NCBI RefSeq assembly: GCF_001190925.1
Contig: NZ_CP011072.1
Span: 2,914,001-2,978,000 of the forward strand
Origin: Azoarcus sp. CIB
GTDB lineage: Bacteria; Pseudomonadota; Gammaproteobacteria; Burkholderiales; Rhodocyclaceae
Direction of reading: 5' to 3'
Length of the DNA: 64,000 bases
Both the position numbers and the translations under genes were made by a program. This document shows, one piece after another, positions 1 to 64,000 of the stretch. The stretch's first letter is position 1; every line of letters starts with the position of its first letter. The notes below the pieces were generated by a model that saw only the letters and a list, made by a program, of their open reading frames with translations, did no database searches and was not told where the DNA came from.

Positions 1-364
1 GCGGAGACAGTACAAGGGTGCGGCGGAAGCCCGCCTCGTGCATCACGACGGCCGCGGCGATCGCCATCATGGTCTTGCCAGTTCCCATCTCGGCATTGAG
101 GATCGCCGCCGGGTCGCCGGTGTCGAGCAGCAAGCGAGTCAAGGCTTGGACGGCATCGCGCTGCGCCGGAAAGGGCTTCCGGCGCAGCCGATCCATCAAC
201 TCATCGCGCCGCGGATCGGCTGCGCCGTCGTAGACGGGAGGATTCTGGCGTCGAACGGCGTCCAGCAGGCTGGCGCCGAAGTCGTCGACGAACTCCGCCA
301 GCGACAGCTGGGCAGCTTCCGGAAGGACGAGCGCCGACGCGAAGTCGGCATGTGCGAGTTGCAT
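1..364 (-). CDS. ICE DEAD/SNF2-type helicase, N-terminal part (cut by window edge)
   Basis: Reading leftward from an ATG at 362-364, preceded by a GGAG-type ribosome binding site, the frame stays open to the window edge (121 codons). Residues 64-72 read PFPAQRDAV, like the Q-motif region of superfamily 2 helicases. Residues 91-98 read AEMGTGKT, a clean Walker A, followed by an Ala-rich helix and a TLVLSP strand typical of motif Ia. This is the expected start of a DNA helicase. Large helicases of this kind are common in conjugative elements, which fits the neighbouring ICE genes. The catalytic DEAD/DEAH box and C-terminal lobe lie outside the window, so the exact subfamily is open. Confidence 0.7.
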   Translation of the reverse strand, partial: MQLAHADFASALVLPEAAQLSLAEFVDDFGASLLDAVRRQNPPVYDGAADPRRDELMDRLRRKPFPAQRDAVQALTRLLLDTGDPAAILNAEMGTGKTMMAIAAAVVMHEAGFRRTLVLSP

Positions 365-392
365 GGAGGTCTCCTCGAGAAGGCGGAGACCG

Positions 393-424
393 AACCCATG
401 CGGGTACGTGTCCCCGCATGGGTT
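393..424. repeat. Perfect 12-bp inverted repeat (hairpin) before helicase gene
   Basis: AACCCATGCGGG (393-404) pairs with CCCGCATGGGTT (413-424) around an 8-nt loop, in the 120 bp between the helicase start and the 321-aa gene upstream. On the helicase-coding strand no T-run follows, so a plain intrinsic terminator is not supported. It may be an RNA stability or regulatory hairpin, or a protein site. A second, weaker GGGGCGA/TCGCCCC pairing lies just upstream (about 440-474). Confidence 0.6.
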
Positions 425-484
425 TGATGTGGAAGAACGGGGCGATAGCCGAAGGCGGACGTATTCGCCCCGAACGCTTTTGCC

Positions 485-1450
485 TCAGTACTCTTCGGGC
501 AGCAGCAAGGTCGTGACGCTGCGGTCCGCTTCAGTGATGACCCACAACGTATTGGTGCCGTAGCCTGCGCTCGGCCGCGCCGGGTCGATCGGATACGCGG
601 CGAATATGCGGCTGTCGCCCAACCGCACGGCCTCGTCGTTCTGCTCGGGTTCGGAGCTCACACCCCAATCGCCTCGTAGGTAGGCGCCGAGGCAGCGGTC
701 GACGAGATCCGGATAGCGCTCAAGGAGCCGCTCGACCCCTGCCGTCATCACCACGCGACCGAGCTTGAACAAGGGCTTGGACAGTGCCCGCGCGGGCGGC
801 AATGCTTCGGCGATCGCCTGGATTTGTCCCGCGGCGTCAGCAGGCAGGTCGTCCGCCTCGAGCGTCAACACACCCTGCTTGACGGCCATCGAAACGATGT
901 CCTGGAACCGCTCCTCCAGCGTGACGCGAATGCCGCCGACCTTGCCGAGCGGTGGATACCTGAAGCGGCTCAGTGGCATGCAGAGCCGATCGCCCAGACC
1001 GTCGAGCAGCGGATCGCGCCAGTGATCGAGGAGCGGCAGCGGGCTGAGGTCCCGGATCAGGGCCCACAGTTGGGAGCGCGGCACCTCGCGCTCATCACTC
1101 ACCAGCCAGGCGGCTCCCCCCGGCCGGTCGAGTTGCACCAGAACCGGGTCGTAGAGCCACGTGTGTGTCAGTGGTCCGAATAGGTTCCGGTCAGGGAAAC
1201 GACCTGTGAACTTCTGGAGCCGCTCCGGCTCCGGGACGAAGACCGTGTGTCGCGCTCCCTCATCGGCCAGGGTGAAGGTGGCCTCCCCCGCCTGGAGCAG
1301 GCCGCCCTGATCGCAAGGCACGGAGAAGGCGGACATGAACTGCAGCACGGAGGTGTCGCGTCCGTACAAGGACAGCAGCAACAGTTCGCCATTTTCACCG
1401 CGGACGCAGGCATCCGCGTACAGATCGGAGAAACCCTCGATCGACAACAT
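485..1450 (-). CDS. ICE hypothetical protein (321 aa) with plasmid-type C-terminal domain
   Basis: The ATG at 1450 has a strong AGGGAGG site about 9 nt upstream. I do not know a function. The last 100 residues (about 220-321) end in a segment with the motif WVITEADRS followed by TTLLLPEEY. From memory this resembles a small domain found on plasmids and ICEs and sometimes mislabelled as a restriction subunit. The first 200 residues are soluble-looking with no transmembrane or obvious catalytic motif. It probably shares a transcript with the 41-codon ORF directly upstream, whose leader carries the pseudoknot element at 1675-1719. An ICE accessory role is inferred from position only. Confidence 0.6.
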   Translation of the reverse strand: MLSIEGFSDLYADACVRGENGELLLLSLYGRDTSVLQFMSAFSVPCDQGGLLQAGEATFTLADEGARHTVFVPEPERLQKFTGRFPDRNLFGPLTHTWLYDPVLVQLDRPGGAAWLVSDEREVPRSQLWALIRDLSPLPLLDHWRDPLLDGLGDRLCMPLSRFRYPPLGKVGGIRVTLEERFQDIVSMAVKQGVLTLEADDLPADAAGQIQAIAEALPPARALSKPLFKLGRVVMTAGVERLLERYPDLVDRCLGAYLRGDWGVSSEPEQNDEAVRLGDSRIFAAYPIDPARPSAGYGTNTLWVITEADRSVTTLLLPEEY

Positions 1451-1465
1451 GATGGGTGCCTCCCT

Positions 1466-1591
1466 TCATTGGACGCCAATCGCCCATGGCGATCGGTTTT
1501 CGGGTAGGGAGGCGAACCGGACGCGGGACAAGCGCCTGGCGTCCACGCCCGCGAGCGTGGCTTCGAGGTTGGTGAAATCGATGTTTTCCAT
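1466..1591 (-). CDS. Small ORF, 41 aa, in ICE operon
   Basis: This short frame begins at an ATG (1589-1591) with a GAGGAGC ribosome binding site 8 nt upstream and ends 15 bp before the start of the 321-aa gene. The peptide starts MENIDFTNLEATLAGVDARR and is hydrophilic, with no recognisable domain. Good translation signals, tight spacing and a structured leader upstream suggest it is translated. It could be a leader peptide for the downstream gene or a small ICE protein. I recognise no family. Confidence 0.45.
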   Translation of the reverse strand: MENIDFTNLEATLAGVDARRLSRVRFASLPENRSPWAIGVQ

Positions 1592-1674
1592 GGCAAAGCT
1601 CCTCATGAAATGGGGAGATGCCGCGCCCCAGCGGGGAAGCGGATCTTCCCGATGGGGGTGGATGAAGGACGAAT

Positions 1675-1719
1675 GCCCCGGGCCCCGAAGGGCCGTCGCT
1701 GTTTCAGGGGCTGACAGCG
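1675..1719 (-). ncRNA. Pseudoknot leader element, copy 1 (before 41-aa ORF)
   Basis: Read on the minus strand: stem CGCTGT/ACAGCG closes the loop CAGCCCCTGAA, then hairpin GGCCC-TTCG-GGGCC, then CGGGGC. The loop GCCCC is exactly complementary to the trailing GGGGC, giving an H-type pseudoknot. The stem bases differ from every other copy while pairing is kept. It lies 84 bp before the ORF start. A second hairpin (GGGAAG/CTTCCC, 1634-1650) follows. Confidence 0.75.
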
Positions 1720-1751
1720 CGCGGCGTCGACGCGATGGCGTCGCCGGAAAA

Positions 1752-2093
1752 CTACGTCTGGCAAACTGGCTGAGGCACTGCCCCGCGAGCGGGTAGCCAC
1801 ACCCGTCCGTTGTAACTCACGCAGGCGACCTGCTGGCCGCAACCGTCGAGGACTTGTCCGCCCACCCAATTACCGCCGCCGACTTGGTGCTCGACGATGA
1901 AGCGGCGGACAACACGGCTCGCGTCTCCAAGGGATGCCACCGGCGCCAGGCGATTCCGGACGCCGAGAAGTGTTTGCGCGGGGTCCTGACCGAGGTCCGG
2001 GTTACCCGCCGTCATTAAGGCGACGCGAAGTGGCTGACGTTGCGCAAGCTCGTACTCGTCCGCCACACGGTCGAAGTTTCGCAATGTGTGCAT
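1752..2093 (-). CDS. ICE hypothetical protein, 113 aa
   Basis: The ATG at 2093 has a CAGGAGCG ribosome binding site about 6 nt upstream, and the frame stays open for 113 codons. The product is soluble. Its C-terminal half contains a Gly-rich stretch (EHQVGGGNWVGGQVLDGCG) followed by a VSYNGRVW strand, suggesting a small beta-rich fold. No signal peptide or known motif is seen. It lies between two other leftward ICE genes, 109 bp downstream of the 207-aa gene, and the next pseudoknot leader begins just after it. I do not recognise the family. Confidence 0.5.
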   Translation of the reverse strand: MHTLRNFDRVADEYELAQRQPLRVALMTAGNPDLGQDPAQTLLGVRNRLAPVASLGDASRVVRRFIVEHQVGGGNWVGGQVLDGCGQQVACVSYNGRVWLPARGAVPQPVCQT

Positions 2094-2201
2094 GATGCGC
2101 TCCTGAATGTCCCGTCGGTCGCCGCACCCACCGGGCGTGCAACCCGACGGGTGATGAGAGAGGACAATGGAATCGCGGCAGCACGGCCGCCCGAGGAGAA
2201 A

Positions 2202-2825
2202 CTACGAATCGCTGATGCGCCGGACCGGAAGCAAGAGCAACTCGCCCTGCGCCAGCGCCGACATCAGCACCTTGTCGCTCGGCACACGCACCGACCGCGC
2301 GATCGCATCGAAGAACGGCGACTGATCGGTGAGATGGTCTGACAGAAGGCGCGCCAGGTCGGTCAGCACGTGGAGGACGGCCTCGCCGGAAGTGTCGAAG
2401 TCATGCGTGTCCTGCAGTCGCTCCGCAACGTGCGTGAGGAGCGCGGCGCCCATCGGAAACAGGGCCTCCGGCCAATCGATTCCGCCATCGGTCCCGATCT
2501 GGATCTCCATCTGGTCGGCACCCGCTTCGGGAAGCAGTACGCACAAGCGATTCAGGGTACTTGCGAGCGCGTGGTTGAAGTTGGCCCGAAGCACTCGGAG
2601 GGTCGACCAGAACGTCTCCACCTCGGCGGGCGCCCGGCACAACAGCGGCCAGACGACCTCCGTCCGCGCGAGCGGACCCGGGTGGCACAGCAGCGTGGTC
2701 TGAAGATACTCAAGGCAGCCCGCCCGCCACTCGCGATCCGTCGTCGAGCCGTTGCGGCCCGCGCGCGACAGTGCGGACACGTCACGGTGTCGCACGAGCA
2801 CCCACATATCGATTTCCTGCCGCAT
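2202..2825 (-). CDS. ICE hypothetical protein, 207 aa
   Basis: The frame is open further upstream, but I chose the ATG at 2825 (MRQEIDMWVLVRHRD) because it has a GGGAG site 7-8 nt upstream and the sequence before it is Arg/Cys-rich and non-protein-like. The product is soluble, mildly acidic and probably helical, with Leu-rich segments in the second half and no motif I can name. It sits between the methyltransferase-like gene (3000-4097) and the 113-aa gene on the same strand. A role in ICE maintenance is inferred from context only. Confidence 0.5.
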   Translation of the reverse strand: MRQEIDMWVLVRHRDVSALSRAGRNGSTTDREWRAGCLEYLQTTLLCHPGPLARTEVVWPLLCRAPAEVETFWSTLRVLRANFNHALASTLNRLCVLLPEAGADQMEIQIGTDGGIDWPEALFPMGAALLTHVAERLQDTHDFDTSGEAVLHVLTDLARLLSDHLTDQSPFFDAIARSVRVPSDKVLMSALAQGELLLLPVRRISDS

Positions 2826-2999
2826 CTCGTTCTCCCAAAGAATGATAGATGCCTGGAAGACAACACAAAGGCGAGCTCGCCCCCGAAGAGGGAGCCCGTT
2901 CGGGTTGCAGTGGTGGTGGTCAAAGCGCCGGCGCCGAGGCCAGCAATGCGAGGCGGAGCGGCGCTCCGCAAGACCCACATGCAGTGCGTTTGCCCTGCC

Positions 3000-4097
3000 C
3001 TATTGGATCGTGACGATGGACCCGAACCCGGGCCCTGGGGTGAAGTCGATCCCGCGTATCACGGGCACGAACCGATCGGTAAGAATGACGGTTTCACTGA
3101 CGGTCCCATCCGGGCCCTCCGAAAGCTCGACGGAGCGGACCTTATCCTTGTACGTGTCGCCCTTGATCAACAGGGTGCGACCGTTGCCGGCGGTCACGAT
3201 TCCGTGAGCATGACCGGCCGCCAGCGCCAAAGCCAGGTGCCACCGCCCCATTGCAGTCAAGGGCGGACGGTGGGCGCCTTTCGTAACACCGAAGTGAGTC
3301 CGGAACAGCGGCCAGAGACTATGCGCATGCAGTCGCGCCACCTCGGCCGCGAGTTGGGCGGCGTCGATGCGGACCGCGTGAAAGCGGCCCTCCCCACCTG
3401 CAATCTCCGGAACGGCGTACGGCTCGTCGGTCCAGCACTCGGGCAATACCTGATCGAATGCTTCGCCCTTACCGGCAGCGATGAGCGCCGACACGGTGCG
3501 CGATTCCGGCCGATCCGAACGGCGTCGAACGCCGAACACCACGCACTGCTTGAACTGCTGCTCCGGGGCCATGTGGAAGCGAATGCGCTCGAAGTTGCGC
3601 GCGAGAAGGCCTGCGAACTCCGCGTCGAGCACGTAGTAGGGCACGATGAGAACGAGGACGCCTCCGAACGCAAGGGTTTGAAAGGTCCGCCGGAAGAAGA
3701 TCTTCTCGAGTCGGTCCGGCCCTTTGTCGCCGGTCTGCGCCCGGTCCGCCACCGCGTCGCCATAGGGCGGATTCAGAAACAAGAGACCAATGGACCCGGG
3801 TGTTACGACGACGTCCTGGATGTCGGCATGAATCGCAAGGTCCAGGACGGATTTCGCATGCCAGGCGCGCTCGGCATCGAACTCGACGCCGAATGCCTGA
3901 ACGGCGGCACCGCATCCAGTCAGCGCTTCCCTGACTTGGTGGAGCGCAGCGCCTTCGCCGCAGCACGGATCCAGGATCCGTAGCGCATTGCCTGCTACAT
4001 CGAGGGCGGCGACAATCCGCTCGAGCGTCGCTTGGTCGGTCGGGTAGTAGCCGTTCTTCACGAAATTGCGCGCCAGGCGCGGGAATATCAGGGCCAT
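3000..4097 (-). CDS. DUF6094-type DNA methyltransferase-like protein of the ICE
   Basis: I chose the ATG at 4097 (MALIFPRLARNFVKNGYYPT) because of an AGGAGG site 6 nt upstream; the longer frame runs into the structured leader. The product is about 365 aa. The early motif LDPCCGEGAAL is an SAM-binding motif I, and LLFLNPPYGD is the NPPY catalytic motif of N6-adenine/N4-cytosine methyltransferases. The arrangement fits the DUF6094 proteins seen on ICEs and plasmids. The C-terminal half lacks a restriction domain. It may protect the element from host restriction or mark its own DNA; the substrate cannot be read from sequence. Its leader carries pseudoknot copy 2 (4170-4212). Confidence 0.75.
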   Translation of the reverse strand: MALIFPRLARNFVKNGYYPTDQATLERIVAALDVAGNALRILDPCCGEGAALHQVREALTGCGAAVQAFGVEFDAERAWHAKSVLDLAIHADIQDVVVTPGSIGLLFLNPPYGDAVADRAQTGDKGPDRLEKIFFRRTFQTLAFGGVLVLIVPYYVLDAEFAGLLARNFERIRFHMAPEQQFKQCVVFGVRRRSDRPESRTVSALIAAGKGEAFDQVLPECWTDEPYAVPEIAGGEGRFHAVRIDAAQLAAEVARLHAHSLWPLFRTHFGVTKGAHRPPLTAMGRWHLALALAAGHAHGIVTAGNGRTLLIKGDTYKDKVRSVELSEGPDGTVSETVILTDRFVPVIRGIDFTPGPGFGSIVTIQ

Positions 4098-4169
4098 GGA
4101 ACCTCCTCGGAGTCGGCGGGACGCATTGACCCTCGACGGGCCGATCGCGACCCGCTGGTTGTGGATGAT

Positions 4170-4212
4170 GTCCCGGAGCGAGATGCTCGGTCCTGTTGCA
4201 GGGACTGACAGG
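4170..4212 (-). ncRNA. Pseudoknot leader element, copy 2 (before DUF6094 gene)
   Basis: On the minus strand: stem CCTGT/ACAGG with loop CAGTCCCTGCA, then hairpin GAGC-ATCT-(C)GCTC, then CCGGGAC. Here the loop reads GTCCC and the trailing strand GGGAC, so the pseudoknot helix changed on both sides relative to the GCCCC/GGGG(T) copies. The first and second stems differ from the other copies too. It lies 73 bp before the gene. The rest of the 4098-4611 gap holds only the terminator below; I see no gene there. Confidence 0.75.
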
Positions 4213-4559
4213 CTGATGAATCTGGCAACACGCGCCACCGGCCGATAGCCGGACGGCCGCAAACGGATTTCCATCGTCGGTCTGCCTGCAGCAGGCCGAC
4301 GATGGGAACCCGCTGGTTCCGCTTGGATGGGATTTGAACGATACCTTCGTCACACCCGCGGGCCTCAAGACGCGTTGCCCTGAGACCCCGTGGCTCGGAT
4401 GCGAGGCACCCCAGTGGAAGGCGTGGGCGCCGATGAAAGGGCGCGCGGGGAAACCGCCGACGCAAATGCCGCAACACATCGGGCGTGTTGCTGCCCAGTT
4501 GTCGATGGAGCCCTAGCAGGCTTTCCGAATCACGCGCGTAGCCTGACGCACTGACCCGA

Positions 4560-4582
4560 TTCGGAAAGCCCGCGCGCGGGCT
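4560..4582 (-). terminator. Rho-independent terminator after DUF3275 gene
   Basis: On the minus strand, AGCCCGCG/CGCGGGCT forms a strong GC hairpin followed by TTTCC, 30 bp after the DUF3275 stop. It overlaps one arm of a longer inverted repeat, GCTTTCCGAATC (4520-4531) with GATTCGGAAAGC (4558-4569), which could form an alternative structure. Confidence 0.55.
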
Positions 4583-4611
4583 GGCGGCCGGAGTCGGCCG
4601 CGGGGATTGTT

Positions 4612-5259
4612 CTACGATGCGTCCGCCTTCGCGGCCAGGTAGGCCCGATACCGATCGGATTCCTCCGGATACCAGACCTGCTCTTCCGGCACAAAGCCGT
4701 ATTGGAGTCCGGACTTCAGCCGATTGCGCTGCTCCCGGAAGCGCCGGCGGTCATCGATCGTCGGATCGAGCTTCACCGGTTGGCGCGCCGCGACCAGCCC
4801 GTGGAGCTCGTCGCCGAAGAGCGCGAGATCGGGCGATTCGTCCGGATCCGTGGTGGGCAATGCCGGCGGAGCCGCGCCCTCCTGTCCTCGTTCGGGCGCA
4901 CCGCTTCCCTCCAACTCGCCATTCCCAGCACCCGGACGCGCAGTCTGCGCCAAGACCTCGTCAGCGGGATCGGGTTCCATCGGGGCCTCGGGCAAACTCC
5001 TTTCCGTGCCGCTTTGAACGTGCAGATCGGCGAGTCGGGCGCGGATCTCCAACACGAGCCGACCGTTGCTGGCATAGGACCAGGGGAAGATGCGCTGAAT
5101 GATATAGCGCCCCGTGTAGCTCCCTTCCTCGAACTGATCGAGGATCGGGTCCTTGACACGAAACTCGCCGATATCGGTCAGCAGATCGCCGACACAGAAC
5201 GGACCATTGGCCCCCTTGATGCGCTTGATGTTCAGCGTGCCTTCGACAGTGATGCTCAC
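4612..5259 (-). CDS. DUF3275 family ICE protein
   Basis: I chose the GTG at 5257-5259 (VSITVEGTLNIKRIKG) because a GGAG site lies 9 nt upstream and DUF3275 proteins begin at this strand; the longer open frame covers leader RNA. The product is about 215 aa. The first 100 residues are the conserved part, with segments NGPFCVGDLLTDIGEF, VKDPILDQFEEGSYTG and the strand GRLVLEIRARLADLHV. A low-complexity Pro/Ala/Glu linker follows, then a charged C-terminal segment. DUF3275 is found almost only on ICEs and plasmids and its function is not established. Its leader carries pseudoknot copy 3. Confidence 0.75.
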   Translation of the reverse strand: MSITVEGTLNIKRIKGANGPFCVGDLLTDIGEFRVKDPILDQFEEGSYTGRYIIQRIFPWSYASNGRLVLEIRARLADLHVQSGTERSLPEAPMEPDPADEVLAQTARPGAGNGELEGSGAPERGQEGAAPPALPTTDPDESPDLALFGDELHGLVAARQPVKLDPTIDDRRRFREQRNRLKSGLQYGFVPEEQVWYPEESDRYRAYLAAKADAS

Positions 5260-5474
5260 GATCTCGATCTCCGAATGCGGTATCGGAGGCCCGCCCACCG
5301 AGGGGGACGAACGCCCCCGATGGGTGGTTGAAAATCGGACACCGAACGGGTCGAACCATCGGTGCGTGCGGTACAGGAGGGCCACCAACATGGTTGGTGG
5401 CCCCGGCTTTGAAAGAGGCACCGGTATTCCGGACCGGTACGGGATCGAAGCGGACAGGCAAGGCCCGACCGAGG

Positions 5475-5517
5475 ACCCCAGGCCTGACGGCCGTCCCAGT
5501 TACAGGGGCTGACTGGG
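5475..5517 (-). ncRNA. Pseudoknot leader element, copy 3 (before DUF3275 gene)
   Basis: On the minus strand: stem CCCAGT/ACTGGG with loop CAGCCCCTGTA, then hairpin GGCC-GTCA-GGCC, then TGGGGT. Loop AGCCCC can pair with GGGGTC. It lies 215 bp before the DUF3275 start, the longest spacing of the set. The intervening leader contains a further inverted repeat, GGCCACCAAC/GTTGGTGGCC (about 5380-5402). I see no other gene in the 5260-5602 gap. Confidence 0.75.
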
Positions 5518-5602
5518 CGCACCACGCACGTTTTTTGCCGAAACGTGCAAAACGGGTGGAAACCCACGAAAGGCTCCGAGCTTGGAACGGCTGATTGGGT
5601 GA

Positions 5603-6109
5603 TCACCCGCTGGTGCCGGTGCGCTCCAGGTGAGCGCTTTCGGCCGCTGGCTGAACATCCGTTGTCTTCGGGCGTTCGTAGACCGTTTGGCCGTCCACCT
5701 TGACGTGCGTCAGCAGTAGCAGCCGGCCCTTGATGATGACTCGCGGTTCCTTGCCGGGCGCACCGGTTTCGGAATCCTTGACGTCGGCATAGTAGAGATG
5801 TGGGTAGATGTCACCCACGCGGAATGACACAAAGACCTTGCGGTCGTTCTGGACATCCTGCTTGAAGCGTTCAACGAGCTCGGCACACTCGGCACCGACC
5901 ACTCTGAGGTCAAAGTACGTGTACGCCGGTTCCGTGACGGACCCGTGAACAGCGTTGATTGCGCATGCGAGAAAGGGCTCGGCTCGACGGCCACCACCGC
6001 GCGGCTTCACCCACCGGACCCGGCCCAAATAGCCGCATCCCTTGGTATGCAGGTCGAAATGCTCCTTCTCGGGAGCGGTCTTGGAAGCAACTTGCGTGGA
6101 TTCGGACAT
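5603..6109 (-). CDS. STY4534 family ICE replication protein (DUF3577)
   Basis: I chose the ATG at 6109 (MSESTQVASK) because a TGGAGA site sits 7 nt upstream; the frame upstream of it is leader. The product is 168 aa. The conserved run HFDLHTKGCGYLGRVRWV, then PFLACAINAVHG, YTYFDLRVVGAE and RLLLLTHVKVDG match the DUF3577/STY4534 family, first named from Salmonella pathogenicity island 7 and present in many related ICEs. The pattern of short beta strands recalls single-strand DNA-binding OB folds, which is my inference. Its leader has pseudoknot copy 4 and a long AT-containing hairpin. Confidence 0.8.
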   Translation of the reverse strand: MSESTQVASKTAPEKEHFDLHTKGCGYLGRVRWVKPRGGGRRAEPFLACAINAVHGSVTEPAYTYFDLRVVGAECAELVERFKQDVQNDRKVFVSFRVGDIYPHLYYADVKDSETGAPGKEPRVIIKGRLLLLTHVKVDGQTVYERPKTTDVQPAAESAHLERTGTSG

Positions 6110-6153
6110 GACAGTCTCCAGACGAAAAAAATCGGGAGACCACACATCCCATG

Positions 6154-6176
6154 ATCGGGAAGTGAATCTTCCCGAT
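6154..6176 (-). repeat. 9-bp hairpin shared by two ICE leaders
   Basis: ATCGGGAAG/CTTCCCGAT with a 5-nt loop lies between pseudoknot copy 4 and the DUF3577 start. The copy 1 leader has the same hairpin in shorter form at 1634-1650, preceded by a similar C-rich ACCCACCC-type run. The two leaders therefore share sequence beyond the pseudoknot and are probably duplicates. Confidence 0.6.
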
Positions 6177-6196
6177 CGGGTGGGTGATACAAACGA

Positions 6197-6239
6197 AACC
6201 CCGGACCTGACGGTCGTTCCGGTTACAGGGGCTGACCGG
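6197..6239 (-). ncRNA. Pseudoknot leader element, copy 4 (before DUF3577 gene)
   Basis: On the minus strand: stem CCGGT/ACCGG with loop CAGCCCCTGTA, then hairpin GACC-GTCA-GGTC, then CCGGGGTTT. Loop AGCCCC pairs with GGGGTT. It lies 87 bp before the DUF3577 start codon. It is nearly identical in sequence to copy 5 at 8272-8314, which lies on the other strand. Confidence 0.75.
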
Positions 6240-6259
6240 ACACAGTACAACGGCCGCAT

Positions 6260-6772
6260 GGCCGAATACTCGTGACGATTCTACGCCAAGTGCCCGCGCC
6301 GTCAACGGGGCAACGCCATCGAGCCAATGGCAGCATGCCACCGCCTCAGGAACAAGCACCAGCCGAGTTGCGCCCGGACAGTGACGCGACGACTCGAGCG
6401 CACCTTCAGCCTGACCAAACCGCCTTGCATTTCTTCGCTTGATCAGCGACATTCCCGCGAGGGGACGGATCTCATCCGCCCGACAGCAACCCTTCGCATA
6501 CGATCGCGACCAGCCTGCTCGGCTGCACGACCTCTCGCATCTGCAACAGCACGCTAATGCGCCGGATTTGATGCCGCCCGCGCGTGTTTGATGCCCCAGA
6601 CAGGGGGCTGGTGCCTACGGCGGTCCCATGCTGTGGCGCCCCCAACGTCTGGAAGGCCCGCCGCGCCAGTTGTTCTCCCCGATAGTGCTCCTCCGCTTGC
6701 CGCGCTTCACACGACTTGGCGCCATCCACACTGCAATCACATGACATTCCCCTGGGCATGGAGGTAAGGGTT
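6260..6772. other. Divergent intergenic region of the ICE, no gene supported
   Basis: This stretch separates the leftward ICE block from the rightward one. Open frames on both strands are short or overlap the leader, and none has a convincing ribosome binding site with protein-like content. It must hold promoters for both directions and is a reasonable place for an element control site. I see no clear iterons or AT-rich origin. Confidence 0.4.
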
Positions 6773-7093
6773 ATGAACGTCGTGCACATCAACACCCATC
6801 CGGCCCGTCTGCGACCGGGCGAGATGGCGATCCACCGCGAGCACGGATGGGTCGAGATCCTCGAACGCGCCGGAACACTGCTACGAATACGATGGATCGA
6901 CCACTCATTAGTAGCCCCCGACGCCCTCGAACCCGACGAGATCGACGGCGAACTCCTGACCGTCTGGGAGGACTGGGTCGGGTGCGACAGCTTGAAGCCG
7001 ATGCCAAGACCGTCAATCCGCGGCGAATCGGTGGCTCGAATGCCCGTTGACCTTGCGGCCCGACGAGCTCCAAGGGGGGCGCCAGCGACATGA
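6773..7093 (+). CDS. ICE hypothetical small protein, 106 aa
   Basis: The ATG at 6773 has a GGAGG site 8 nt upstream. The first 60 residues (PGEMAIHREHGWVEILER then LLRIRWIDHS) look like a small beta-barrel of the KOW/SH3 kind, loosely like the start of CarD-type proteins; this is a weak likeness only. The C-terminal third is Arg/Ala/Pro-rich and may be disordered. It precedes the KfrA-like gene on the same strand. I recognise no family. Confidence 0.45.
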   Translation: MNVVHINTHPARLRPGEMAIHREHGWVEILERAGTLLRIRWIDHSLVAPDALEPDEIDGELLTVWEDWVGCDSLKPMPRPSIRGESVARMPVDLAARRAPRGAPAT

Positions 7094-7188
7094 GAAGTCT
7101 GCGAAACCGGACTCGCCAGGGCCACAAGCAGCGCCCCACCCCACCGCTGACCGGGCTCACCTCGATCGGGGTCATGGGCGCTTGATTC

Positions 7189-7227
7189 ATACCGTACCGT
7201 AACCTATCGTACGTAACGTATCGTACT
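7189..7227 (+). promoter_or_regulatory. Iterated CGTAC operator before kfrA-like gene
   Basis: The 40 bp before the kfrA-like ribosome binding site contain ACCGTA-CCGTA (7191-7201) and two exact copies of TATCGTAC (7205-7212 and 7219-7226) 14 bp apart, around a CGTACG palindrome. Plasmid KfrA is known to bind repeats at its own promoter, so an autoregulatory operator is likely. Confidence 0.55.
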
Positions 7228-7238
7228 GGAGACGCGAT

Positions 7239-8120
7239 ATGCCTCGGGAAGCCAGCATCACGTACGCGCAGGTGGCGGCCATCGCCGATGGGATCAAGGC
7301 CGCCGGCGGGAAGCCCACCCCACGCCAAATCCGCGAGCGTCACGGCAGCGGCAGCCTCGGCACCATCCATAAGCTGTTCCAACGATGGGAAGGCAACCAG
7401 CCGCCATCCATCGAAGCAGGTTCAGCCCTCCCCCCTGCGCTGCAACGGACGATTCTCGACTTCGTGACGCAGGAACGGGCAACGGCTCGGGCCGACCTCG
7501 ACGCCAAACTGTCCGACATGCAAGCGGCCGCCGACGAGCTCGCCGCCGAGAACGAGCGCCAGAGCGGCCACATCGAGACGCTGGAAAGCGCCCTGCAGAC
7601 GTCTCAGGAAGAGAAGGCAGCGCTCGCCGGAAAAATCGAGCAGATGGAGACCGATCTCTCCGCCGCAAGAGACGAAGCCGCCCGTGAGCGCCACGCAGCC
7701 GAGGCCACCCGCACCGAGTTAGCCAAGGCACATGTCCGACTCGACACTATCCCCGTCCTCGAAAAGGACAACGAGCGGCTACGAAGTGCGGTAGACGCCG
7801 AGCGCGACGCTCGCACCAATGCCGAACGTCTGGCCGCGATCGCAGAGGCGAAGGCCGCAGGCCTCAGCGAGCGTCTGGCGGATAGCCAAGCCCGCCACAC
7901 GCGTGAAGTGGCGAACCTCGACAGCCAGCTACAGGACCAAAAGCAGCGAAACACGAACCTCGAGGCTGATCTGTCGGAGATGCGCAAGGAGTCCCGCGAC
8001 CTGGCCGCTCGCCTCGCTCAGGCGACAGGCGAGCTGGAAGCGCTGCGCACTCAGAACGCCGGCCATCTGGATGTCATCAAGGGCTTCACCGCGCAAGGCA
8101 CCGTAACGGGCGCGTCGTAA
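7239..8120 (+). CDS. KfrA-like DNA-binding coiled-coil protein
   Basis: The product is 293 aa, starting at an ATG with a TGGAGA site 8 nt upstream. Residues 1-60 contain the KfrA-type winged/HTH region (AAIADGIKAAGGKPTPRQIR, then ERHGSGSLGTIHKLFQRWEG). From about residue 75 to 280 the sequence is an uninterrupted heptad-like coiled coil rich in Ala, Glu, Arg and Leu. This is the architecture of KfrA of IncP/IncW plasmids, a nucleoid-like protein and autorepressor that aids plasmid stability. Here it probably organises or stabilises the excised ICE. The iterated CGTAC sequence upstream is the likely operator. Confidence 0.8.
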   Translation: MPREASITYAQVAAIADGIKAAGGKPTPRQIRERHGSGSLGTIHKLFQRWEGNQPPSIEAGSALPPALQRTILDFVTQERATARADLDAKLSDMQAAADELAAENERQSGHIETLESALQTSQEEKAALAGKIEQMETDLSAARDEAARERHAAEATRTELAKAHVRLDTIPVLEKDNERLRSAVDAERDARTNAERLAAIAEAKAAGLSERLADSQARHTREVANLDSQLQDQKQRNTNLEADLSEMRKESRDLAARLAQATGELEALRTQNAGHLDVIKGFTAQGTVTGAS

Positions 8121-8271
8121 AGGTCCAAGCGGCCGACGCTGACGTTGTCGTGCGCACGGGGGCCACTCCTTTGCCGGCAACCGTCGACGGAGAACCTGAC
8201 CTGGCAATCGACACATTGTGAAGCGGCCCCTTGACGAGCCGGCGTATGGCGCCTACGAATATATTCAGCGT

Positions 8272-8314
8272 CCGGTCAGCCCCTGTAACCGGAACGACCT
8301 TCGGGTCCGGGGTC
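8272..8314 (+). ncRNA. Pseudoknot leader element, copy 5 (plus strand)
   Basis: On the plus strand: stem CCGGT/ACCGG with loop CAGCCCCTGTA, then hairpin GACC-TTCG-GGTC, then CGGGGTC. Loop AGCCCC pairs with GGGGTC. It lies 64 bp before a 49-codon ORF (8379-8528) and is the only copy on this strand. The tetraloop differs from copy 4 (TTCG versus GTCA), as expected for a structural loop. Confidence 0.75.
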
Positions 8315-8378
8315 AGCCTCAAGATTCATGTCCATCTCGGTGGGATACGCCTCTCCGTAATTTTTCGAAGAGAGACCG

Positions 8379-8528
8379 ATGTTCTCGTACTACCCCCCGC
8401 CTTCCGGCTCCCTCCCCGAGCGCCTCTCCTGCGGCCCTCCCTATCCTGAGGCCCTTCAGGTACCCACTTACATCAAGGATCGCGCCACGAAGGTGGGCGA
8501 CACCGCGGCAGCATCCCGTCTTGGGTAA
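8379..8528 (+). CDS. Short ORF (49 aa), possibly a truncated gene, behind leader copy 5
   Basis: An ATG with a GAGAG site 7 nt upstream opens a 49-codon frame starting MFSYYPPPSGSLPERLS and ending in TAA. It has no recognised domain. All other pseudoknot copies precede ICE genes, so this may be a small gene of the same set or the 5' remnant of a larger gene lost by deletion. The next 260 bp contain only inverted repeats. Confidence 0.35.
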   Translation: MFSYYPPPSGSLPERLSCGPPYPEALQVPTYIKDRATKVGDTAAASRLG

Positions 8529-8792
8529 TTCCGGGACTTGCCAAACGACGATCGTGTCGGTATTTTTCTCTCGTCTCAAAAGCGCTGCGCACGCCTTGAG
8601 ACGTGGCGGGGACGCCTCGCTCTCTCGCTTCGCGCGACTCAATCGCTCATTTCCTTGCTCGTCAAGCGGCGCTTTTCGCCGCTCTGACTTCGTCTCGTCC
8701 TGATTCCCCGCCTTGCGACCGCTGCAATCGCCGTCGGCCGGCCTTGGCATGCATCGACTATTCGGACAACGAACGCCAGCAAGGAGAAACAG
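8529..8792. repeat. Intergenic region with two inverted repeats
   Basis: CGTCTCAA (8572-8579) pairs with TTGAGACG (8595-8602), and AGCGGCG (8665-8671) pairs with CGCCGCT (8677-8683) around CTTTT. Base composition is less GC-rich than the flanking genes. Neither hairpin has a good T-tract. I see no gene here. Confidence 0.45.
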
Positions 8793-9362
8793 ATGAAACA
8801 TGAATCCCAGGCGGCGCACGCCATGCGCCGAACCGGCGGCCCGATCGGTGCCGATCAGAACCTTGGAGGAGACACAGTACCGGGCCAAGTAAACATCGAG
8901 GACATCGCCCACGTCCTCGCGAGCACGTGCTGCTTCGCGGGCCGTGCGCACACCTTCTATTCGGTCGCGCAGCACGACTATCTAGCGAGCACCATCGTGC
9001 CGCCCGATGACGCCCTGGCGGCGCTTCTCCTCCACGCCGGAGATGCGCTCAGGAAACTGCTCGCCGCCTGCCTCAATGCAGAGAGCCAGACGACCGCGGA
9101 CATTCTGGCCGACCTCGGCGCCCCGCCCTACCTGCCGCCATCGGTCAAGTACGCGGACCTCGTACTCCGCGCCACCGAACGACGCGATCTCGATCCGCCC
9201 TATGAAGACGCATGGACCGGTACGACACAGTCCTCACCGCTGGCCCGGCCGATTCAGGCGCTAGCACCTATCGTGGCGAAGCACCTATTCATCGATCGCT
9301 ACTACGAGCTCCGACCACAGGAGGACCGAAGAGCGTTCCCTACTGCGGACAGTGCCTCATGA
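8793..9362 (+). CDS. HD-domain phosphohydrolase-like protein with altered HD motif
   Basis: The product is 189 aa, with an AAGGAGA site 7 nt before the ATG. Residues 34-60 (VNIEDIAHVLASTCCFAGRA then HTFYSVAQH) match the N-terminal part of ICE/phage HD hydrolases related to YfbR 5'-nucleotidases. The expected LLHD metal-binding pair appears as LLLHAGD (78-84), so the Asp directly after His81 is missing, although Asp84 is close by. The C-terminal region (VKYADLVLRATERRDLDPP, 118-136) is well kept. It may be an inactive or re-specialised relative. The stop overlaps the next ORF by ATGA. Confidence 0.65.
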   Translation: MKHESQAAHAMRRTGGPIGADQNLGGDTVPGQVNIEDIAHVLASTCCFAGRAHTFYSVAQHDYLASTIVPPDDALAALLLHAGDALRKLLAACLNAESQTTADILADLGAPPYLPPSVKYADLVLRATERRDLDPPYEDAWTGTTQSSPLARPIQALAPIVAKHLFIDRYYELRPQEDRRAFPTADSAS

Positions 9363-9619
9363 AACAGCATGCCTTCGGTGTCGTTCCGGACACTGTGAGT
9401 GAGACTTGCCCCTTCCTGACGCTAGGCGGTCTTACGGGCGCAGCCGACGGCTTCGCCATGACCGCTCTGTGTATCACCGGCCTGCTCGGGAAGATTGCCT
9501 ATGTCGGCCGAGTCGATGCCTGCCGGTCTTCTCGTCAAGACTTCCAGCGCGAAAACAACACCGGAGGTAGCCGGATCAAGGACGACCCATACTCCGTCGC
9601 AGACGCCGCCAAGCGGTAA
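9360..9619 (+). CDS. Small hypothetical ORF overlapping the HD protein
   Basis: The frame starts in an ATGA overlap with the HD-protein stop, suggesting translational coupling, and runs 86 codons. Third positions are moderately GC-rich. The middle (LGGLTGAADGFAMTALCITG) is fairly hydrophobic; the end is polar. An alternative frame on the same strand (about 9501-9677) is also open and ends 1 bp before the DUF4224 gene, so which of the two is translated is uncertain. Confidence 0.35.
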
Positions 9620-9678
9620 GACTGCGCTGGAGGACGCGACCGAGGCGAAGCTACTGCCTGCGTCAAAAGAGGCATGAC

Positions 9679-9888
9679 ATGTTCCTGACCAAGGACGAAC
9701 TCCGCAACCTCACCGGCTACCAGAAGCCGTCACTGCAAAAGCGTTGGCTCACGGATCGTGGCTGGCCATACGAGGAGAACGCAGCTGGCGATCCAAAAGT
9801 CCTGCGCTCAATCGTCGAGAAGCGCATGGGCGGTTCAACTGCATCTACCCATCGCAGACAAGGCCCCGATCTCGGAGCTATTCTGTAA
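9679..9888 (+). CDS. DUF4224 domain protein upstream of integrase
   Basis: A 69-aa protein starting MFLTKDELRNLTGYQKPSLQ and continuing with a KRWLTDRGWPYEE segment and PKVLRSIVEKRM, the compact DUF4224 fold found beside phage and ICE integrases. Spacing of the helices suggests a small HTH-like DNA-binding protein, possibly acting as an excisionase or regulator; that role is inferred from position. Its TAA overlaps the integrase start (TAATG), so the two are translated together. Confidence 0.75.
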   Translation: MFLTKDELRNLTGYQKPSLQKRWLTDRGWPYEENAAGDPKVLRSIVEKRMGGSTASTHRRQGPDLGAIL

Positions 9889-10901
9889 TGATGGGACGCC
9901 CGCGCAAAATTGATCTCAACCTGCCGCCCCGCATGTATCTCAAAGGGCGGTCGTATTGGTACGCCGCTAAGGGCGGCTGGATCAATCTCGGCCGCGACCT
10001 GTCGATCGCGCGCACGAAGTGGGCGGAGCTGGAGAACACGAACGCCCCCAAGGAAACGATGTCGGGCGTCATCGGTCGATACCTGCGCGAAGTCGTCCCG
10101 CAGAAGGCCGCGAGCACGCAGGCGGGGAATAAACTGGAAGCCTCCACTCTGACGAAGGTGTTCGGACAGATGAAGCCCGCCGACATCACCCCAGCCGACG
10201 TGTGGGACTTCATGCAGGTGCGCGGCCAGAAGTCGAAGGTGCGAGCCAATCGCGAACGCTCCCTTCTGCAGGACGTCATGCGGCACGCCATCATGTGGGG
10301 CCATTGCCGCGACAATCCAGTGCGCGAGGTGAAGCCGTTCAAGGAAATGCCGCGCACGCGCTACGTCACCGACGTGGAATTCGACGCCGTGAAGAAGGTT
10401 GCGCCTCCCCTCGTCGCGGCAATGATGGATCTCGCGCGCCTCACCGGACAGCGCCGCGGCGATCTCCTTGCTCTACGCCGCGATGCGATTACCGCAGAGG
10501 GCCTCCTGATCACGCAAGGCAAGACCGCACGGAGTCGCCCGGTGCAAATCTGCATCGGCTGGACGCCTGCACTACGTGCTGCGGTCGATGCGCTGAAGGA
10601 CCTCGAACGCCCCATTGCGAGCACGCGGCTCGTGACGAGCCGCGACGGATCGCCGATGACGGTCGAAGGCTGGAAGACGGCGTGGCAGCGAACGATGGAC
10701 AAGGCCACCGCGCCTGGACCGAACGGCGAGCCGCCGATCCTTGCCGAGCGGTTCCACTTCCACGACCTGCGCGCGAAGACGGTAACAGAATTGAAGGAAG
10801 CGGGCCGGGATGCGCGCACCCTTTCCGGCCATGCGTCCGATGCAATGATCGAAAAGGTCTATGACCGGCGCAGGGTAAAGAAAGCGACTCCGCTGGAATA
10901 A
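9888..10901 (+). CDS. int: Tyrosine recombinase / integrase of the ICE
   Basis: I start at the ATG in the TAATG overlap (9888), giving 337 aa (MMGRPRKIDLNLPPRMYLKG). The N-terminal part is an arm-binding and core-binding region. The catalytic domain follows with Arg in TGQRRGDL (about residue 187), HDLRAKT (His-x-x-Arg, about 292), LSGHAS and the Tyr nucleophile in EKVYDRR (about 324). The gene ends 74 bp from the encoded CCA of a tRNA-His gene and points at it, the usual layout for a tRNA-targeted element. It would catalyse integration and excision at that site. Confidence 0.9.
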   Translation: MMGRPRKIDLNLPPRMYLKGRSYWYAAKGGWINLGRDLSIARTKWAELENTNAPKETMSGVIGRYLREVVPQKAASTQAGNKLEASTLTKVFGQMKPADITPADVWDFMQVRGQKSKVRANRERSLLQDVMRHAIMWGHCRDNPVREVKPFKEMPRTRYVTDVEFDAVKKVAPPLVAAMMDLARLTGQRRGDLLALRRDAITAEGLLITQGKTARSRPVQICIGWTPALRAAVDALKDLERPIASTRLVTSRDGSPMTVEGWKTAWQRTMDKATAPGPNGEPPILAERFHFHDLRAKTVTELKEAGRDARTLSGHASDAMIEKVYDRRRVKKATPLE

Positions 10902-10905
10902 ATCA

Positions 10906-10941
10906 GCGGGGAGTTTTGAAAAAACGCGGGAGTATTGAAAA
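10906..10941 (+). repeat. Imperfect direct repeats next to the element end
   Basis: GCGGGGAGTTTTGAAAA (10906-10922) and GCGGGAGTATTGAAAA (10926-10941) lie in tandem, 20 bp apart, between the integrase stop and the tRNA-His gene. Tandem short repeats in this position are typical of arm-type integrase binding sites. No matching copy can be sought at the far end because it is outside the window. Confidence 0.45.
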
Positions 10942-10962
10942 CGGCACCCCGAAGGGTGCCGT
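10930..10962 (-). terminator. Terminator of the tRNA-Pro/Arg/His operon
   Basis: ACGGCACCC-TTCG-GGGTGCCGT (10941-10962) is a 9-bp stem with a UUCG-type loop. On the minus strand it is followed by TTTTCAATA, 14 bp after the encoded CCA of tRNA-His. On the plus strand the trailing sequence is less T-rich, but it could also end integrase transcripts. Confidence 0.7.
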
Positions 10963-10975
10963 ATCTCTTTGATTT

Positions 10976-11052
10976 TGGGGCGACATACCGGGATCGAACC
11001 GGTGACAACTGGAGCCACAATCCAGTGCTCTACCAACTGAGCTAATGCCGCC
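10976..11052 (-). tRNA. tRNA-His (GTG), integration target
   Basis: On the minus strand the cloverleaf has acceptor GCGGCAT/ATGTCGC, anticodon stem CTGGA/TCCAG with loop TTGTGGC (anticodon GTG), an encoded G-1 opposite C73, and encoded CCA (10976-10978). G-1 is diagnostic of tRNA-His. It is the last gene of the three-tRNA operon and its 3' end faces the integrase gene. Confidence 0.95.
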
Positions 11053-11092
11053 ACTTTCAGACTGCAGAAATTCTACAGTCAAAAACCTTTAC

Positions 11093-11169
11093 TGGCCTGC
11101 CCGACAGGAATCGAACCTGTAACCCCCGGCTTAGAAGGCCGGTGCTCTATCCAGTTGAGCTACGGGCAG
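11093..11169 (-). tRNA. tRNA-Arg (TCT)
   Basis: On the minus strand the acceptor CTGCCCG pairs with CGGGCAG, discriminator G, encoded CCA. The anticodon arm CCGGC-CTTCTAA-GCCGG gives anticodon TCT. It lies 40 bp upstream of tRNA-His on the same transcript. Confidence 0.95.
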
Positions 11170-11192
11170 ATCCCGCGGGCATCGGGGTTAGC

Positions 11193-11269
11193 TGGTCGGG
11201 GTGGAGGGATTCGAACCCCCGACATCTTGCTCCCAAAGCAAGCGCGCTACCGGACTGCGCTACACCCCG
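11193..11269 (-). tRNA. tRNA-Pro (TGG)
   Basis: On the minus strand the acceptor CGGGGTG pairs with CACCCCG, discriminator A, encoded CCA. The anticodon arm CTTGC-TTTGGGA-GCAAG gives anticodon TGG. It is the first gene of the tRNA operon. The promoter should lie in 11270-11340, divergent from dksA. Confidence 0.95.
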
Positions 11270-11440
11270 AGAGCCGCGAATAATACACACTCATTCCCGA
11301 TGCGTCAAACGTAAGATCGAAAAAATTCAATCCCCGCCAAAAACCATCGAATAAGGCGGAGAGCTGCGTCTTTTCTTGCCCGCTCGATCGGTTTCTGATA
11401 TTAGTTCGCTTCTTTCAATTACCAACCGGAAGTCGAAGTC

Positions 11441-11866
11441 ATGCCGGACGATACACTGCAGAAACAGTTCCCGCCGTACGTCCCCGAAAAGGGCGAGGAA
11501 TACATGAGCGAGAAGCAGATGGCCCACTTCCGCGACATGCTGGAATCGGTAAAACGGGAGCTGGCTGGCGATATCGAGCGCACCGTTCATACAATGCAGG
11601 ACGAGGCCACCGCATTCGCCGACCCCAATGATCGTGCCAGCCAGGAGTCGGACATTGCGCTTGAATTGCGCAACCGCGACCGCGAGCGCAAGCTGATCAA
11701 GAAGATCGACGAGGCCATTGGCCGCATCAATGCCGGCGAATATGGCTATTGCGACAGCTGTGGCGTGGAGATCGGCCTCAAGCGGCTGGAAGCGCGCCCC
11801 ACGGCGACGCTGTGCATCGACTGCAAGACCCTGGAGGAAATGCGCGAGCGCCAGGTCGCAAAATAA
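11441..11866 (+). CDS. dksA: RNA polymerase-binding transcription factor DksA
   Basis: A 141-aa protein closely matching DksA: residues 16-30 (EKGEEYMSEKQMAHF), a coiled coil with the tip Asp residues 61 and 64 (ADPNDRA), LELRNRDRERKLIKKI (74-89), and a four-Cys zinc site at CDSC (104/107) and CIDC (125/128). DksA enters the RNA polymerase secondary channel and, with ppGpp, represses rRNA and activates amino acid promoters. The coil-tip Asp residues needed for activity are present. It is transcribed divergently from the tRNA operon and ends at a terminator shared with pnp. Confidence 0.95.
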   Translation: MPDDTLQKQFPPYVPEKGEEYMSEKQMAHFRDMLESVKRELAGDIERTVHTMQDEATAFADPNDRASQESDIALELRNRDRERKLIKKIDEAIGRINAGEYGYCDSCGVEIGLKRLEARPTATLCIDCKTLEEMRERQVAK

Positions 11867-11910
11867 TAGTGCCACCTCCGGCGCGCCTTTCGAGCAGCCA
11901 GACGCAGGAT

Positions 11911-11939
11911 AAAAAAAGGGACGCCGTGGCGTCCCTTTT
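11911..11939. terminator. Bidirectional terminator between dksA and pnp
   Basis: GGGACGC-CGTG-GCGTCCC (11918-11935) is flanked by A7 on the left and T4 on the right, so it can end dksA on the plus strand and pnp on the minus strand, which converge here. Confidence 0.9.
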
Positions 11940-11956
11940 CATTTGGTCCGGCCGGA

Positions 11957-14056
11957 TTATTCGGCCGGCTGATCCAACAGCGCCTTCATGCTCAGGCGGA
12001 TCTTGCCACGCTCGTCAGTCTCGAGGACTTTGACGCGCACGGCCTGACCTTCCTTGACGTAGTCGGCGACGTTGTTGACGCGCTCGTTCGCGATCTGCGA
12101 CACGTGCAGCAGTCCGTCGCGACCCGGCATGATGTTCACGATCGCGCCGAAATCGAGCAGGCGGATAACGGTACCGTTGTACACCTTGCCAACCTCGACC
12201 TCGGCCGTGATGGCGTCGATCTTTTCCTTCGCGAGCTGAGCACCTTCGGCGCTGACCGACGAGATGGTCAAGCTGCCGTCGTCCTCGATCTCGATCACCG
12301 TGCCGGTCTCCTCCTGCAGCGCACGGATCACCGCACCGCCCTTGCCGATCACGTCGCGGATCTTCTCCGGGTTAATCTTCATCGTGATCATGCGCGGAGC
12401 GAACTCCGACACTTCACCGCGATGCGAGGCGAGCGACTGCTTCATGATGCCGAGGATGTGCATGCGGCCCTCGCCCGCCTGCGCGAGCGCAACCTGCATG
12501 ATTTCCTTCGTGATGCCCTGGATCTTGATATCCATCTGCAGCGCCGTGACGCCCCTCTCGGTGCCCGCGACCTTGAAGTCCATGTCGCCAAGATGGTCCT
12601 CGTCGCCGAGGATGTCGGTCAGGACGGCGAAACGGTTGCCTTCCTTGATCAGGCCCATCGCAATGCCGGCCACGTGTTCCTTCATCGGCACGCCGGCGTC
12701 CATCAGCGCGAGCGAGCCGCCGCACACCGAAGCCATCGAGCTCGAGCCATTGGACTCGGTGATTTCCGACACGACGCGGACCGTGTAGCTGAAGTCTTGG
12801 GGTGCCGGCAGCGCCGCGATCAGCGCGCGCTTCGCCAGACGGCCGTGACCGACTTCGCGACGCTTCGTCACGCCCATGCGGCCGGTTTCGCCGGTCGAGA
12901 ACGGCGGGAAGTTATAGTGCAGCATGAAGCTCTCGCGGTATTCGCCCGCAATCGCGTCGATGATCTGTTCGTCGCGCCCGGTACCCAGCGTCGCGACAAC
13001 GAGAGCCTGGGTTTCGCCACGAGTGAACAGCGCCGAACCGTGCGTGCGGGGCAGCACGCCAACGCGGATCTCGATCGGGCGAACGGTGCGGGTGTCGCGG
13101 CCGTCGATACGCGGCTCGCCAGCCAGGATGCGGCTGCGCACGATGCCTGCCTCGAGCTCATGGAAGATGTCCTTGAGCTCGTTACCGGTCGGCGCTGCTT
13201 CCAACTCCGCGGTGATCGTAGCGATCGTATTCTTGCGGATCTCGTTCACGCGCTCGGTACGGGCCTGCTTGCTGGTGATGCGGAACGCATCCTCGAGCTG
13301 GGCGCCCGCGAGTTCCTTGACGCGGTTGATGAGCGCCTCGTTCTTGGCGGGGGGCTGCCAGTTCCACTCGGGCTTGCCAGCGACCTCGACGAGTTCGTTG
13401 ATCGCGCGGATCGCCGCCTGCATCTGCTGGTGGCCGAACACCACCGAACCGAGCATCACTTCTTCCGAGAGTTCCTGCGCCTCGGATTCGACCATCAGAA
13501 CCGCCGCCTCGGTACCGGCAACGACGAGGTTCAGCTGGCTGGTCTTGAGCTGCTCGACAGTCGGGTTGAGGATGTACTCGCCGTTGGCATAACCGACGCG
13601 GCAGGCCCCGATCGGGCCGTTGAACGGCACGCCCGAGATTGCCAGCGCGGCGGATGCGCCGATCATCGCCGGAATGTCGGAATCGATTTCCGGGTTGAGC
13701 GACAGCACCGTGACGATAACCTGGACTTCATTGTAGAAGCCGTCCGGGAACAGCGGGCGGATCGGGCGATCGATCAGGCGGCTGGTCAGCGTTTCCTTCT
13801 CGGTCGGACGCCCTTCACGCTTGAAGAAACCGCCCGGAATGCGGCCGGCCGCGTAGAACTTCTCGACGTAGTCGACGGTGAGGGGGAAGAAGTCCTGCCC
13901 GGTTTTGGCTTCCTTGGCGGCAACGACGGTGGCGAGGACCACGGTGTCGTCCATGTCCACGATGACGGCACCACCTGCCTGACGAGCAATCTCGCCGGTC
14001 TCGATGGTGACGGTATGCGCGCCGTATGCGAATGTTTTTTTAATGGCGGTAGGCAA
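11957..14056 (-). CDS. pnp: Polynucleotide phosphorylase
   Basis: A 699-aa 3'-5' exoribonuclease with two RNase PH domains (about 1-140 and 320-550), a KH domain with the GKGG loop in [14 protein letters not shown] (about 560) and a C-terminal S1 domain ([20 protein letters not shown]). It degrades mRNA with phosphate as part of the degradosome-type machinery and can add tails. Its start codon is TTG (14054-14056), with AAAGGAT 9 nt upstream and no nearby ATG that fits the family's start; TTG may keep expression low. It lies downstream of rpsO, separated by a hairpin terminator, as in most proteobacteria. Confidence 0.97.
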
Positions 14057-14138
14057 GTTGGATATCCTTTAGGTGAATGTAAGCAGCAGACTACAACTGC
14101 GAAGCTGTCTCGGTCACGCAACCCTAACAGCAAAAACA

Positions 14139-14173
14139 AAGCCGGTGCGACCCCGCGGGATCTGCACCGGCTT
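14139..14173 (-). terminator. rpsO-pnp intergenic hairpin / terminator
   Basis: On the minus strand, AAGCCGGTGC pairs with GCACCGGCTT and is followed by TGTTTTTG. It lies 53 bp after rpsO. In E. coli the same position holds an attenuating terminator and RNase III sites controlling pnp, so partial read-through is likely here too. Confidence 0.75.
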
Positions 14174-14225
14174 GTTCGCTTACCTTGTCTTTTGCGACGT
14201 TGTCAGACGCGACACGGTCAGCGAT

Positions 14226-14495
14226 TTACTTGCGCAGGCCCAGACGCTCGATCAGGCTGCGATAGCTGTCGGCATTCGTGCCCTTCAGGTAGTCGAGCAG
14301 CTTGCGACGCTGACTAACCATCTTGAGCAGGCCGCGACGCGAGTGATGATCCTTCGCGTTGGCCTTGAAGTGGCCGGTAAGCCCGTTGATGCGGGCGGTG
14401 AGCAGAGCGACCTGCACTTCCGGCGAACCGGTGTCGCCTTGTGCGCGCTGGAAGTCCGTGACGATCTGCGCCTTGGATGCGGTATCGAGAGCCAT
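14226..14495 (-). CDS. rpsO: 30S ribosomal protein S15
   Basis: An 89-aa protein of exactly the usual length, with the signature blocks [18 protein letters not shown] (22-39), DHHSRRGLL (49-57) and RRKLLDYL (63-70). S15 binds 16S rRNA helices h20-h22 early in small-subunit assembly and forms bridge B4. It sits between truB and pnp in the conserved order truB-rpsO-pnp. Confidence 0.98.
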
Positions 14496-14575
14496 GTGGG
14501 TGTTTACTCTTTTCGTTTTCTGCCAATCAGAAGCGTGGGATTATACCCAACGCACCATGAAAAACTCAATGATTA

Positions 14576-15505
14576 TCAAGACTGCGGTGCTGCCGTACCC
14601 GTTGCAACGAGGCGTTTGGGCAACAGGCGGCCGTCATCGCCCAGTTCCCCCAGGCCCAGAAAGCGCCCTTCGCCGTAAACTCTGACAAGACCCCGCTCGC
14701 GGCCCTCGTAAACCAACGCACGCCCCTGCAGCAAACCGCCCGCCTGCAAGGTGGAGAGCATGACCTCGGGAAGGTGCGACACCAGCGCATCGGCGGGTGC
14801 GAGCAAGCGTTCCCGGTCGTCAGCCGGCACGGCTTCGAGTTCTGCGAGCGTCACCGTGCCCGACCCGGCTGCGAACGGGCCGATGCGCGTGCGTCGCAGC
14901 GCCGAGAGATGCGCCCCGCAACCGAGAATCCGACCGAGATCGATCGCAATCGTCCGGATGTAGGTGCCCTTGCTGCATGCAACCCGGATACGAAAGGTTT
15001 CCCCACCGAATTCCAGCAACTCAAGCGCGTGAATCGTGACGCGGCGCGGCATCAGCTCGACTTCGATGCCGGCGCGCGCATATTCGTACAGGGGCTTGCC
15101 GTCGCGCTTGAGTGCCGAGTACATCGGCGGGATCTGCTCGATCTCGCCGGTTAGGCGCTCCAGCGCGGTACGGACGCCGTTTTCCGCGACCGACACCGGC
15201 GCTTCGGCGATCGGACGCCCTTCGGCATCACCGGTATCCGTCTCGATGCCCAGATGAACCGTCGCCTCGTATTCCTTGTCGGCGTCGAGGAGCATCTGCG
15301 AGAACTTCGTCGCCTCCCCGAAGGTCAGCGGCAACAGCCCCGTCGCCATCGGATCGAGCGTACCGGTGTGCCCGGCCTTGGCCGCGTTGAGCAGGCGGCG
15401 CGCCGTCTGCAGCGCCGCGTTTGACGTGATGCCCTGCGGCTTGTCGAGCAGCAGGACGCCGTCCAGCACGCGGCGCTGGTGCCTGAATTGTTTCTGCGCT
15501 TTCAA
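14576..15505 (-). CDS. truB: tRNA pseudouridine-55 synthase TruB
   Basis: A 309-aa protein with DGVLLLDKPQGITSN at 15-29, the catalytic Asp51 in GHTGTLDPMATG, the KGTYIR motif (RVACSKGTYIRTIAIDLG) and a C-terminal PUA-like domain. It isomerises U55 in the T-loop of all elongator tRNAs. It is the last gene of the rimP-nusA-infB-rbfA-truB cluster and starts 6 bp after rbfA ends, so they are almost certainly cotranscribed. Confidence 0.97.
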   Translation of the reverse strand: MKAQKQFRHQRRVLDGVLLLDKPQGITSNAALQTARRLLNAAKAGHTGTLDPMATGLLPLTFGEATKFSQMLLDADKEYEATVHLGIETDTGDAEGRPIAEAPVSVAENGVRTALERLTGEIEQIPPMYSALKRDGKPLYEYARAGIEVELMPRRVTIHALELLEFGGETFRIRVACSKGTYIRTIAIDLGRILGCGAHLSALRRTRIGPFAAGSGTVTLAELEAVPADDRERLLAPADALVSHLPEVMLSTLQAGGLLQGRALVYEGRERGLVRVYGEGRFLGLGELGDDGRLLPKRLVATGTAAPQS

Positions 15506-15511
15506 GACTGC

Positions 15512-15895
15512 TCAGCTTTCCGGCTCGTCCTTGTGGCGCGCATCATCCTCGCGCACCACCTGGTCGATCAGTTGCGACATGCGGCTGCCGCGCTCGACGG
15601 ACGGGTCGTAATGGAAATGCAGTTCGGGCAGCGTGTGGATGCGCACACGCTTTCCGAGCTCCCGGCGCAGGAAGCCGCTCGCGCGGCGCAGTCCGGTGAG
15701 AATTTCGTCGAGCCCCTCCTCGCCGCGCATCGAGGTGAAGAACACCTTGGCGTGCGCGTAATCGGGGGTGATCTCAACATCGGTCAACGTGATGAACCCC
15801 ACACGGGGATCCTTCACTTCCAGCCGGATCAGCTCGGCCAGTTCGCGGCGGACCTGCTCCGCCACGCGCTGGCTGCGGGAATACTCCTTGGGCAT
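15512..15895 (-). CDS. rbfA: Ribosome-binding factor A
   Basis: A 127-aa KH-fold protein: RSQRVAEQVRRELAELI at the start, DPRVGFITLTDVEITPDYAH in the middle, and RVRIHTLPELHFHYD near the end, all family hallmarks. RbfA binds the 30S subunit near the 5' end of 16S rRNA and helps late maturation and cold growth. It starts 3 bp after the infB stop, consistent with translational coupling. Confidence 0.96.
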   Translation of the reverse strand: MPKEYSRSQRVAEQVRRELAELIRLEVKDPRVGFITLTDVEITPDYAHAKVFFTSMRGEEGLDEILTGLRRASGFLRRELGKRVRIHTLPELHFHYDPSVERGSRMSQLIDQVVREDDARHKDEPES

Positions 15896-15898
15896 CTC

Positions 15899-18718
15899 TT
15901 AAAGCGTCCGGGCGATTTCCTGGATTTCGAACACTTCGAGCTGATCGCCTTCCTGGACATCGTTGTAATTCTTCACCGACAAGCCGCATTCGAAGCCGAA
16001 CTTGACCTCCTTGACGTCGTCCTTGAAGCGCTTGAGCGATTCCAACTCGCCCGTGTGGACGACGACGTTGCCACGCAGCACGCGGATCTGCGCACCACGC
16101 TTGACGTTGCCCTCGAGCACGTAGCAGCCCGCGACAGTGCCGATCTTGGGAACGCGGAACACTTGGCGGACTTCGACGAGGCCCAGCTGATTCTCGCGCC
16201 TTTCCGGCGACAGCAGACCCGACAGCGCGGCCCTGACGTCATCCACGGCATCGTAGATGATGTTGTAGTAGCGGATGTCCACGCCGAACGTTTCGGCCAA
16301 CTTGCGTGCACCGGCATCGGCACGCGTATTGAAGCCGATGATGACCGCGCCCGAAGCCTGCGCCAGGTTGACGTCGGACTCGGAGATCGCGCCGACCGCG
16401 GAGTGGATCGCATTGACGCGGACCTCGTCCGTGGACAGCTTGTTGAGCGACTGCACGAGGGCTTCCTGCGAACCTTGCACGTCGGCCTTGATGATGAGCG
16501 GCAGGGACTTGACCTCGCCCTCGGCCATCTGTTCGAACATGCTCTCGAGCTTGGCCGCCTGCTGCTTGGCCAGCTTCACCTCACGGAACTTGCCTTGGCG
16601 GAACAATGCGATTTCGCGCGCCTTCTTCTCGTCGGCGAGGACGATCGCCTCGTCGCCGGCAGCCGGCACATCCGAAAGACCGAGGATCTCGACCGGAATG
16701 GACGGGCCCGCCTCGTCGATCGCCTTGCCGTTCTCGTCCAGCATCGCGCGGATGCGGCCAAAAGTGGCGCCCACCAGCATGACGTCGCCTTTGCGCAGGG
16801 TGCCGGACTGGACCAGCAGCGACGCGACCGGGCCACGCCCCTTGTCAAGGCGCGCCTCGATGATGAGGCCCTTGGCCGGCGTATCGACGGGCGCCGTCAG
16901 CTCGAGCACCTCGGCCTGCAGCAGAATGGATTCGAGCAGGTTGTCGATCCCCACGCCGGTCTTCGCCGAGACGTTGATGAACATGACCTCGCCGCCGTAT
17001 TCCTCGGGCACAACCCCCTCGACGATCAGTTCCTGCTTGACGCGATCCGGGTTGGCTTCGTGCTTGTCGATCTTGTTCACCGCAACGACGATCGGCACCC
17101 CCGCGGCCTTCGCGTGATGGATCGCCTCCCGCGTCTGGGGCATCACGCCGTCGTCGGCAGCGACCACCAGGATGACGATATCGGTCGCCTTCGCGCCTCG
17201 GGCACGCATGGCGGTAAATGCCTCGTGACCCGGGGTATCGAGGAAGGTGAGCATGCCGCGCGGCGTCTCGACGTGATATGCGCCGATGTGCTGCGTAATG
17301 CCTCCGGCTTCACCCGAGGCGACCTTCGCGCGCCGGATGTAGTCGAGCAGCGAGGTCTTGCCGTGGTCGACGTGGCCCATGACGGTCACGACCGGCGCAC
17401 GCGATTCCACCGTGGCATCGGCCTGGGTGGCAGTATCCTCAAGGAAGGCATCCGGGTCGTCGAGCTTTGCGGCGAACGCCTTATGGCCCATCTCCTCGAC
17501 CAGGATCATCGCGGTTTCCTGATCCAGCACCTGGTTGATGGTGACCATCGAGCCCATCTTCATCAGGGCCTTGATCACTTCGGCAGCCTTCACCGCCATC
17601 TTGTGGGCGAGATCGGCCACGGTGATGGTTTCGGGCACGTGGATTTCGCGCACCACCGGCTCGGTCGGCATCTGGAAGGCCTTGTGATCATCCTGCTGCC
17701 CCCGGCCCCGGCCGCCGCCGCGAGCGCCGCGCCACGAACCGGTCGTGGCACCGACTTCACCGCGGGTCTTCAGGCCGCGACGTTTTGCGCTGTCGCCTGC
17801 GCCAGCTTCCGCAACGCCACCCCGCGCACCACGCTTGGCGTCCTTGCCGACCGACTTGTCCTCGCTCTTGGCCGGACGGTGCAGCGTACCGGAGGGCGCC
17901 TTGGCGGCCTCACGGATTTCGGGCTTGGCTGCTTCCGCGCGCTTCTCGGCTTCCGCCCGGACGCGCGCTTCTTCTTCAGCGCGGCGGGACTCGGCGGCCG
18001 CTCGCGCCGCGGCTTCGCGCTCCTGCTTGGCCTTCAGATCGGCCATCTGGCGCGAGCGCAATTCCTCGTGCCTGCGGGCTTCGCGTTCGCGGGAGGCACG
18101 CTCTTCGTCGCTGAGAATGGAGACCCGCTGACGCTGCGCGGACGCCGGCGCCGAGGGTGCATCTTCGACCGCTTCGGCGGCGGGCTCCTCGGCGGCGGCT
18201 TCGATGACCGGTTCGGGTTCGGGCTCGGGCTCAGGCTGGGGTTCTGGCTCCGGAATGGATTCGACGACCGGCTCCGGCTCTACCTCGACGACGGCCGGGA
18301 TCTCTACCGCGGGAGCCTCGGGAACGGCTTCAGCCACGGGCTCGACGACCGCTTCGATTGCGGCAGCCAGCGTTTCCTCGACTGAGGGCATCTCGCCGGC
18401 ACCGGACTCTCCACCGATCTCGTCGCGCTTGACGAACACACGCTTCTTGCGCACCTCGACCTGAACGGTACGGGCGCGACCGGACGAGTCGGTTGCGCGG
18501 ATCTCGGACGTCTCCTTGCGGGTCAGCGTGATCTTGCCCTTGGGCTGGCTGTCACCGTGCGAACGACGCAGATACTCGAGCAACCGCGCCTTGTCATGCT
18601 CGGTCAGCAACTGGTCGGGGCTGGTCTTCTCAACACCGGCTTTCTGCAACTGCTCGAGCAGTACCGCTGCCGGCATTCTTAGTTCGCCGGCGAACTGGTT
18701 TACGCTCATTTGTTCCAT
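15899..18718 (-). CDS. infB: Translation initiation factor IF-2
   Basis: A 939-aa GTPase. Residues 1-55 are the IF2-N domain ([20 protein letters not shown]). A long charged and Pro/Glu/Ala-rich linker follows (about 100-340), with [20 protein letters not shown] (G1, about 440), DTPGHEAF (G3) and NKID (G4), then domains II, III and the IF2 C-terminal beta-barrel. It delivers fMet-tRNA to the 30S subunit. The linker is rich in Glu-Pro repeats around 125-180, typical of this lineage. ATGs at 18718 and 18709 are both possible starts; I keep the first. Confidence 0.97.
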
Positions 18719-18734
18719 CAGTCAGTGTCCCCCC

Positions 18735-20210
18735 TCATTCTTCGAACCAATGCGCGCGCGCGATCGAAATCAGCGTGCTGGCACGTTCTTGTTCGATTCC
18801 GGCGATTTCGACCAGCTCATCGACTGCGAGATCGGCCAGATCGTCGCGGGTGCGTACGCCATGCTCGGCCAGCTTGGCAGCGAGCGGCTTGTCCATCCCG
18901 TCGAGATTGATCAGATCGTCGGAAACATTTTCCAGCTGCTCCTCGGTCACGATGGCCTCGGTAAGCAGGACGTTGCGCGCACGGTTGCGCAGCTCATTGA
19001 CCGTCTCTTCATCGAAGGCTTCGATTTCGAGCATTTCGGCGAGCGGCACGTACGCAATTTCCTCAAGCGACGAAAAACCTTCGTCGATCAGGATGTCGGC
19101 GAGTTCCTCGTCGACATCGAGCTTGTCCATGAAGAGCTGGCGCAGGCTCTGGCGCTCCTGCCCGGACTTCTGCGCAGACTCCTCTTCGCTCATCAGGTTG
19201 ATCGTCCAGCCCGTGAGCTCGGACGCGAGCTTGACGTTCTGGCCGTTGCGACCGATCGCGATCGCGAGATTATTGTCGTCGACGACGACGTCCATGCTGT
19301 GGCTGTCCTCATCCACGACGATGGACACGACCTCCGCCGGCTGCAGCGCGGAGATCACGAACTGGGCGGGATCCTGCGACCACACGATGATGTCGATCTG
19401 CTCGCCTGCAATCTCGTTGCGCACCGCGGTGACGCGCGAGCCGCGCAGACCGACGCAGGTGCCGATCGGATCGATGCGCGCGTCGTTCGACTGCACGGCG
19501 ATTTTCGCACGCAGGCCGGGGTCACGGGCACAAGCCTTGATTGCAAGGAGGCCATCCTCGATTTCCGGCACTTCGAGTTCGAACAGCTTGCCGAGAAATT
19601 CCGCAGCCGTGCGCGACAGGATCAACTGGGGGCCACGAGCTCCACGGTCGATGCGCAGCAGGAAAGCCTTGACGCGGTCGCCGACGCGCAGGTTCTCGCG
19701 CGGGATCATCTGATCACGCGGAATCATGGCTTCGAGGCGACCCACTTCGATGATCGCGTTGCCGCGCTCCATGCGCTTGATAGTGCCTGAAACGAGATGT
19801 TCCTTGCGATCGAGGAAGTCGTTGAGCACCTGCTCGCGCTCGGCGTCGCGAATGCGCTGCAGGATCACCTGCTTGGCCGCCTGGGCACCGATACGACCGA
19901 AATCGATCGCCTCGAGCGGCTCCTCGATGTATTCGCCGACCTGGATGCCGGACTCGACTTCGCGGGCATCGATGATGCCCATCTCGGCCTCGTCGTTGAC
20001 GACCTCTTCGTCCGGCAGCACGACCCAGCGGCGAAAGGATTCGTAATCACCGGTCTCGCGGTCGATCGTCACGCGCACATCGGCTTCGTCATTGATGCGT
20101 TTTTTCGTCGCGGAGGCGAGCGCCGTTTCCAGGGCACCGAACACGATGTCCTTGGCTACATTCTTTTCGCGCGCCAGCGCATCGACAAGCAGCAAAATCT
20201 CGCGGCTCAT
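18735..20210 (-). CDS. nusA: Transcription elongation/antitermination factor NusA
   Basis: A 491-aa protein with the NusA N-terminal domain ([20 protein letters not shown]), S1 (about 135-200), two KH domains (about 230-345; [10 protein letters not shown]) and two acidic C-terminal Helix-hairpin repeats (about 365-425 and 440-490) as in gammaproteobacterial NusA. It binds RNA polymerase, promotes hairpin pausing and termination, and takes part in rRNA antitermination. It lies between rimP and infB. Because NusA acts at hairpins, the terminator-like structure before rimP could make the operon respond to NusA levels. Confidence 0.97.
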
Positions 20211-20233
20211 TAATCAAAATCTCCAACTCGAAT

Positions 20234-20662
20234 TCAAAATCTGGGCACGAGACGCGCCTTCTCGACTTCTTCGAAGGGAAGGGCGACTTCGCCCTTCTCG
20301 GTGCTCAGATGCACCACACCTTCGGCAAAGCCCGTGAGCACGCCGGCGAAATTCCGTTGATTGCCGATCGGCATGCGCAGGCGAACCTGCACGTCGCTAC
20401 CGACGAAGCGCTCGAAGTCGGCTACCTTCTTGAGCGGCCGGTCGAGGCCGGGCGAGGAAACCTCGAGGCGGTCGTAGTCCACGTTCTCGACTTCGAAAAC
20501 GCGCGTCAACTGGTTGCTGACCGTTGCGCAGTCATCGACATCCACACCGCGCTCGATATCGATGAACACGCGCATCAACCGCCCCTTTGGGGAAGTCTCG
20601 AAATCCACCAGTTCGAAACCGAGGCCGGTGACCACCTGCTCGACCAGACGTTCGACGTCCAT
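20234..20662 (-). CDS. rimP: Ribosome maturation factor RimP
   Basis: I start at the ATG at 20662 (MDVERLVEQVVTGLGFELVD), the normal family start, giving 142 aa; the longer open frame runs through the leader hairpin. Motifs include RVFID (the beta strand after the N-terminal alpha-beta fold), NVDYDRLEVSSPGLDRPL and the C-terminal SH3-like barrel. RimP acts early in 30S assembly by promoting S12 incorporation. It is the first gene of the nusA-infB operon, and its ribosome binding site is weak and lies at the edge of the leader hairpin. Confidence 0.95.
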   Translation of the reverse strand: MDVERLVEQVVTGLGFELVDFETSPKGRLMRVFIDIERGVDVDDCATVSNQLTRVFEVENVDYDRLEVSSPGLDRPLKKVADFERFVGSDVQVRLRMPIGNQRNFAGVLTGFAEGVVHLSTEKGEVALPFEEVEKARLVPRF

Positions 20663-20673
20663 TTCCACGCCCA

Positions 20674-20701
20674 CAAATAAAAAATGGGCATAACGCCCAT
20701 C
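20674..20701 (-). terminator. Terminator-like hairpin just before rimP (possible attenuator)
   Basis: On the minus strand, ATGGGC-GTTAT-GCCCAT is followed by TTTTTATTTG, a good intrinsic terminator, ending only 12 nt before the rimP ATG. A second hairpin, GATACCGGC/GCCGGCATC (20726-20748), lies upstream in the same leader. The pair looks like an attenuation device for the rimP-nusA-infB operon. Confidence 0.65.
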
Positions 20702-20820
20702 TTTGTTGATTCCAACCCACAAAACGATGCCGGCACGAAGCCGGTATCAAAGCTTTGCAATTATAACAGCCCCATTGAAAACAGGCAATTGCGAAGCAGG
20801 CCACGCGACCCGCCTCTCAG

Positions 20821-21846
20821 TCAGGCACGCCCGCGTGGCGTGGTGCGGTGCAGCCGCACCTGGCGCTCCTTCTCGGCGGTTCGTGCCGAAACCTGGCGCT
20901 GCGGCTGCGGGACTCCGGTGAGCTTGTACACTTCTTCCTCGGGCATTTCCATCCACATGCCGCGCTTGAGCCGGGGCGACAGCGTCACCGGCCCGTAGCG
21001 CACGCGCATCAGGCGGCTGACCGTCAGTCCGACTGCCTCGAACATGCGCCGCACCTCGCGATTGCGCCCTTCGGACAGTGTGACCTTGTACCAGTGGTTG
21101 GCGCCCTCTCCGCCCTGGTTGGTCAGTTCCGTGAAGCGGGCAAGCCCGTCCTCGAGCTGTATGCCGGCCTTGAGCGACTCGATCTGCTCGTCGGTGAGTT
21201 CGCCGAGCAGGCGTACCGCATATTCGCGCTCCAATTCGTAACGCGGATGCATGAGACGGTTGGCGAGTGAGCCATCGTTGGTGAACAGCAGCAGGCCGGA
21301 GGTGTTGAAATCGAGCCGGCCGACGGCGATCCAGCGCCCCTTGCGCAGCAGCGGCAGGCGTTCGAAGACAGTCGGCCGCCCGTCCGGATCTTCGCGCGAA
21401 ACGATCTCGCCTTCGGGCTTGTGGTAGATCAGCACGCGCGGCGCACGCGTGGTGAACCTCACGGAAACGAGTCTGCCATTGACCTTGACGCGGTCCCCGG
21501 GACCGATCTTCTGGCCCAGTTCCGCAGGTTCGCCATTGACGGTGATGCGCCCGGCGACGACCCATTCCTCGATCTCGCGCCGCGAGCCGACCCCCAGCCG
21601 GGCGAGGACTTTCTGCAGCCGTTCCGGTTCGTGCTCTTCCCGCGGCGCTCCACGCCCCGCAGCCTGCCCCCGCCGGGGCGGATGTTCGCGCTGCTGCTCC
21701 GCGGGCATTCCGACAGCGTCGGGCAGACGGGCGCCGCGCGCGCGGGCGGACTGCGGCCCGCCGGCGGGCTCAGCCTTCTTCTTCGTTGGCGGCCGGAGCG
21801 GCCGATTGGATTTCTTTGGTGTCGACAAGGTCCATGATCCTTTCAA
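20821..21846 (-). CDS. rluB: 23S rRNA pseudouridine synthase RluB
   Basis: The protein is up to 341 aa. An N-terminal basic Pro/Arg-rich tail (1-75) precedes an S4 domain ([20 protein letters not shown]) and the RsuA/RluB catalytic core with [17 protein letters not shown], whose Asp is the nucleophile. A charged tail follows. It modifies U2605 (E. coli numbering) of 23S rRNA. The assigned ATG lies 77 bp inside scpB; a TTG 18 bp further in (about 21828) has a better-placed AGGA, so the true start is uncertain. A pseudouridine synthase next to scpA/scpB is a common proteobacterial order. Confidence 0.92.
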
Positions 21847-22363
21847 TTTCGGTTAGCGCGGGCAACTCGGTAAGGCTTCGCAGGCCGAGGTCGTCGAGAA
21901 ACCGCCGTGTCGTCGCGAACAGGGCCGGACGCCCCGGGGTGTCGCGATGACCGACGATATCTATCCATCCCCGCGACTCGAGCGTCTTCAGCACGTTCGG
22001 GGATACGGCCACGCCGCGGATATCCTCGATGTCGCCGCGCGTGACGGGCTGACGATAGGCGATGATCGCGAGCGTTTCCAGTACGGCGCGCGAATACTTT
22101 GGCGGCTTTTCTTCCTTGAGCCGATCAAGGAAGACCTGATACTCGGGTCGCGTCTGGAAACGCCACCCGGAGGCGATCTGCACCAGCTCGACGCCCCGCC
22201 CCGTCCAGTCGCCGCGCAGCTCGTCGAGCAGGCGCCGGACGAGATCCGCCCCGGGATCGGGATCGAACAGGCGCCGGACATCCGCGACCTGCAACGGTGC
22301 GCATGCCGCCAGCAGCGCCGTCTCGATCACGCGCTTGAAGTCTTCAGGCGTCGTTGGCTGCAT
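21770..22363 (-). CDS. scpB: Segregation and condensation protein ScpB
   Basis: A 197-aa kleisin-interacting winged-helix protein. The conserved block [20 protein letters not shown], then [11 protein letters not shown] and [10 protein letters not shown], marks the family; [18 protein letters not shown] lies near the C-terminus. With ScpA it forms the SMC regulatory subcomplex for chromosome condensation and segregation. It overlaps scpA by 20 bp and its 3' end overlaps the start of rluB. Confidence 0.95.
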
Positions 22364-23174
22364 CGGCGAGTTTCACGTAGATCGGCGCGAAGGGCTCGTT
22401 CTGGGCGACCTGCACGAGCTTTTCCTTCACGAGTTCGAGCACAGCGAGAAAGCTCACGACCACGCTGGCCGGACCGCGCGCGGAGTCGAACAGGGAGTCG
22501 AAGACGACGAAGCTGCCATCCGCCAGCTTACGCAAGATCGTCGTCATGTGCTCGCGCACCGACAATTCGTCGCGCTTCACCTGGTGATGCTGCGTGAGAC
22601 GGGCGTTCTTCATGATCTTGAGCCAAGCGAACTGCAGATCGTGCAGGCTGACGTCAGGCAGGCGCTCGACGACCTTCTCGGCCACGAAGATGCTAACCCA
22701 CTCGTGATCGCGTTCGATCCGCGGCAAAGCGTCGATCCGCGCTGCCGCCATCTTCATCTGCTCGTATTCGAGCAGCCGGCGCACGAGTTCGGCGCGCGGA
22801 TCGAGCGACTCGTCCTCGCGCTCGCGCGGCGGACGCGGCAGCAGCATGCGCGACTTGATCTCCAGCAGCGTCGCGGCCATCAGCAGGTAGTCGGCCGCAA
22901 GCTCCAGATTGTGCCGGCGCATCGCCTCGACGTAGCCGAGGTACTGCCCCGTGAGCGGCGCCATCGGAATGTCGAGGATGTTGAGGTTGGCCTTGCGGAT
23001 CAGGTAGAGCAGCAGGTCGAGCGGCCCCTCGAAGGCGTCGAGAAAGACTTCGAGTGCGTCGGGCGGGATGTAGAGATCCTTGGGCAGCTCGAGGAGCGGC
23101 TCACCGTACAGGCGAGCGAAGACCTCGACCGGGACAGGCGTCTCGGCCGGGGCCAGTGCGAGCGGCAGGTTCAT
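22344..23174 (-). CDS. scpA: Segregation and condensation protein ScpA
   Basis: A 276-aa kleisin. After a 40-residue extension comes the N-terminal SMC-binding motif [20 protein letters not shown], then [20 protein letters not shown] and [10 protein letters not shown], and a C-terminal winged-helix ([19 protein letters not shown]). It bridges SMC heads with ScpB. It lies directly downstream of trpS (33 bp gap) and overlaps scpB, so the genes are probably one operon with rluB. Confidence 0.95.
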
Positions 23175-23207
23175 ACCGCATTCATCCTGCGAGCCTTTGC
23201 CGGCGCG

Positions 23208-24410
23208 TCAGCGATACGAGAGGCCCATCGCCTCGCGCACGTCGCGCATCGTCTCTTCGGCCAGCACGCTCGCCCGTTCGCAGCCGTCGGCCACGATGCG
23301 CCGCATCGATGCGGGATCCTGGATATAGCGCTGGGCGCGCTCGTGCATGACGACCTGTTCCTTGAGAACGCCGTCGATGACCGGTTGCTTGCACTCGATG
23401 CAGCCGATGCCGGCGCTGCGACAGCCCTTCTGGACCCAGCTGCGGGTGTCGTCGTCGGAATAGATGACGTGGAACTGCCACACCGGGCATTTGTCCGGAT
23501 CGCCCGGATCGGTGCGGCGGACACGCGCCGGGTCGGTCTGCATGGTGCGGATCTTCTTCGTGACCGTAGCAGGATCCTCGCGCAGGAAGATGGTATTGCC
23601 GTAACTCTTCGACATCTTCTGGCCGTCCAGGCCGGGCATGCGGGCCGCCTCGGTGAGGAGCGCGCCCGGCTCCACCAAAATCATCTTGCCGCTGCCTTCG
23701 AGGTAGCCGTGCAGACGCTCGAGATCGACATGTCCCACGCTGCCGGCGTCGCGCAGGATGAGCCGCGCCTGCGCGAGGGCCTCGGCGTCGCCCTCCTGCT
23801 GGTAGCGCTTGCGCAGCTCGTCGAACAGCTTGCCGGTCTTGCCGCCCAGCCTCTTCACGGCATCCCTCGCCTTATCCTCGAAGCCGGGCTCACGCCCGAA
23901 GAGGTGGTTGAAGCGGCGGGCGATCTCGCGCGTGAACTCGATGTGCGGCACCTGGTCCTCACCGACCGGGACCTTGTCGGCACGGTACAGGAGGATGTCC
24001 GCCGACATTAGAAGCGGGTAACCGAGGAAGCCGTAGGTCGCGAGGTCCTTGTGAGCGAGCTTCTCCTGCTGGTCCTTGTAGGTCGGAACCCGTTCGAGCC
24101 AGCCGACCGGCGAAATCATCGACAGCAGCAGGTGCAGTTCGGCGTGCTGGGGCAGCTTGGACTGTATGAAGATCGTCGCTTTCTCGGGATCGACGCCGGC
24201 CGCGAGCCAGTCGACGAGCATGTCCCACACGCTGTCGGCGATGACCTCGGGGCTGTCATAAACCGTGGTAAGCGCGTGCCAGTCGGCGACGAAGAACAGG
24301 CAGGGATATTCTTCCTGCAGCTTGACCCAGTTCTTGAGCACACCGTGGTAGTGGCCGAGATGAAGCCGCCCGGTCGGGCGCATGCCAGAGAGAACGCGTT
24401 CTGCGTACAT
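23208..24410 (-). CDS. trpS: Tryptophanyl-tRNA synthetase
   Basis: A 400-aa class I aminoacyl-tRNA synthetase. GMRPTGRLHLGHYHG holds the HIGH-type motif at about 17-20 and GQKMSKS is the KMSKS loop (about 267). It is some 65 residues longer than the E. coli enzyme; the extra part lies in the region with CxxC-like cysteines (GCRSAGIGCIECKQP) of the C-terminal domain, a form usual in betaproteobacteria. It charges tRNA-Trp. It starts 3 bp after the protease homologue ends and is probably cotranscribed with it. Confidence 0.96.
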   Translation of the reverse strand: MYAERVLSGMRPTGRLHLGHYHGVLKNWVKLQEEYPCLFFVADWHALTTVYDSPEVIADSVWDMLVDWLAAGVDPEKATIFIQSKLPQHAELHLLLSMISPVGWLERVPTYKDQQEKLAHKDLATYGFLGYPLLMSADILLYRADKVPVGEDQVPHIEFTREIARRFNHLFGREPGFEDKARDAVKRLGGKTGKLFDELRKRYQQEGDAEALAQARLILRDAGSVGHVDLERLHGYLEGSGKMILVEPGALLTEAARMPGLDGQKMSKSYGNTIFLREDPATVTKKIRTMQTDPARVRRTDPGDPDKCPVWQFHVIYSDDDTRSWVQKGCRSAGIGCIECKQPVIDGVLKEQVVMHERAQRYIQDPASMRRIVADGCERASVLAEETMRDVREAMGLSYR

Positions 24411-24413
24411 GAT

Positions 24414-25073
24414 TTAGAACCCGAAAAGCATCGCGAGAAGTGTCTGGAAGAGTGCGATCAGCGGCCACAGGATGTGACCGAGGATGCCGGTAAAAAGGAG
24501 CACGAGAAGAATCGGAAAACCGTAGGGCTCGATGCGCGAGAACTTCCATGCCAACCGGTGCGGCAGCAGGCTGACGGCGATGCGACCTCCGTCGAGCGGC
24601 GGGATCGGCAGGAGATTGAGCAGCATCAGCACCGAATTGATCTGGATGCCGGCCATGCCCATCTCGCGCATCGGCTCCGCGTAGGTGCCGTGCGGATCGG
24701 ACATGCCGAACTTCAGCAGCAGGGCCCAGCCGAGGGCCATGAGGAAATTCATGAACGGACCCGCCGCAGCAACCCACAGCATGTCCGCCTTCGGCCGGCG
24801 CAGGCGGTTGAAGTTGACGGGCACGGGCTTGGCCCAGCCGAACAGCATTCCGCCGCCGCCCAGCAGCGAACTGAGCGCGAGAATGGCGCCCGGCACGAGC
24901 ACGGTTCCCACCGGGTCGATGTGCTTGAACGGGTTGAGCGTGATACGCCCTTCCTGCTCCGCGGTGGGATCGCCGAAATGCCGCGCCACATAGCCGTGCG
25001 CAGCCTCGTGCAGCGTGATGGCAAGCAGCACCGGCAAAGCCCAGATGGCAAGGGTGGAGATCAGCGAATCCAT
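24414..25073 (-). CDS. Site-2 protease family membrane metalloprotease
   Basis: A 219-aa protein with about five to six transmembrane segments. The zinc site HEAAH is at residues 22-26 and the second catalytic motif NLLPIPPLDGGR lies near 150-160, giving the third zinc ligand Asp. This is the compact M50 form without PDZ domain. Family members cut transmembrane substrates such as anti-sigma factors; the substrate here is unknown. It lies between the YciO-type gene and trpS on the same strand, a conserved betaproteobacterial order. Confidence 0.9.
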   Translation of the reverse strand: MDSLISTLAIWALPVLLAITLHEAAHGYVARHFGDPTAEQEGRITLNPFKHIDPVGTVLVPGAILALSSLLGGGGMLFGWAKPVPVNFNRLRRPKADMLWVAAAGPFMNFLMALGWALLLKFGMSDPHGTYAEPMREMGMAGIQINSVLMLLNLLPIPPLDGGRIAVSLLPHRLAWKFSRIEPYGFPILLVLLFTGILGHILWPLIALFQTLLAMLFGF

Positions 25074-25152
25074 GAAGTCAGGGGGGCAAAACGTTGCATT
25101 CTAGCAGAGCGGGCAAATCCCCTCCGCCCCCACGCGCGGTCCGCCCGTGCGC

Positions 25153-25785
25153 TCAGTCGACTTCGAATCCGAACGGCGCCAGGTCCCCGCGGCCCGCGCG
25201 GATCAGCACCGGGGCGCCCGACGTGAGGTCGATCACGGTCGTCGCCTCGGGACCACAATAGCCGGCCTCGATGACCAGTTCGACCTGCTTCTCGAGGCGG
25301 TCGCGGATTTCCTCCGGGTCGGTCAGGGGAAAGTCGTCGTCCGGCAGCAGGAGCGTCGAGGTGAGGATGGGTTCGTCGAGCTCCTGCAACAGCGCGGCCA
25401 CCACGGGATGCTCGGGAACGCGCAGGCCGATGGTCTTGCGCTTCGGATGCAGCACTCGCCGGGGCAATTCCTTGGAGCCCTCGAGGATGAAGGTATACGG
25501 GCCGGGCGTGACGGCCTTCAGCAGACGATACTGGGCGTTATCGACCTTCGCGTACTTCGCGATCTCCGAGAGGTCGCGGCACATCAGCGTGAAGTTGTGA
25601 CGTTCATCCACGCCGCGCAGCCGCCGGATCCGCTGCAGCAGGTCGGGGTCGCCAGTGATGCCGCCGAGCGCATAGGCCGAATCGGTCGGAAATGCCACGA
25701 GCCCGCCGGCGCGCATGATCTCGGCCGCCTGGCGGATCAGCCGTGGCTGGGGTAATTCGGGGTGAAGTGAAAAGAACTGGGCCAT
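25153..25785 (-). CDS. yciO: YrdC/YciO-type threonylcarbamoyl-AMP synthase homologue
   Basis: I start at the ATG at 25785 (MAQFFSLHPELPQPRLIRQA), giving 210 aa, the size of the YciO subfamily. Motifs: GGLVAFPTDSAYALGG, the KR-type loop RRLRGVDERHNFTLMC, and TPGPYTFILEGSKELPRRVL. The fold binds ATP, bicarbonate and threonine in the related TsaC/Sua5 enzymes that make t6A37 in tRNA. YciO proteins are closely related and show weak or conditional activity, so the real tRNA-modifying enzyme may be encoded elsewhere. Confidence 0.85.
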   Translation of the reverse strand: MAQFFSLHPELPQPRLIRQAAEIMRAGGLVAFPTDSAYALGGITGDPDLLQRIRRLRGVDERHNFTLMCRDLSEIAKYAKVDNAQYRLLKAVTPGPYTFILEGSKELPRRVLHPKRKTIGLRVPEHPVVAALLQELDEPILTSTLLLPDDDFPLTDPEEIRDRLEKQVELVIEAGYCGPEATTVIDLTSGAPVLIRAGRGDLAPFGFEVD

Positions 25786-25798
25786 GAATGCTTCCGGG

Positions 25799-26665
25799 TC
25801 AGGAGTGCAGGTCGGCGGCCGGCGCAGCAGCGCGGAGTCGCGACCACACGGGAACGAGGTCGGGCGGCAGTGGATCGCAGCGCCCGAGATCGACGGGGCT
25901 CTCGCTGCTGCCGTGGAAATCGGAGGCACGCGAGGCTAGCAGCCCGCGGCGGCGCGCGACGCTTGCGAAGCGCTGCACATCGGACGCCGCATGGGCGCCG
26001 GAAACGACCTCCAGCGCGCCGCCGCCGCAGGCGACGAAGTCGTCGAAGAGCGCCTCCATGTCGCTTGCGGAAAGACGGTAGCGCCCCGGGTGAGCAATCA
26101 CCGCGATACCCCCCGCCGCGCGGATCCAGCCGACCGCATCCTCGAGCCGCGCCCAGACATGGGGAACGAACCCGGGCTTGCCGCGGGCCAGGTAGTAGCG
26201 AAACACCGTCGCGACATCGGGAATCAGTCCGGTCGCAACGATGTGACGCGCGAAATGTGCGCGGCCGACCATCGCCGGATTGCGCGCAAACCGGCGCGCG
26301 CCTTCGAGCACGCCATGCAGTCCGACGGCATCAAGCGCGTCGCTCATCGCCTGTGCGCGCTGCTCGCGCCCGCTGCGCACCTGCACCAGGCCCTCGAGCA
26401 GCAGCGCATTGCGGTGGTCTATCCCGAGACCGACGACATGGATCGTCTCGTCGCGAAAAGTCACCGAAATCTCCACCCCCGGCACCAGGACGATGCCGCA
26501 CTTGCGGGCGGTCGCCTCCGCCTCGTCGATCCCGCCGACCTCGTCGTGATCGGTGAGCGCAAGCAGTTCGACGCCATTGGCCGCCGCACGCCGCACCACC
26601 TCGGCGGGCGTCAGCCAGCCGTCGGAAACGGTCGAGTGGCAGTGAAGATCGGCATTCAGGAGCAT
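25799..26665 (-). CDS. PHP-domain phosphoesterase (RNase AM / nucleoside bisphosphatase type)
   Basis: A 288-aa protein starting MLLNADLHCHSTVSDG, with the metal ligands of a PHP domain: HCH, the ALTDHDEVGG motif, GVEISV, and later IAHPGRY and ASDFHG. This pattern matches YciV/TrpH, recently described as RNase AM, and the related betaproteobacterial 3',5'-nucleoside bisphosphate phosphatase. Both act on 5' ends or small nucleotides; I cannot choose between them from sequence. It ends 13 bp before the yciO-type gene, so they are probably cotranscribed. Confidence 0.85.
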   Translation of the reverse strand: MLLNADLHCHSTVSDGWLTPAEVVRRAAANGVELLALTDHDEVGGIDEAEATARKCGIVLVPGVEISVTFRDETIHVVGLGIDHRNALLLEGLVQVRSGREQRAQAMSDALDAVGLHGVLEGARRFARNPAMVGRAHFARHIVATGLIPDVATVFRYYLARGKPGFVPHVWARLEDAVGWIRAAGGIAVIAHPGRYRLSASDMEALFDDFVACGGGALEVVSGAHAASDVQRFASVARRRGLLASRASDFHGSSESPVDLGRCDPLPPDLVPVWSRLRAAAPAADLHS

Positions 26666-27176
26666 TGTCGGGGGGAGCCTGCGGCGCTATCCCGGCGGGA
26701 AACCGGGATTGATGTTTTTTTATGATAGCAAACCGCAGGGCCGCCCCGGCCGTTGCCAGTCCCTCCCCTTGGTGCTATCGTCCGCCCGTCGCGCGGGGGA
26801 GCTTACTGGCAAGGGAATCGCCGATGGCAATGCTCCGGAGATCGCGCATGCAAGTAGACCGAATGCCGGCCCGGCGAACGACGCGAGCATGTGGAGCGCT
26901 TGCAGCGGCCGGCGCATCGACTGGCTTGCAGTCTCGACAACCGATTCCGCGTTTCGGCAGGAGTCCCCCGTTCCCATGCAGACGCCTGTTCACTCCGCCC
27001 GATCCGTCACCCTTCTCACGCCGCCCGATGGTCCCCGCAAGGGGAACACGCTGCGGCAATGGGCGAGCGGTGCCGGCGGTCCGCCTGCCTGAGGCCGACC
27101 TTCCGATTTTTCCCGACGCAACACTGCATCCGGACCGAGAGCCCGGCATACGAACCTTCCATCACTGGAGCCCGCC
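26666..27176 (+). promoter_or_regulatory. Long gcvH leader with a weak glycine-riboswitch likeness
   Basis: No gene is supported in this 511-bp gap. On the plus strand, 26797-26885 reads GGGGGAGC, then GCCGATGGCAATGCTCCGGA, then CATGCAAGTAGACCGA. This parallels the order of conserved blocks in glycine aptamers (GGGAGAGC, GCCGAAGGGGCAA, CTCAGGCAAAAGGACCG), but the key CTCAGG is not kept. It may be a decayed or divergent aptamer, or chance. Position before gcvH is the main reason to mention it. Confidence 0.25.
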
Positions 27177-27560
27177 ATGAGCAACATTCCCGCAAATCTG
27201 AAGTACACCGCGTCGCACGAGTGGATCCGCGTCGAAGCCGACGGCACGCTGACCGTGGGGGTGACCGATCACGCCCAGGAAGCGCTGGGTGACGTGGTCT
27301 ACCTTGAGCTGCCCGAGGCGGGCCGCAGCCTTGCTGCGGGTGAAACGTGCGCGGTGATCGAGTCGGTCAAGGCGGCATCGGACATCTACGCTCCGGTATC
27401 GGGCGAGGTCGTCGAATCCAACCAGGCGGCCGTCGATGCGCCCGAGTCGGTGAATGCCGACGCCTACGCGACCTGGCTGTTCAAAATCAGGCCCGATGCT
27501 GGAGCAGATATCGGCAAGCTGCTCGACGCCGCCGGCTACGAAGCCGTCGCCAACGCCTGA
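27177..27560 (+). CDS. gcvH: Glycine cleavage system H protein
   Basis: A 127-aa protein of normal length. [13 protein letters not shown] opens the fold, and the lipoylated Lys65 lies in [19 protein letters not shown]. The H protein carries the aminomethyl group between P, T and L proteins when glycine is oxidised to CO2, NH3 and methylene-THF. It precedes gcvP by 67 bp. No gcvT lies upstream in this window, so the T protein must be encoded elsewhere. Confidence 0.97.
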
Positions 27561-27627
27561 TCCCGCCGCACGCACCTCCCTTCCGGGCCGACGAAGCGCG
27601 GCCCGGTACACCAGTCGAGTTTTCTTC

Positions 27628-30534
<2,907 letters not shown>

Positions 30535-30560
30535 AATCGCGCCGCTTCTCGCCCACGGAA

Positions 30561-30588
30561 GCCACGCCACACCGGCGTGGCTTTTTTT
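30561..30588 (+). terminator. Terminator after gcvP
   Basis: GCCACGCC-ACACC-GGCGTGGC followed by seven T residues, 27 bp after the gcvP stop. Confidence 0.92.
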
Positions 30589-30621
30589 CGACCATCACGA
30601 TCCGACCCCGAACGCATTTCC

Positions 30622-32238
30622 ATGCCCAAGCACATCCCGTCGCCGCCGAATGACCGCAACTGGCTCGGCCTGCTCGTCGCAAGCCTGGTCGTCCTGCTGG
30701 TTCTGGGCATCGTGCTCGTGCAGCAGACCCGGCCGGTGCCGATGCATGACCTCAAGCTCGCGGATGGCGAACGGCTGAAGTGCGTCTCCTACGCCCCTTA
30801 CCGGCTTCCGGGCCAGACGCCCTTCGACGAAAAGCTCATGATCTCGCGCGAGCAAATCGCAGCTGACCTCGTCGCGCTGGCGAAGATCACCGAGTGCGTG
30901 CGCATCTATTCGGTAGACCAGGGTCTCGACCAGGTGCCGGCGGTGGCGCGCGAGGTGGGCCTCAAGGTGCTGCTCGGCGCCTGGGTCAATGCCGATCCCC
31001 AGCGCAACTTGAAGCAGCTCGACCACGCGATCGCGATCGCCAACGATTACGCCGATGTCGTCCGCGTACTGATCGTCGGCAACGAGGTGCTGCTGCGCCG
31101 CGAGCGGACCGAGTCCGAGATGCGCGAACTGATCGAGTATGCGCGCGCCCGCGCGAAGGTGCCGGTGACGTATGCGGACGTCTGGGAATTCTGGCTCCAG
31201 CATCCGAAGCTCGCAGAGTCGGTCGATTGGGTCACGGTTCACATTCTCCCATTCTGGGAAGACCACCCGGTCGCGATCGACCGCGCCGTCGCCCACGTCG
31301 CCGAGGTGTTCGACGAGGTCCGCGGACACTTCGACAAGCCGCTGATGATCGGCGAAACCGGCTGGCCCAGCGCCGGACGGCAGCGCCAGGGCTCGGAGCC
31401 CTCCCAGGTCAATCAGGCGCGCTACATCCGCGAGTTCGTGCATGTCGCGCACGAGAAGGGCTGGAACTACAACCTCATCGAAGCCATCGACCAGCCGTGG
31501 AAGCGACGACTCGAAGGCACGGTCGGCGGCTACTGGGGCATGCTCGGCACCGACCTGACCCCCAAGTTCCCCCTCGCCGGCCCCGTCACCGAACGTTCGG
31601 GAGTCGGCGCCCCGCTGGCCGGCGCTGCGCTGGGTGCTGCCCTGTGTCTGCTATTGACGCTCGGCACGAAAGGGAGCGCACTGCGCCGCGCCGCACTGGG
31701 CGCAACCGGCGCCGTCGCCGGGCTCGCCGCGGTCCTCGGATGGGAACATGCGCAGCTCGCCTGGCGCGACCCTTTCGAATGGTGGCTGCTCGGTGGCATC
31801 GGTGCCCTGAGCCTGATGACGGCCCTGACCGCTTCGCGCTGGTCGGGCGCAGCGCCCATCGCCCCGGCGAGCGAGGCCTGGGCCGCCGTTCGCGCGGGCT
31901 GCGTGACCGGCCACGCGGCCGGACAGTGGCTCGGACTGTTGCGAGGATTCCTGCTGTTCGCCGCCGCGGTCGCGGCCCTGCTGCTTTTCGCCGACCCGCG
32001 CTACCGCGACTTCCCGGTGTTCCTGTACCTCGTCCCTGCCCTCGTATTCGGCGTCACCGGATGGTGGACGGCGACCCGTTTCGGCGTCGAGGAAAAGGTG
32101 TGCAGCCTCGTGATCGCCGCGTGCGTCGTCGGCCGCTGGTTACCGGAGCCCCTCAACCCGCAGGCCATCGCGTGGCTCGCGACCGGCCTGATCCTCGCCG
32201 CGCCGTGCCTGCGCACCATCGTGCGCAAGGACCAGTAG
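30622..32238 (+). CDS. Membrane glycoside hydrolase family 17 protein
   Basis: I start at the ATG at 30622 (MPKHIPSPPNDRNWLG), giving 538 aa. A transmembrane helix at about 14-35 is followed by a GH17 catalytic domain (about 45-310) with the acid/base Glu in VLIVGNEVLLRRE and the nucleophile Glu in MIGETGWPSAG. The last 200 residues form several transmembrane helices. GH17 enzymes act on beta-1,3-glucan by hydrolysis or transglycosylation. The next rightward gene is a GH17-GT2 glucan synthase, so this protein probably trims, branches or cyclises that glucan. Its 3' end overlaps the convergent 143-aa gene by 99 bp. Confidence 0.85.
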   Translation: MPKHIPSPPNDRNWLGLLVASLVVLLVLGIVLVQQTRPVPMHDLKLADGERLKCVSYAPYRLPGQTPFDEKLMISREQIAADLVALAKITECVRIYSVDQGLDQVPAVAREVGLKVLLGAWVNADPQRNLKQLDHAIAIANDYADVVRVLIVGNEVLLRRERTESEMRELIEYARARAKVPVTYADVWEFWLQHPKLAESVDWVTVHILPFWEDHPVAIDRAVAHVAEVFDEVRGHFDKPLMIGETGWPSAGRQRQGSEPSQVNQARYIREFVHVAHEKGWNYNLIEAIDQPWKRRLEGTVGGYWGMLGTDLTPKFPLAGPVTERSGVGAPLAGAALGAALCLLLTLGTKGSALRRAALGATGAVAGLAAVLGWEHAQLAWRDPFEWWLLGGIGALSLMTALTASRWSGAAPIAPASEAWAAVRAGCVTGHAAGQWLGLLRGFLLFAAAVAALLLFADPRYRDFPVFLYLVPALVFGVTGWWTATRFGVEEKVCSLVIAACVVGRWLPEPLNPQAIAWLATGLILAAPCLRTIVRKDQ

Positions 32239-32571
32239 CGACAACAAGGCACCGACGGCAGCGTAATCGAAACTGTAGAGCACGAGCCCCGCGATCCCGG
32301 TGAGCCATCCGCCCCAAGCGACGGACCGCCGGCGCGACACGAAGGCGAGCACGCCCAGCATCAGGCTCGTCCACCCGAGCCGCTGCTGCATGAACATCTG
32401 AACGAGCGCCCATTTGGCGAGACACAGCCCCTCCGGGCCGTCGGCGAGTTGCGGCTTGCAGTCGGCCGGGAACACGCCCGCCTCGAGGACTGCGTAGCGC
32501 AACAGCAGGACCGCAGCCAGCACGATCGAACTCACCCAAACCAGTCGCCCGACGGCACCGAACCACCGCAT
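32140..32571 (-). CDS. Small membrane protein convergent with the GH17 gene
   Basis: I choose the ATG at 32571 (MRWFGAVGRLVWVSSIVLAA) because AGGAAAC lies just upstream; a TTG 15 bp earlier is possible. The 143-aa product has about four hydrophobic segments and two cysteines (DCKPQLADGPEGLC) between the first and second. The C-terminal tail is Arg-rich and is encoded antisense to the last 99 bp of the GH17 gene. No family is recognised; position suggests a link to the glucan system, but this is weak. Confidence 0.6.
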   Translation of the reverse strand: MRWFGAVGRLVWVSSIVLAAVLLLRYAVLEAGVFPADCKPQLADGPEGLCLAKWALVQMFMQQRLGWTSLMLGVLAFVSRRRSVAWGGWLTGIAGLVLYSFDYAAVGALLSLLVLAHDGAQARRGEDQAGREPRDGLRVEGLR

Positions 32572-32822
32572 TTCGTTTCCTGACAACGCCGTTATTCCTT
32601 ATTAATCAATACCCCCGAAACGGGGCGGTAATGTGTTGCAAATTAACCCACATTCTCTTTGCTAAGCGGAAGAAAAACCGCATAAACTCCGCGGCCAACA
32701 GCTGTACGGGCCCGTATGTGCGAATTCTGGCATAGCCTGAAGTATTCTATTGCACCGCAAGGCCCGGTGCCTGGCCCGCCGGGCGCCGGTGCCGCGGTGT
32801 TTGATGCAGTCCTCGAGGGACA

Positions 32823-35489
32823 TTGATCCTGATGAAAAATGCGGCTTCGCTGATTTACCGAATTGTCGTAGCTCTGATACTTGCCGGAATCGTCGCCGGC
32901 GCGCAGTACCTGATCGCAGAACGCTGGAACCGCGGCACCGCATTCGTCGGCGCCGCCAACAGCATCCACGGATACGCCTACAGTCCCTTCCAGCGCGACC
33001 AGAATCCGCTGCAAGGCACCTATCCGAGCGAAGCCGAGATCGGGGCCGACCTCGATCTGCTCTCCCAGTCCGCCGAACACATCCGCACCTACGGCAGCCT
33101 GGAAAATCCCTCCATGGTTCCGCTCGCGCTCAATCGCAAACTGACCGTGATGGCCGGCGCGTGGATCGGCCCCGACGAGGAAAACAACGCGAAGGAAGTC
33201 GACGCGGTCATCGAATCGGCGCGCAAGTATACGCACGTCAACAGGGTCATCATCGGCAACGAAGTCCTGTTGCGCGGCGACCTCACCGTCAAGGAACTCG
33301 CCGTTCACCTCGACAAGGCGCGCAAGGCGCTGCGGCGAGCCAAGAAGCCGGTGTCGACGGCCGAGCCCTGGCACGTCTGGCTGAAGAATCCCGAGCTTGC
33401 CGACAGCGTCGATTTCCTCACCGTGCATCTCCTGCCCTACCACGAGGGAGTGCCGGTCGAGAATGCCGTCGATTACGCCCTCATGCGCTATGACGAGCTC
33501 GTAAAGCGCTTCCCCAAGAAGAAGATCGTCATCGGCGAAATCGGCTGGCCCAGCCGCGGGCCGGTCATGGACAGCCTCGGTGGTGGCGACACCAAGGGGA
33601 TCGCCTCGGCCGAAAACCAGGCGCGCTTCATCCGCGAGTTCCTTGCGCATCCGCGTTCGGCCACGCTCGACTACTACATCATGGAAGCGATCGACCAGCC
33701 ATGGAAGATCGAGATCGAAGGCTGGGCCGGCGCGTATTGGGGCATGTTCAATGCCGACCGTCACGCGAAATTTGCGCTCGACGGCCTCGTCGTGAAGGAT
33801 GTGCGCTGGCACGAGAAGGCGCGCACCGCGGGCTTGATCGCTTTCCTGCCGATGTTCCTGATCGCGTTCTTGCTGCGCGACTGGAGCGTGCTGGGACGCC
33901 TATGGCTGGCCGCACTGGTGCAGGCCTGTGCGACGACGCTCGTCATCGGCATCAACGTGCCGGCCGACTACTACCTCACCCAGCGCGACCTCATTGGCCT
34001 TGCGATGCTGATCGGCGCAACGATGCTGACGATCGCGGTGCTACTGTCCCACGGTTTCGAGTTCGGCGAGGTGCTGTTCAAGCGCAAGTGGAACCGCCGC
34101 TTCCTGCCCCTACCTCCGCACGATGCGGACAGGGAACCCTTCGTCTCGATCCACCTCGCCTGCTGCAACGAACCGCCGGAGATGGTCATCGCGACCATCG
34201 ACAGCCTCGCGGCGATGAAGTACCAGAACTTCGAGGTCCTCGTCCTCGACAACAACACCAAGGACGAGGCGCTGTGGAAGCCGCTGGAGAAGCGCTGTTC
34301 GGAACTGGGGCCGCGCTTCCGCTTCTACCATCTGGATAACTGGCCCGGTTTCAAGGCCGGTGCGCTGAACTTCGGCCTGCGCCAGACCGACCCGCGCGCC
34401 GAAGTCGTCGGCGTCGTCGATGCGGACTACGTCGTGTCGCCCGACTGGCTGTCGTGCCTGATCCCGCACTTCGACGTCCCGGACGTCGCCGTCGTCCAGG
34501 CGCCGCAAGCGCACCGCGACTGGGAGACCCATCCCTTCCGACGCATGTGCAACTGGGAATTCGACGGTTTCTTCCGCATCGGCATGCACCACCGCAACGA
34601 GCGCAATGCGCTGATCCAGCACGGCACGATGACGCTCGTGCGCCGGCTCGCGCTCGACGACGTCGGCGGTTGGTCGGAATGGTGCATCTGCGAGGACACC
34701 GAACTGGGTCTGCGTCTGATCGAAAAGGGTTACGACACTCGCTACGTCGACCACATTCTCGGCCGCGGCCTGACGCCGGCGGACTTCCCGGCGATCAAGA
34801 GCCAGCGCTTCCGCTGGGCCTTCGGCGCGATGCAGATCCTCAAGCACCACCTGCCCGCGATGATCGGCCCAAGCCGACTCAACCTCGCCCAGCGCTACCA
34901 CTTCCTCACCGGCTGGTTCGCGTGGCTCGGCGACGCGCTGCAGCTCGTGTTCGCGTTCGCCAGTCTGGCATGGACAGTCGGCATCCTGTTCTACCCCAAG
35001 GCCTTCGGCCTGCCCGTGACCTCGCTGGCGCTGCCCATCCTCGCCTTCATGGCGTTCAAGGCCGGTCTGGGCCCGATCCTGTACCGGCGCACGATGGATG
35101 CGCCATGGAAGGACATCCTCGGCGCCTCGGTGCTGTCGGTCGGCCTCGCCCATGCGATCGCGCGCGGTGTGTTCGCGGGTCTCATCAAGCGGCACGGCGA
35201 ATTCGTGCGCACGCCCAAGGGGTGGAAGGACAAGGGCACCCTCGCCTTCTTCTCGCCGCTGCGCGAGGAAATCGGCCTGCTGCTCGCGCTGGTGCTGGGC
35301 GCCGTCGTGCTGGTGCTGCAGCGCGGTTACGACGACCTTGAGGTGCAGCTGTGGGTCGGCATCCTCGGGCTGCAATGCGTGCCCTACCTCGCCTCCATCG
35401 CCTGCCAGGTCGCCTCCTACATGCCCGAGGCGGAGCCGGGGACACCGTTGGCGACCGGTCACGGCGGCACGGCCGGACAGGCCGGCTGA
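32823..35489 (+). CDS. ndvB: NdvB-type beta-glucan synthase (GH17-GT2 fusion)
   Basis: An 888-aa membrane protein; the ATG at 32832 (MKNAASLIYRIVV) is an equally good start. An N-terminal helix precedes a GH17 domain (about 45-320; acid/base in IIGNEVLLRGD, nucleophile in VIGEIGWPSRG). Several helices follow, then a processive GT2 domain (about 440-690) with VDADY, CEDTELGLR and the QRFRW motif. C-terminal helices complete the channel. This matches NdvB of rhizobia and Pseudomonas, which makes cyclic beta-1,3(1,6)-glucans for the periplasm, affecting osmotic adaptation and biofilm antibiotic tolerance. It is one of two GH17 proteins side by side. Confidence 0.88.
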   Translation: MILMKNAASLIYRIVVALILAGIVAGAQYLIAERWNRGTAFVGAANSIHGYAYSPFQRDQNPLQGTYPSEAEIGADLDLLSQSAEHIRTYGSLENPSMVPLALNRKLTVMAGAWIGPDEENNAKEVDAVIESARKYTHVNRVIIGNEVLLRGDLTVKELAVHLDKARKALRRAKKPVSTAEPWHVWLKNPELADSVDFLTVHLLPYHEGVPVENAVDYALMRYDELVKRFPKKKIVIGEIGWPSRGPVMDSLGGGDTKGIASAENQARFIREFLAHPRSATLDYYIMEAIDQPWKIEIEGWAGAYWGMFNADRHAKFALDGLVVKDVRWHEKARTAGLIAFLPMFLIAFLLRDWSVLGRLWLAALVQACATTLVIGINVPADYYLTQRDLIGLAMLIGATMLTIAVLLSHGFEFGEVLFKRKWNRRFLPLPPHDADREPFVSIHLACCNEPPEMVIATIDSLAAMKYQNFEVLVLDNNTKDEALWKPLEKRCSELGPRFRFYHLDNWPGFKAGALNFGLRQTDPRAEVVGVVDADYVVSPDWLSCLIPHFDVPDVAVVQAPQAHRDWETHPFRRMCNWEFDGFFRIGMHHRNERNALIQHGTMTLVRRLALDDVGGWSEWCICEDTELGLRLIEKGYDTRYVDHILGRGLTPADFPAIKSQRFRWAFGAMQILKHHLPAMIGPSRLNLAQRYHFLTGWFAWLGDALQLVFAFASLAWTVGILFYPKAFGLPVTSLALPILAFMAFKAGLGPILYRRTMDAPWKDILGASVLSVGLAHAIARGVFAGLIKRHGEFVRTPKGWKDKGTLAFFSPLREEIGLLLALVLGAVVLVLQRGYDDLEVQLWVGILGLQCVPYLASIACQVASYMPEAEPGTPLATGHGGTAGQAG

Positions 35490-35510
35490 GCCGGTCGATA
35501 CCGAGTCGCA

Positions 35511-35535
35511 CAGGGCGCCGCGAGGCGCCCTTTTC
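35511..35535 (+). terminator. Terminator after ndvB-like gene
   Basis: GGGCGCC-GCGA-GGCGCCC followed by TTTT, 24 bp after the ndvB-like stop. The LysR gene converges from the right, so it may serve both. Confidence 0.85.
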
Positions 35536-35575
35536 ACGTCCGCGGACGACCTTGGGGCCGATCGGCCCCGGAAGA

Positions 35576-36502
35576 TCAGGGGATGTAGGCGAGCGGAATC
35601 TCGTCGCTGGTGCGTGCGCCGGCAGTCATCTCGCGACACAGGGCAATGAAGGCGCGCATGCCCGGCGTCGTGAACTTCTGACGGTGCCAGAGAAAATGGA
35701 AGGAGCGCTGCAGGTCCAGTTCGGGCGTATCGACGGGCACCAGACTGCCGCGCCGGAACGCCTCCCGCAGCGCGAGGCGCGAAATGCAGCCGATCCCCAG
35801 CCCGGACTCCACCGCCCGCTTGATCGCCTCCGTATGCTCCAGCTCCAGGCGCACGTCGATGCGCGCCGCGATGTGGCGCGTGGCCTGATCGAAGGTCTCG
35901 CGCGTGCCGGAACCGATTTCGCGCAGGATCCACGGCTGCCGGGTGAGTTCGTCGAGGCTCGCCCGGCGCCCGCTCGCCAGAGAGTGCGAGGGTGAGCAGA
36001 ACACCACCAACTCATCTTCCAGCCAGGGCACGGCTTCGAGGTCGGGATGATGGCAACTGCCCTCGATCATGCCCATGTCGAGCTCGAAGCCCGCGATCTG
36101 CTGGACGATGGTTGCCGTGTTGTGCACGCTCAGGTGGATGCGGCTCTCGGGATGGCGCTGCAGGAAGGTGGCCACGATGAGCGTGCCGAGATAGTTGCCG
36201 ATCGTGAGCGTCGCGCCGATCTTCAGGCTGCCGAAGCCCATGCCGCCCTGCAGCAGGTCCTCGATATCCTCTGCGCGCGCGATCAGCTCGACCGCGCGCG
36301 GCAGCAGGCGCTGACCGAGCTCGTTCAGGCGCAGCGACTTGCCGACACGATCGAAAAGGCGCACATCGAACTGGCGTTCGAATTCGCCGAGACTGCTGCT
36401 CGCGGCGGACTGCGACATCGAGAGTTGCTCGGCGGCCTTCGACACCGTGCCCGCGCGTGCCGTTGCAACGAAGATTTCCAGCTGCCTGAGGGTGTGCCTC
36501 AT
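35576..36502 (-). CDS. finR: LysR-family regulator, FinR-like, divergent from fpr
   Basis: A 308-aa LysR protein with the N-terminal HTH (LRQLEIFVATARAGTVSKAA then EQLSMSQSAASSSLGEFE) and a periplasmic-binding-like effector domain. It is divergent from the ferredoxin-NADP reductase gene with a 101-bp shared promoter. In Pseudomonas the regulator FinR in the same arrangement activates fprA under superoxide and nitrogen/sulfur stress. The shared layout, rather than any single motif, is the reason for the name. The effector is unknown. Confidence 0.75.
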   Translation of the reverse strand: MRHTLRQLEIFVATARAGTVSKAAEQLSMSQSAASSSLGEFERQFDVRLFDRVGKSLRLNELGQRLLPRAVELIARAEDIEDLLQGGMGFGSLKIGATLTIGNYLGTLIVATFLQRHPESRIHLSVHNTATIVQQIAGFELDMGMIEGSCHHPDLEAVPWLEDELVVFCSPSHSLASGRRASLDELTRQPWILREIGSGTRETFDQATRHIAARIDVRLELEHTEAIKRAVESGLGIGCISRLALREAFRRGSLVPVDTPELDLQRSFHFLWHRQKFTTPGMRAFIALCREMTAGARTSDEIPLAYIP

Positions 36503-36517
36503 ATCGATTTCTCAGAT

Positions 36518-36532
36518 ATTCATTATTTGAAT
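36518..36532. promoter_or_regulatory. Candidate LysR box between finR-like and fpr genes
   Basis: ATTCA-TTATT-TGAAT is a 15-bp palindrome containing the T-N11-A pattern, 15 bp before the LysR start codon and about 70 bp before fpr, in an unusually AT-rich stretch. This is the natural operator for the divergent regulator. Confidence 0.6.
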
Positions 36533-36603
36533 TATCCACTCATCAGATTAAAAGGAGTAACTAGAATCGCACCATCTGAAACCGGAGCGGAGCAAGACCC
36601 GAG

Positions 36604-37380
36604 ATGAGCAACCTGGCGACCGAGCGCGTCCTGAGCGTGCACCACTGGAACGATTCCCTCTTCAGCTTTCGTACCACCCGCGACCGCGCGCTGCGGTTCA
36701 CGAACGGCCAGTTCGTGATGATCGGGCTCGAAGTCGAAGGCCGTCCGCTGACCCGTGCATACAGCATCGCGAGCCCGAACCACGAGGAGCACCTCGAATT
36801 TTTCAGCATCAAGGTGCCCAACGGTCCGCTGACCTCACGTCTCCAGCACCTGAGGGAAGGCGATCCGATCGTCGTCAGCAAGAAGCCCACCGGCACCCTG
36901 GTTTTGCACGACCTCAAGCCGGGCAAGCACCTCTACTTGCTCTCGACCGGCACCGGGCTGGCTCCCTTCATGAGCGTGATCCAGGATCCCGAAACCTACG
37001 AGCGCTTCGAGCGCGTCGTTCTCATCCATGGGGTGCGCACCGTGTCTGAGCTGGCATATCGGGATTTCATCACCGAGGAATTGCCGCAACACGAATTCTT
37101 TGGGGAATTCGTGCGCGACAAACTCATTTACTACCCGACGGTCACGCGCGAACCCTTCGAGAACCAGGGGCGCCTCACCGACCTCATCAACAGCGGCAAG
37201 CTGTTCCGCGACATCGGACTGCCCGAGCTGGATCCCGCCGTCGACCGCGCCATGATCTGTGGCAGCCCCGCGATGCTCAAGGATTGCTGCACCTTGCTCG
37301 ATTCGCGCGGCTTCCACATTTCGAAGCACATCGGCGAGCCGGGCGACTACGTGATCGAACGCGCATTCGTCGAGAAGTGA
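36604..37380 (+). CDS. fpr: Ferredoxin/flavodoxin--NADP+ reductase
   Basis: A 258-aa FAD enzyme of the bacterial subclass I type. RAYSIASP (51-58) binds FAD; FSIKVPNGPLTS and the GTGLAPF motif (about 118-124) bind FAD and NADP; the C-terminal VIERAFVEK ending is typical of this subclass. It exchanges electrons between NADPH and ferredoxin or flavodoxin, for example to support radical SAM and Fe-S enzymes or oxidative stress defence. The divergent LysR gene is its likely regulator. Confidence 0.93.
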   Translation: MSNLATERVLSVHHWNDSLFSFRTTRDRALRFTNGQFVMIGLEVEGRPLTRAYSIASPNHEEHLEFFSIKVPNGPLTSRLQHLREGDPIVVSKKPTGTLVLHDLKPGKHLYLLSTGTGLAPFMSVIQDPETYERFERVVLIHGVRTVSELAYRDFITEELPQHEFFGEFVRDKLIYYPTVTREPFENQGRLTDLINSGKLFRDIGLPELDPAVDRAMICGSPAMLKDCCTLLDSRGFHISKHIGEPGDYVIERAFVEK

Positions 37381-37513
37381 GGTCGAGCAGGGAGCGGGCG
37401 TCCGGCGCAGGGCGCCGGATGACTGGCGGTTACGAGAGGCTACAAGGACAGCATGCACAAGCGTGCCATGCAGGAGTACACTTCCACGTACTCGCAGCAA
37501 GCCGGATCGAAGC

Positions 37514-37936
37514 ATGGAACTCCCTCGCCGGACGGTCGTGTCCCCTGTGCACGCCGCCGCACGTTTGTCCCTCCCCCTGTTGACGGCGCTATTGGCAATG
37601 GCGCCCGGAGTCGCCCATCCTGCACCGCCCCCGGGGCACCCATCGCCGGGCGCCGCGCTGCAGCTGATCCGGCCCGGCGCGGAACAGTCCGCGGCCTTGC
37701 GCCGCACCGGTGTTGCACTCGATTCGATCGACGCCAACGAGTACACCTACATCGAGGTCGATGAGGCCGGAAAGAGCTACTGGATCGCGACCGCGCGGAT
37801 GAAAATCATGCGCGGCGACATGGTCCAGTTCGACGAGGGCGTGACCATGGAGCAGTTCTACAGCAAGCTGCTCAAGCGCACCTTCCAGTCGGTGATGTTC
37901 GTCGACGCCGTTTCGACCACCTCCGGCAAACGATGA
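37514..37936 (+). CDS. Exported small OB/NrfJ-like protein
   Basis: I start at the ATG at 37514 (MELPRRTVVSPVHAA), giving 140 aa. A signal peptide (LSLPLLTALLAMAPGVAHPA) precedes a beta-rich domain with YTYIEVDEAGKSYWIATARM and then LKRTFQSVMFVDAV. This resembles the small GW/OB-like domain seen in NrfJ and related cytochrome-associated proteins. The function is unknown. Its stop overlaps the start of the next gene by ATGA, so the two are coupled, and both follow fpr on the same strand. Confidence 0.6.
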   Translation: MELPRRTVVSPVHAAARLSLPLLTALLAMAPGVAHPAPPPGHPSPGAALQLIRPGAEQSAALRRTGVALDSIDANEYTYIEVDEAGKSYWIATARMKIMRGDMVQFDEGVTMEQFYSKLLKRTFQSVMFVDAVSTTSGKR

Positions 37937-38211
37937 CCGTGGCGGCTCAGGTCGTCGAAATCCGCATGCCGAAGTTCCCCGAATGCTGGGACAGCTGCGG
38001 AAACTGCCGCACCGAGGATGTCTTCGTGCAAAGCGTGCTGGTGCGGGCCGGCGAATCCATCGGCTACGACGAACCGCTGATCGTCCTCGAAACCGGCAAG
38101 ACCGCGATGGACATCCCGTCGCCCCGAGCCGGCACCATTGTCGAGGTCAAGGTCGATGAAGGCGACCTGATCGACGAGGGCGACCTGATCGCGCTGGTCG
38201 CCGTCGGTTAG
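37933..38211 (+). CDS. Lipoyl/biotinyl-like single-domain protein with Cys cluster
   Basis: A 92-aa protein. From residue 37 it is a standard biotinyl/lipoyl barrel (PLIVLETGKTAMDIPSPRAG, then VKVDEGDLIDEGDLI), with Lys56 at the attachment turn, though preceded by Gly instead of the usual Asp or Met. Between the first strand (EIRMPKFPE) and the barrel it has CWDSCGNC (Cys18, 22, 25), a possible metal or redox site absent from ordinary carrier domains. It is translationally coupled to the exported protein upstream. It could be a free-standing lipoyl carrier working with a redox partner such as Fpr; the partner is inferred. Confidence 0.65.
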   Translation: MTVAAQVVEIRMPKFPECWDSCGNCRTEDVFVQSVLVRAGESIGYDEPLIVLETGKTAMDIPSPRAGTIVEVKVDEGDLIDEGDLIALVAVG

Positions 38212-38235
38212 CGCGCGTCCGGTCGTACCCCAGCG

Positions 38236-40179
38236 CTAACGCACGCGGCATGCGCGATTGCGCCCGCCGAGTTTCGCCCGGTACATGGCCTCGTCGGCAC
38301 GACACATCAGCTCGTGATCGTCGTTGCCGTCCTCGGGATAGAGAGCAATGCCGATACTCGACGAGATGCGCACTTCGCGCCCCTCCAGCACGAACGGCTT
38401 TTCGAGCGCACTGCGGATCTTCTCCGCAACGATCTCGGCGTCCTTGTCGGCGCCGATTTCGGGCAGCAGCACGACGAATTCGTCCCCACCCCGCCGTCCC
38501 AGCGCATCCGACGACCTGATCGAGCCCTGCATGCGCCGAACCGCCTCGCACAGCAGCAAGTCGCCGACATGGTGCCCCAGTTCGTCGTTGACCTGCTTGA
38601 AGTGGTCGAGGTCGATGAACAGCAGTGCAAACCGGTGCCCCGAGCGCCGTGCCTGGACGAGCGCGTATCCCAATAGTTCGCCGAACATGAGCCGATTCAC
38701 GGCACCGGTCAGGATGTCGTGCGTGGCCATGTGCGCAATGCGCCGCTCGGCCTCCTTGCGCTCGGTGATGTCCGACAGGAGCGCGATGACGCCCTTCATC
38801 TGGCCCCAGCCGTCGTTGAGCGGCGCCAGCGAGGCGAGGACGGTGAGCTGCCGGCCGTCGCCGCGCGTCAATCGCACCTCGTAGCGCTTGCTTTCCCCTT
38901 CACCAAGGCGGGCCAGTATGACTTCGCGACGTTCGCCTCCGCCATCGGCCCATAACTCGTCCAGCGATTGTCCAAGCAATCGCGATTCCTCCCGCCCGAC
39001 GAGCGCAACGAATCCGGGATTGACGAAGGTCAGCCTGAAATCCGCATCGGTCGCCGCTATGCCGTCGTGGGCAAGATTCACGAGCGCGCTGTACTTCGCC
39101 TCGCTCCGTCGCAATGATGCCGTGGTCCGCGCCAGTCGCGCCGCCCGCTCGCGGGTAATCACGAAGAACAGGGCCGTTACGACGAGCAGGACGCCGACCA
39201 GCACGACCGACACGAATTCCGCTTGGCGGATGTCATGTTCGGCATCGAACGACGGCAGGGCCTCGAGGCGGATGATCCACTCGACCCCGCCGAGCGTCGC
39301 GCGCTCGGTACTGCCCCGCCCCGACCCGGATTCCGGCATTCCGGGATGACTGTCGTAAAGCAGGGCTTCCGGTGTGTGGATACGGTCGTACACCTGCATG
39401 CGGATCTGCCCGGAATGCTGGTCCAGCATCTGGCGCATCAGGCTGGCCATCCGGAACGGCAGGTAAACCCACCCCCTGAGCGCGGCCCAGCGTTCGGCCT
39501 CCGTTGCGACCGGCATCCCGTCGCCGAACAACGGCATGTAGAGCAGAACGCCCGCCTGCACATCCGTTTCCGTTTCCTGGACGAGAATGGTCTTTCCGCT
39601 CAGGGCCGCTTCGCCGGACCGCACGGCCCGATCCATCGCCTCGCGCCTGACCGGTTCGGAATACATGTCGTAGCCGATCGCGCGTGCGTTGCGCCAGTCG
39701 GCCGGTTCCAGCACGACGATACTGCTCAGGAACTCCCTCTGCCCCTCGGGCCACACCCTGTAGTCGCTGCTGGCGAATTCGCGCATGGCCCGCGTGTGTG
39801 CCTCGAGTTGGCCCGGCAATATCCATTGGGCAAATCCGATTCCCTGCACACCCGGAAAGTCTTCCTGGAAAGACAGCCGCTGCAGGTAGGTCCGCCACAC
39901 GGCAAGATCGAGGTCGTCGCTTGAGCGCAGAAACGCCTGCCCGCCACGCAACAGCATGCGATAGGAGAGGAACCGCTCGCTGACCTTCAGGACCACTTCG
40001 GCGGAATGGCTCGCCACATGCGCGTACACCTGCTCTTCGTGACGTTCGCCGAGGTGGCGCCAGACGACGAAAGCCGCAGCGATCGCACAGGAGAGTGCAA
40101 CTGCGATGAATGCCACCCCTACGGGCGACCAACTGCGCGTCGGTGCGGTACTGGCACCCTGATCCTGGGCATCGTGCAT
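38236..40179 (-). CDS. CHASE-PAS-GGDEF diguanylate cyclase
   Basis: I start at the ATG at 40179 (MHDAQDQGASTAP), giving 647 aa. A transmembrane helix at about 20-40, a periplasmic CHASE domain (about 80-290; VQGIGFAQWILPGQLEAHTR), a second helix near 325-345, a PAS/PAC domain (about 380-495, ending in SDITERKEAER) and a GGDEF domain (500-645) with the intact RRGGDEFVVLL motif. It should make cyclic di-GMP in response to an external ligand. No inhibitory RxxD site is obvious. It is convergent with the lipoyl-like gene and divergent from ettA. Confidence 0.88.
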   Translation of the reverse strand: MHDAQDQGASTAPTRSWSPVGVAFIAVALSCAIAAAFVVWRHLGERHEEQVYAHVASHSAEVVLKVSERFLSYRMLLRGGQAFLRSSDDLDLAVWRTYLQRLSFQEDFPGVQGIGFAQWILPGQLEAHTRAMREFASSDYRVWPEGQREFLSSIVVLEPADWRNARAIGYDMYSEPVRREAMDRAVRSGEAALSGKTILVQETETDVQAGVLLYMPLFGDGMPVATEAERWAALRGWVYLPFRMASLMRQMLDQHSGQIRMQVYDRIHTPEALLYDSHPGMPESGSGRGSTERATLGGVEWIIRLEALPSFDAEHDIRQAEFVSVVLVGVLLVVTALFFVITRERAARLARTTASLRRSEAKYSALVNLAHDGIAATDADFRLTFVNPGFVALVGREESRLLGQSLDELWADGGGERREVILARLGEGESKRYEVRLTRGDGRQLTVLASLAPLNDGWGQMKGVIALLSDITERKEAERRIAHMATHDILTGAVNRLMFGELLGYALVQARRSGHRFALLFIDLDHFKQVNDELGHHVGDLLLCEAVRRMQGSIRSSDALGRRGGDEFVVLLPEIGADKDAEIVAEKIRSALEKPFVLEGREVRISSSIGIALYPEDGNDDHELMCRADEAMYRAKLGGRNRACRVR

Positions 40180-40317
40180 TTCGCGATCCGTCGGGGGCTG
40201 AGGCACGCAACAGCAACGCACCCCATGTGGCCATCATGTAACAAAATGATAGAGACCACATCGGCCGGCGACGCGGGATTCCTTCTCACTTCCGCGACAG
40301 CGCAAGCACCGGCGGGC

Positions 40318-40347
40318 TTGAGGTATCCTTTGCGCACTTCATCATAT
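40318..40347 (+). promoter_or_regulatory. Possible sigma-70 promoter of ettA
   Basis: TTGAGG (40318-40323) and TCATAT (40342-40347) are separated by 18 bp and lie 30 bp before the ettA start. Neither box is perfect; the call rests on spacing and position. Confidence 0.35.
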
Positions 40348-40376
40348 CGGTTCGACCGAAACAAAAAAGCGACCCA

Positions 40377-42041
<1,665 letters not shown>

Positions 42042-42082
42042 CTGGAATGACCGGCGGCTGGCGCGTGCCGCCGCCCGCCTTG

Positions 42083-42124
42083 CGATGAGCGCGTTTTACG
42101 CTATCCTCGATGACGCGCTCATCG
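42083..42124. repeat. Perfect 11-bp inverted repeat between ettA and MBL gene
   Basis: CGATGAGCGCG (42083-42093) pairs with CGCGCTCATCG (42114-42124) around 20 nt. It ends 23 bp before the next start codon and overlaps the likely promoter. It may be a terminator for ettA or a protein-binding site; there is no T-tract. Confidence 0.5.
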
Positions 42125-42146
42125 CCCCAACCGACAGGAGAAGTCC

Positions 42147-43127
42147 ATGTACAAGAGCCTCCAGCGAATCCTCGCCGTGAGTGCTGCGCTGTTCGCCCTT
42201 GTGCCGGCGGCCCCGGCACAGGCGCAAGCCCCCATGGTGAAGACCCAGGTTCCGGGCTACTACCGGACCATGGTCGGACAGTTCGAGGTCACCGCACTGT
42301 ATGACGGCGCAATCGAACTCGATACCAAGCTGCTCAAGAACGCCGAACCGGAAGACCTCAACCGGATGCTGGCGCGCAATTTCGTCGGCAACCCGAAGAT
42401 GCAGACCGCGGTGAATGCCTACCTGATCAACACCGGCGGCAACCTGATCCTGGTTGACGCCGGTGCGGCCAAGCTCTTCGGCCCCACCCTCGGCTTCGTC
42501 GTCGACAATCTCAAGGCCGCCGGCTACGACCCCGCGCAGGTCGACACCGTCATCCTGACCCACATGCACCCCGACCACATCGGCGGGCTCGGCGATCCGG
42601 CGGCTCCGCCGGCCTTCCCGAACGCGAACGTGTACGTGTCGGTGCTCGACAACGACTTCTGGCTTTCGCAGCAGGCCTCCGCCGCGGCCAAGCCCGAGAT
42701 GCAGGATTTCTTCAGGATGGCACGCGATATCGCCGCCCCCTACCAGGCACGCGGCAAGTGGCGCACCTTCGCGGACGGCACCGAGATTGCGGCCGGCGTT
42801 CGCGCGGTCAAGGCCTACGGCCACACGCCGGGGCACAGCGCGATCTCCGTCGAGTCGTCCGGCCAGAAGCTGCTGATCTGGGGCGACATCGTGCACTCGC
42901 ATGCGGTCCAGTTCGCGCTGCCGGGCGTCTCGATCGAGTTCGACTTCGATCAGAACCAGGCGATCGCAACCCGCCGCAGCCTCATGTACTCGCTGGCCGC
43001 GAGCAAGACCCTGGTCGCCGGCATGCATCTGCCCTTCCCCGGCATCGGCCATGTTCGCGCGGACGGCAAGGGCGTGTACGCCTGGGTGCCGCTCGAGTTT
43101 TCGCCGCTCCCCAAGCCGGCGCAGTGA
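42147..43127 (+). CDS. Exported metallo-beta-lactamase-fold hydrolase
   Basis: A 326-aa protein with a signal peptide (1-27, ending APAQAQA). The metal site HMHPDHIGG (THMHPDHIGGLGDP) is the HxHxDH motif of the MBL fold; later His and Asp ligands are in YGHTPGHSAI, LLIWGDIVHSH and MHLPFPGIGH. It resembles periplasmic MBL proteins of the lactonase/quorum-quenching and glyoxalase-II-like groups, but the substrate cannot be assigned. It starts with a clear AGGAGA site and abuts, tail to tail, the antiporter gene. Confidence 0.85.
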   Translation: MYKSLQRILAVSAALFALVPAAPAQAQAPMVKTQVPGYYRTMVGQFEVTALYDGAIELDTKLLKNAEPEDLNRMLARNFVGNPKMQTAVNAYLINTGGNLILVDAGAAKLFGPTLGFVVDNLKAAGYDPAQVDTVILTHMHPDHIGGLGDPAAPPAFPNANVYVSVLDNDFWLSQQASAAAKPEMQDFFRMARDIAAPYQARGKWRTFADGTEIAAGVRAVKAYGHTPGHSAISVESSGQKLLIWGDIVHSHAVQFALPGVSIEFDFDQNQAIATRRSLMYSLAASKTLVAGMHLPFPGIGHVRADGKGVYAWVPLEFSPLPKPAQ

Positions 43128-44411
43128 TCAGCGTTCCGGCCAGAAACGCTCCATCAGCGGCTTGACGCTGATCCCGTGACACAGGATCGAAAGGGTGACG
43201 ACGATCAGTGTCATGTGGATCAGCTCGAGCGCCAGCTTTTCCGGCAGGCCGTGCTGGATCGCGTACATCAGGTAGTACAGCGATCCGATCCCGCGCACGC
43301 CGAACCAGCCGGCAAGCGCCTTGGCGTTCCCGGGCGTGCGCGTGCCTGCGAGCCCGACAAACACGCTGAGCGGACGTGCGACGAGGAACAGGAATAGCGC
43401 CAGCGACACCGCGCGCCAGCTCCATGAGTCGACGAACAGGGTGCCGCCGATCAACAGGATGAGCACCACCTCCGAAATGCGTTCGAGGTGCTCCTTGAAC
43501 ACCAGCGAACCCTCGCTCACCGTCGCCGCCGGGACACCCTCGCCCCCGTCTCCACCGTCGCTCGCCAGCAGCCGATCGGGCACATCCGGGCCCGCTCCCG
43601 CCAGCTTGCGCTCGGTCTGACGCAGCGCGACCGCGGCAAAGAACACCGCCAGGAAACCCCATGCGCTGATCAGCAGGCTGACGCCATACACCAGGGCGAT
43701 CAGGCCCAGCCCGAGGAAGTCGTCAAGCAGCCCGTGCCCGGGCCGATTGCTGCGCAGGCGATGCGCCATGTGGGCGAGCCCGGCACCGGAAACCGCACCC
43801 AGCACGATGCCGGCGAGCGTTGCCCACACGACGTCCACCAGCAGCCAACGCGTGCCCAGCTCGCCCAACTCGTGCAGACCCAGCAGTCCGAGCCCGAGCA
43901 TGACGAAGGGAAACGCGCTGCCATCGTTCATGCCGGCCTCGCAGGTCAGCGTGAAGCGCAAGCGGTCGCGGTCGCCCGGATGGCGGATCTGGACGTCGGT
44001 CGCAAGCACCGGATCGGTCGGCGCAACGATCGCCCCGAGCAGGATCGCGGCCCCCAGCGGCAGCCCCAGCGCGTAGTGGGAAAACGCGGTCACCAGCAGG
44101 ACCGTGACCGCCATCGACACGAACGCGAGGAGAATGGGCGTGCGCCACCGCGCCAGGCTGACCGGAACGGGCATCTTGACGCCCGCCGCATACAGCGAGA
44201 TCAGCGCGGCCGCCTCGGTGAGGATCTCGAGAAGCGCGGACTCCTTGAGCGGATTGAAGTGGAAGAGGTTCAGCACCGTCGGCCCGACCAGCATGCCGAC
44301 CGCCAGGTAGATGATCGCGCTCGTGACCGGCAATCGCTTGAGGACCGACGAAGTCAGGCCCATCGCGAGCAAAAGGCCGCCCACCAGCAGGAACCACTGC
44401 GCGTTAGTCAT
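43128..44411 (-). CDS. CPA1 family cation:proton antiporter
   Basis: I start at the ATG at 44411 (MTNAQWFLLVGGLLLAMG), giving 427 aa with about 12 transmembrane segments. Key motifs are GAIVAPTDPVLATDVQ and LTCEAGMNDGSAFPFVML, the paired ion-site regions of Na+/H+ antiporters (the Asp in NDG corresponds to the essential ion-binding residue). It lacks the long cytoplasmic tail of many NhaP proteins. It probably exchanges Na+ or K+ for H+. tRNA-Leu lies 148 bp upstream on the same strand. Confidence 0.9.
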   Translation of the reverse strand: MTNAQWFLLVGGLLLAMGLTSSVLKRLPVTSAIIYLAVGMLVGPTVLNLFHFNPLKESALLEILTEAAALISLYAAGVKMPVPVSLARWRTPILLAFVSMAVTVLLVTAFSHYALGLPLGAAILLGAIVAPTDPVLATDVQIRHPGDRDRLRFTLTCEAGMNDGSAFPFVMLGLGLLGLHELGELGTRWLLVDVVWATLAGIVLGAVSGAGLAHMAHRLRSNRPGHGLLDDFLGLGLIALVYGVSLLISAWGFLAVFFAAVALRQTERKLAGAGPDVPDRLLASDGGDGGEGVPAATVSEGSLVFKEHLERISEVVLILLIGGTLFVDSWSWRAVSLALFLFLVARPLSVFVGLAGTRTPGNAKALAGWFGVRGIGSLYYLMYAIQHGLPEKLALELIHMTLIVVTLSILCHGISVKPLMERFWPER

Positions 44412-44559
44412 TGCGTAATCCGTGAATGCGGGAAGGCGCCGCTGGCGATCCCTTCCCTCGATATCGAACGCCTCCCGCCCCGAAGCAGGCGGGACGATAC
44501 CTGTCGATGACAGGCTGGCGCGGCCGAAGCCCGGCTTCGCACGGACCGCCTGCGCCATA

Positions 44560-44644
44560 TGGTGCCCAAGAAGGGACTCGAACCCCCACGCCTCGCGGCG
44601 CCAGAACCTAAATCTGGTGCGTCTACCAATTCCGCCACTTGGGC
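44560..44644 (-). tRNA. tRNA-Leu (TAG)
   Basis: On the minus strand a class II tRNA with acceptor GCCCAAG/CTTGGGC, anticodon stem CCAGA/TCTGG with loop TTTAGGT (anticodon TAG), a long variable arm (GCGCCGCGAGGCGT) and encoded CCA (44560-44562). Confidence 0.96.
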
Positions 44645-44704
44645 CCCGCCGTGCCCGCAAAGCGGGCTGCCGCCATTGCAGCGGCGCGCGCATTATACAC
44701 GGCC

Positions 44705-45787
44705 TCACATCCGCAGGCGTTCGGCGTAGCCGGTCATCTCGAGGTAGCCGCGACCGATTTCGCGGCCCGATTCGAACAGCCGCACGGCACCCTCCCAATA
44801 CACGGCACCGGTCGAGCGGCGGCTGTCGAGCTCCTGGTCGTCCATCAGCGGGCGCAGCTCCAGCCGACGGCCGTCGATGTCGATGAGCCACTCGACGGCG
44901 TACTCGGCGCCCGTGCGGGGCGAGCGCCAGCGCCGCTGGGGCGTGAAGGCGACCTGCCCGGGGCGCAGGACGCGGGTTTCGCCTCCCGCGGCGCGAAGCG
45001 TGCCGGCAGACCACAGGGCCGCGCCGCGCTCGTCGCGCATGCGGAAGGCCATCAGCGAGCCGCCGTCGTGGAGGTTGATGCCGATCCAGTCCCAGCCGCG
45101 CGCGCCCTCGGGCAGCAGTTCGCTGGACCACTCGTGGTCCAGCCAGGCCCGGCCCGTCACCGGGACGGTCGCTCCATCCACACGCAGCGAACCGCTGACC
45201 GCGAGCTGCGGGCGGCTGTAGTAATGGCTCGCGTGCTTCGGGTCGGCGGCCTTCTGGCTGAAGCCGTGGTCGCCGTTGAGGACGGGCGGGCCAGACGGGT
45301 CGAAACGCAGATCGAAGGCGAAGGATCCGGCATCGACGCGGCTGCGATAGTGATCCTGCGTCCATGCGAGCTGCCAGTCGCGGATCCATACCCGCGTCGC
45401 GCCGATATCGGCGCCGGCAAGCGGATCGAGCGCGCGTTCGCTGCGTTCGGCGTGAAGGAGGCGCCCGGCGGCGGGATCGGCGATCGCCGCATGGGCGAGC
45501 ACGAGCTGGCGCGGTGCGAAACGGCTCGGGTTGTCTTCCCCGATCCCCGTGCGGACGCGGAAGAAGGTGACCTGGAAGCCACGGTCGACGCCCCGTTCGT
45601 CGGTGATCCACCCGGTGACGTACCACCATTCGGTACGGAAGTCCGGATGGGCGCCGCCATCCGTGGGAAAGCGCAGCACCGTCCCGGGCAGCACGGGCGG
45701 ATACTCGGGACCAGCCTTCGCCGCTGGCGCAGCAAGCGCGCCGCACACGGCGAACGCAAGGACACGCCAGATCCACCCGCAGCCCAT
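44705..45787 (-). CDS. AttH/CrtC-like lipocalin domain exported protein
   Basis: A 360-aa protein with a signal peptide (MGCGWIWRVLAFAVCGALAA). Motifs FRTEWWYVTGWI, QVTFFRVRTG, FSQKA and WLDHEWSSE mark the two-lobed AttH/carotenoid-1,2-hydratase fold. Genes of this kind regularly follow an FtsX-type permease and its ATPase, as here, and carotenoid hydratase activity is not implied. Its start overlaps the permease stop (TGATG). It may receive or process a lipid moved by the transporter. Confidence 0.85.
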   Translation of the reverse strand: MGCGWIWRVLAFAVCGALAAPAAKAGPEYPPVLPGTVLRFPTDGGAHPDFRTEWWYVTGWITDERGVDRGFQVTFFRVRTGIGEDNPSRFAPRQLVLAHAAIADPAAGRLLHAERSERALDPLAGADIGATRVWIRDWQLAWTQDHYRSRVDAGSFAFDLRFDPSGPPVLNGDHGFSQKAADPKHASHYYSRPQLAVSGSLRVDGATVPVTGRAWLDHEWSSELLPEGARGWDWIGINLHDGGSLMAFRMRDERGAALWSAGTLRAAGGETRVLRPGQVAFTPQRRWRSPRTGAEYAVEWLIDIDGRRLELRPLMDDQELDSRRSTGAVYWEGAVRLFESGREIGRGYLEMTGYAERLRM

Positions 45788-48294
45788 CACCAGTCCTCCC
45801 GCACCGCCAGCACGGCCGAACCGCGCATCGCCCGATAGCCGGACACGCGCGCCGCGAGCCCCGCGAGCGCGATCACGATGCCGGCGAAAGTCAGCAGCCC
45901 GCCGAACGGAACGTGCAGATCCATACTCCAGTGGAAACTCTGGCGATTGACGACTTCGATCAGGACGAACGCGACCGCCATTCCCGCGACCAGGCCGAGC
46001 GCGGTGCCTGCCGCCGCCGTGAGCACGCCCTCGAGCGTGATCAGCCGGCCGACCTCGCGGCGCGTCATCCCCAGATGGCGCAGCATGCCGAATTCCTTGC
46101 GCCGCGCGATCGCCAACACCGCAAAGCTGGTGCTGACGCCGAACAGACCGATGAGCACGGCGACCGCTTCCATCGCGTAGGTGACCAGGAAGGTGCGGTC
46201 GAAGATCGCCAGACTCCGGGCGCGAATCTCTCCGGGGCTCGCGATCGTCACCGCGTTCTCGCCGAGGATGTCGCGGACCGCCGCGGCGACCGTGTCGAAA
46301 GGAGCGCCCGCGGCGAGAAAGACGCCGACGTCGTTCGCGACGAGGTCGCCGGTCGCCGCGCGGTAGTCCGCCAGCTCGATCGCGACCGCGCCCTGCTGTC
46401 GCGCGTAGTCGCGCCACACGCCGGCGACGCGGAAGGCCACCGGATTTCCGCCCAGCGGCAGGACGAGGCGGTCGCCGGCCCCGAGCGCGAAGAGGTCGGC
46501 CATCGCCTCCGATACCCACGCAGGCCTCTCCCCCGCGGCGGGAGGCACCGACAGGCCGACCAGCGGGAGCAGCCGTCCGCCGTCCAGCGGACGCGCGATC
46601 AGGGTCACCGGGAGGTGCCGGTCGTCGAGGCGCAGGGTGTCGAAGCGCACCGGCATGGTTCGCGACACGCCCGGAAGGGCTGCGATTCGCTCAAGCGCGC
46701 CAGGATCGAGGGAGCCGCTGGCCCCCTGCGGGGAGGCGCTGACGTAGAGATCGGCGGGCAGCACGGCAGTGAGCCAGCGATCGACCGAGTCGCGGAAGGA
46801 CGCGACCATGATCGCCATCGCGACGGCGAGCGCGACGCTCGCGACGACCCCGGCGCCGGCGACGACGCCCTGCCCGGGCGCAGCCGCGAGCCGGGCGTTC
46901 GCCAGCCTCCACAAGGCCCCGCGCGGACGGGACGCGACGCTTGTAACGCCCCGCACGAGCATCGGCAACACCAGCACGGCGCCGACCAGGATGAGGGCGA
47001 CGGCGAGGTAGCCGAATACGGGGACACCGCCGAGCGGCGGCAGCAGGCACAGCACCGCGGCGCCCGCCAGGCAGGCTGCGGCGCTACGCGGGCGCGGATG
47101 GAAGCGGAACATGCTGGCCTCGTCGCCGGACTTGAGCGCGCGGGCCGGCAGCATGTGCCGGGCCTCACGCGCCGGCAGCCATGCCCCCGCGAGCCCGGCG
47201 AAAACGCCCAGCAGGAGATAGGCGCCGCTCGCGGGCAGGTCGAAGCGCAGCGCGGGGGTCACGCCGCTGAAGTAGCCCGCGCCGAGATCGCCACCGGCGA
47301 CATCGAAGGCGACGGCGGCAAAGCCGTGCCCGAGGGCGATCCCGAGCAGCCCGCCAGCGAGCCCGACCACGGCGCCTTCGACGAGCAGTCCACGCATCAG
47401 CGCCCCGCGCTCCAGCCCCAGCGCGCGCAGGAAGGCGAATTCCTGCCGACGGCGCGCAACGGCGAGGAACTGGGTGGAAAAGACGAGGAACCCGCCGGTG
47501 ACGAGGGCAATCGCGGCCAGCATCGTGAGATTCACGCGGTAGGCACGCGAGAGGCCGGCCGCCAGTTCCTCTGCCGCACGCGGGGTGAGCACGTCGACGC
47601 CCGCGGGCAGGCCGGCAGCGAGTGCGCTGCGTGCGGCCGCGACGTCGACGCCCGGCTTCACGCTCAGATCGATGCGCGTGATGCGCCCCGATCGACCGAA
47701 GAGTTGCTGGACGGCGGCAATATCCATGACCGCCAGCGCCCGCCCCTGACCCGCACCCGGTACCGATCCGGCGACGCGCAGCGACACGACTCGCGTGCCG
47801 GCAAGGACGTTCAGCCGGTCGCCGGGTGCGACACCGATTTCGGCCCGAGCCGCCGGGCTCAGGAACAGCGCGTCGGGCTGCAGCGCGGCCACGGCGCCGT
47901 CGTCGCGCCGATCCTCGGCAGGCACCGGCATCAGGGCCGGATGGACATGTGCGACCCGCAGGGCGTCGATGCCGAGTATCCGCAGAGAACGGTCGTGCCC
48001 CGGCAGGCGGGCTTCGAGCTCCACGACGGGGCTGGCATCGGCCACCTCGTCGCGCAGCGCGAGCCGGCCGTACAGCGCATCGTCGAAGCCATCGCGCGAT
48101 CCCACCACCTGCAGGTCGGCCTCGCCGGCAAGAAGCCGCATGCCGCGGCCGAATTCGTCGAGTGCTGCGCCGTGGATGATCTGCACCGCCAGGCCGAGGG
48201 CGACGCCGAGTGCGATCGCGAGCAGCGACAGCGCCGTTGCGAGACGACGGCGTGCGAGGCTGGCGACGAAGATCCGGCCGAGAACCCGGCTCAC
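45787..48294 (-). CDS. FtsX-like ABC transporter permease
   Basis: The start is the GTG at 48292-48294 (VSRVLGRIFVASLARRR), overlapping the ATPase stop by 4 bp (GTGA); the longer open frame lies inside the ATPase gene. The protein is 835 aa with an N-terminal helix, a large periplasmic domain, FtsX-type helices (TMLAAIALVTGGFLVFSTQF and the C-terminal group) and a second large periplasmic domain: the duplicated MacB/LolC-like layout. It works with the adjacent ATPase in mechanotransmission or lipid export. The AttH protein downstream is its usual partner. Confidence 0.88.
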   Translation of the reverse strand: MSRVLGRIFVASLARRRLATALSLLAIALGVALGLAVQIIHGAALDEFGRGMRLLAGEADLQVVGSRDGFDDALYGRLALRDEVADASPVVELEARLPGHDRSLRILGIDALRVAHVHPALMPVPAEDRRDDGAVAALQPDALFLSPAARAEIGVAPGDRLNVLAGTRVVSLRVAGSVPGAGQGRALAVMDIAAVQQLFGRSGRITRIDLSVKPGVDVAAARSALAAGLPAGVDVLTPRAAEELAAGLSRAYRVNLTMLAAIALVTGGFLVFSTQFLAVARRRQEFAFLRALGLERGALMRGLLVEGAVVGLAGGLLGIALGHGFAAVAFDVAGGDLGAGYFSGVTPALRFDLPASGAYLLLGVFAGLAGAWLPAREARHMLPARALKSGDEASMFRFHPRPRSAAACLAGAAVLCLLPPLGGVPVFGYLAVALILVGAVLVLPMLVRGVTSVASRPRGALWRLANARLAAAPGQGVVAGAGVVASVALAVAMAIMVASFRDSVDRWLTAVLPADLYVSASPQGASGSLDPGALERIAALPGVSRTMPVRFDTLRLDDRHLPVTLIARPLDGGRLLPLVGLSVPPAAGERPAWVSEAMADLFALGAGDRLVLPLGGNPVAFRVAGVWRDYARQQGAVAIELADYRAATGDLVANDVGVFLAAGAPFDTVAAAVRDILGENAVTIASPGEIRARSLAIFDRTFLVTYAMEAVAVLIGLFGVSTSFAVLAIARRKEFGMLRHLGMTRREVGRLITLEGVLTAAAGTALGLVAGMAVAFVLIEVVNRQSFHWSMDLHVPFGGLLTFAGIVIALAGLAARVSGYRAMRGSAVLAVREDW

Positions 48295-48968
48295 GCGCCC
48301 TCGGCCTCCGGTAGCAGGCCGCCGGCGGTCAGGCGCAGGATGCGGTCGGCGCGCAAGGCTGCGGCACGCGAGTGCGTCACGAGGATGCCTATCGCCTCGG
48401 CGTCGCGAATGCACTCGAGGAGGAGGTCGAGCACGCCCGCCGCGCGGCCGGGATCGAGGTTGCCGGTCGGCTCGTCGGCTAGCACCAGCGATGGCCGATG
48501 CACGAGCGCGCGGGCAATCGCGACGCGCTGCAGTTCGCCGCCGGAAAGCTCGCGCGGCCAGCCGTCGGCACGATCGAGGAGTCCGACCCGCTCCAGCATC
48601 TCCAGGGCGCGGCTATCCGCCTCGACGTCATCGGCGTCGAGCAGCCACAGCGGCAGGGCGACGTTCTGCGCCACGTCGAGGTGCGGGAGGATGTGGAAGG
48701 CCTGGAACACGAATCCGAAGCTGCGCCGGCGCAATCCGGCCAGTGCGTCGTCGTCGAGTCCGACGAGTTCGGTTCCGTCGAGACGGATGCTGCCGCCATC
48801 GACCGGCTCCAGGCCCGCCATGCAGTTGAGCAGCGTCGACTTGCCGACCCCGGACTCGCCCATGATCGCGACGCACTCGCCACGCTGCACGCGCAGCGAC
48901 AGTCCCTCGAAGAGCACGCGCGCTCCGGCCGTCCCGAATCCCTTCTTCAAGTCGTCGATCTCGAACAT
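48291..48968 (-). CDS. ABC transporter ATPase of the AttH/FtsX system
   Basis: A 225-aa ATPase starting MFEIDDLKKGFGTAG. Walker A GESGVGKST, Q-loop VFQAFHILPH, signature LSGGELQRVAIARAL, and Walker B LVLADEPTGNLD match the LolD/MacB group that pairs with FtsX-type permeases. It is the first gene of the three-gene ATPase-permease-AttH operon, joined by short overlaps. Confidence 0.92.
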   Translation of the reverse strand: MFEIDDLKKGFGTAGARVLFEGLSLRVQRGECVAIMGESGVGKSTLLNCMAGLEPVDGGSIRLDGTELVGLDDDALAGLRRRSFGFVFQAFHILPHLDVAQNVALPLWLLDADDVEADSRALEMLERVGLLDRADGWPRELSGGELQRVAIARALVHRPSLVLADEPTGNLDPGRAAGVLDLLLECIRDAEAIGILVTHSRAAALRADRILRLTAGGLLPEAEGA

Positions 48969-49300
48969 TCCGGCCACTCCTCTACCCGATCCGTCAATCC
49001 CGCAGGCATCGACCGCACGACATCCGCGGCTGGAACCATGCCGCACGGCCGCGATACAAATCCATGCAGCTTATGATGGGCACATCCGGGATTGACTCGA
49101 CCCGACTTAAATGGAAAGCTGCGCGATTTGATGAGCATAGTGTATCCGGTGCGCATGACGCGGATGAAGACCACCCCGGACCGGAAGACTCCTGCGCGCA
49201 GCCTCCGCAACGGGGACGAGCACGCCGACCCGAAGCGAATCCTCTTGCAAGCATACGCCGCCCTGTTTCCCCGCGACGCTTGTCGCACGCCACGGATGTC
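48969..49300. other. Divergent intergenic region
   Basis: This 332-bp gap separates the leftward ATPase operon from the rightward binding-protein gene and must hold both promoters. The stretch 49090-49150 is relatively AT-rich. The frame of the rightward gene is open through it but is Arg/Pro-rich and has no start signal. No gene is supported. Confidence 0.5.
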
Positions 49301-50224
49301 ATGCTGAACCGCTTGATGCGACTGGTCCTTGCCCTGTCGGTGCTGGCGCTGCTGGCTCCGTCGGCCTTCGCGCTCGAGGCGGCGATCGTCCTGTCGAAGC
49401 GGAGCGACGCCCAGGCCGCTTTCGCGGCCGCACTGAGCCGCGAAGTGTCGTCCTCGGCTTCTGTCCGTCTCAACGATGCCGGCAGCACCGGCGAATCGAT
49501 CAACGAGGCGGCCCTGAAGCGTGCCGACATCGTGATCGCAGTGGGCGCGGAAGCGGCCGACGCAGTCGCCGATCGAAGCACGACCCCCATTCTGGTGGCG
49601 CTGATTTCGTCGCCCAACTTGCGGGCGCTGCAGCAACGCCATCCGCGCGCGAAGCTCGGCGGTTTCGTGCTCGACCAACCCTTCGCACGGCACATCCGCC
49701 TGATCCGCGCGACAAACCCGAAGACGGCGCGCGTGGGCGTACTGCTCGGACCGCAATCCGCGCCGATGCGCAGCGCACTTGCCGAAGCCGGCGCCCGCCA
49801 GGGGCTGACGATGAGCTTCGAGATCATCGAGGATATCGACGGCCTGCTGCCTGCGCTCGAACGCCTGCTCGAAGCTTCGGACGCAATACTCGCGGTGCCC
49901 GACCCGCTCGCCTACAGCCCCAGCACCGCGCGCCCGATCCTGCTCACCACCTACCGCTACCGCAAGCCGCTGTTCGGTTATTCGCAGGCCTACGTGACGG
50001 CCGGAGCGATCGCATCCGTCTACACCGCTCCGGAGGATGCCGCGCATCAGGTGGGCGAATGGCTCGTCTCGCAGCAAGGCGCGGGGCACATCGACCTTCC
50101 GGTGGCGGAGGCACCCCGGTATTTCAGTGTCGGGGTCAATCGCCACGTCGCCCGTTCGCTGCTGTACCCCGTTCCGGACGAATCGACCCTCGTCGAGGCG
50201 ATCGAGAAGAGGAGGCCGCATTGA
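49301..50224 (+). CDS. ABC-type periplasmic substrate-binding protein (DUF534/ABC_sub_bind-like)
   Basis: I start at the ATG at 49301 (MLNRLMRLVLALSVLALLAP), a clean signal peptide, giving 307 aa. The fold is the two-lobed periplasmic-binding type seen in ABC_sub_bind proteins (KRADIVIAVGAEAADAVADR, then TPILVALISSPNLRAL). No permease or ATPase for it lies nearby; instead its stop overlaps the TTG start of a GGDEF protein. It is therefore probably a sensor that presents a ligand to that cyclase rather than a transport component. Confidence 0.75.
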   Translation: MLNRLMRLVLALSVLALLAPSAFALEAAIVLSKRSDAQAAFAAALSREVSSSASVRLNDAGSTGESINEAALKRADIVIAVGAEAADAVADRSTTPILVALISSPNLRALQQRHPRAKLGGFVLDQPFARHIRLIRATNPKTARVGVLLGPQSAPMRSALAEAGARQGLTMSFEIIEDIDGLLPALERLLEASDAILAVPDPLAYSPSTARPILLTTYRYRKPLFGYSQAYVTAGAIASVYTAPEDAAHQVGEWLVSQQGAGHIDLPVAEAPRYFSVGVNRHVARSLLYPVPDESTLVEAIEKRRPH

Positions 50225-51585
50225 AACCGAGCCGCCTTTCCCTGCACAACCGCCTGCTGCTGGTCGCCCTGCTGCCAGCGGCGCTGCTCGCCACGCTGGT
50301 GACTGCACTGGTGCTGTATCGTGGCGCGCAGACGCTGGACCGGAGGCTGCACGACCACGGCAATGCGATCGTCAGCTTCCTCGCACCCGCAGCAGAATAC
50401 GGTGTCATCTCCGGCAATCGCGCCACCCTGCAGTCCTTGCTGCAGGCGGCGACGGCGCAGCCTGAAGTAAGCGCCGCCGCGGTATATGACGACCGCGGCG
50501 CGTTGCTCGTCAGCCGGGGGCGCATCAGCGTGCTCGAACCCGAGGTGCTGCGCAAGGTCCAGGACGGGGCGATTCCGCACGCAGCCCCGGACATGCTTGC
50601 GGTGATCGCACCGATCAAGTCGGGCGGCATCGACATCGACGACGAACTTGTCGACGGCTGGCAGGTGGGCGCCGCCCAACAGGGAATGCCTACGATCGGC
50701 TGGGTTCATGTCGATCTCGACACCCGTCCGTCCTCGCGGGAGAAGTCGCTGATCATCTGGACCTCGTTCGGGATCCTCGCCGCCGGCCTGCTGCTCACCG
50801 CCTTGATCGCCGTCAGGCTGGCACGTTCGGTGTCGCGTCCGGTGGCGCGCCTGGTCAAGGGGGTCGGGCAGATGGCGGCCGGAACGCTCGACGTGGAGAT
50901 TCCCGAGCACGCTACCAGCCACGAACTGTCCGCGCTGGAACACGGCTTCAACACGATGGCGCGGGCGATCTCCGAGAACCATCGCACACTGCAGTCGCGC
51001 ATCGACGATGCCACGGCGCTCCTCGCATACCAGGCGCAGCACGATCCACTGACCGGTCTGCCGAACCGCCGTGTGTTCGAACAGAAGCTCGACGAATGCG
51101 TCGTGGCATCCCGCCGGGCGGGTGATCACGGGGCGCTGTGCTTCATCGACCTCGACCGCTTCAAGATCGTGAACGACACGTGCGGCCATGCTGCCGGCGA
51201 CGACCTGCTGATGCGCATCGCGCTCCTGATCCAGCAGCGCGTGCGCGAACAGGACATCATCTGCCGCATCGGCGGCGACGAGTTCGCGCTGATCCTGCGC
51301 GGCTGCAGCCCGTCCGATGCGCTCCACATCGCCGACGAATTGCGCGACAGCATCTCCTCGTTCAACTTCGAGTGGCAGGGGCACAATTTCTCGATCGGCG
51401 CCAGCATCGGGATGGCCCATATCGACGGTAGCTGCATCGATCCGTCGGAGATCCTCATCGCGGCCGACGCGGCGTGCTACGACGCCAAGCGCAACGGCCG
51501 CAATCGCGTCGTGCGGTATCCGCTGGAATCGGAACGCCAGGACTCACCCGCGCTTGAAGGGCCTGACAACGCGCAGACGGTCTGA
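50221..51585 (+). CDS. HAMP-GGDEF diguanylate cyclase with periplasmic sensor
   Basis: The start is a TTG (50221-50223) in a TTGA overlap with the previous gene, with GAGGAG just upstream, giving 454 aa. A transmembrane helix (about 12-32), a periplasmic domain (35-175), a second helix (about 180-200), HAMP (205-255) and a GGDEF domain with IGGDEFALIL. It should make cyclic di-GMP. Coupling to a periplasmic binding protein suggests that the bound ligand controls the periplasmic domain. Confidence 0.88.
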   Translation: MKPSRLSLHNRLLLVALLPAALLATLVTALVLYRGAQTLDRRLHDHGNAIVSFLAPAAEYGVISGNRATLQSLLQAATAQPEVSAAAVYDDRGALLVSRGRISVLEPEVLRKVQDGAIPHAAPDMLAVIAPIKSGGIDIDDELVDGWQVGAAQQGMPTIGWVHVDLDTRPSSREKSLIIWTSFGILAAGLLLTALIAVRLARSVSRPVARLVKGVGQMAAGTLDVEIPEHATSHELSALEHGFNTMARAISENHRTLQSRIDDATALLAYQAQHDPLTGLPNRRVFEQKLDECVVASRRAGDHGALCFIDLDRFKIVNDTCGHAAGDDLLMRIALLIQQRVREQDIICRIGGDEFALILRGCSPSDALHIADELRDSISSFNFEWQGHNFSIGASIGMAHIDGSCIDPSEILIAADAACYDAKRNGRNRVVRYPLESERQDSPALEGPDNAQTV

Positions 51586-51687
51586 CTCCACCGGGGGCGA
51601 CGACGCCCCGCACTTAGTTCCTGCGATTACCCCGGCGTGCCATGCGGCGGCGCACGCGGCTTCGCGTATACTCGCGGCGCCCCGATC

Positions 51688-52521
51688 ATGCCCGTCGACC
51701 ACTACGAAAACTTTCCTGTCGCGTCGCTCCTGCTTCCGGCCCGCCTGCGCGAGCCCGTGGAGGCGATCTACGCGTTCGCACGCACCGCCGACGACATCGC
51801 CGACGAGGGCGACATGGCCCCCGTTGCACGCCTCGCGCGGCTGAACGACTACCGCATCGAATTGAATGCGATCGGCGCCGGCCAGCCGCCGCGCGATGCC
51901 TCGCTCGCGCCGATCTTCACCCGCCTCGCGGCGAACGTCCGCGCCCACAGATTGCCACTGCGGTATTTCCGCGACCTGCTCGACGCCTTCAGCCAGGATG
52001 TCGGCAAGACACGCTACGCCGATTTCGCCGAACTGCTCGACTACTGCCGCCGCTCGGCGAACCCCGTCGGGCGGCTGCTGCTGCACCTCTATGACGCAGC
52101 GACGCCGGACAACCTGCGCCGCTCCGACCTGATCTGCACGAGCCTGCAGCTCATCAACTTCTGGCAGGACATCGCGATCGACTGGCGCAAGCAGCGCATC
52201 TACCTGCCACAGGCCGACATGGCGCGCTTCGGCGTTGACGAAGCCCACATCGACAGCGGGCGCTGCGACGATGCGTGGCGCGCCCTGATGGACTTCGAAG
52301 TGCAACGTGCGCGCGCGATGATGCTCGAAGGGGCGCCACTCGCAAGGCAACTGCCGGGACGCATCGGCTGGGAGCTGCGCCTGATGGTGCTGGGCGGCCT
52401 GCGCATCCTCGAACGCATCGAGAAGGTGGGTCACGACGTGTTCCGCCACCGCCCCACCCTCACCCGCAGCGACTGGCCGCGCCTCGCCTGGCGCGCCGTG
52501 TATTACCCGAGAATCCGATGA
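51688..52521 (+). CDS. hpnC: Squalene synthase HpnC
   Basis: I start at the ATG at 51688 (MPVDHYENFPVASLLLPARL), giving 277 aa. The first Asp-rich motif is AFARTADDIADEGD and the second region reads QLINFWQDIAIDW, the squalene/phytoene synthase pattern. In the three-enzyme route, HpnD makes presqualene diphosphate, HpnC converts it to hydroxysqualene and HpnE reduces that to squalene, the hopanoid precursor. It overlaps hpnD by ATGA, so hpnCDE is one operon. Confidence 0.93.
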   Translation: MPVDHYENFPVASLLLPARLREPVEAIYAFARTADDIADEGDMAPVARLARLNDYRIELNAIGAGQPPRDASLAPIFTRLAANVRAHRLPLRYFRDLLDAFSQDVGKTRYADFAELLDYCRRSANPVGRLLLHLYDAATPDNLRRSDLICTSLQLINFWQDIAIDWRKQRIYLPQADMARFGVDEAHIDSGRCDDAWRALMDFEVQRARAMMLEGAPLARQLPGRIGWELRLMVLGGLRILERIEKVGHDVFRHRPTLTRSDWPRLAWRAVYYPRIR

Positions 52522-53351
52522 ATCCGCACGATTACTGTCACGACAAGGCTGCCAAGAGCGGCTCCAGCTTCTACTACAGCTTCATGTTCCTGCCGCCGGA
52601 GCGCCGCCAGGCCATCACGGCCCTGTATGCGTTCTGCCGCGAGGTGGATGACGTCGTCGACGACTGCCACGACGTGCAGGTCGCGCAGACCAAGCTCGAC
52701 TGGTGGCGCAAGGAAGTTTCGCAGGCGTATGCGGGCTCCCCCAGCCATCCGGTCGGATTCGCGCTGAAGGACGTCAGCGCGCGCTTCAACCTGCCGCGCG
52801 AGCAGCTGCTCGAGATCATCGACGGCATGGAGATGGACCTCACGCAGACCCGCTACCTCGACTTCAAGGGCCTGCAGCTCTACTGCTACCGTGTCGCCAG
52901 CGTGGTCGGCCTCCTCGCCGCAGAGATCTTCGGCTACCGCGAGCGCCAGACGCTGAAGTACGCGCACGACCTCGGCATGGCTTTCCAGCTCACCAACATC
53001 ATCCGCGATGTCGGCGAGGACGCGCGCCGCGGCCGCATCTACCTGCCGATCGAGGATCTGCAGCGTTTCAAGGTCCCGGCGAGCCAGATCATGGAAGGGC
53101 GCCACGACGACAACTTCCGCGCGCTGATGGCCTTCCAGGCCGAGCGCGCCGAGAAGTTCTACGACCAGGCGCTCGCCCAGCTTCCCGCTGCCGACCGCAA
53201 GAGCCAGCGCCCCGGCCTCGTGATGGCGGCGATCTACCGCACGCTGCTGCGCGAGATCGCCAGCGACGGCTTCCTCGTGCTCGACCGCCGCACCTCGCTG
53301 ACGCCGGTGCGCAAGCTGTGGATCGCCGGCAAGACCTGGGTGCGCGCATGA
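52518..53351 (+). CDS. hpnD: Presqualene diphosphate synthase HpnD
   Basis: A 277-aa squalene/phytoene synthase family protein with two intact Asp-rich motifs, FCREVDDVVDDCHD and QLTNIIRDVGEDARRGR, and the IYLP segment after the second. It condenses two farnesyl diphosphates to presqualene diphosphate. It follows hpnC by an ATGA overlap and precedes hpnE by 19 bp. Confidence 0.95.
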   Translation: MNPHDYCHDKAAKSGSSFYYSFMFLPPERRQAITALYAFCREVDDVVDDCHDVQVAQTKLDWWRKEVSQAYAGSPSHPVGFALKDVSARFNLPREQLLEIIDGMEMDLTQTRYLDFKGLQLYCYRVASVVGLLAAEIFGYRERQTLKYAHDLGMAFQLTNIIRDVGEDARRGRIYLPIEDLQRFKVPASQIMEGRHDDNFRALMAFQAERAEKFYDQALAQLPAADRKSQRPGLVMAAIYRTLLREIASDGFLVLDRRTSLTPVRKLWIAGKTWVRA

Positions 53352-53370
53352 CGACGCAGCGGGCCCGGCG

Positions 53371-54681
53371 ATGAACCATCCGGTCGCGGTCATCGGCGCC
53401 GGCTACGCCGGCCTGGCGTGCGCGGTCGAACTCGCCCGGCGCGGCGTGCAGGTGACCGTGTTCGAGCGCTCGCACACGCTCGGCGGACGTGCGCGCGTGG
53501 TCGTGAAGGACGGCTGGCGCGTCGATAACGGCCAGCACATCCTGCTCGGTGCCTACGGCGAACTGCTGCGCCTGCTGCGCGTGACCGGCGGCTCGCCCAA
53601 GGAGCTCGCCCACCTGCCGCTCACGCTGCACACGCCGGGGCAGCTGCACCTACAGGCCGCCCGCCTGCCCGCCCCGCTGCACCTGGCGTTGGGCCTGCTG
53701 AGTGCCAAGGGCCTGGGCTGGGGCGACCGGCTCGCGATGCTGCGCCTGATGCGGGTGCTGAAGAAACGGCGCTTCCGCGTCGACGCCGGGCAAAGCGTGG
53801 CGGGGCTGCTGCATGAGCTGCGTCAGCCGCAACGCCTCGTGCAGCTAGTGTGGGAGCCGCTGTGCGTGGCCGCGCTGAACACGCCGCTCGCCGAGGCCTC
53901 GGCGCAGGTGTTCGCAAACGTGCTGCGCGACAGTCTGGGCGCCGGCGCGGCGGCGAGCGAACTGTTGATCCCGCGCATCGACCTGTCCGAACTCTTCCCC
54001 GTACCGGCAGCGCGCTACCTCGCCGTGCGGCGCGGCAAGCTGCGCACCGGAACGCCGGTCGAAGCGATCCATCAGGTGCAGGGCGGATTCCGGCTGGACG
54101 GCGACCCCGCGTCGCGGCAGGTCTATGCGCAGGTGGTGCTCGCGACGGCGCCGCACCACGCCACGGCCCTGCTGAATTCCGTCGGCCACTGCGAACGGCT
54201 GTCGGCGATGATCGCCGCGCTGCCAAGCGAGCCGATCACGACCGTCTACCTCGCGCTCGGGCCGACGGTGCGTCTGCCCTATCCGATGATCGGTCTCGCG
54301 CGCGGGCCGGCGCAGTGGGCCTTCGACCGCGGTCAGCTCGGCGGGCCGCAGGGCCTTGTCGCCTGCGTCATCAGCGCGCATGGTCCGCACGATGCGCTGT
54401 CCCGCGAAGACCTGCTGCTGGCCGTGCATGCGCAGCTCGAGCAGGAACTCGGCCTGCGCCTGCCGCCCCTCGAGTGGTCGCAGGTGATTACCGAAAAGCG
54501 TGCGACCTTCGCCTGCCGTCCCGGTGTCTCGCGCCCCGGCGCGCAGACGCCCGTGCCGGGGCTGTGGCTCGCGGGCGACTACCTCGATTCGGATTACCCG
54601 GCGACGCTGGAATCGGCGGTGCGCTCGGGAATCAATGCGGCCTCGCGCGTGCTGCGCCGCATCGCCAGCACGGCGGCCTGA
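53371..54681 (+). CDS. hpnE: Hydroxysqualene dehydroxylase HpnE
   Basis: A 436-aa flavoprotein. The Rossmann fingerprint is at VAVIGAGYAGLACAVELARR (5-24), followed by the TLGGRAR motif, and the C-terminal FAD contact is in LWLAGDYLDSDYPATLESAV. It completes conversion of hydroxysqualene to squalene with reduced flavin. It ends the hpnCDE operon, 10 bp before the convergent ybbA-like gene. The squalene-hopene cyclase is not in this window. Confidence 0.95.
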   Translation: MNHPVAVIGAGYAGLACAVELARRGVQVTVFERSHTLGGRARVVVKDGWRVDNGQHILLGAYGELLRLLRVTGGSPKELAHLPLTLHTPGQLHLQAARLPAPLHLALGLLSAKGLGWGDRLAMLRLMRVLKKRRFRVDAGQSVAGLLHELRQPQRLVQLVWEPLCVAALNTPLAEASAQVFANVLRDSLGAGAAASELLIPRIDLSELFPVPAARYLAVRRGKLRTGTPVEAIHQVQGGFRLDGDPASRQVYAQVVLATAPHHATALLNSVGHCERLSAMIAALPSEPITTVYLALGPTVRLPYPMIGLARGPAQWAFDRGQLGGPQGLVACVISAHGPHDALSREDLLLAVHAQLEQELGLRLPPLEWSQVITEKRATFACRPGVSRPGAQTPVPGLWLAGDYLDSDYPATLESAVRSGINAASRVLRRIASTAA

Positions 54682-54691
54682 ACCCGTCGCC

Positions 54692-55375
54692 TCAGGCGGG
54701 CCGCAGCGCCGCGGGCTCGACGAGGCGTCCCGCCTGCATGTGCAGCACGCGGTCGCAGCGCGCTGCGAGCGACTCGTCGTGCGTGACGAGGATCAGCGTA
54801 GTGCCGGACTCCCGGTTCAGCGCGAACATCAGCTCGATCACCGCCTCGCCGGTCACCGCGTCGAGGTTGCCGGTGGGCTCGTCGGCGAGGAGCAGGCGCG
54901 GATCGGGCGCGAAGGCGCGCGCCAGCGCGACGCGCTGCTGTTCGCCGCCGGAAAGATGCTTGGGGTAATGTCGCAGGCGGCTGCCGAGGCCCACGCGCTC
55001 GAGCCACTGCCTTGCCGTGGCCGCTGCATCGCGGGCGCCGGCGAGTTCCAGCGGGAGCATGACGTTCTCGAGCGCGGTGAGTGCCGGCAGCAGCTGGAAG
55101 GCCTGGAACACGAAGCCGATCGACTCGCCGCGCAGGGCTGCACGGTCGTCCTCGCCGAGCGCGAACAGATCCCGGCCGAGAATATGCACGCCGCCGCTGC
55201 TCGGAACATCCAACCCGGCGAGCAATCCGAGCAGGGTCGATTTGCCCGAGCCGGAGGCGCCGACGATCGCGACCGACTCGCCGGCCGCGACGTTGAACGT
55301 GACTTCCTGCAGAATCTTGAGCGTGCCTTGGCCGTCGGCCTGCTCGACGCTCTTCGACAGCCCCGAGACTTGCAT
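54692..55375 (-). CDS. ybbA: ABC transporter ATPase, YbbA/LolD-like
   Basis: I start at the ATG at 55375 (MQVSGLSKSVEQADGQG), which avoids overlap with tesA; an ATG at 55411 would overlap it by 17 bp. The protein is 227 aa with GASGSGKST, VFQAFQLLPALT, LSGGEQQRVALARA and LLLADEPTGNLD, the LolD/MacB class. In E. coli ybbA is divergent from tesA and followed by the permease gene ybbP. Here the divergence is kept but the next gene is convergent hpnE, so the permease must be elsewhere. Confidence 0.88.
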   Translation of the reverse strand: MQVSGLSKSVEQADGQGTLKILQEVTFNVAAGESVAIVGASGSGKSTLLGLLAGLDVPSSGGVHILGRDLFALGEDDRAALRGESIGFVFQAFQLLPALTALENVMLPLELAGARDAAATARQWLERVGLGSRLRHYPKHLSGGEQQRVALARAFAPDPRLLLADEPTGNLDAVTGEAVIELMFALNRESGTTLILVTHDESLAARCDRVLHMQAGRLVEPAALRPA

Positions 55376-55394
55376 CACCGGAACGGAGAACTCA

Positions 55395-56006
55395 ATGCCG
55401 CTGCGATCCATCGTGACCTTCTTGTTCGCAATCCTGTTGTCGGGTGCCGCCCAGGCGGCAACGATACTCGTGTGGGGCGACAGCTTGTCCGCCGGCTATG
55501 GCCTGCGGCCGAAGGAAGACTGGCCCACCTTGTTGCAGACGCGACTTGCACGCGAAGGGTTCCGCCATGCCGTGATCAATGCTTCCGTGAGCGGGGAAAC
55601 CACGGCCGGAGGACGCACGCGTCTGAGCGCGGCCCTCGACCGCCACAAGCCCGACCTCCTCATCCTGGAACTCGGCGCCAACGATGGCCTGCGCGGCCTG
55701 CAACCCGCGCTGATGGGCGAAAACCTGAGCGCGATGATCCAGGCGGCGCGCGGCAAGGGCGCGAAGGTGCTGCTAGTAGGCATGCAGCTGCCGCCCAACT
55801 ACGGCCCCGCCTACACGCGGCGCTTCCACCAGACCTTCGCCGAGGTGGCACGAGCCGAAAAGGTGCCCCTCGTTCCCTTCCTGCTCGACGGTTTCGCCGA
55901 CAAGCCGGAATTGTTCCAGCCCGACGGCATCCATCCGACGGCCGAGGCCCAGCCCTTGATCGTCGAAACGGTGTGGAAGGGACTGAGGACGCTGCTCAAG
56001 GGCTGA
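55395..56006 (+). CDS. tesA: Multifunctional acyl-CoA thioesterase I / lysophospholipase TesA
   Basis: I start at the ATG at 55395 (MPLRSIVTFLFAILLSG), giving 203 aa with a signal peptide (1-21). The catalytic Ser30 is in WGDSLSAGYG, the oxyanion Asn in LGANDGLRG, and the Asp/His pair in DGIHPTAEAQ, the SGNH hydrolase pattern. It hydrolyses acyl-CoAs, lysophospholipids and some esters in the periplasm. It is divergent from ybbA with a 19-bp gap, so their promoters must overlap the coding ends. Confidence 0.94.
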   Translation: MPLRSIVTFLFAILLSGAAQAATILVWGDSLSAGYGLRPKEDWPTLLQTRLAREGFRHAVINASVSGETTAGGRTRLSAALDRHKPDLLILELGANDGLRGLQPALMGENLSAMIQAARGKGAKVLLVGMQLPPNYGPAYTRRFHQTFAEVARAEKVPLVPFLLDGFADKPELFQPDGIHPTAEAQPLIVETVWKGLRTLLKG

Positions 56007-56047
56007 ATCGGCCTGCCGGGCCGGTCCGCACCCGGCCCGCATCGATC

Positions 56048-57088
56048 TCACTCGACGCGCAGCACCGCTTCGCCCGCGACCATGCGCCCGATGACGTGGC
56101 CCTCGCTGCCCTGCTCCGCGCGGATCGCCGCCAGCACCGCATCGACGCCGGACTCGGCGCAGGCGATCAGCAGGCCGCCGCTCGTCTGCGGGTCGGTGAT
56201 GAGCTTGCGCTGCCACTCCGGCGCATCGGCCGGCATCGCCACATCGTCGCCGTAGCTCGCCCAGTTGCGCGTCGAGGCCCCGGTGGCGATGCCGTCGCGC
56301 ACGAGCTTCTCGGCGGCGGCGATTTTCGGCAGCGCATCGAAATTCACGGTCGCGCCAAGCTTCGAGCCGCGGCAGATCTCCAGCAGGTGCCCGGCCAGCC
56401 CGAAGCCGGTGACGTCGGTCACCGCATGCACGCTGCCCATGCCGGCGAGGCGTGCGCCGACGCGATTGAGCAGCGTCGTCCAGCGCAGCATCTCGGCGTA
56501 GTCCGCATCCGTCAGCAGGCCCTTCTTGAGCCCCGCGGAGAGGATGCCGATTCCGAGCGGCTTGGTCAGGATCAGCACGTCGCCCGCCTGCGCGCCGGCG
56601 TTCTTCTTGACCTGCGCCGGATCGACGACGCCCAGCCCGACGAGGCCGTAGATCGGCTCCAGCACGTCGATGGAATGGCCGCCGGCGATCGGGATGCCCG
56701 CGTCGCGGCACACCGCGGCGCCGCCCTCGAGGATGCGGCCGATGACCTCGGGCGGCAGCTTGTCGAGCGGCATGCCGACGAGGGCCAGCGCCAAGATCGG
56801 GCGCCCACCCATCGCGTACACGTCGGACAGCGCATTGGTCGCGGCGATGCGGCCGAAATCGTAGGGGTCGTCGACGATGGGGGTGAAGAAATCCGTCGTC
56901 GCGACGATGGCCTGCCGCTCGTTCAGCTGGTACACCGCCGCGTCGTCGGCGGTTTCGGTGCCGACGAGGAGCTCGGGCGGGACGATGCCGGCCGGCGCAT
57001 GCGCGAGGAGTTTCGACAGCACGGCGGGCGCTATTTTGCAGCCGCATCCACCGCCGTGGGAGAATTGCGTGAGTTTGATCTGATCCAT
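56048..57088 (-). CDS. selD: Selenide, water dikinase
   Basis: I start at the ATG at 57088 (MDQIKLTQFSHGGGCGCKIA), giving 346 aa. Cys15 and Lys18 in GGGCGCK match the essential Cys17 and Lys20 of the E. coli enzyme; selenocysteine is not used. The glycine-rich ATP site (VGTETADDAAVY, TTDFFTPIVDDP, GHSIDVLEP) is intact. It makes monoselenophosphate from selenide and ATP. The only selenium-using partner here is the divergent mnmH, so selenouridine in tRNA is the likely purpose. Confidence 0.96.
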   Translation of the reverse strand: MDQIKLTQFSHGGGCGCKIAPAVLSKLLAHAPAGIVPPELLVGTETADDAAVYQLNERQAIVATTDFFTPIVDDPYDFGRIAATNALSDVYAMGGRPILALALVGMPLDKLPPEVIGRILEGGAAVCRDAGIPIAGGHSIDVLEPIYGLVGLGVVDPAQVKKNAGAQAGDVLILTKPLGIGILSAGLKKGLLTDADYAEMLRWTTLLNRVGARLAGMGSVHAVTDVTGFGLAGHLLEICRGSKLGATVNFDALPKIAAAEKLVRDGIATGASTRNWASYGDDVAMPADAPEWQRKLITDPQTSGGLLIACAESGVDAVLAAIRAEQGSEGHVIGRMVAGEAVLRVE

Positions 57089-57144
57089 GGATTCCGAAGG
57101 GGAAAGACGGCCGCCCGGCAAACACCGGCGCGCCGCGACAAGGC

Positions 57145-58194
57145 ATGAAAAAAGGCATCGCGACCGTAGCACAGCTGGACACCTTTGACGAGTTCATCGA
57201 CGCCCGCAGCCCCGCGGAATTCGCGGAAGACCACATCCCCGGCGCGATCAGCTGCCCGGTGCTGGACAACGAACAGCGCGCCATCGTCGGCACGATCTAC
57301 AAGCAGCAGTCGGCTTTCGAGGCGCGCCGTATCGGTGCCGCGATGGTCGCCGAAAACATCGCCCGCCACCTGCGCGAGCGCTTCCAGGACAAACCCAAGG
57401 ACTGGCGCCCGCTCGTCTACTGCTGGCGCGGCGGCCAGCGCAGCGGCTCCTTCGTGACCTGGCTGCGGCTCATCGGCTGGGACGCGTGCCAGCTCGAAGG
57501 CGGCTACAAGACCTGGCGCCGCATGGTCGTCACGGAACTGGAGACCCTGCCGCAACGCTTCGACCTGCGCGTGCTCTGCGGGGCGACCGGCAGCGGCAAG
57601 ACGCGCGTGCTCGAACAGCTCGCGGCACTCGGCGCGCAGGTGCTCGATCTCGAGGATCTCGCCGCGCACAAGGGATCGGTGCTGGGCGCCCTGCCCGACC
57701 GTCCACAGCCGACGCAAAAGTCCTTCGAGACCTGCCTATACGAAAAGCTGCACGGCTTCGACCCCGCGCGCCCGGTCTTCGTCGAGGCCGAAAGCCGCAA
57801 GATCGGCCGCATCCACCTGCCCGAGGGCCTGATCGCGCACATGCGGGCGAGCCCCTGCGTGGCGATCGAAGCGACCCGCGACGCGCGCATCGAATTCCTG
57901 GTGCGCGACTACGACTATCTCGGCGACGACGTGCCCGACCTGCAGAGCCGTATCGATTTCCTGCGCGGCCTGCAGAGCAACGAGATCATAGACCGGTGGA
58001 AGACGCTCGCCGGGCAGCACGACCTGCCCACGCTGTACGGGGAGTTCATCGACCTGCATTACGACCCGCTCTACCGGCGCTCGCAGAACCACAATTTCGC
58101 GCGCTTCCCGGATGCCCCGAGCTTCGCCTGTGATGACCTCACACCGCCCGGCATCCGCGAGCTGGCGCAGCGGATCCTCGCGGCGCAGGCGTAA
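57145..58194 (+). CDS. mnmH: tRNA 2-selenouridine synthase
   Basis: A 349-aa protein (also called SelU/YbbB). An N-terminal rhodanese domain has the catalytic Cys93 in YCWRGGQRS (E. coli Cys97), and a P-loop GATGSGKT (146-153) starts the C-terminal domain. It replaces sulfur of 5-substituted 2-thiouridine-34 by selenium using selenophosphate, via a geranylated intermediate. It is divergent from selD with a 56-bp gap, so the two are probably controlled together. Confidence 0.95.
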   Translation: MKKGIATVAQLDTFDEFIDARSPAEFAEDHIPGAISCPVLDNEQRAIVGTIYKQQSAFEARRIGAAMVAENIARHLRERFQDKPKDWRPLVYCWRGGQRSGSFVTWLRLIGWDACQLEGGYKTWRRMVVTELETLPQRFDLRVLCGATGSGKTRVLEQLAALGAQVLDLEDLAAHKGSVLGALPDRPQPTQKSFETCLYEKLHGFDPARPVFVEAESRKIGRIHLPEGLIAHMRASPCVAIEATRDARIEFLVRDYDYLGDDVPDLQSRIDFLRGLQSNEIIDRWKTLAGQHDLPTLYGEFIDLHYDPLYRRSQNHNFARFPDAPSFACDDLTPPGIRELAQRILAAQA

Positions 58195-58200
58195 GCGACC

Positions 58201-59616
58201 TCACACGCTGGCCACCGTAAGCCCGAACTTGTCGATGCGGTAGCGCAGCGTATCGCGGCTGATGCCGAGTACGCGGGCCGCACGCGACACGTTCCAGCCG
58301 GTCTGGCGCAACGCGTCGAGCAGGGCGCGGCGCTCCATGTCCTCGAGCGTCTGCGGCGCGGCAGGCGCGACCGGCGCTGCGGGCGCAGGCTCCGGCACGC
58401 CATGCGGCATGGGCGGCACCGTGACCCCGGTCGACAGCGACAGCTGCGGCGCATCGATCGTCGGCCCGGTGGCCAGCAGCACGGCTTGTTCGAGCACGTT
58501 GCGCAGCTCGCGCACATTGCCCGGCCAGCAGTGCGCGAGCAGCAGTGCGTCGGCCTCCCGCGTCAGCGCGGGCGGGTTCTTGCCGTAGCGCGCGGCGTGA
58601 AGCCCGATGAAATGACGTGCCAGCGACAGGATGTCCGCTCCCCGCTCGCGCAGCGGCGGCAGGCTCAGCTGGAACACGCACAGGCGGAAGTAGAGGTCAG
58701 CGCGGAAACTGCCTTCGCGCACCAGGGCCTCCATCGGCCGATGCGTGGCGGCGACGATGCGCACATTCACATGCTGGTCGCGCAGGCTGCCGATGCGCCG
58801 CACGATCTTTTCTTCCAGCAGTTTCAGCAGCTTGGCCTGCAACGACAGATCCATGTCGCCGATCTCGTCGAGGAACAGGGTTCCGCCCTCCGCCGTCTCG
58901 ACGAGGCCCAGCTTGCGCTCGCGCGCATCCGTAAATGCGCCGCGTTCGTAGCCGAACAGTTCGGACTCGAGCAATTGCGCGGGAATCGACGCGCAATTGA
59001 GTTCGACGAAAGGCTTGTCGCGCCGCGGCCCGTTGAAGTGCAGCGCCCGCGCGACCAGCTCCTTGCCCGTCCCCGTTTCGCCGAGCACCAGCACCGCCGG
59101 CGCATCGGTGTCCTGCAACTGCGATTCCGCGTCGAGCAGCTGGCGCAGCGTGTTCTTCAGCGCGACCATGGGCGGCGAGTCGCCGAACAGGCTGGCCAGG
59201 TCGGTGGAGTCGGCCTCGCGGCGATGGTAATAATCCAGCGCACTGTCACGCTGTTTCTCGTCGAAAGCCTTGTCGATCAACAGTTTGAGCTTGCCAAGCG
59301 CAACCGGCTTGGTGAGGAAGTCGCGCGCCCCGGACTTCATCGCCTCGACCGCGAGTTCGACCGTGCCGTGACCGGTGATCATGATGACCGGGATGCCGGA
59401 ATCGAAGGCGCGCACGCGCGTCAGCGCCTCCAGGCCGTTGAGGCCCGGAAGGTTGAAGTCGAGGATCACCGCGTCGGGCTTGAACACGTCGAGCAGCGCC
59501 AGCCCGTCTTCCGCGCTGCCGGCGACGCGCACGTCGTAGCCGCTGCGCTCGAGATAGATGCGGATGTTCTTACCGAGGACCGCCTCGTCCTCGATCACCA
59601 GGATCGCGCGCCCCAT
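58201..59616 (-). CDS. Sigma-54-dependent NtrC-family response regulator
   Basis: I start at the ATG at 59616 (MGRAILVIEDEAVLGKNIRI), giving 471 aa. The receiver domain has Asp53 in VILDFNLPG and the conserved Lys in FLTKPV. The AAA+ domain has Walker A GETGTGKE, then GYERGAFTDA (the GAFTGA loop with Asp for the second Gly), Walker B TLFLDEIGD, and an Arg-finger region. A FIS-type HTH ends the protein (GWNVSRAARVLGISRDTLRY). It activates sigma-54 promoters when phosphorylated. The kinase gene lies 38 bp upstream. Confidence 0.92.
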   Translation of the reverse strand: MGRAILVIEDEAVLGKNIRIYLERSGYDVRVAGSAEDGLALLDVFKPDAVILDFNLPGLNGLEALTRVRAFDSGIPVIMITGHGTVELAVEAMKSGARDFLTKPVALGKLKLLIDKAFDEKQRDSALDYYHRREADSTDLASLFGDSPPMVALKNTLRQLLDAESQLQDTDAPAVLVLGETGTGKELVARALHFNGPRRDKPFVELNCASIPAQLLESELFGYERGAFTDARERKLGLVETAEGGTLFLDEIGDMDLSLQAKLLKLLEEKIVRRIGSLRDQHVNVRIVAATHRPMEALVREGSFRADLYFRLCVFQLSLPPLRERGADILSLARHFIGLHAARYGKNPPALTREADALLLAHCWPGNVRELRNVLEQAVLLATGPTIDAPQLSLSTGVTVPPMPHGVPEPAPAAPVAPAAPQTLEDMERRALLDALRQTGWNVSRAARVLGISRDTLRYRIDKFGLTVASV

Positions 59617-59654
59617 AGTCCCTCTCCTGCCTCTCTCCTGCCTGATCGAATCGG

Positions 59655-61028
59655 TCATGCACACGTCAGCGTCAGATGCACCGCGGTACCGCAGCCCGGC
59701 GCGCTGTCGATGTCCATCGTGCCGCCATAGCGCTCGATGATGCGCCGTGCAAGCGCCAGGCCGACACCCAAGCCCTGCGTCTTGGTCGTGTAGAACGGCT
59801 TGCCCACCCGCTGCAACTGCTCCGAGGTCATGCCGGGACCGCTGTCGCGCACCGTGAGCACCACCTGGCGTCCGCCGCGCGCGCTCTCGCAGCCGATCTC
59901 CAGGCGCCCGTCGGCCTGGATCGCCTCGATGGCGTTCGCCACCAGGCTGTGCAGGACCTGCGCCAGCAGCAGCGCATCGCCACGCACCGCACACACCTGG
60001 GGAGGCATCTGCAACGACGCGGTGATGTGCCGCCGGACCAGTTCGCGCCCGAACTCGTCGACACAGCGCGCCACGAGAGGCGCGAGCGACACCGCACCGG
60101 CCTTCTCGTCCAGCGGCCGCGAGTACGAGAGCAGCTCGCGCACCCAGGCTTCGAGCCGGTCGGATTCGGAAATGATGTCCCCTGCCGCCTCGCGCCCCGT
60201 CTCCTCGTCGGTGACCAGGATCAGCTCGGCGGAACTGCGGATCGACGCAAGCGGATTGCGGATGCCGTGGGCGACGGCAGAACTCATTTCCCCCACCACG
60301 GCCAGCGTCTCGGCATCGACCAGGCGGCGCTGCTGCTCGGAAATCAGCAGGTCCGCCCGCCGCACCATGCCGAACAGGGCGGCATACAGGAAAAGCCCGG
60401 CCAGCGCGGCCCCGACGGCGATGTTGCGATTGAGCTGCTGCAGGGCGTTGAACAGCGCCACGGGATTCTTGTAGAGCTCGATCGCCCCCAGCACCTTGCC
60501 GTCCGTGTCCCGCACCGGCAGGTAGATCTCGACGAAGAAGTTGGCCGCACGTGCCAGATGCATGTGCTCCGCCTTTTCCTTGACCTCGTGGCGCTTGCCG
60601 TGTGCGACGAGCCGCCCAGCGAGGGCTTCGTCGAGCTCCTCGTTGGCGCCGAACTGCTGTCCGATCAGCTCCAACTCGCTCGACCACAGGATTCGGCGCG
60701 ACGTATCGTAGAGATTGGCCCTCAGCACCCCCGGCATCAGCGCGAGATGGGAAAACGCCCCGCCCGGCTCGTCCATGCTGACCGGTTCGCGCTCGACGAG
60801 GAGGCTGCGCACGGACTGCTCGGTCATGACCAGATTTTCGACCATTTCCATGGTCAGCTGGCCTTCCTGCCGGACCATCCGCTCGGTCACGAAATCCGAG
60901 ATCAGGTAGCCCGCAAGCGCCGAGATCGACGCGATCGACAGCAGCCCGATCAGCGCAAACCAGCGACTCAGGTTGAACGGCCGCAATTGCATCGGCGTCG
61001 CACGTTTTTCGCGTCTGGTTCCGGTCAT
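59655..61028 (-). CDS. Membrane sensor histidine kinase, partner of the sigma-54 regulator
   Basis: I start at the ATG at 61028 (MTGTRREKRATPMQLRPFN); the ATG at MQLRPF is an alternative. The product is 457 aa, with a transmembrane helix at about 24-45, a periplasmic/extracytoplasmic domain (50-195), a second helix near 205-230, HisKA with AVAHGIRNPLASIRSSAEL and HATPase with NAIEAI, DSGPGM and GLGVGLALARRI. It phosphorylates the regulator 38 bp downstream. The sensed signal is unknown; it is not a classical NtrB because it has transmembrane helices. Confidence 0.9.
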   Translation of the reverse strand: MTGTRREKRATPMQLRPFNLSRWFALIGLLSIASISALAGYLISDFVTERMVRQEGQLTMEMVENLVMTEQSVRSLLVEREPVSMDEPGGAFSHLALMPGVLRANLYDTSRRILWSSELELIGQQFGANEELDEALAGRLVAHGKRHEVKEKAEHMHLARAANFFVEIYLPVRDTDGKVLGAIELYKNPVALFNALQQLNRNIAVGAALAGLFLYAALFGMVRRADLLISEQQRRLVDAETLAVVGEMSSAVAHGIRNPLASIRSSAELILVTDEETGREAAGDIISESDRLEAWVRELLSYSRPLDEKAGAVSLAPLVARCVDEFGRELVRRHITASLQMPPQVCAVRGDALLLAQVLHSLVANAIEAIQADGRLEIGCESARGGRQVVLTVRDSGPGMTSEQLQRVGKPFYTTKTQGLGVGLALARRIIERYGGTMDIDSAPGCGTAVHLTLTCA

Positions 61029-61144
61029 CGCACCATCCCCCCCGTCCGCATTCACGCCCGCGGACAATTCGCGCCCCCATGCATCGCCCACCGAACCGGG
61101 AACGACACATGCGCATGTTAGACGCATGGAGAGGAAATCGGCAC

Positions 61145-62170
61145 TCATTCCGCGGCCGTCCCTTCAGGGCCCGAAGATGACCTGCTTCGCGACTCCGCAA
61201 CCCACGCCACGCTCTCCGCCAGCCCGAACAGGTGGCCGAACACCCGTTGCCCGAGCTCGCCGCGACGCATACTGCGCCGGAAGGAATGCGGCGAGCGCGG
61301 CAGCTGCTCGAAGCGTACCGGCGCCACCAGCCCCAGTTCGGCGGCCCTCGCGTTGACCGCATCCACCCAACGGAGTCCGCGCTCCATCCGCGACAAGCCC
61401 TGCTCGAGCATCACGCGCTCGGTCTTGCGCATCGCCGTGCCCTCCTGCACATCGCGTTCGCCCACCAGCACCCATCCCGGCACCGCAAGGAACCGCTCCA
61501 GGTCGAAGCCGCCCATCTGCAGGCGCCGACTGTAGCGCAAACCGTAGGGATAGCGTCGCTGCGCGTCCGGGAAGGTGTACCAGCCGGCCGAGCCGACCAC
61601 GTAGCCGGCCACCCGGTCCGGATGGGCCATCGCGTAACGATGCACGAACTGGCCGCCCCCCGAAAAACCGAAGAGGCGCAGCCGCTCGCCGTTGGCCCCG
61701 GTCCTGCGCGCCACTTCGTCGACGATCGCCTCCATGATCGCGACCGGACTCTCGCCCCGCTCGTTCGCGGTTAATCGCTGGTAGCGGGGGAAACGCTGGT
61801 ACTCGTACAGCGGCGCCACCAGCACGACGCCGGCGCGCTCCGCGTACGGGGCGAACATGCTCACCTGCTCCCATGCGTTGCGCGAGATGCCGTGCACGGT
61901 GACGAGTATCGGCGCACCGGCGCCGCCGCGTGACGGCACGTACATGACGTACTGCAGACTCGCGTCGGATTCGAGAGCGCGCTGCTCGATCCGGCCCGGC
62001 AGCGGCGCAGCCTTCCGTCCCGCGCTCGCATCACCCCCCGCGATTGCGGGCTTCCTGTCGCCCCCACTGGCGACAGGCGCTGCCGGTGAGACCCGGGCCC
62101 CCGCACAAGGGGCAAGGACCAGCACCGCAGGCGGATCGCTCGAGGGTGCACTCCAGGACGAACAGATCAT
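61145..62170 (-). CDS. Alpha/beta hydrolase (esterase/depolymerase-like)
   Basis: I start at the ATG at 62170 (MICSSWSAPSSDPPAVLVLA), 4 bp after the ABC transporter gene stop; the ATG at 62197 would overlap it. The protein is 341 aa. The nucleophile Ser lies in LFGFSGGGQFVHR, and VTVHGISRN is the oxyanion strand. It resembles poly-hydroxyalkanoate depolymerase-like and feruloyl-type esterases. A Cys-containing hydrophobic N-terminus (VLVLAPCAGA) could be a lipoprotein signal, though the region before it is not basic. The substrate is unknown. Confidence 0.75.
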   Translation of the reverse strand: MICSSWSAPSSDPPAVLVLAPCAGARVSPAAPVASGGDRKPAIAGGDASAGRKAAPLPGRIEQRALESDASLQYVMYVPSRGGAGAPILVTVHGISRNAWEQVSMFAPYAERAGVVLVAPLYEYQRFPRYQRLTANERGESPVAIMEAIVDEVARRTGANGERLRLFGFSGGGQFVHRYAMAHPDRVAGYVVGSAGWYTFPDAQRRYPYGLRYSRRLQMGGFDLERFLAVPGWVLVGERDVQEGTAMRKTERVMLEQGLSRMERGLRWVDAVNARAAELGLVAPVRFEQLPRSPHSFRRSMRRGELGQRVFGHLFGLAESVAWVAESRSRSSSGPEGTAAE

Positions 62171-62174
62171 GTGC

Positions 62175-63914
62175 TCACCCCGCCGCATTGGCTTCACGCT
62201 GGAACAGGCGCCGCGTTCGGCTCACCCGGCCCATCAGCTCTTCCGGCGTGCCGGACTCGAGCAATCGTCCGGCCTCGACGTACCAGACGAGGTCAGCCTG
62301 GATCATCCGCGCATAGCTGTGCGTCACCATCAGCGCGGTCCCGCCGAAACTGTCGAGAATCCGCCCGAGACCGCGTGCCGCAGCCGGATCGAGGTTTGCG
62401 TCGGCCTCGTCGAGCAGCAGAACGGACGGATTTCCGAGCAGCGCCCGCGCCCAGGCGATGCGTTGACGCTGTCCGTATGACAGATTCACCCCCGCATCCG
62501 CGACGCGCGTGCGCGCGCCGTCCGGCATGGCCGCCAGCAGTTCGTCGATGCCGCACAGACCGGCCACGCGGGCGACTTCGGCATCCGGCGCGTCGGGCCA
62601 GCGATAGCGCAGATTGCGCTCGATCGAACCGCGCAGCAGCGGCAGGTCGGGCATCACGACGCCGAACGCGTGGCGCAGTTCGGACAACCGATAGTGCCCG
62701 ATCGGTGCCCCGGCGATGCGAACCTCCCCGCTGTCCGGTTCGAGCAGGCGGGCCGCCATGCCGAGCAGGGTCGACTTGCCCGCCCCGCTCGGTCCGACGA
62801 TCGCGACCATGGCCCCCGCGGGGGCGCGCGCGCTGAAGTTTCGCAATGCGGTCCCGCTCGACACGTCGCAGAACTCGATATCGACCGCCCCGCCGCACGC
62901 CGCAAGCGGCCCCGCAGAGGCATTGCCATTGTCCTGCAGCGATGTCGCGAACCGCGGCGCTGCAAGGAAGGCGGCGAGCTTCTCCGTCGACACGCGCGCC
63001 GAGCGCCAGTAGCCCAGGGCCTGGCCGAAGTCGCGGAACGCCGGCGAGATCAGGCCGACTGCAGTCATCGCGCCCACGACCTGCGAAGCCTTCAGCTCAC
63101 CCGTCGCCACCTCGATCGCACCCGCGAGGAGCACCCCAGCGGTCGCGAAGGACGAGCTGAATTCCGCAGCGGATTTCAGCAGGGCCATGCCACGCGTCTG
63201 CGCGACCATGGCGTCGGCGAGACCCGCCCCCTGCCGCTCGATCAGGGCGCGCTCGCGTGCGACCTGATCGAACACCTGCACCACGGCGATACCGCCGATC
63301 TTGTCATTCACGTTCGCAGCGAGGCGTGCCTGCCGCCGCCGCGCCTCCCGCACGGCGGGATCGACCCGTGCGCTGAGAACGGCCAGCGTGACCGCCGCGC
63401 CGATGAAGCCCGCGCTCGCGGCGAAGGCCATGACGCCATTGACCAGGGCCAGCACGGACAAGGCCACGCTTGCGCTCAGCACGCCGACCGCAATTTTCGG
63501 CAAACCAAGGCTGATCCAGCGCCGGATTCCTTTTACATCGCCCACGAAACGCAGGATCGTAGCGCCGCGGCTGCGCGCCTGCATTCGCCGCGGCGACTGC
63601 CCGGCCATGCTGTCGTACAGCGCGAGCCGCAGTTCCGAAGCGTAATCCTGCCCCAGACGCTCGGCCTGCACCCGCTCCAGCACGCGCAGGGCGGCGAGCA
63701 CTGCCCCCGCGCCCAACAGCCCGCCAATCAGCGCGAGCGCCAGCCCCGAGCCCCCCGTGCGCTGATCGATCACCACTTCGAAGAAACGATGCGTCAACCA
63801 GGCGCAGGCCAGCGCCGCGACGGCCTGTGCGATGCCGTTGAGGCCCAGCCCCGCTAGCATCGCGCGCCGCGCCCCGGCCCACATGCGCGGCACGGCCGAC
63901 GCTGCGCCCGGCAT
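62175..63914 (-). CDS. ABC exporter half-transporter, CydC-like
   Basis: I start at the ATG at 63914, which shares TGATG with the upstream stop; a GTG 3 bp before is possible. The protein is 579 aa: an N-terminal six-helix ABC exporter domain (about 1-310) with coupling-helix region FVGDVKGIRRWISLG, then the ATPase domain with GPSGAGKST, LSYGQRQRIAWARAL (signature LSYGQ) and VLLLDEADANLD. The signature lacks the second Gly of LSGGQ. It is a single half-transporter, so it would act as a homodimer or with the upstream, cut gene. The coupled esterase suggests export of an ester-containing molecule. Confidence 0.82.
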   Translation of the reverse strand: MPGAASAVPRMWAGARRAMLAGLGLNGIAQAVAALACAWLTHRFFEVVIDQRTGGSGLALALIGGLLGAGAVLAALRVLERVQAERLGQDYASELRLALYDSMAGQSPRRMQARSRGATILRFVGDVKGIRRWISLGLPKIAVGVLSASVALSVLALVNGVMAFAASAGFIGAAVTLAVLSARVDPAVREARRRQARLAANVNDKIGGIAVVQVFDQVARERALIERQGAGLADAMVAQTRGMALLKSAAEFSSSFATAGVLLAGAIEVATGELKASQVVGAMTAVGLISPAFRDFGQALGYWRSARVSTEKLAAFLAAPRFATSLQDNGNASAGPLAACGGAVDIEFCDVSSGTALRNFSARAPAGAMVAIVGPSGAGKSTLLGMAARLLEPDSGEVRIAGAPIGHYRLSELRHAFGVVMPDLPLLRGSIERNLRYRWPDAPDAEVARVAGLCGIDELLAAMPDGARTRVADAGVNLSYGQRQRIAWARALLGNPSVLLLDEADANLDPAAARGLGRILDSFGGTALMVTHSYARMIQADLVWYVEAGRLLESGTPEELMGRVSRTRRLFQREANAAG

Positions 63915-64000
63915 CACATGGCTCCCACTGCGAGGCTTTCCGCAGCCCGAAACCCCATGAAGTCGAGGATGCCGGGGCTGCGCAGCGCATCGAGATCGAG
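63914..64000 (-). CDS. C-terminal end of an upstream gene (cut by window edge)
   Basis: On the minus strand the frame is open from the window edge to a TGA at 63914-63916, coding for 28 residues ending FRAAESLAVGAM. The stop overlaps the ABC exporter start (TGATG), showing an operon. The visible part has no motif. A second half-transporter is one possibility; I cannot identify it. Confidence 0.5.
   Translation of the reverse strand, partial: LDLDALRSPGILDFMGFRAAESLAVGAM

Follow-up and report, generated by a model that had tools for sequence, protein, structure and literature searches.

A conserved pseudoknot RNA ahead of ICE genes in Azoarcus sp. CIB that shares the architecture, but not the sequence, of radC RNA

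The window analysed here, a stretch of 64,000 nucleotides of Azoarcus sp. CIB (positions 2914001-2978000 of a single 5.26-Mb contig), carries five copies of a small pseudoknot RNA; covariation and orientation give good support to its fold and to its position in cis. With moderate confidence we propose that each copy may be the 5' part of a translational leader, lying ahead of a covered ribosome-binding site, through which genes of an ICE would be controlled. ICE is used here as a label for the neighbourhood of a conjugation module, each such region being a presumed single element.

Copies, fold and distribution of the pseudoknot RNA

A reading made from the sequence only had placed five copies of one layout in the window, and all five were recovered at those places with the helices as described (Table 1). 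Its description was corrected in two respects: the genome holds seven copies, and stem 1 is usually of 6 bp. The motif CAGYCCCTGNAAC occurs five times in the window, all sites being exact in a search that allowed one mismatch, against 0.47 expected and at most 2 in shuffled sequence; this count, together with the base pairing across the alignment described below, led us to reject a chance origin of the copies. The 15-base core GTCAGYCCCTGNAAC has seven exact sites on the contig, five within the window and two upstream of it at 2897144 and 2900293, that is 16.9 and 13.7 kb ahead, one of which leads a gene with a RadC domain. Allowing one mismatch adds four sites in the genome, which equals the count for the reversed-pattern control. 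A covariance model, R1, was limited to 18 copies of equal length because MAFFT put no gaps in their alignment (A2), and the pseudoknot was left out of it. At E up to 0.001, R1 finds the same seven copies in the genome and no others, with E of 8.1e-19 to 3.7e-7 for those in the window; the copies at 8270, 6197 and 5474 are included in its seed, and those at 1674 and 4169 are outside it.

Table 1. Features of the window discussed in the text, with positions counted from its first nucleotide.
Feature	Position	Strand	Basis or remark
Pseudoknot RNA copy 1	1674..1720	-	R1; leads 41-aa ORF and 321-aa gene
Pseudoknot RNA copy 2	4169..4214	-	R1; leads DUF6094; pseudoknot GTCCC/GGGAC
Pseudoknot RNA copy 3	5474..5518	-	R1; leads DUF3275, 214-nt gap
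Pseudoknot RNA copy 4	6197..6241	-	R1; leads DUF3577
Pseudoknot RNA copy 5	8270..8314	+	R1; leads 49-codon ORF
321-aa gene	485..1450	-	Pfam: no match
41-aa ORF	1466..1591	-	behind copy 1
DUF6094 gene	3000..4097	-	
DUF3275 gene	4612..5259	-	
DUF3577 gene	5603..6109	-	
49-codon ORF	8379..8528	+	behind copy 5
Predicted SD-covering hairpin, copy 1 leader	1592..1622	-	folding
Predicted P3 hairpin, copy 1 leader	1626..1657	-	folding
Possible SD-covering hairpin before DUF3275	5269..5289	-	by eye, not folded
Predicted hairpin covering SD and AUG of DUF3577	6104..6149	-	folding
Predicted P3 hairpin, copy 4 leader	6153..6177	-	folding
Sigma-70-like promoter upstream of copy 4, TTGACG-16-TAGAAT	6278..6305	-	scan

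The earlier claim that compensatory change in all three helices marks a conserved RNA fold is borne out by alignment A5, which contains 65 R1 matches, 60 of them distinct, and keeps a few poor rows (L212:12931, L145:1462). Among the distinct matches 98.4% of the base-pair cells are paired, and all three helices show compensatory changes. Pairing reaches 96.9% in stem 1, where five of six pairs change on both sides, and 99.6% in stem 2, where all four do so. The pseudoknot is paired in 99.3% of its cells, with both-side changes in three of its five pairs, although it is absent from R1; the R1 sequence profile nevertheless favours its letters. When the partner columns were shifted by one to three positions, pairing fell to 18.5-52%. 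Pseudoknot counts from our first set of loci are biased, because the structure screen used there demanded a pseudoknot fitting the loop letters, and the figures given here are those of A5. At the outer pseudoknot pair G-U predominates, making up 43 of the 57 standard pairs. In matches from beyond Aromatoleum the two pseudoknot strands vary in step, to CTTC/GAAG and CCTC/GAGG in L209, TTCC/GGAA in L066 and CCC/GGG in L210, while the frame CA-NNNNN-TGNA of the stem 1 loop stays constant.

Among the genomes sampled the RNA is rare and mainly Betaproteobacterial. Within Aromatoleum, the 15-base pattern occurs in 14 of the 16 other genomes of the genus and the reversed control in four, some of the 14 matches being unstructured (for example L021 and L024). 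For the order, R1 at E up to 0.001 gave matches in 10 of the 399 genomes searched, four of which we judged solid by sequence (G000, G147, G256 and G277), and a search of 274 genomes of the class was positive for the Azoarcus genome alone. A pattern scan of contigs returned at least 120 stretches, mostly chance matches; 14 loci passed the structure screen among the matches listed, and 12 were kept after L114 and L165 had been removed by hand. The RNA was found in MAGs assigned to Dechloromonas, Thiobacillus, Rhodocyclaceae, Hydrogenophilales and other Betaproteobacteria, and in one called Gammaproteobacteria. A scan of viral sequences picked up 18 stretches, all of which lacked the full structure.

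Genes led by the copies and their ribosome-binding sites

A start codon with a Shine-Dalgarno sequence (SD) lies within 330 nt downstream of 44 of 54 copies, and 10 have none in that distance. By a stricter rule (ATG with an SD at 60-145 nt, opening at least 60 codons), 33 of 51 copies have such a start downstream, and none of the 51 has one upstream on the opposite strand; the copies face genes, as the sequence-only reading had held when it described them as leading genes of an ICE. The genes led are those for DUF3577 (7), DUF3275 (6), DUF6094 (5), RadC (3), the 321-aa family (4, one a fragment) and a 124-aa ORF (1). The last, used for L011:6288, is probably the wrong choice, the SD-led ORF at that place having 77 codons. 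These families account for 26 of 42 copies, a figure in which six of the seven copies of the Azoarcus genome match themselves because their own genes are the references; without those seven it is 20 of 35, one of which (L210) served as a reference, yet is DUF3275 by Pfam. In two relatives, L038 and L059, a start matching that of the 41-aa ORF opens a frame of 338 codons, and translational coupling or a frame change is therefore possible at this locus. By eye, the start of the 49-codon ORF resembles that of the RadC ORF of L011, and it may be a remnant.

Between the pseudoknot and the gene, a loose text match to the pattern of a further hairpin, P3, was found in 38 of 39 leaders, a few of its placements being doubtful; the spacer before it has a median of 16 nt and is 65% pyrimidine. 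Beyond P3, an arm complementary to the SD (anti-SD arm) matches the SD of its own leader more closely than it matches those of others. In a set of 66 leaders whose SD segments are distinct (82 leaders in an earlier form of the test), the pairing energy is -14.0 kcal/mol against -10.8 kcal/mol for permuted pairs (z -11.3), and none of 2000 permutations was as strong. The effect is weaker in 65 ordinary ORFs, some genes led by the RNAs being among these controls: the values are -11.1 against -10.0 (z -3.8, 0 of 2000). The predicted occupancy of the SD is only slightly raised, at 0.80 in the leaders against 0.70 in ordinary genes (p 0.035); by group, p is 0.051 for radC leaders and 0.33 for the others. 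Folding covered the leaders of copies 1, 2, 4 and 5, L011:3139 and L011:6288. Compared with shuffles, leaders fold better for copy 4 (z -4.1), L011:3139 (z -3.4) and L011:6288 (z -3.7), with a lesser effect for copy 1 (z -2.1); those of copies 2 and 5 fold no better than shuffles (z -0.95 and +1.09).

Upstream of the copies, promoter-like sites precede 10 of 35, copy 4 included, compared with 2% of mononucleotide shuffles, and a scan of the region as a whole showed no excess (2 sites against 1.4 expected). At 40-60 nt upstream of many copies (for example L066, L103, L160 and about 6246-6264 of the window), just ahead of stem 1, there is a further hairpin of variable sequence that often ends in a GCC-rich linker.

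Relation to radC RNA and to other leaders before DUF3577

Identity with radC RNA, which had been named as a candidate, was rejected on the failure of the covariance models in both directions. No Rfam family matches any copy of the window at its gathering score; the radC RNA model, RF01754, finds nothing around the window copies at E up to 10, nor around the other two at E up to 5, and R1 in turn misses all four radC RNAs that this genome contains. The latter are genuine members (L041-L044, 4953317-5055787), with 82.7-122 bits against a family score of 40 bits that none of the seven copies reaches. The conserved radC loop (for example GAUCUUCAA) is absent from the copies, in which the loop is CAGYCCCTGNA (as RNA, CAGYCCCUGNA against nCGAUCUUCAA in radC RNA), and the hairpin is longer in radC RNA in this comparison. 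We know of no mechanism described for radC RNA, which is regarded as a candidate regulatory RNA.

The suggestion was all the same a good lead, because the two RNAs have the same architecture and lead orthologous genes. Both consist of a stem of 6 bp with a loop mostly of 11 nt, a hairpin and a strand that pairs with the loop, and both are found in several copies in ICEs, ahead of mobile-element genes that include DUF3577, RadC and the 321-aa family. A scanner for this layout of stem, loop, hairpin and loop-pairing strand recovered it, as we read its output, in 23 of 34 radC loci, 19 of them with an 11-nt loop. In an alignment of 28 radC cores (A6), the four core pairs of the pseudoknot are formed in 111 of 112 cells; three of these pairs vary on both sides, and a fifth pair is broken in 12 of the 28 cores. 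In this alignment the counts are informative for the pseudoknot and stem 2 only, because its rows were chosen by the stem 1 pattern. The bases concerned are unpaired in the consensus printed by cmscan, and the Rfam annotation may include the pseudoknot unprinted. The radC RNAs lead DUF3577 (6), RadC (5) and the 321-aa family (1), together 12 of 29 loci, a comparison that omits 5 of the 34 loci for their unclear orientation; for L227 the strand taken was probably not the right one. In the Azoarcus genome the genes led by the two RNAs are 40% (DUF3577), 50% (RadC) and 33% (321-aa family) identical. A different leader with the same architecture stands at orthologous genes. This genome has two conjugation modules with a TIGR03744 ATPase, at 2.885 and 4.954 Mb; the pseudoknot RNA is found near the former, and radC RNA near the latter and up to 5.056 Mb. 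G277 likewise has both RNAs, about 1.5 Mb apart.

Our literature search for radC RNA by name found no paper, most subscription papers being outside its range, and no title or opening of an abstract among the matches listed for ICE, pseudoknot, leader and Shine-Dalgarno or for structured RNAs with radC concerned the present motif. PMC2864571 includes a table that lists radC as Proteobacteria, RF01754. Term searches of the accessible portions of papers on ICEclc-type elements (PMC9286271, PMC7423338, PMC13393423) gave nothing on RNA leaders, and the words conjugative and integrative are absent from the accessible portion of PMC11109978.

DUF3577 is present in 15 of 274 genomes of the class and 17 of 250 of the order. 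In the 420 nt before 43 DUF3577 loci the scanner gave a match at 12 and none at 31. The 12 comprise seven radC RNAs, the pseudoknot RNA in L266 and L280, and single matches in L262, L290 and L287; L271 has radC RNA before DUF3577. The match in L262, with loop CGGATCGGGAA and pseudoknot GGATCG/CGATCC, scores 21, L290 scores 16.8, and L287, at 13.3, is at background level. Because the background of the scanner is high in GC-rich DNA, where 8 of 595 segments reach 16 and 2 reach 18, single matches such as L290 are leads only. L255 has no match in the 420 nt just before DUF3577; its CGGATCG hairpin, which is of the L262 type, lies some 0.7 kb ahead of that gene and leads a 118-aa ORF. Forms with longer loops and a similar layout of stem, hairpin and pseudoknot were noted by eye in L258, L260, L261 and L275-L279; these, and the forms in L253 and L254 read in the same way, were excluded from the counts. 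Twelve such leader loci of DUF3577 clusters gave no Rfam match at gathering score.

A proposed leader mechanism and its alternatives

We propose that each copy would form the 5' module of an mRNA leader that acts in cis on a gene of the ICE. The module comprises stem 1 with its 11-nt loop CA-NNNNN-TGNA, a short hairpin, and a strand pairing with the five middle bases of the loop; it is followed by the pyrimidine-rich spacer, the predicted P3 hairpin and an anti-SD arm able to cover the SD, and sometimes the AUG. With the SD covered the gene would be silent, and the SD would open when the pseudoknot module either provides a standby site that catches the 30S subunit or protein S1, or binds a factor of the ICE. 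The equivalent device in related ICEs would be radC RNA. We infer that the leaders are transcribed, that the SD is switched by standby or by a factor, and that the led genes are co-regulated; as the same module heads all seven loci, their proteins may be made together. The view of the sequence-only reading that one regulator or signal controls these genes together is plausible. For the anatomy of the leader, tisB of E. coli is the nearest worked analogue that we found: according to PMC7708055, its ribosome-binding site is sequestered, and 30S and S1 need a 5' pseudoknot in order to bind at a standby site that lies upstream. That source describes a single toxin mRNA with an antitoxin sRNA and a different spacing, unlike the several ICE genes here, and binding of 30S or S1, a feature of tisB, is for the pseudoknot RNA a proposal by analogy.

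The main rival, possible if somewhat doubtful, is that an ICE-encoded protein or a small ligand binds the pseudoknot, as in an autoregulatory leader or a riboswitch, with no standby step; the genes would thereby be tied to the programme of the element. Unpaired CA and TGNA loop letters conserved next to freely varying pairs would suit such a site, as would the presence of one leader type per region in the Azoarcus genome and in G277. Pseudoknot riboswitches that act on the SD, of the preQ1 type and others, share with our leaders a compact pseudoknot upstream of it. They differ in that the pseudoknot RNA has no Rfam match and no known ligand, and leads varied mobile-element genes rather than one pathway. 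No ligand or protein candidate was identified, and a metabolic theme is absent among the led genes.

Were the copies instead divergent radC RNAs, members of RF01754 missed by the Rfam model, the shared layout and the orthologous genes would fit; with neither model finding the RNAs of the other and the conserved loop letters differing, we consider this unlikely. Transcription attenuation or antitermination, in which 3' hairpins with T-rich stretches would form a terminator overridden by the pseudoknot, is more improbable. Several leaders (copy 4 and L209:12305, for example) have T-runs beyond the anti-SD arm, and others (such as L103 and L025) have none; a terminator scan of 1400-8700 gave 5 sites against 5.3 expected, none of them in these leaders, and this explanation leaves the SD matching unexplained. 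That the copies are DNA-level sites, as protein targets or single-strand hairpins, would fit their location in a conjugative element and is very hard to reconcile with the predominance of G-U at the outer pseudoknot pair, with copies that face genes and with the SD coupling.

Returning to the translational leader, ICEs of this conjugation type may have a superfamily of interchangeable pseudoknot leaders, comprising radC RNA, the pseudoknot RNA and further candidates such as those with loop CGGATCGGG in L255 and L262, which would act as one device on a common platform of P3 and SD hairpin to translate many element genes at once; we advance this tentatively, and if true it would constitute a translational regulon of a mobile element. 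The occurrence in one genome of a second RNA, with the radC architecture in other letters and at orthologous genes, shows that the conserved part is the pairing and a few loop letters. The comparison with radC RNA suggests translation as the level at which ICE core genes with no known function are controlled.

Between the upstream copies and the window, genes for EAL-domain, SRAP and type I restriction proteins are found at L011:6909-17562. Shortly past copy 5, three tRNA genes lie in tandem at 10979-11269 of the window, a possible integration region.
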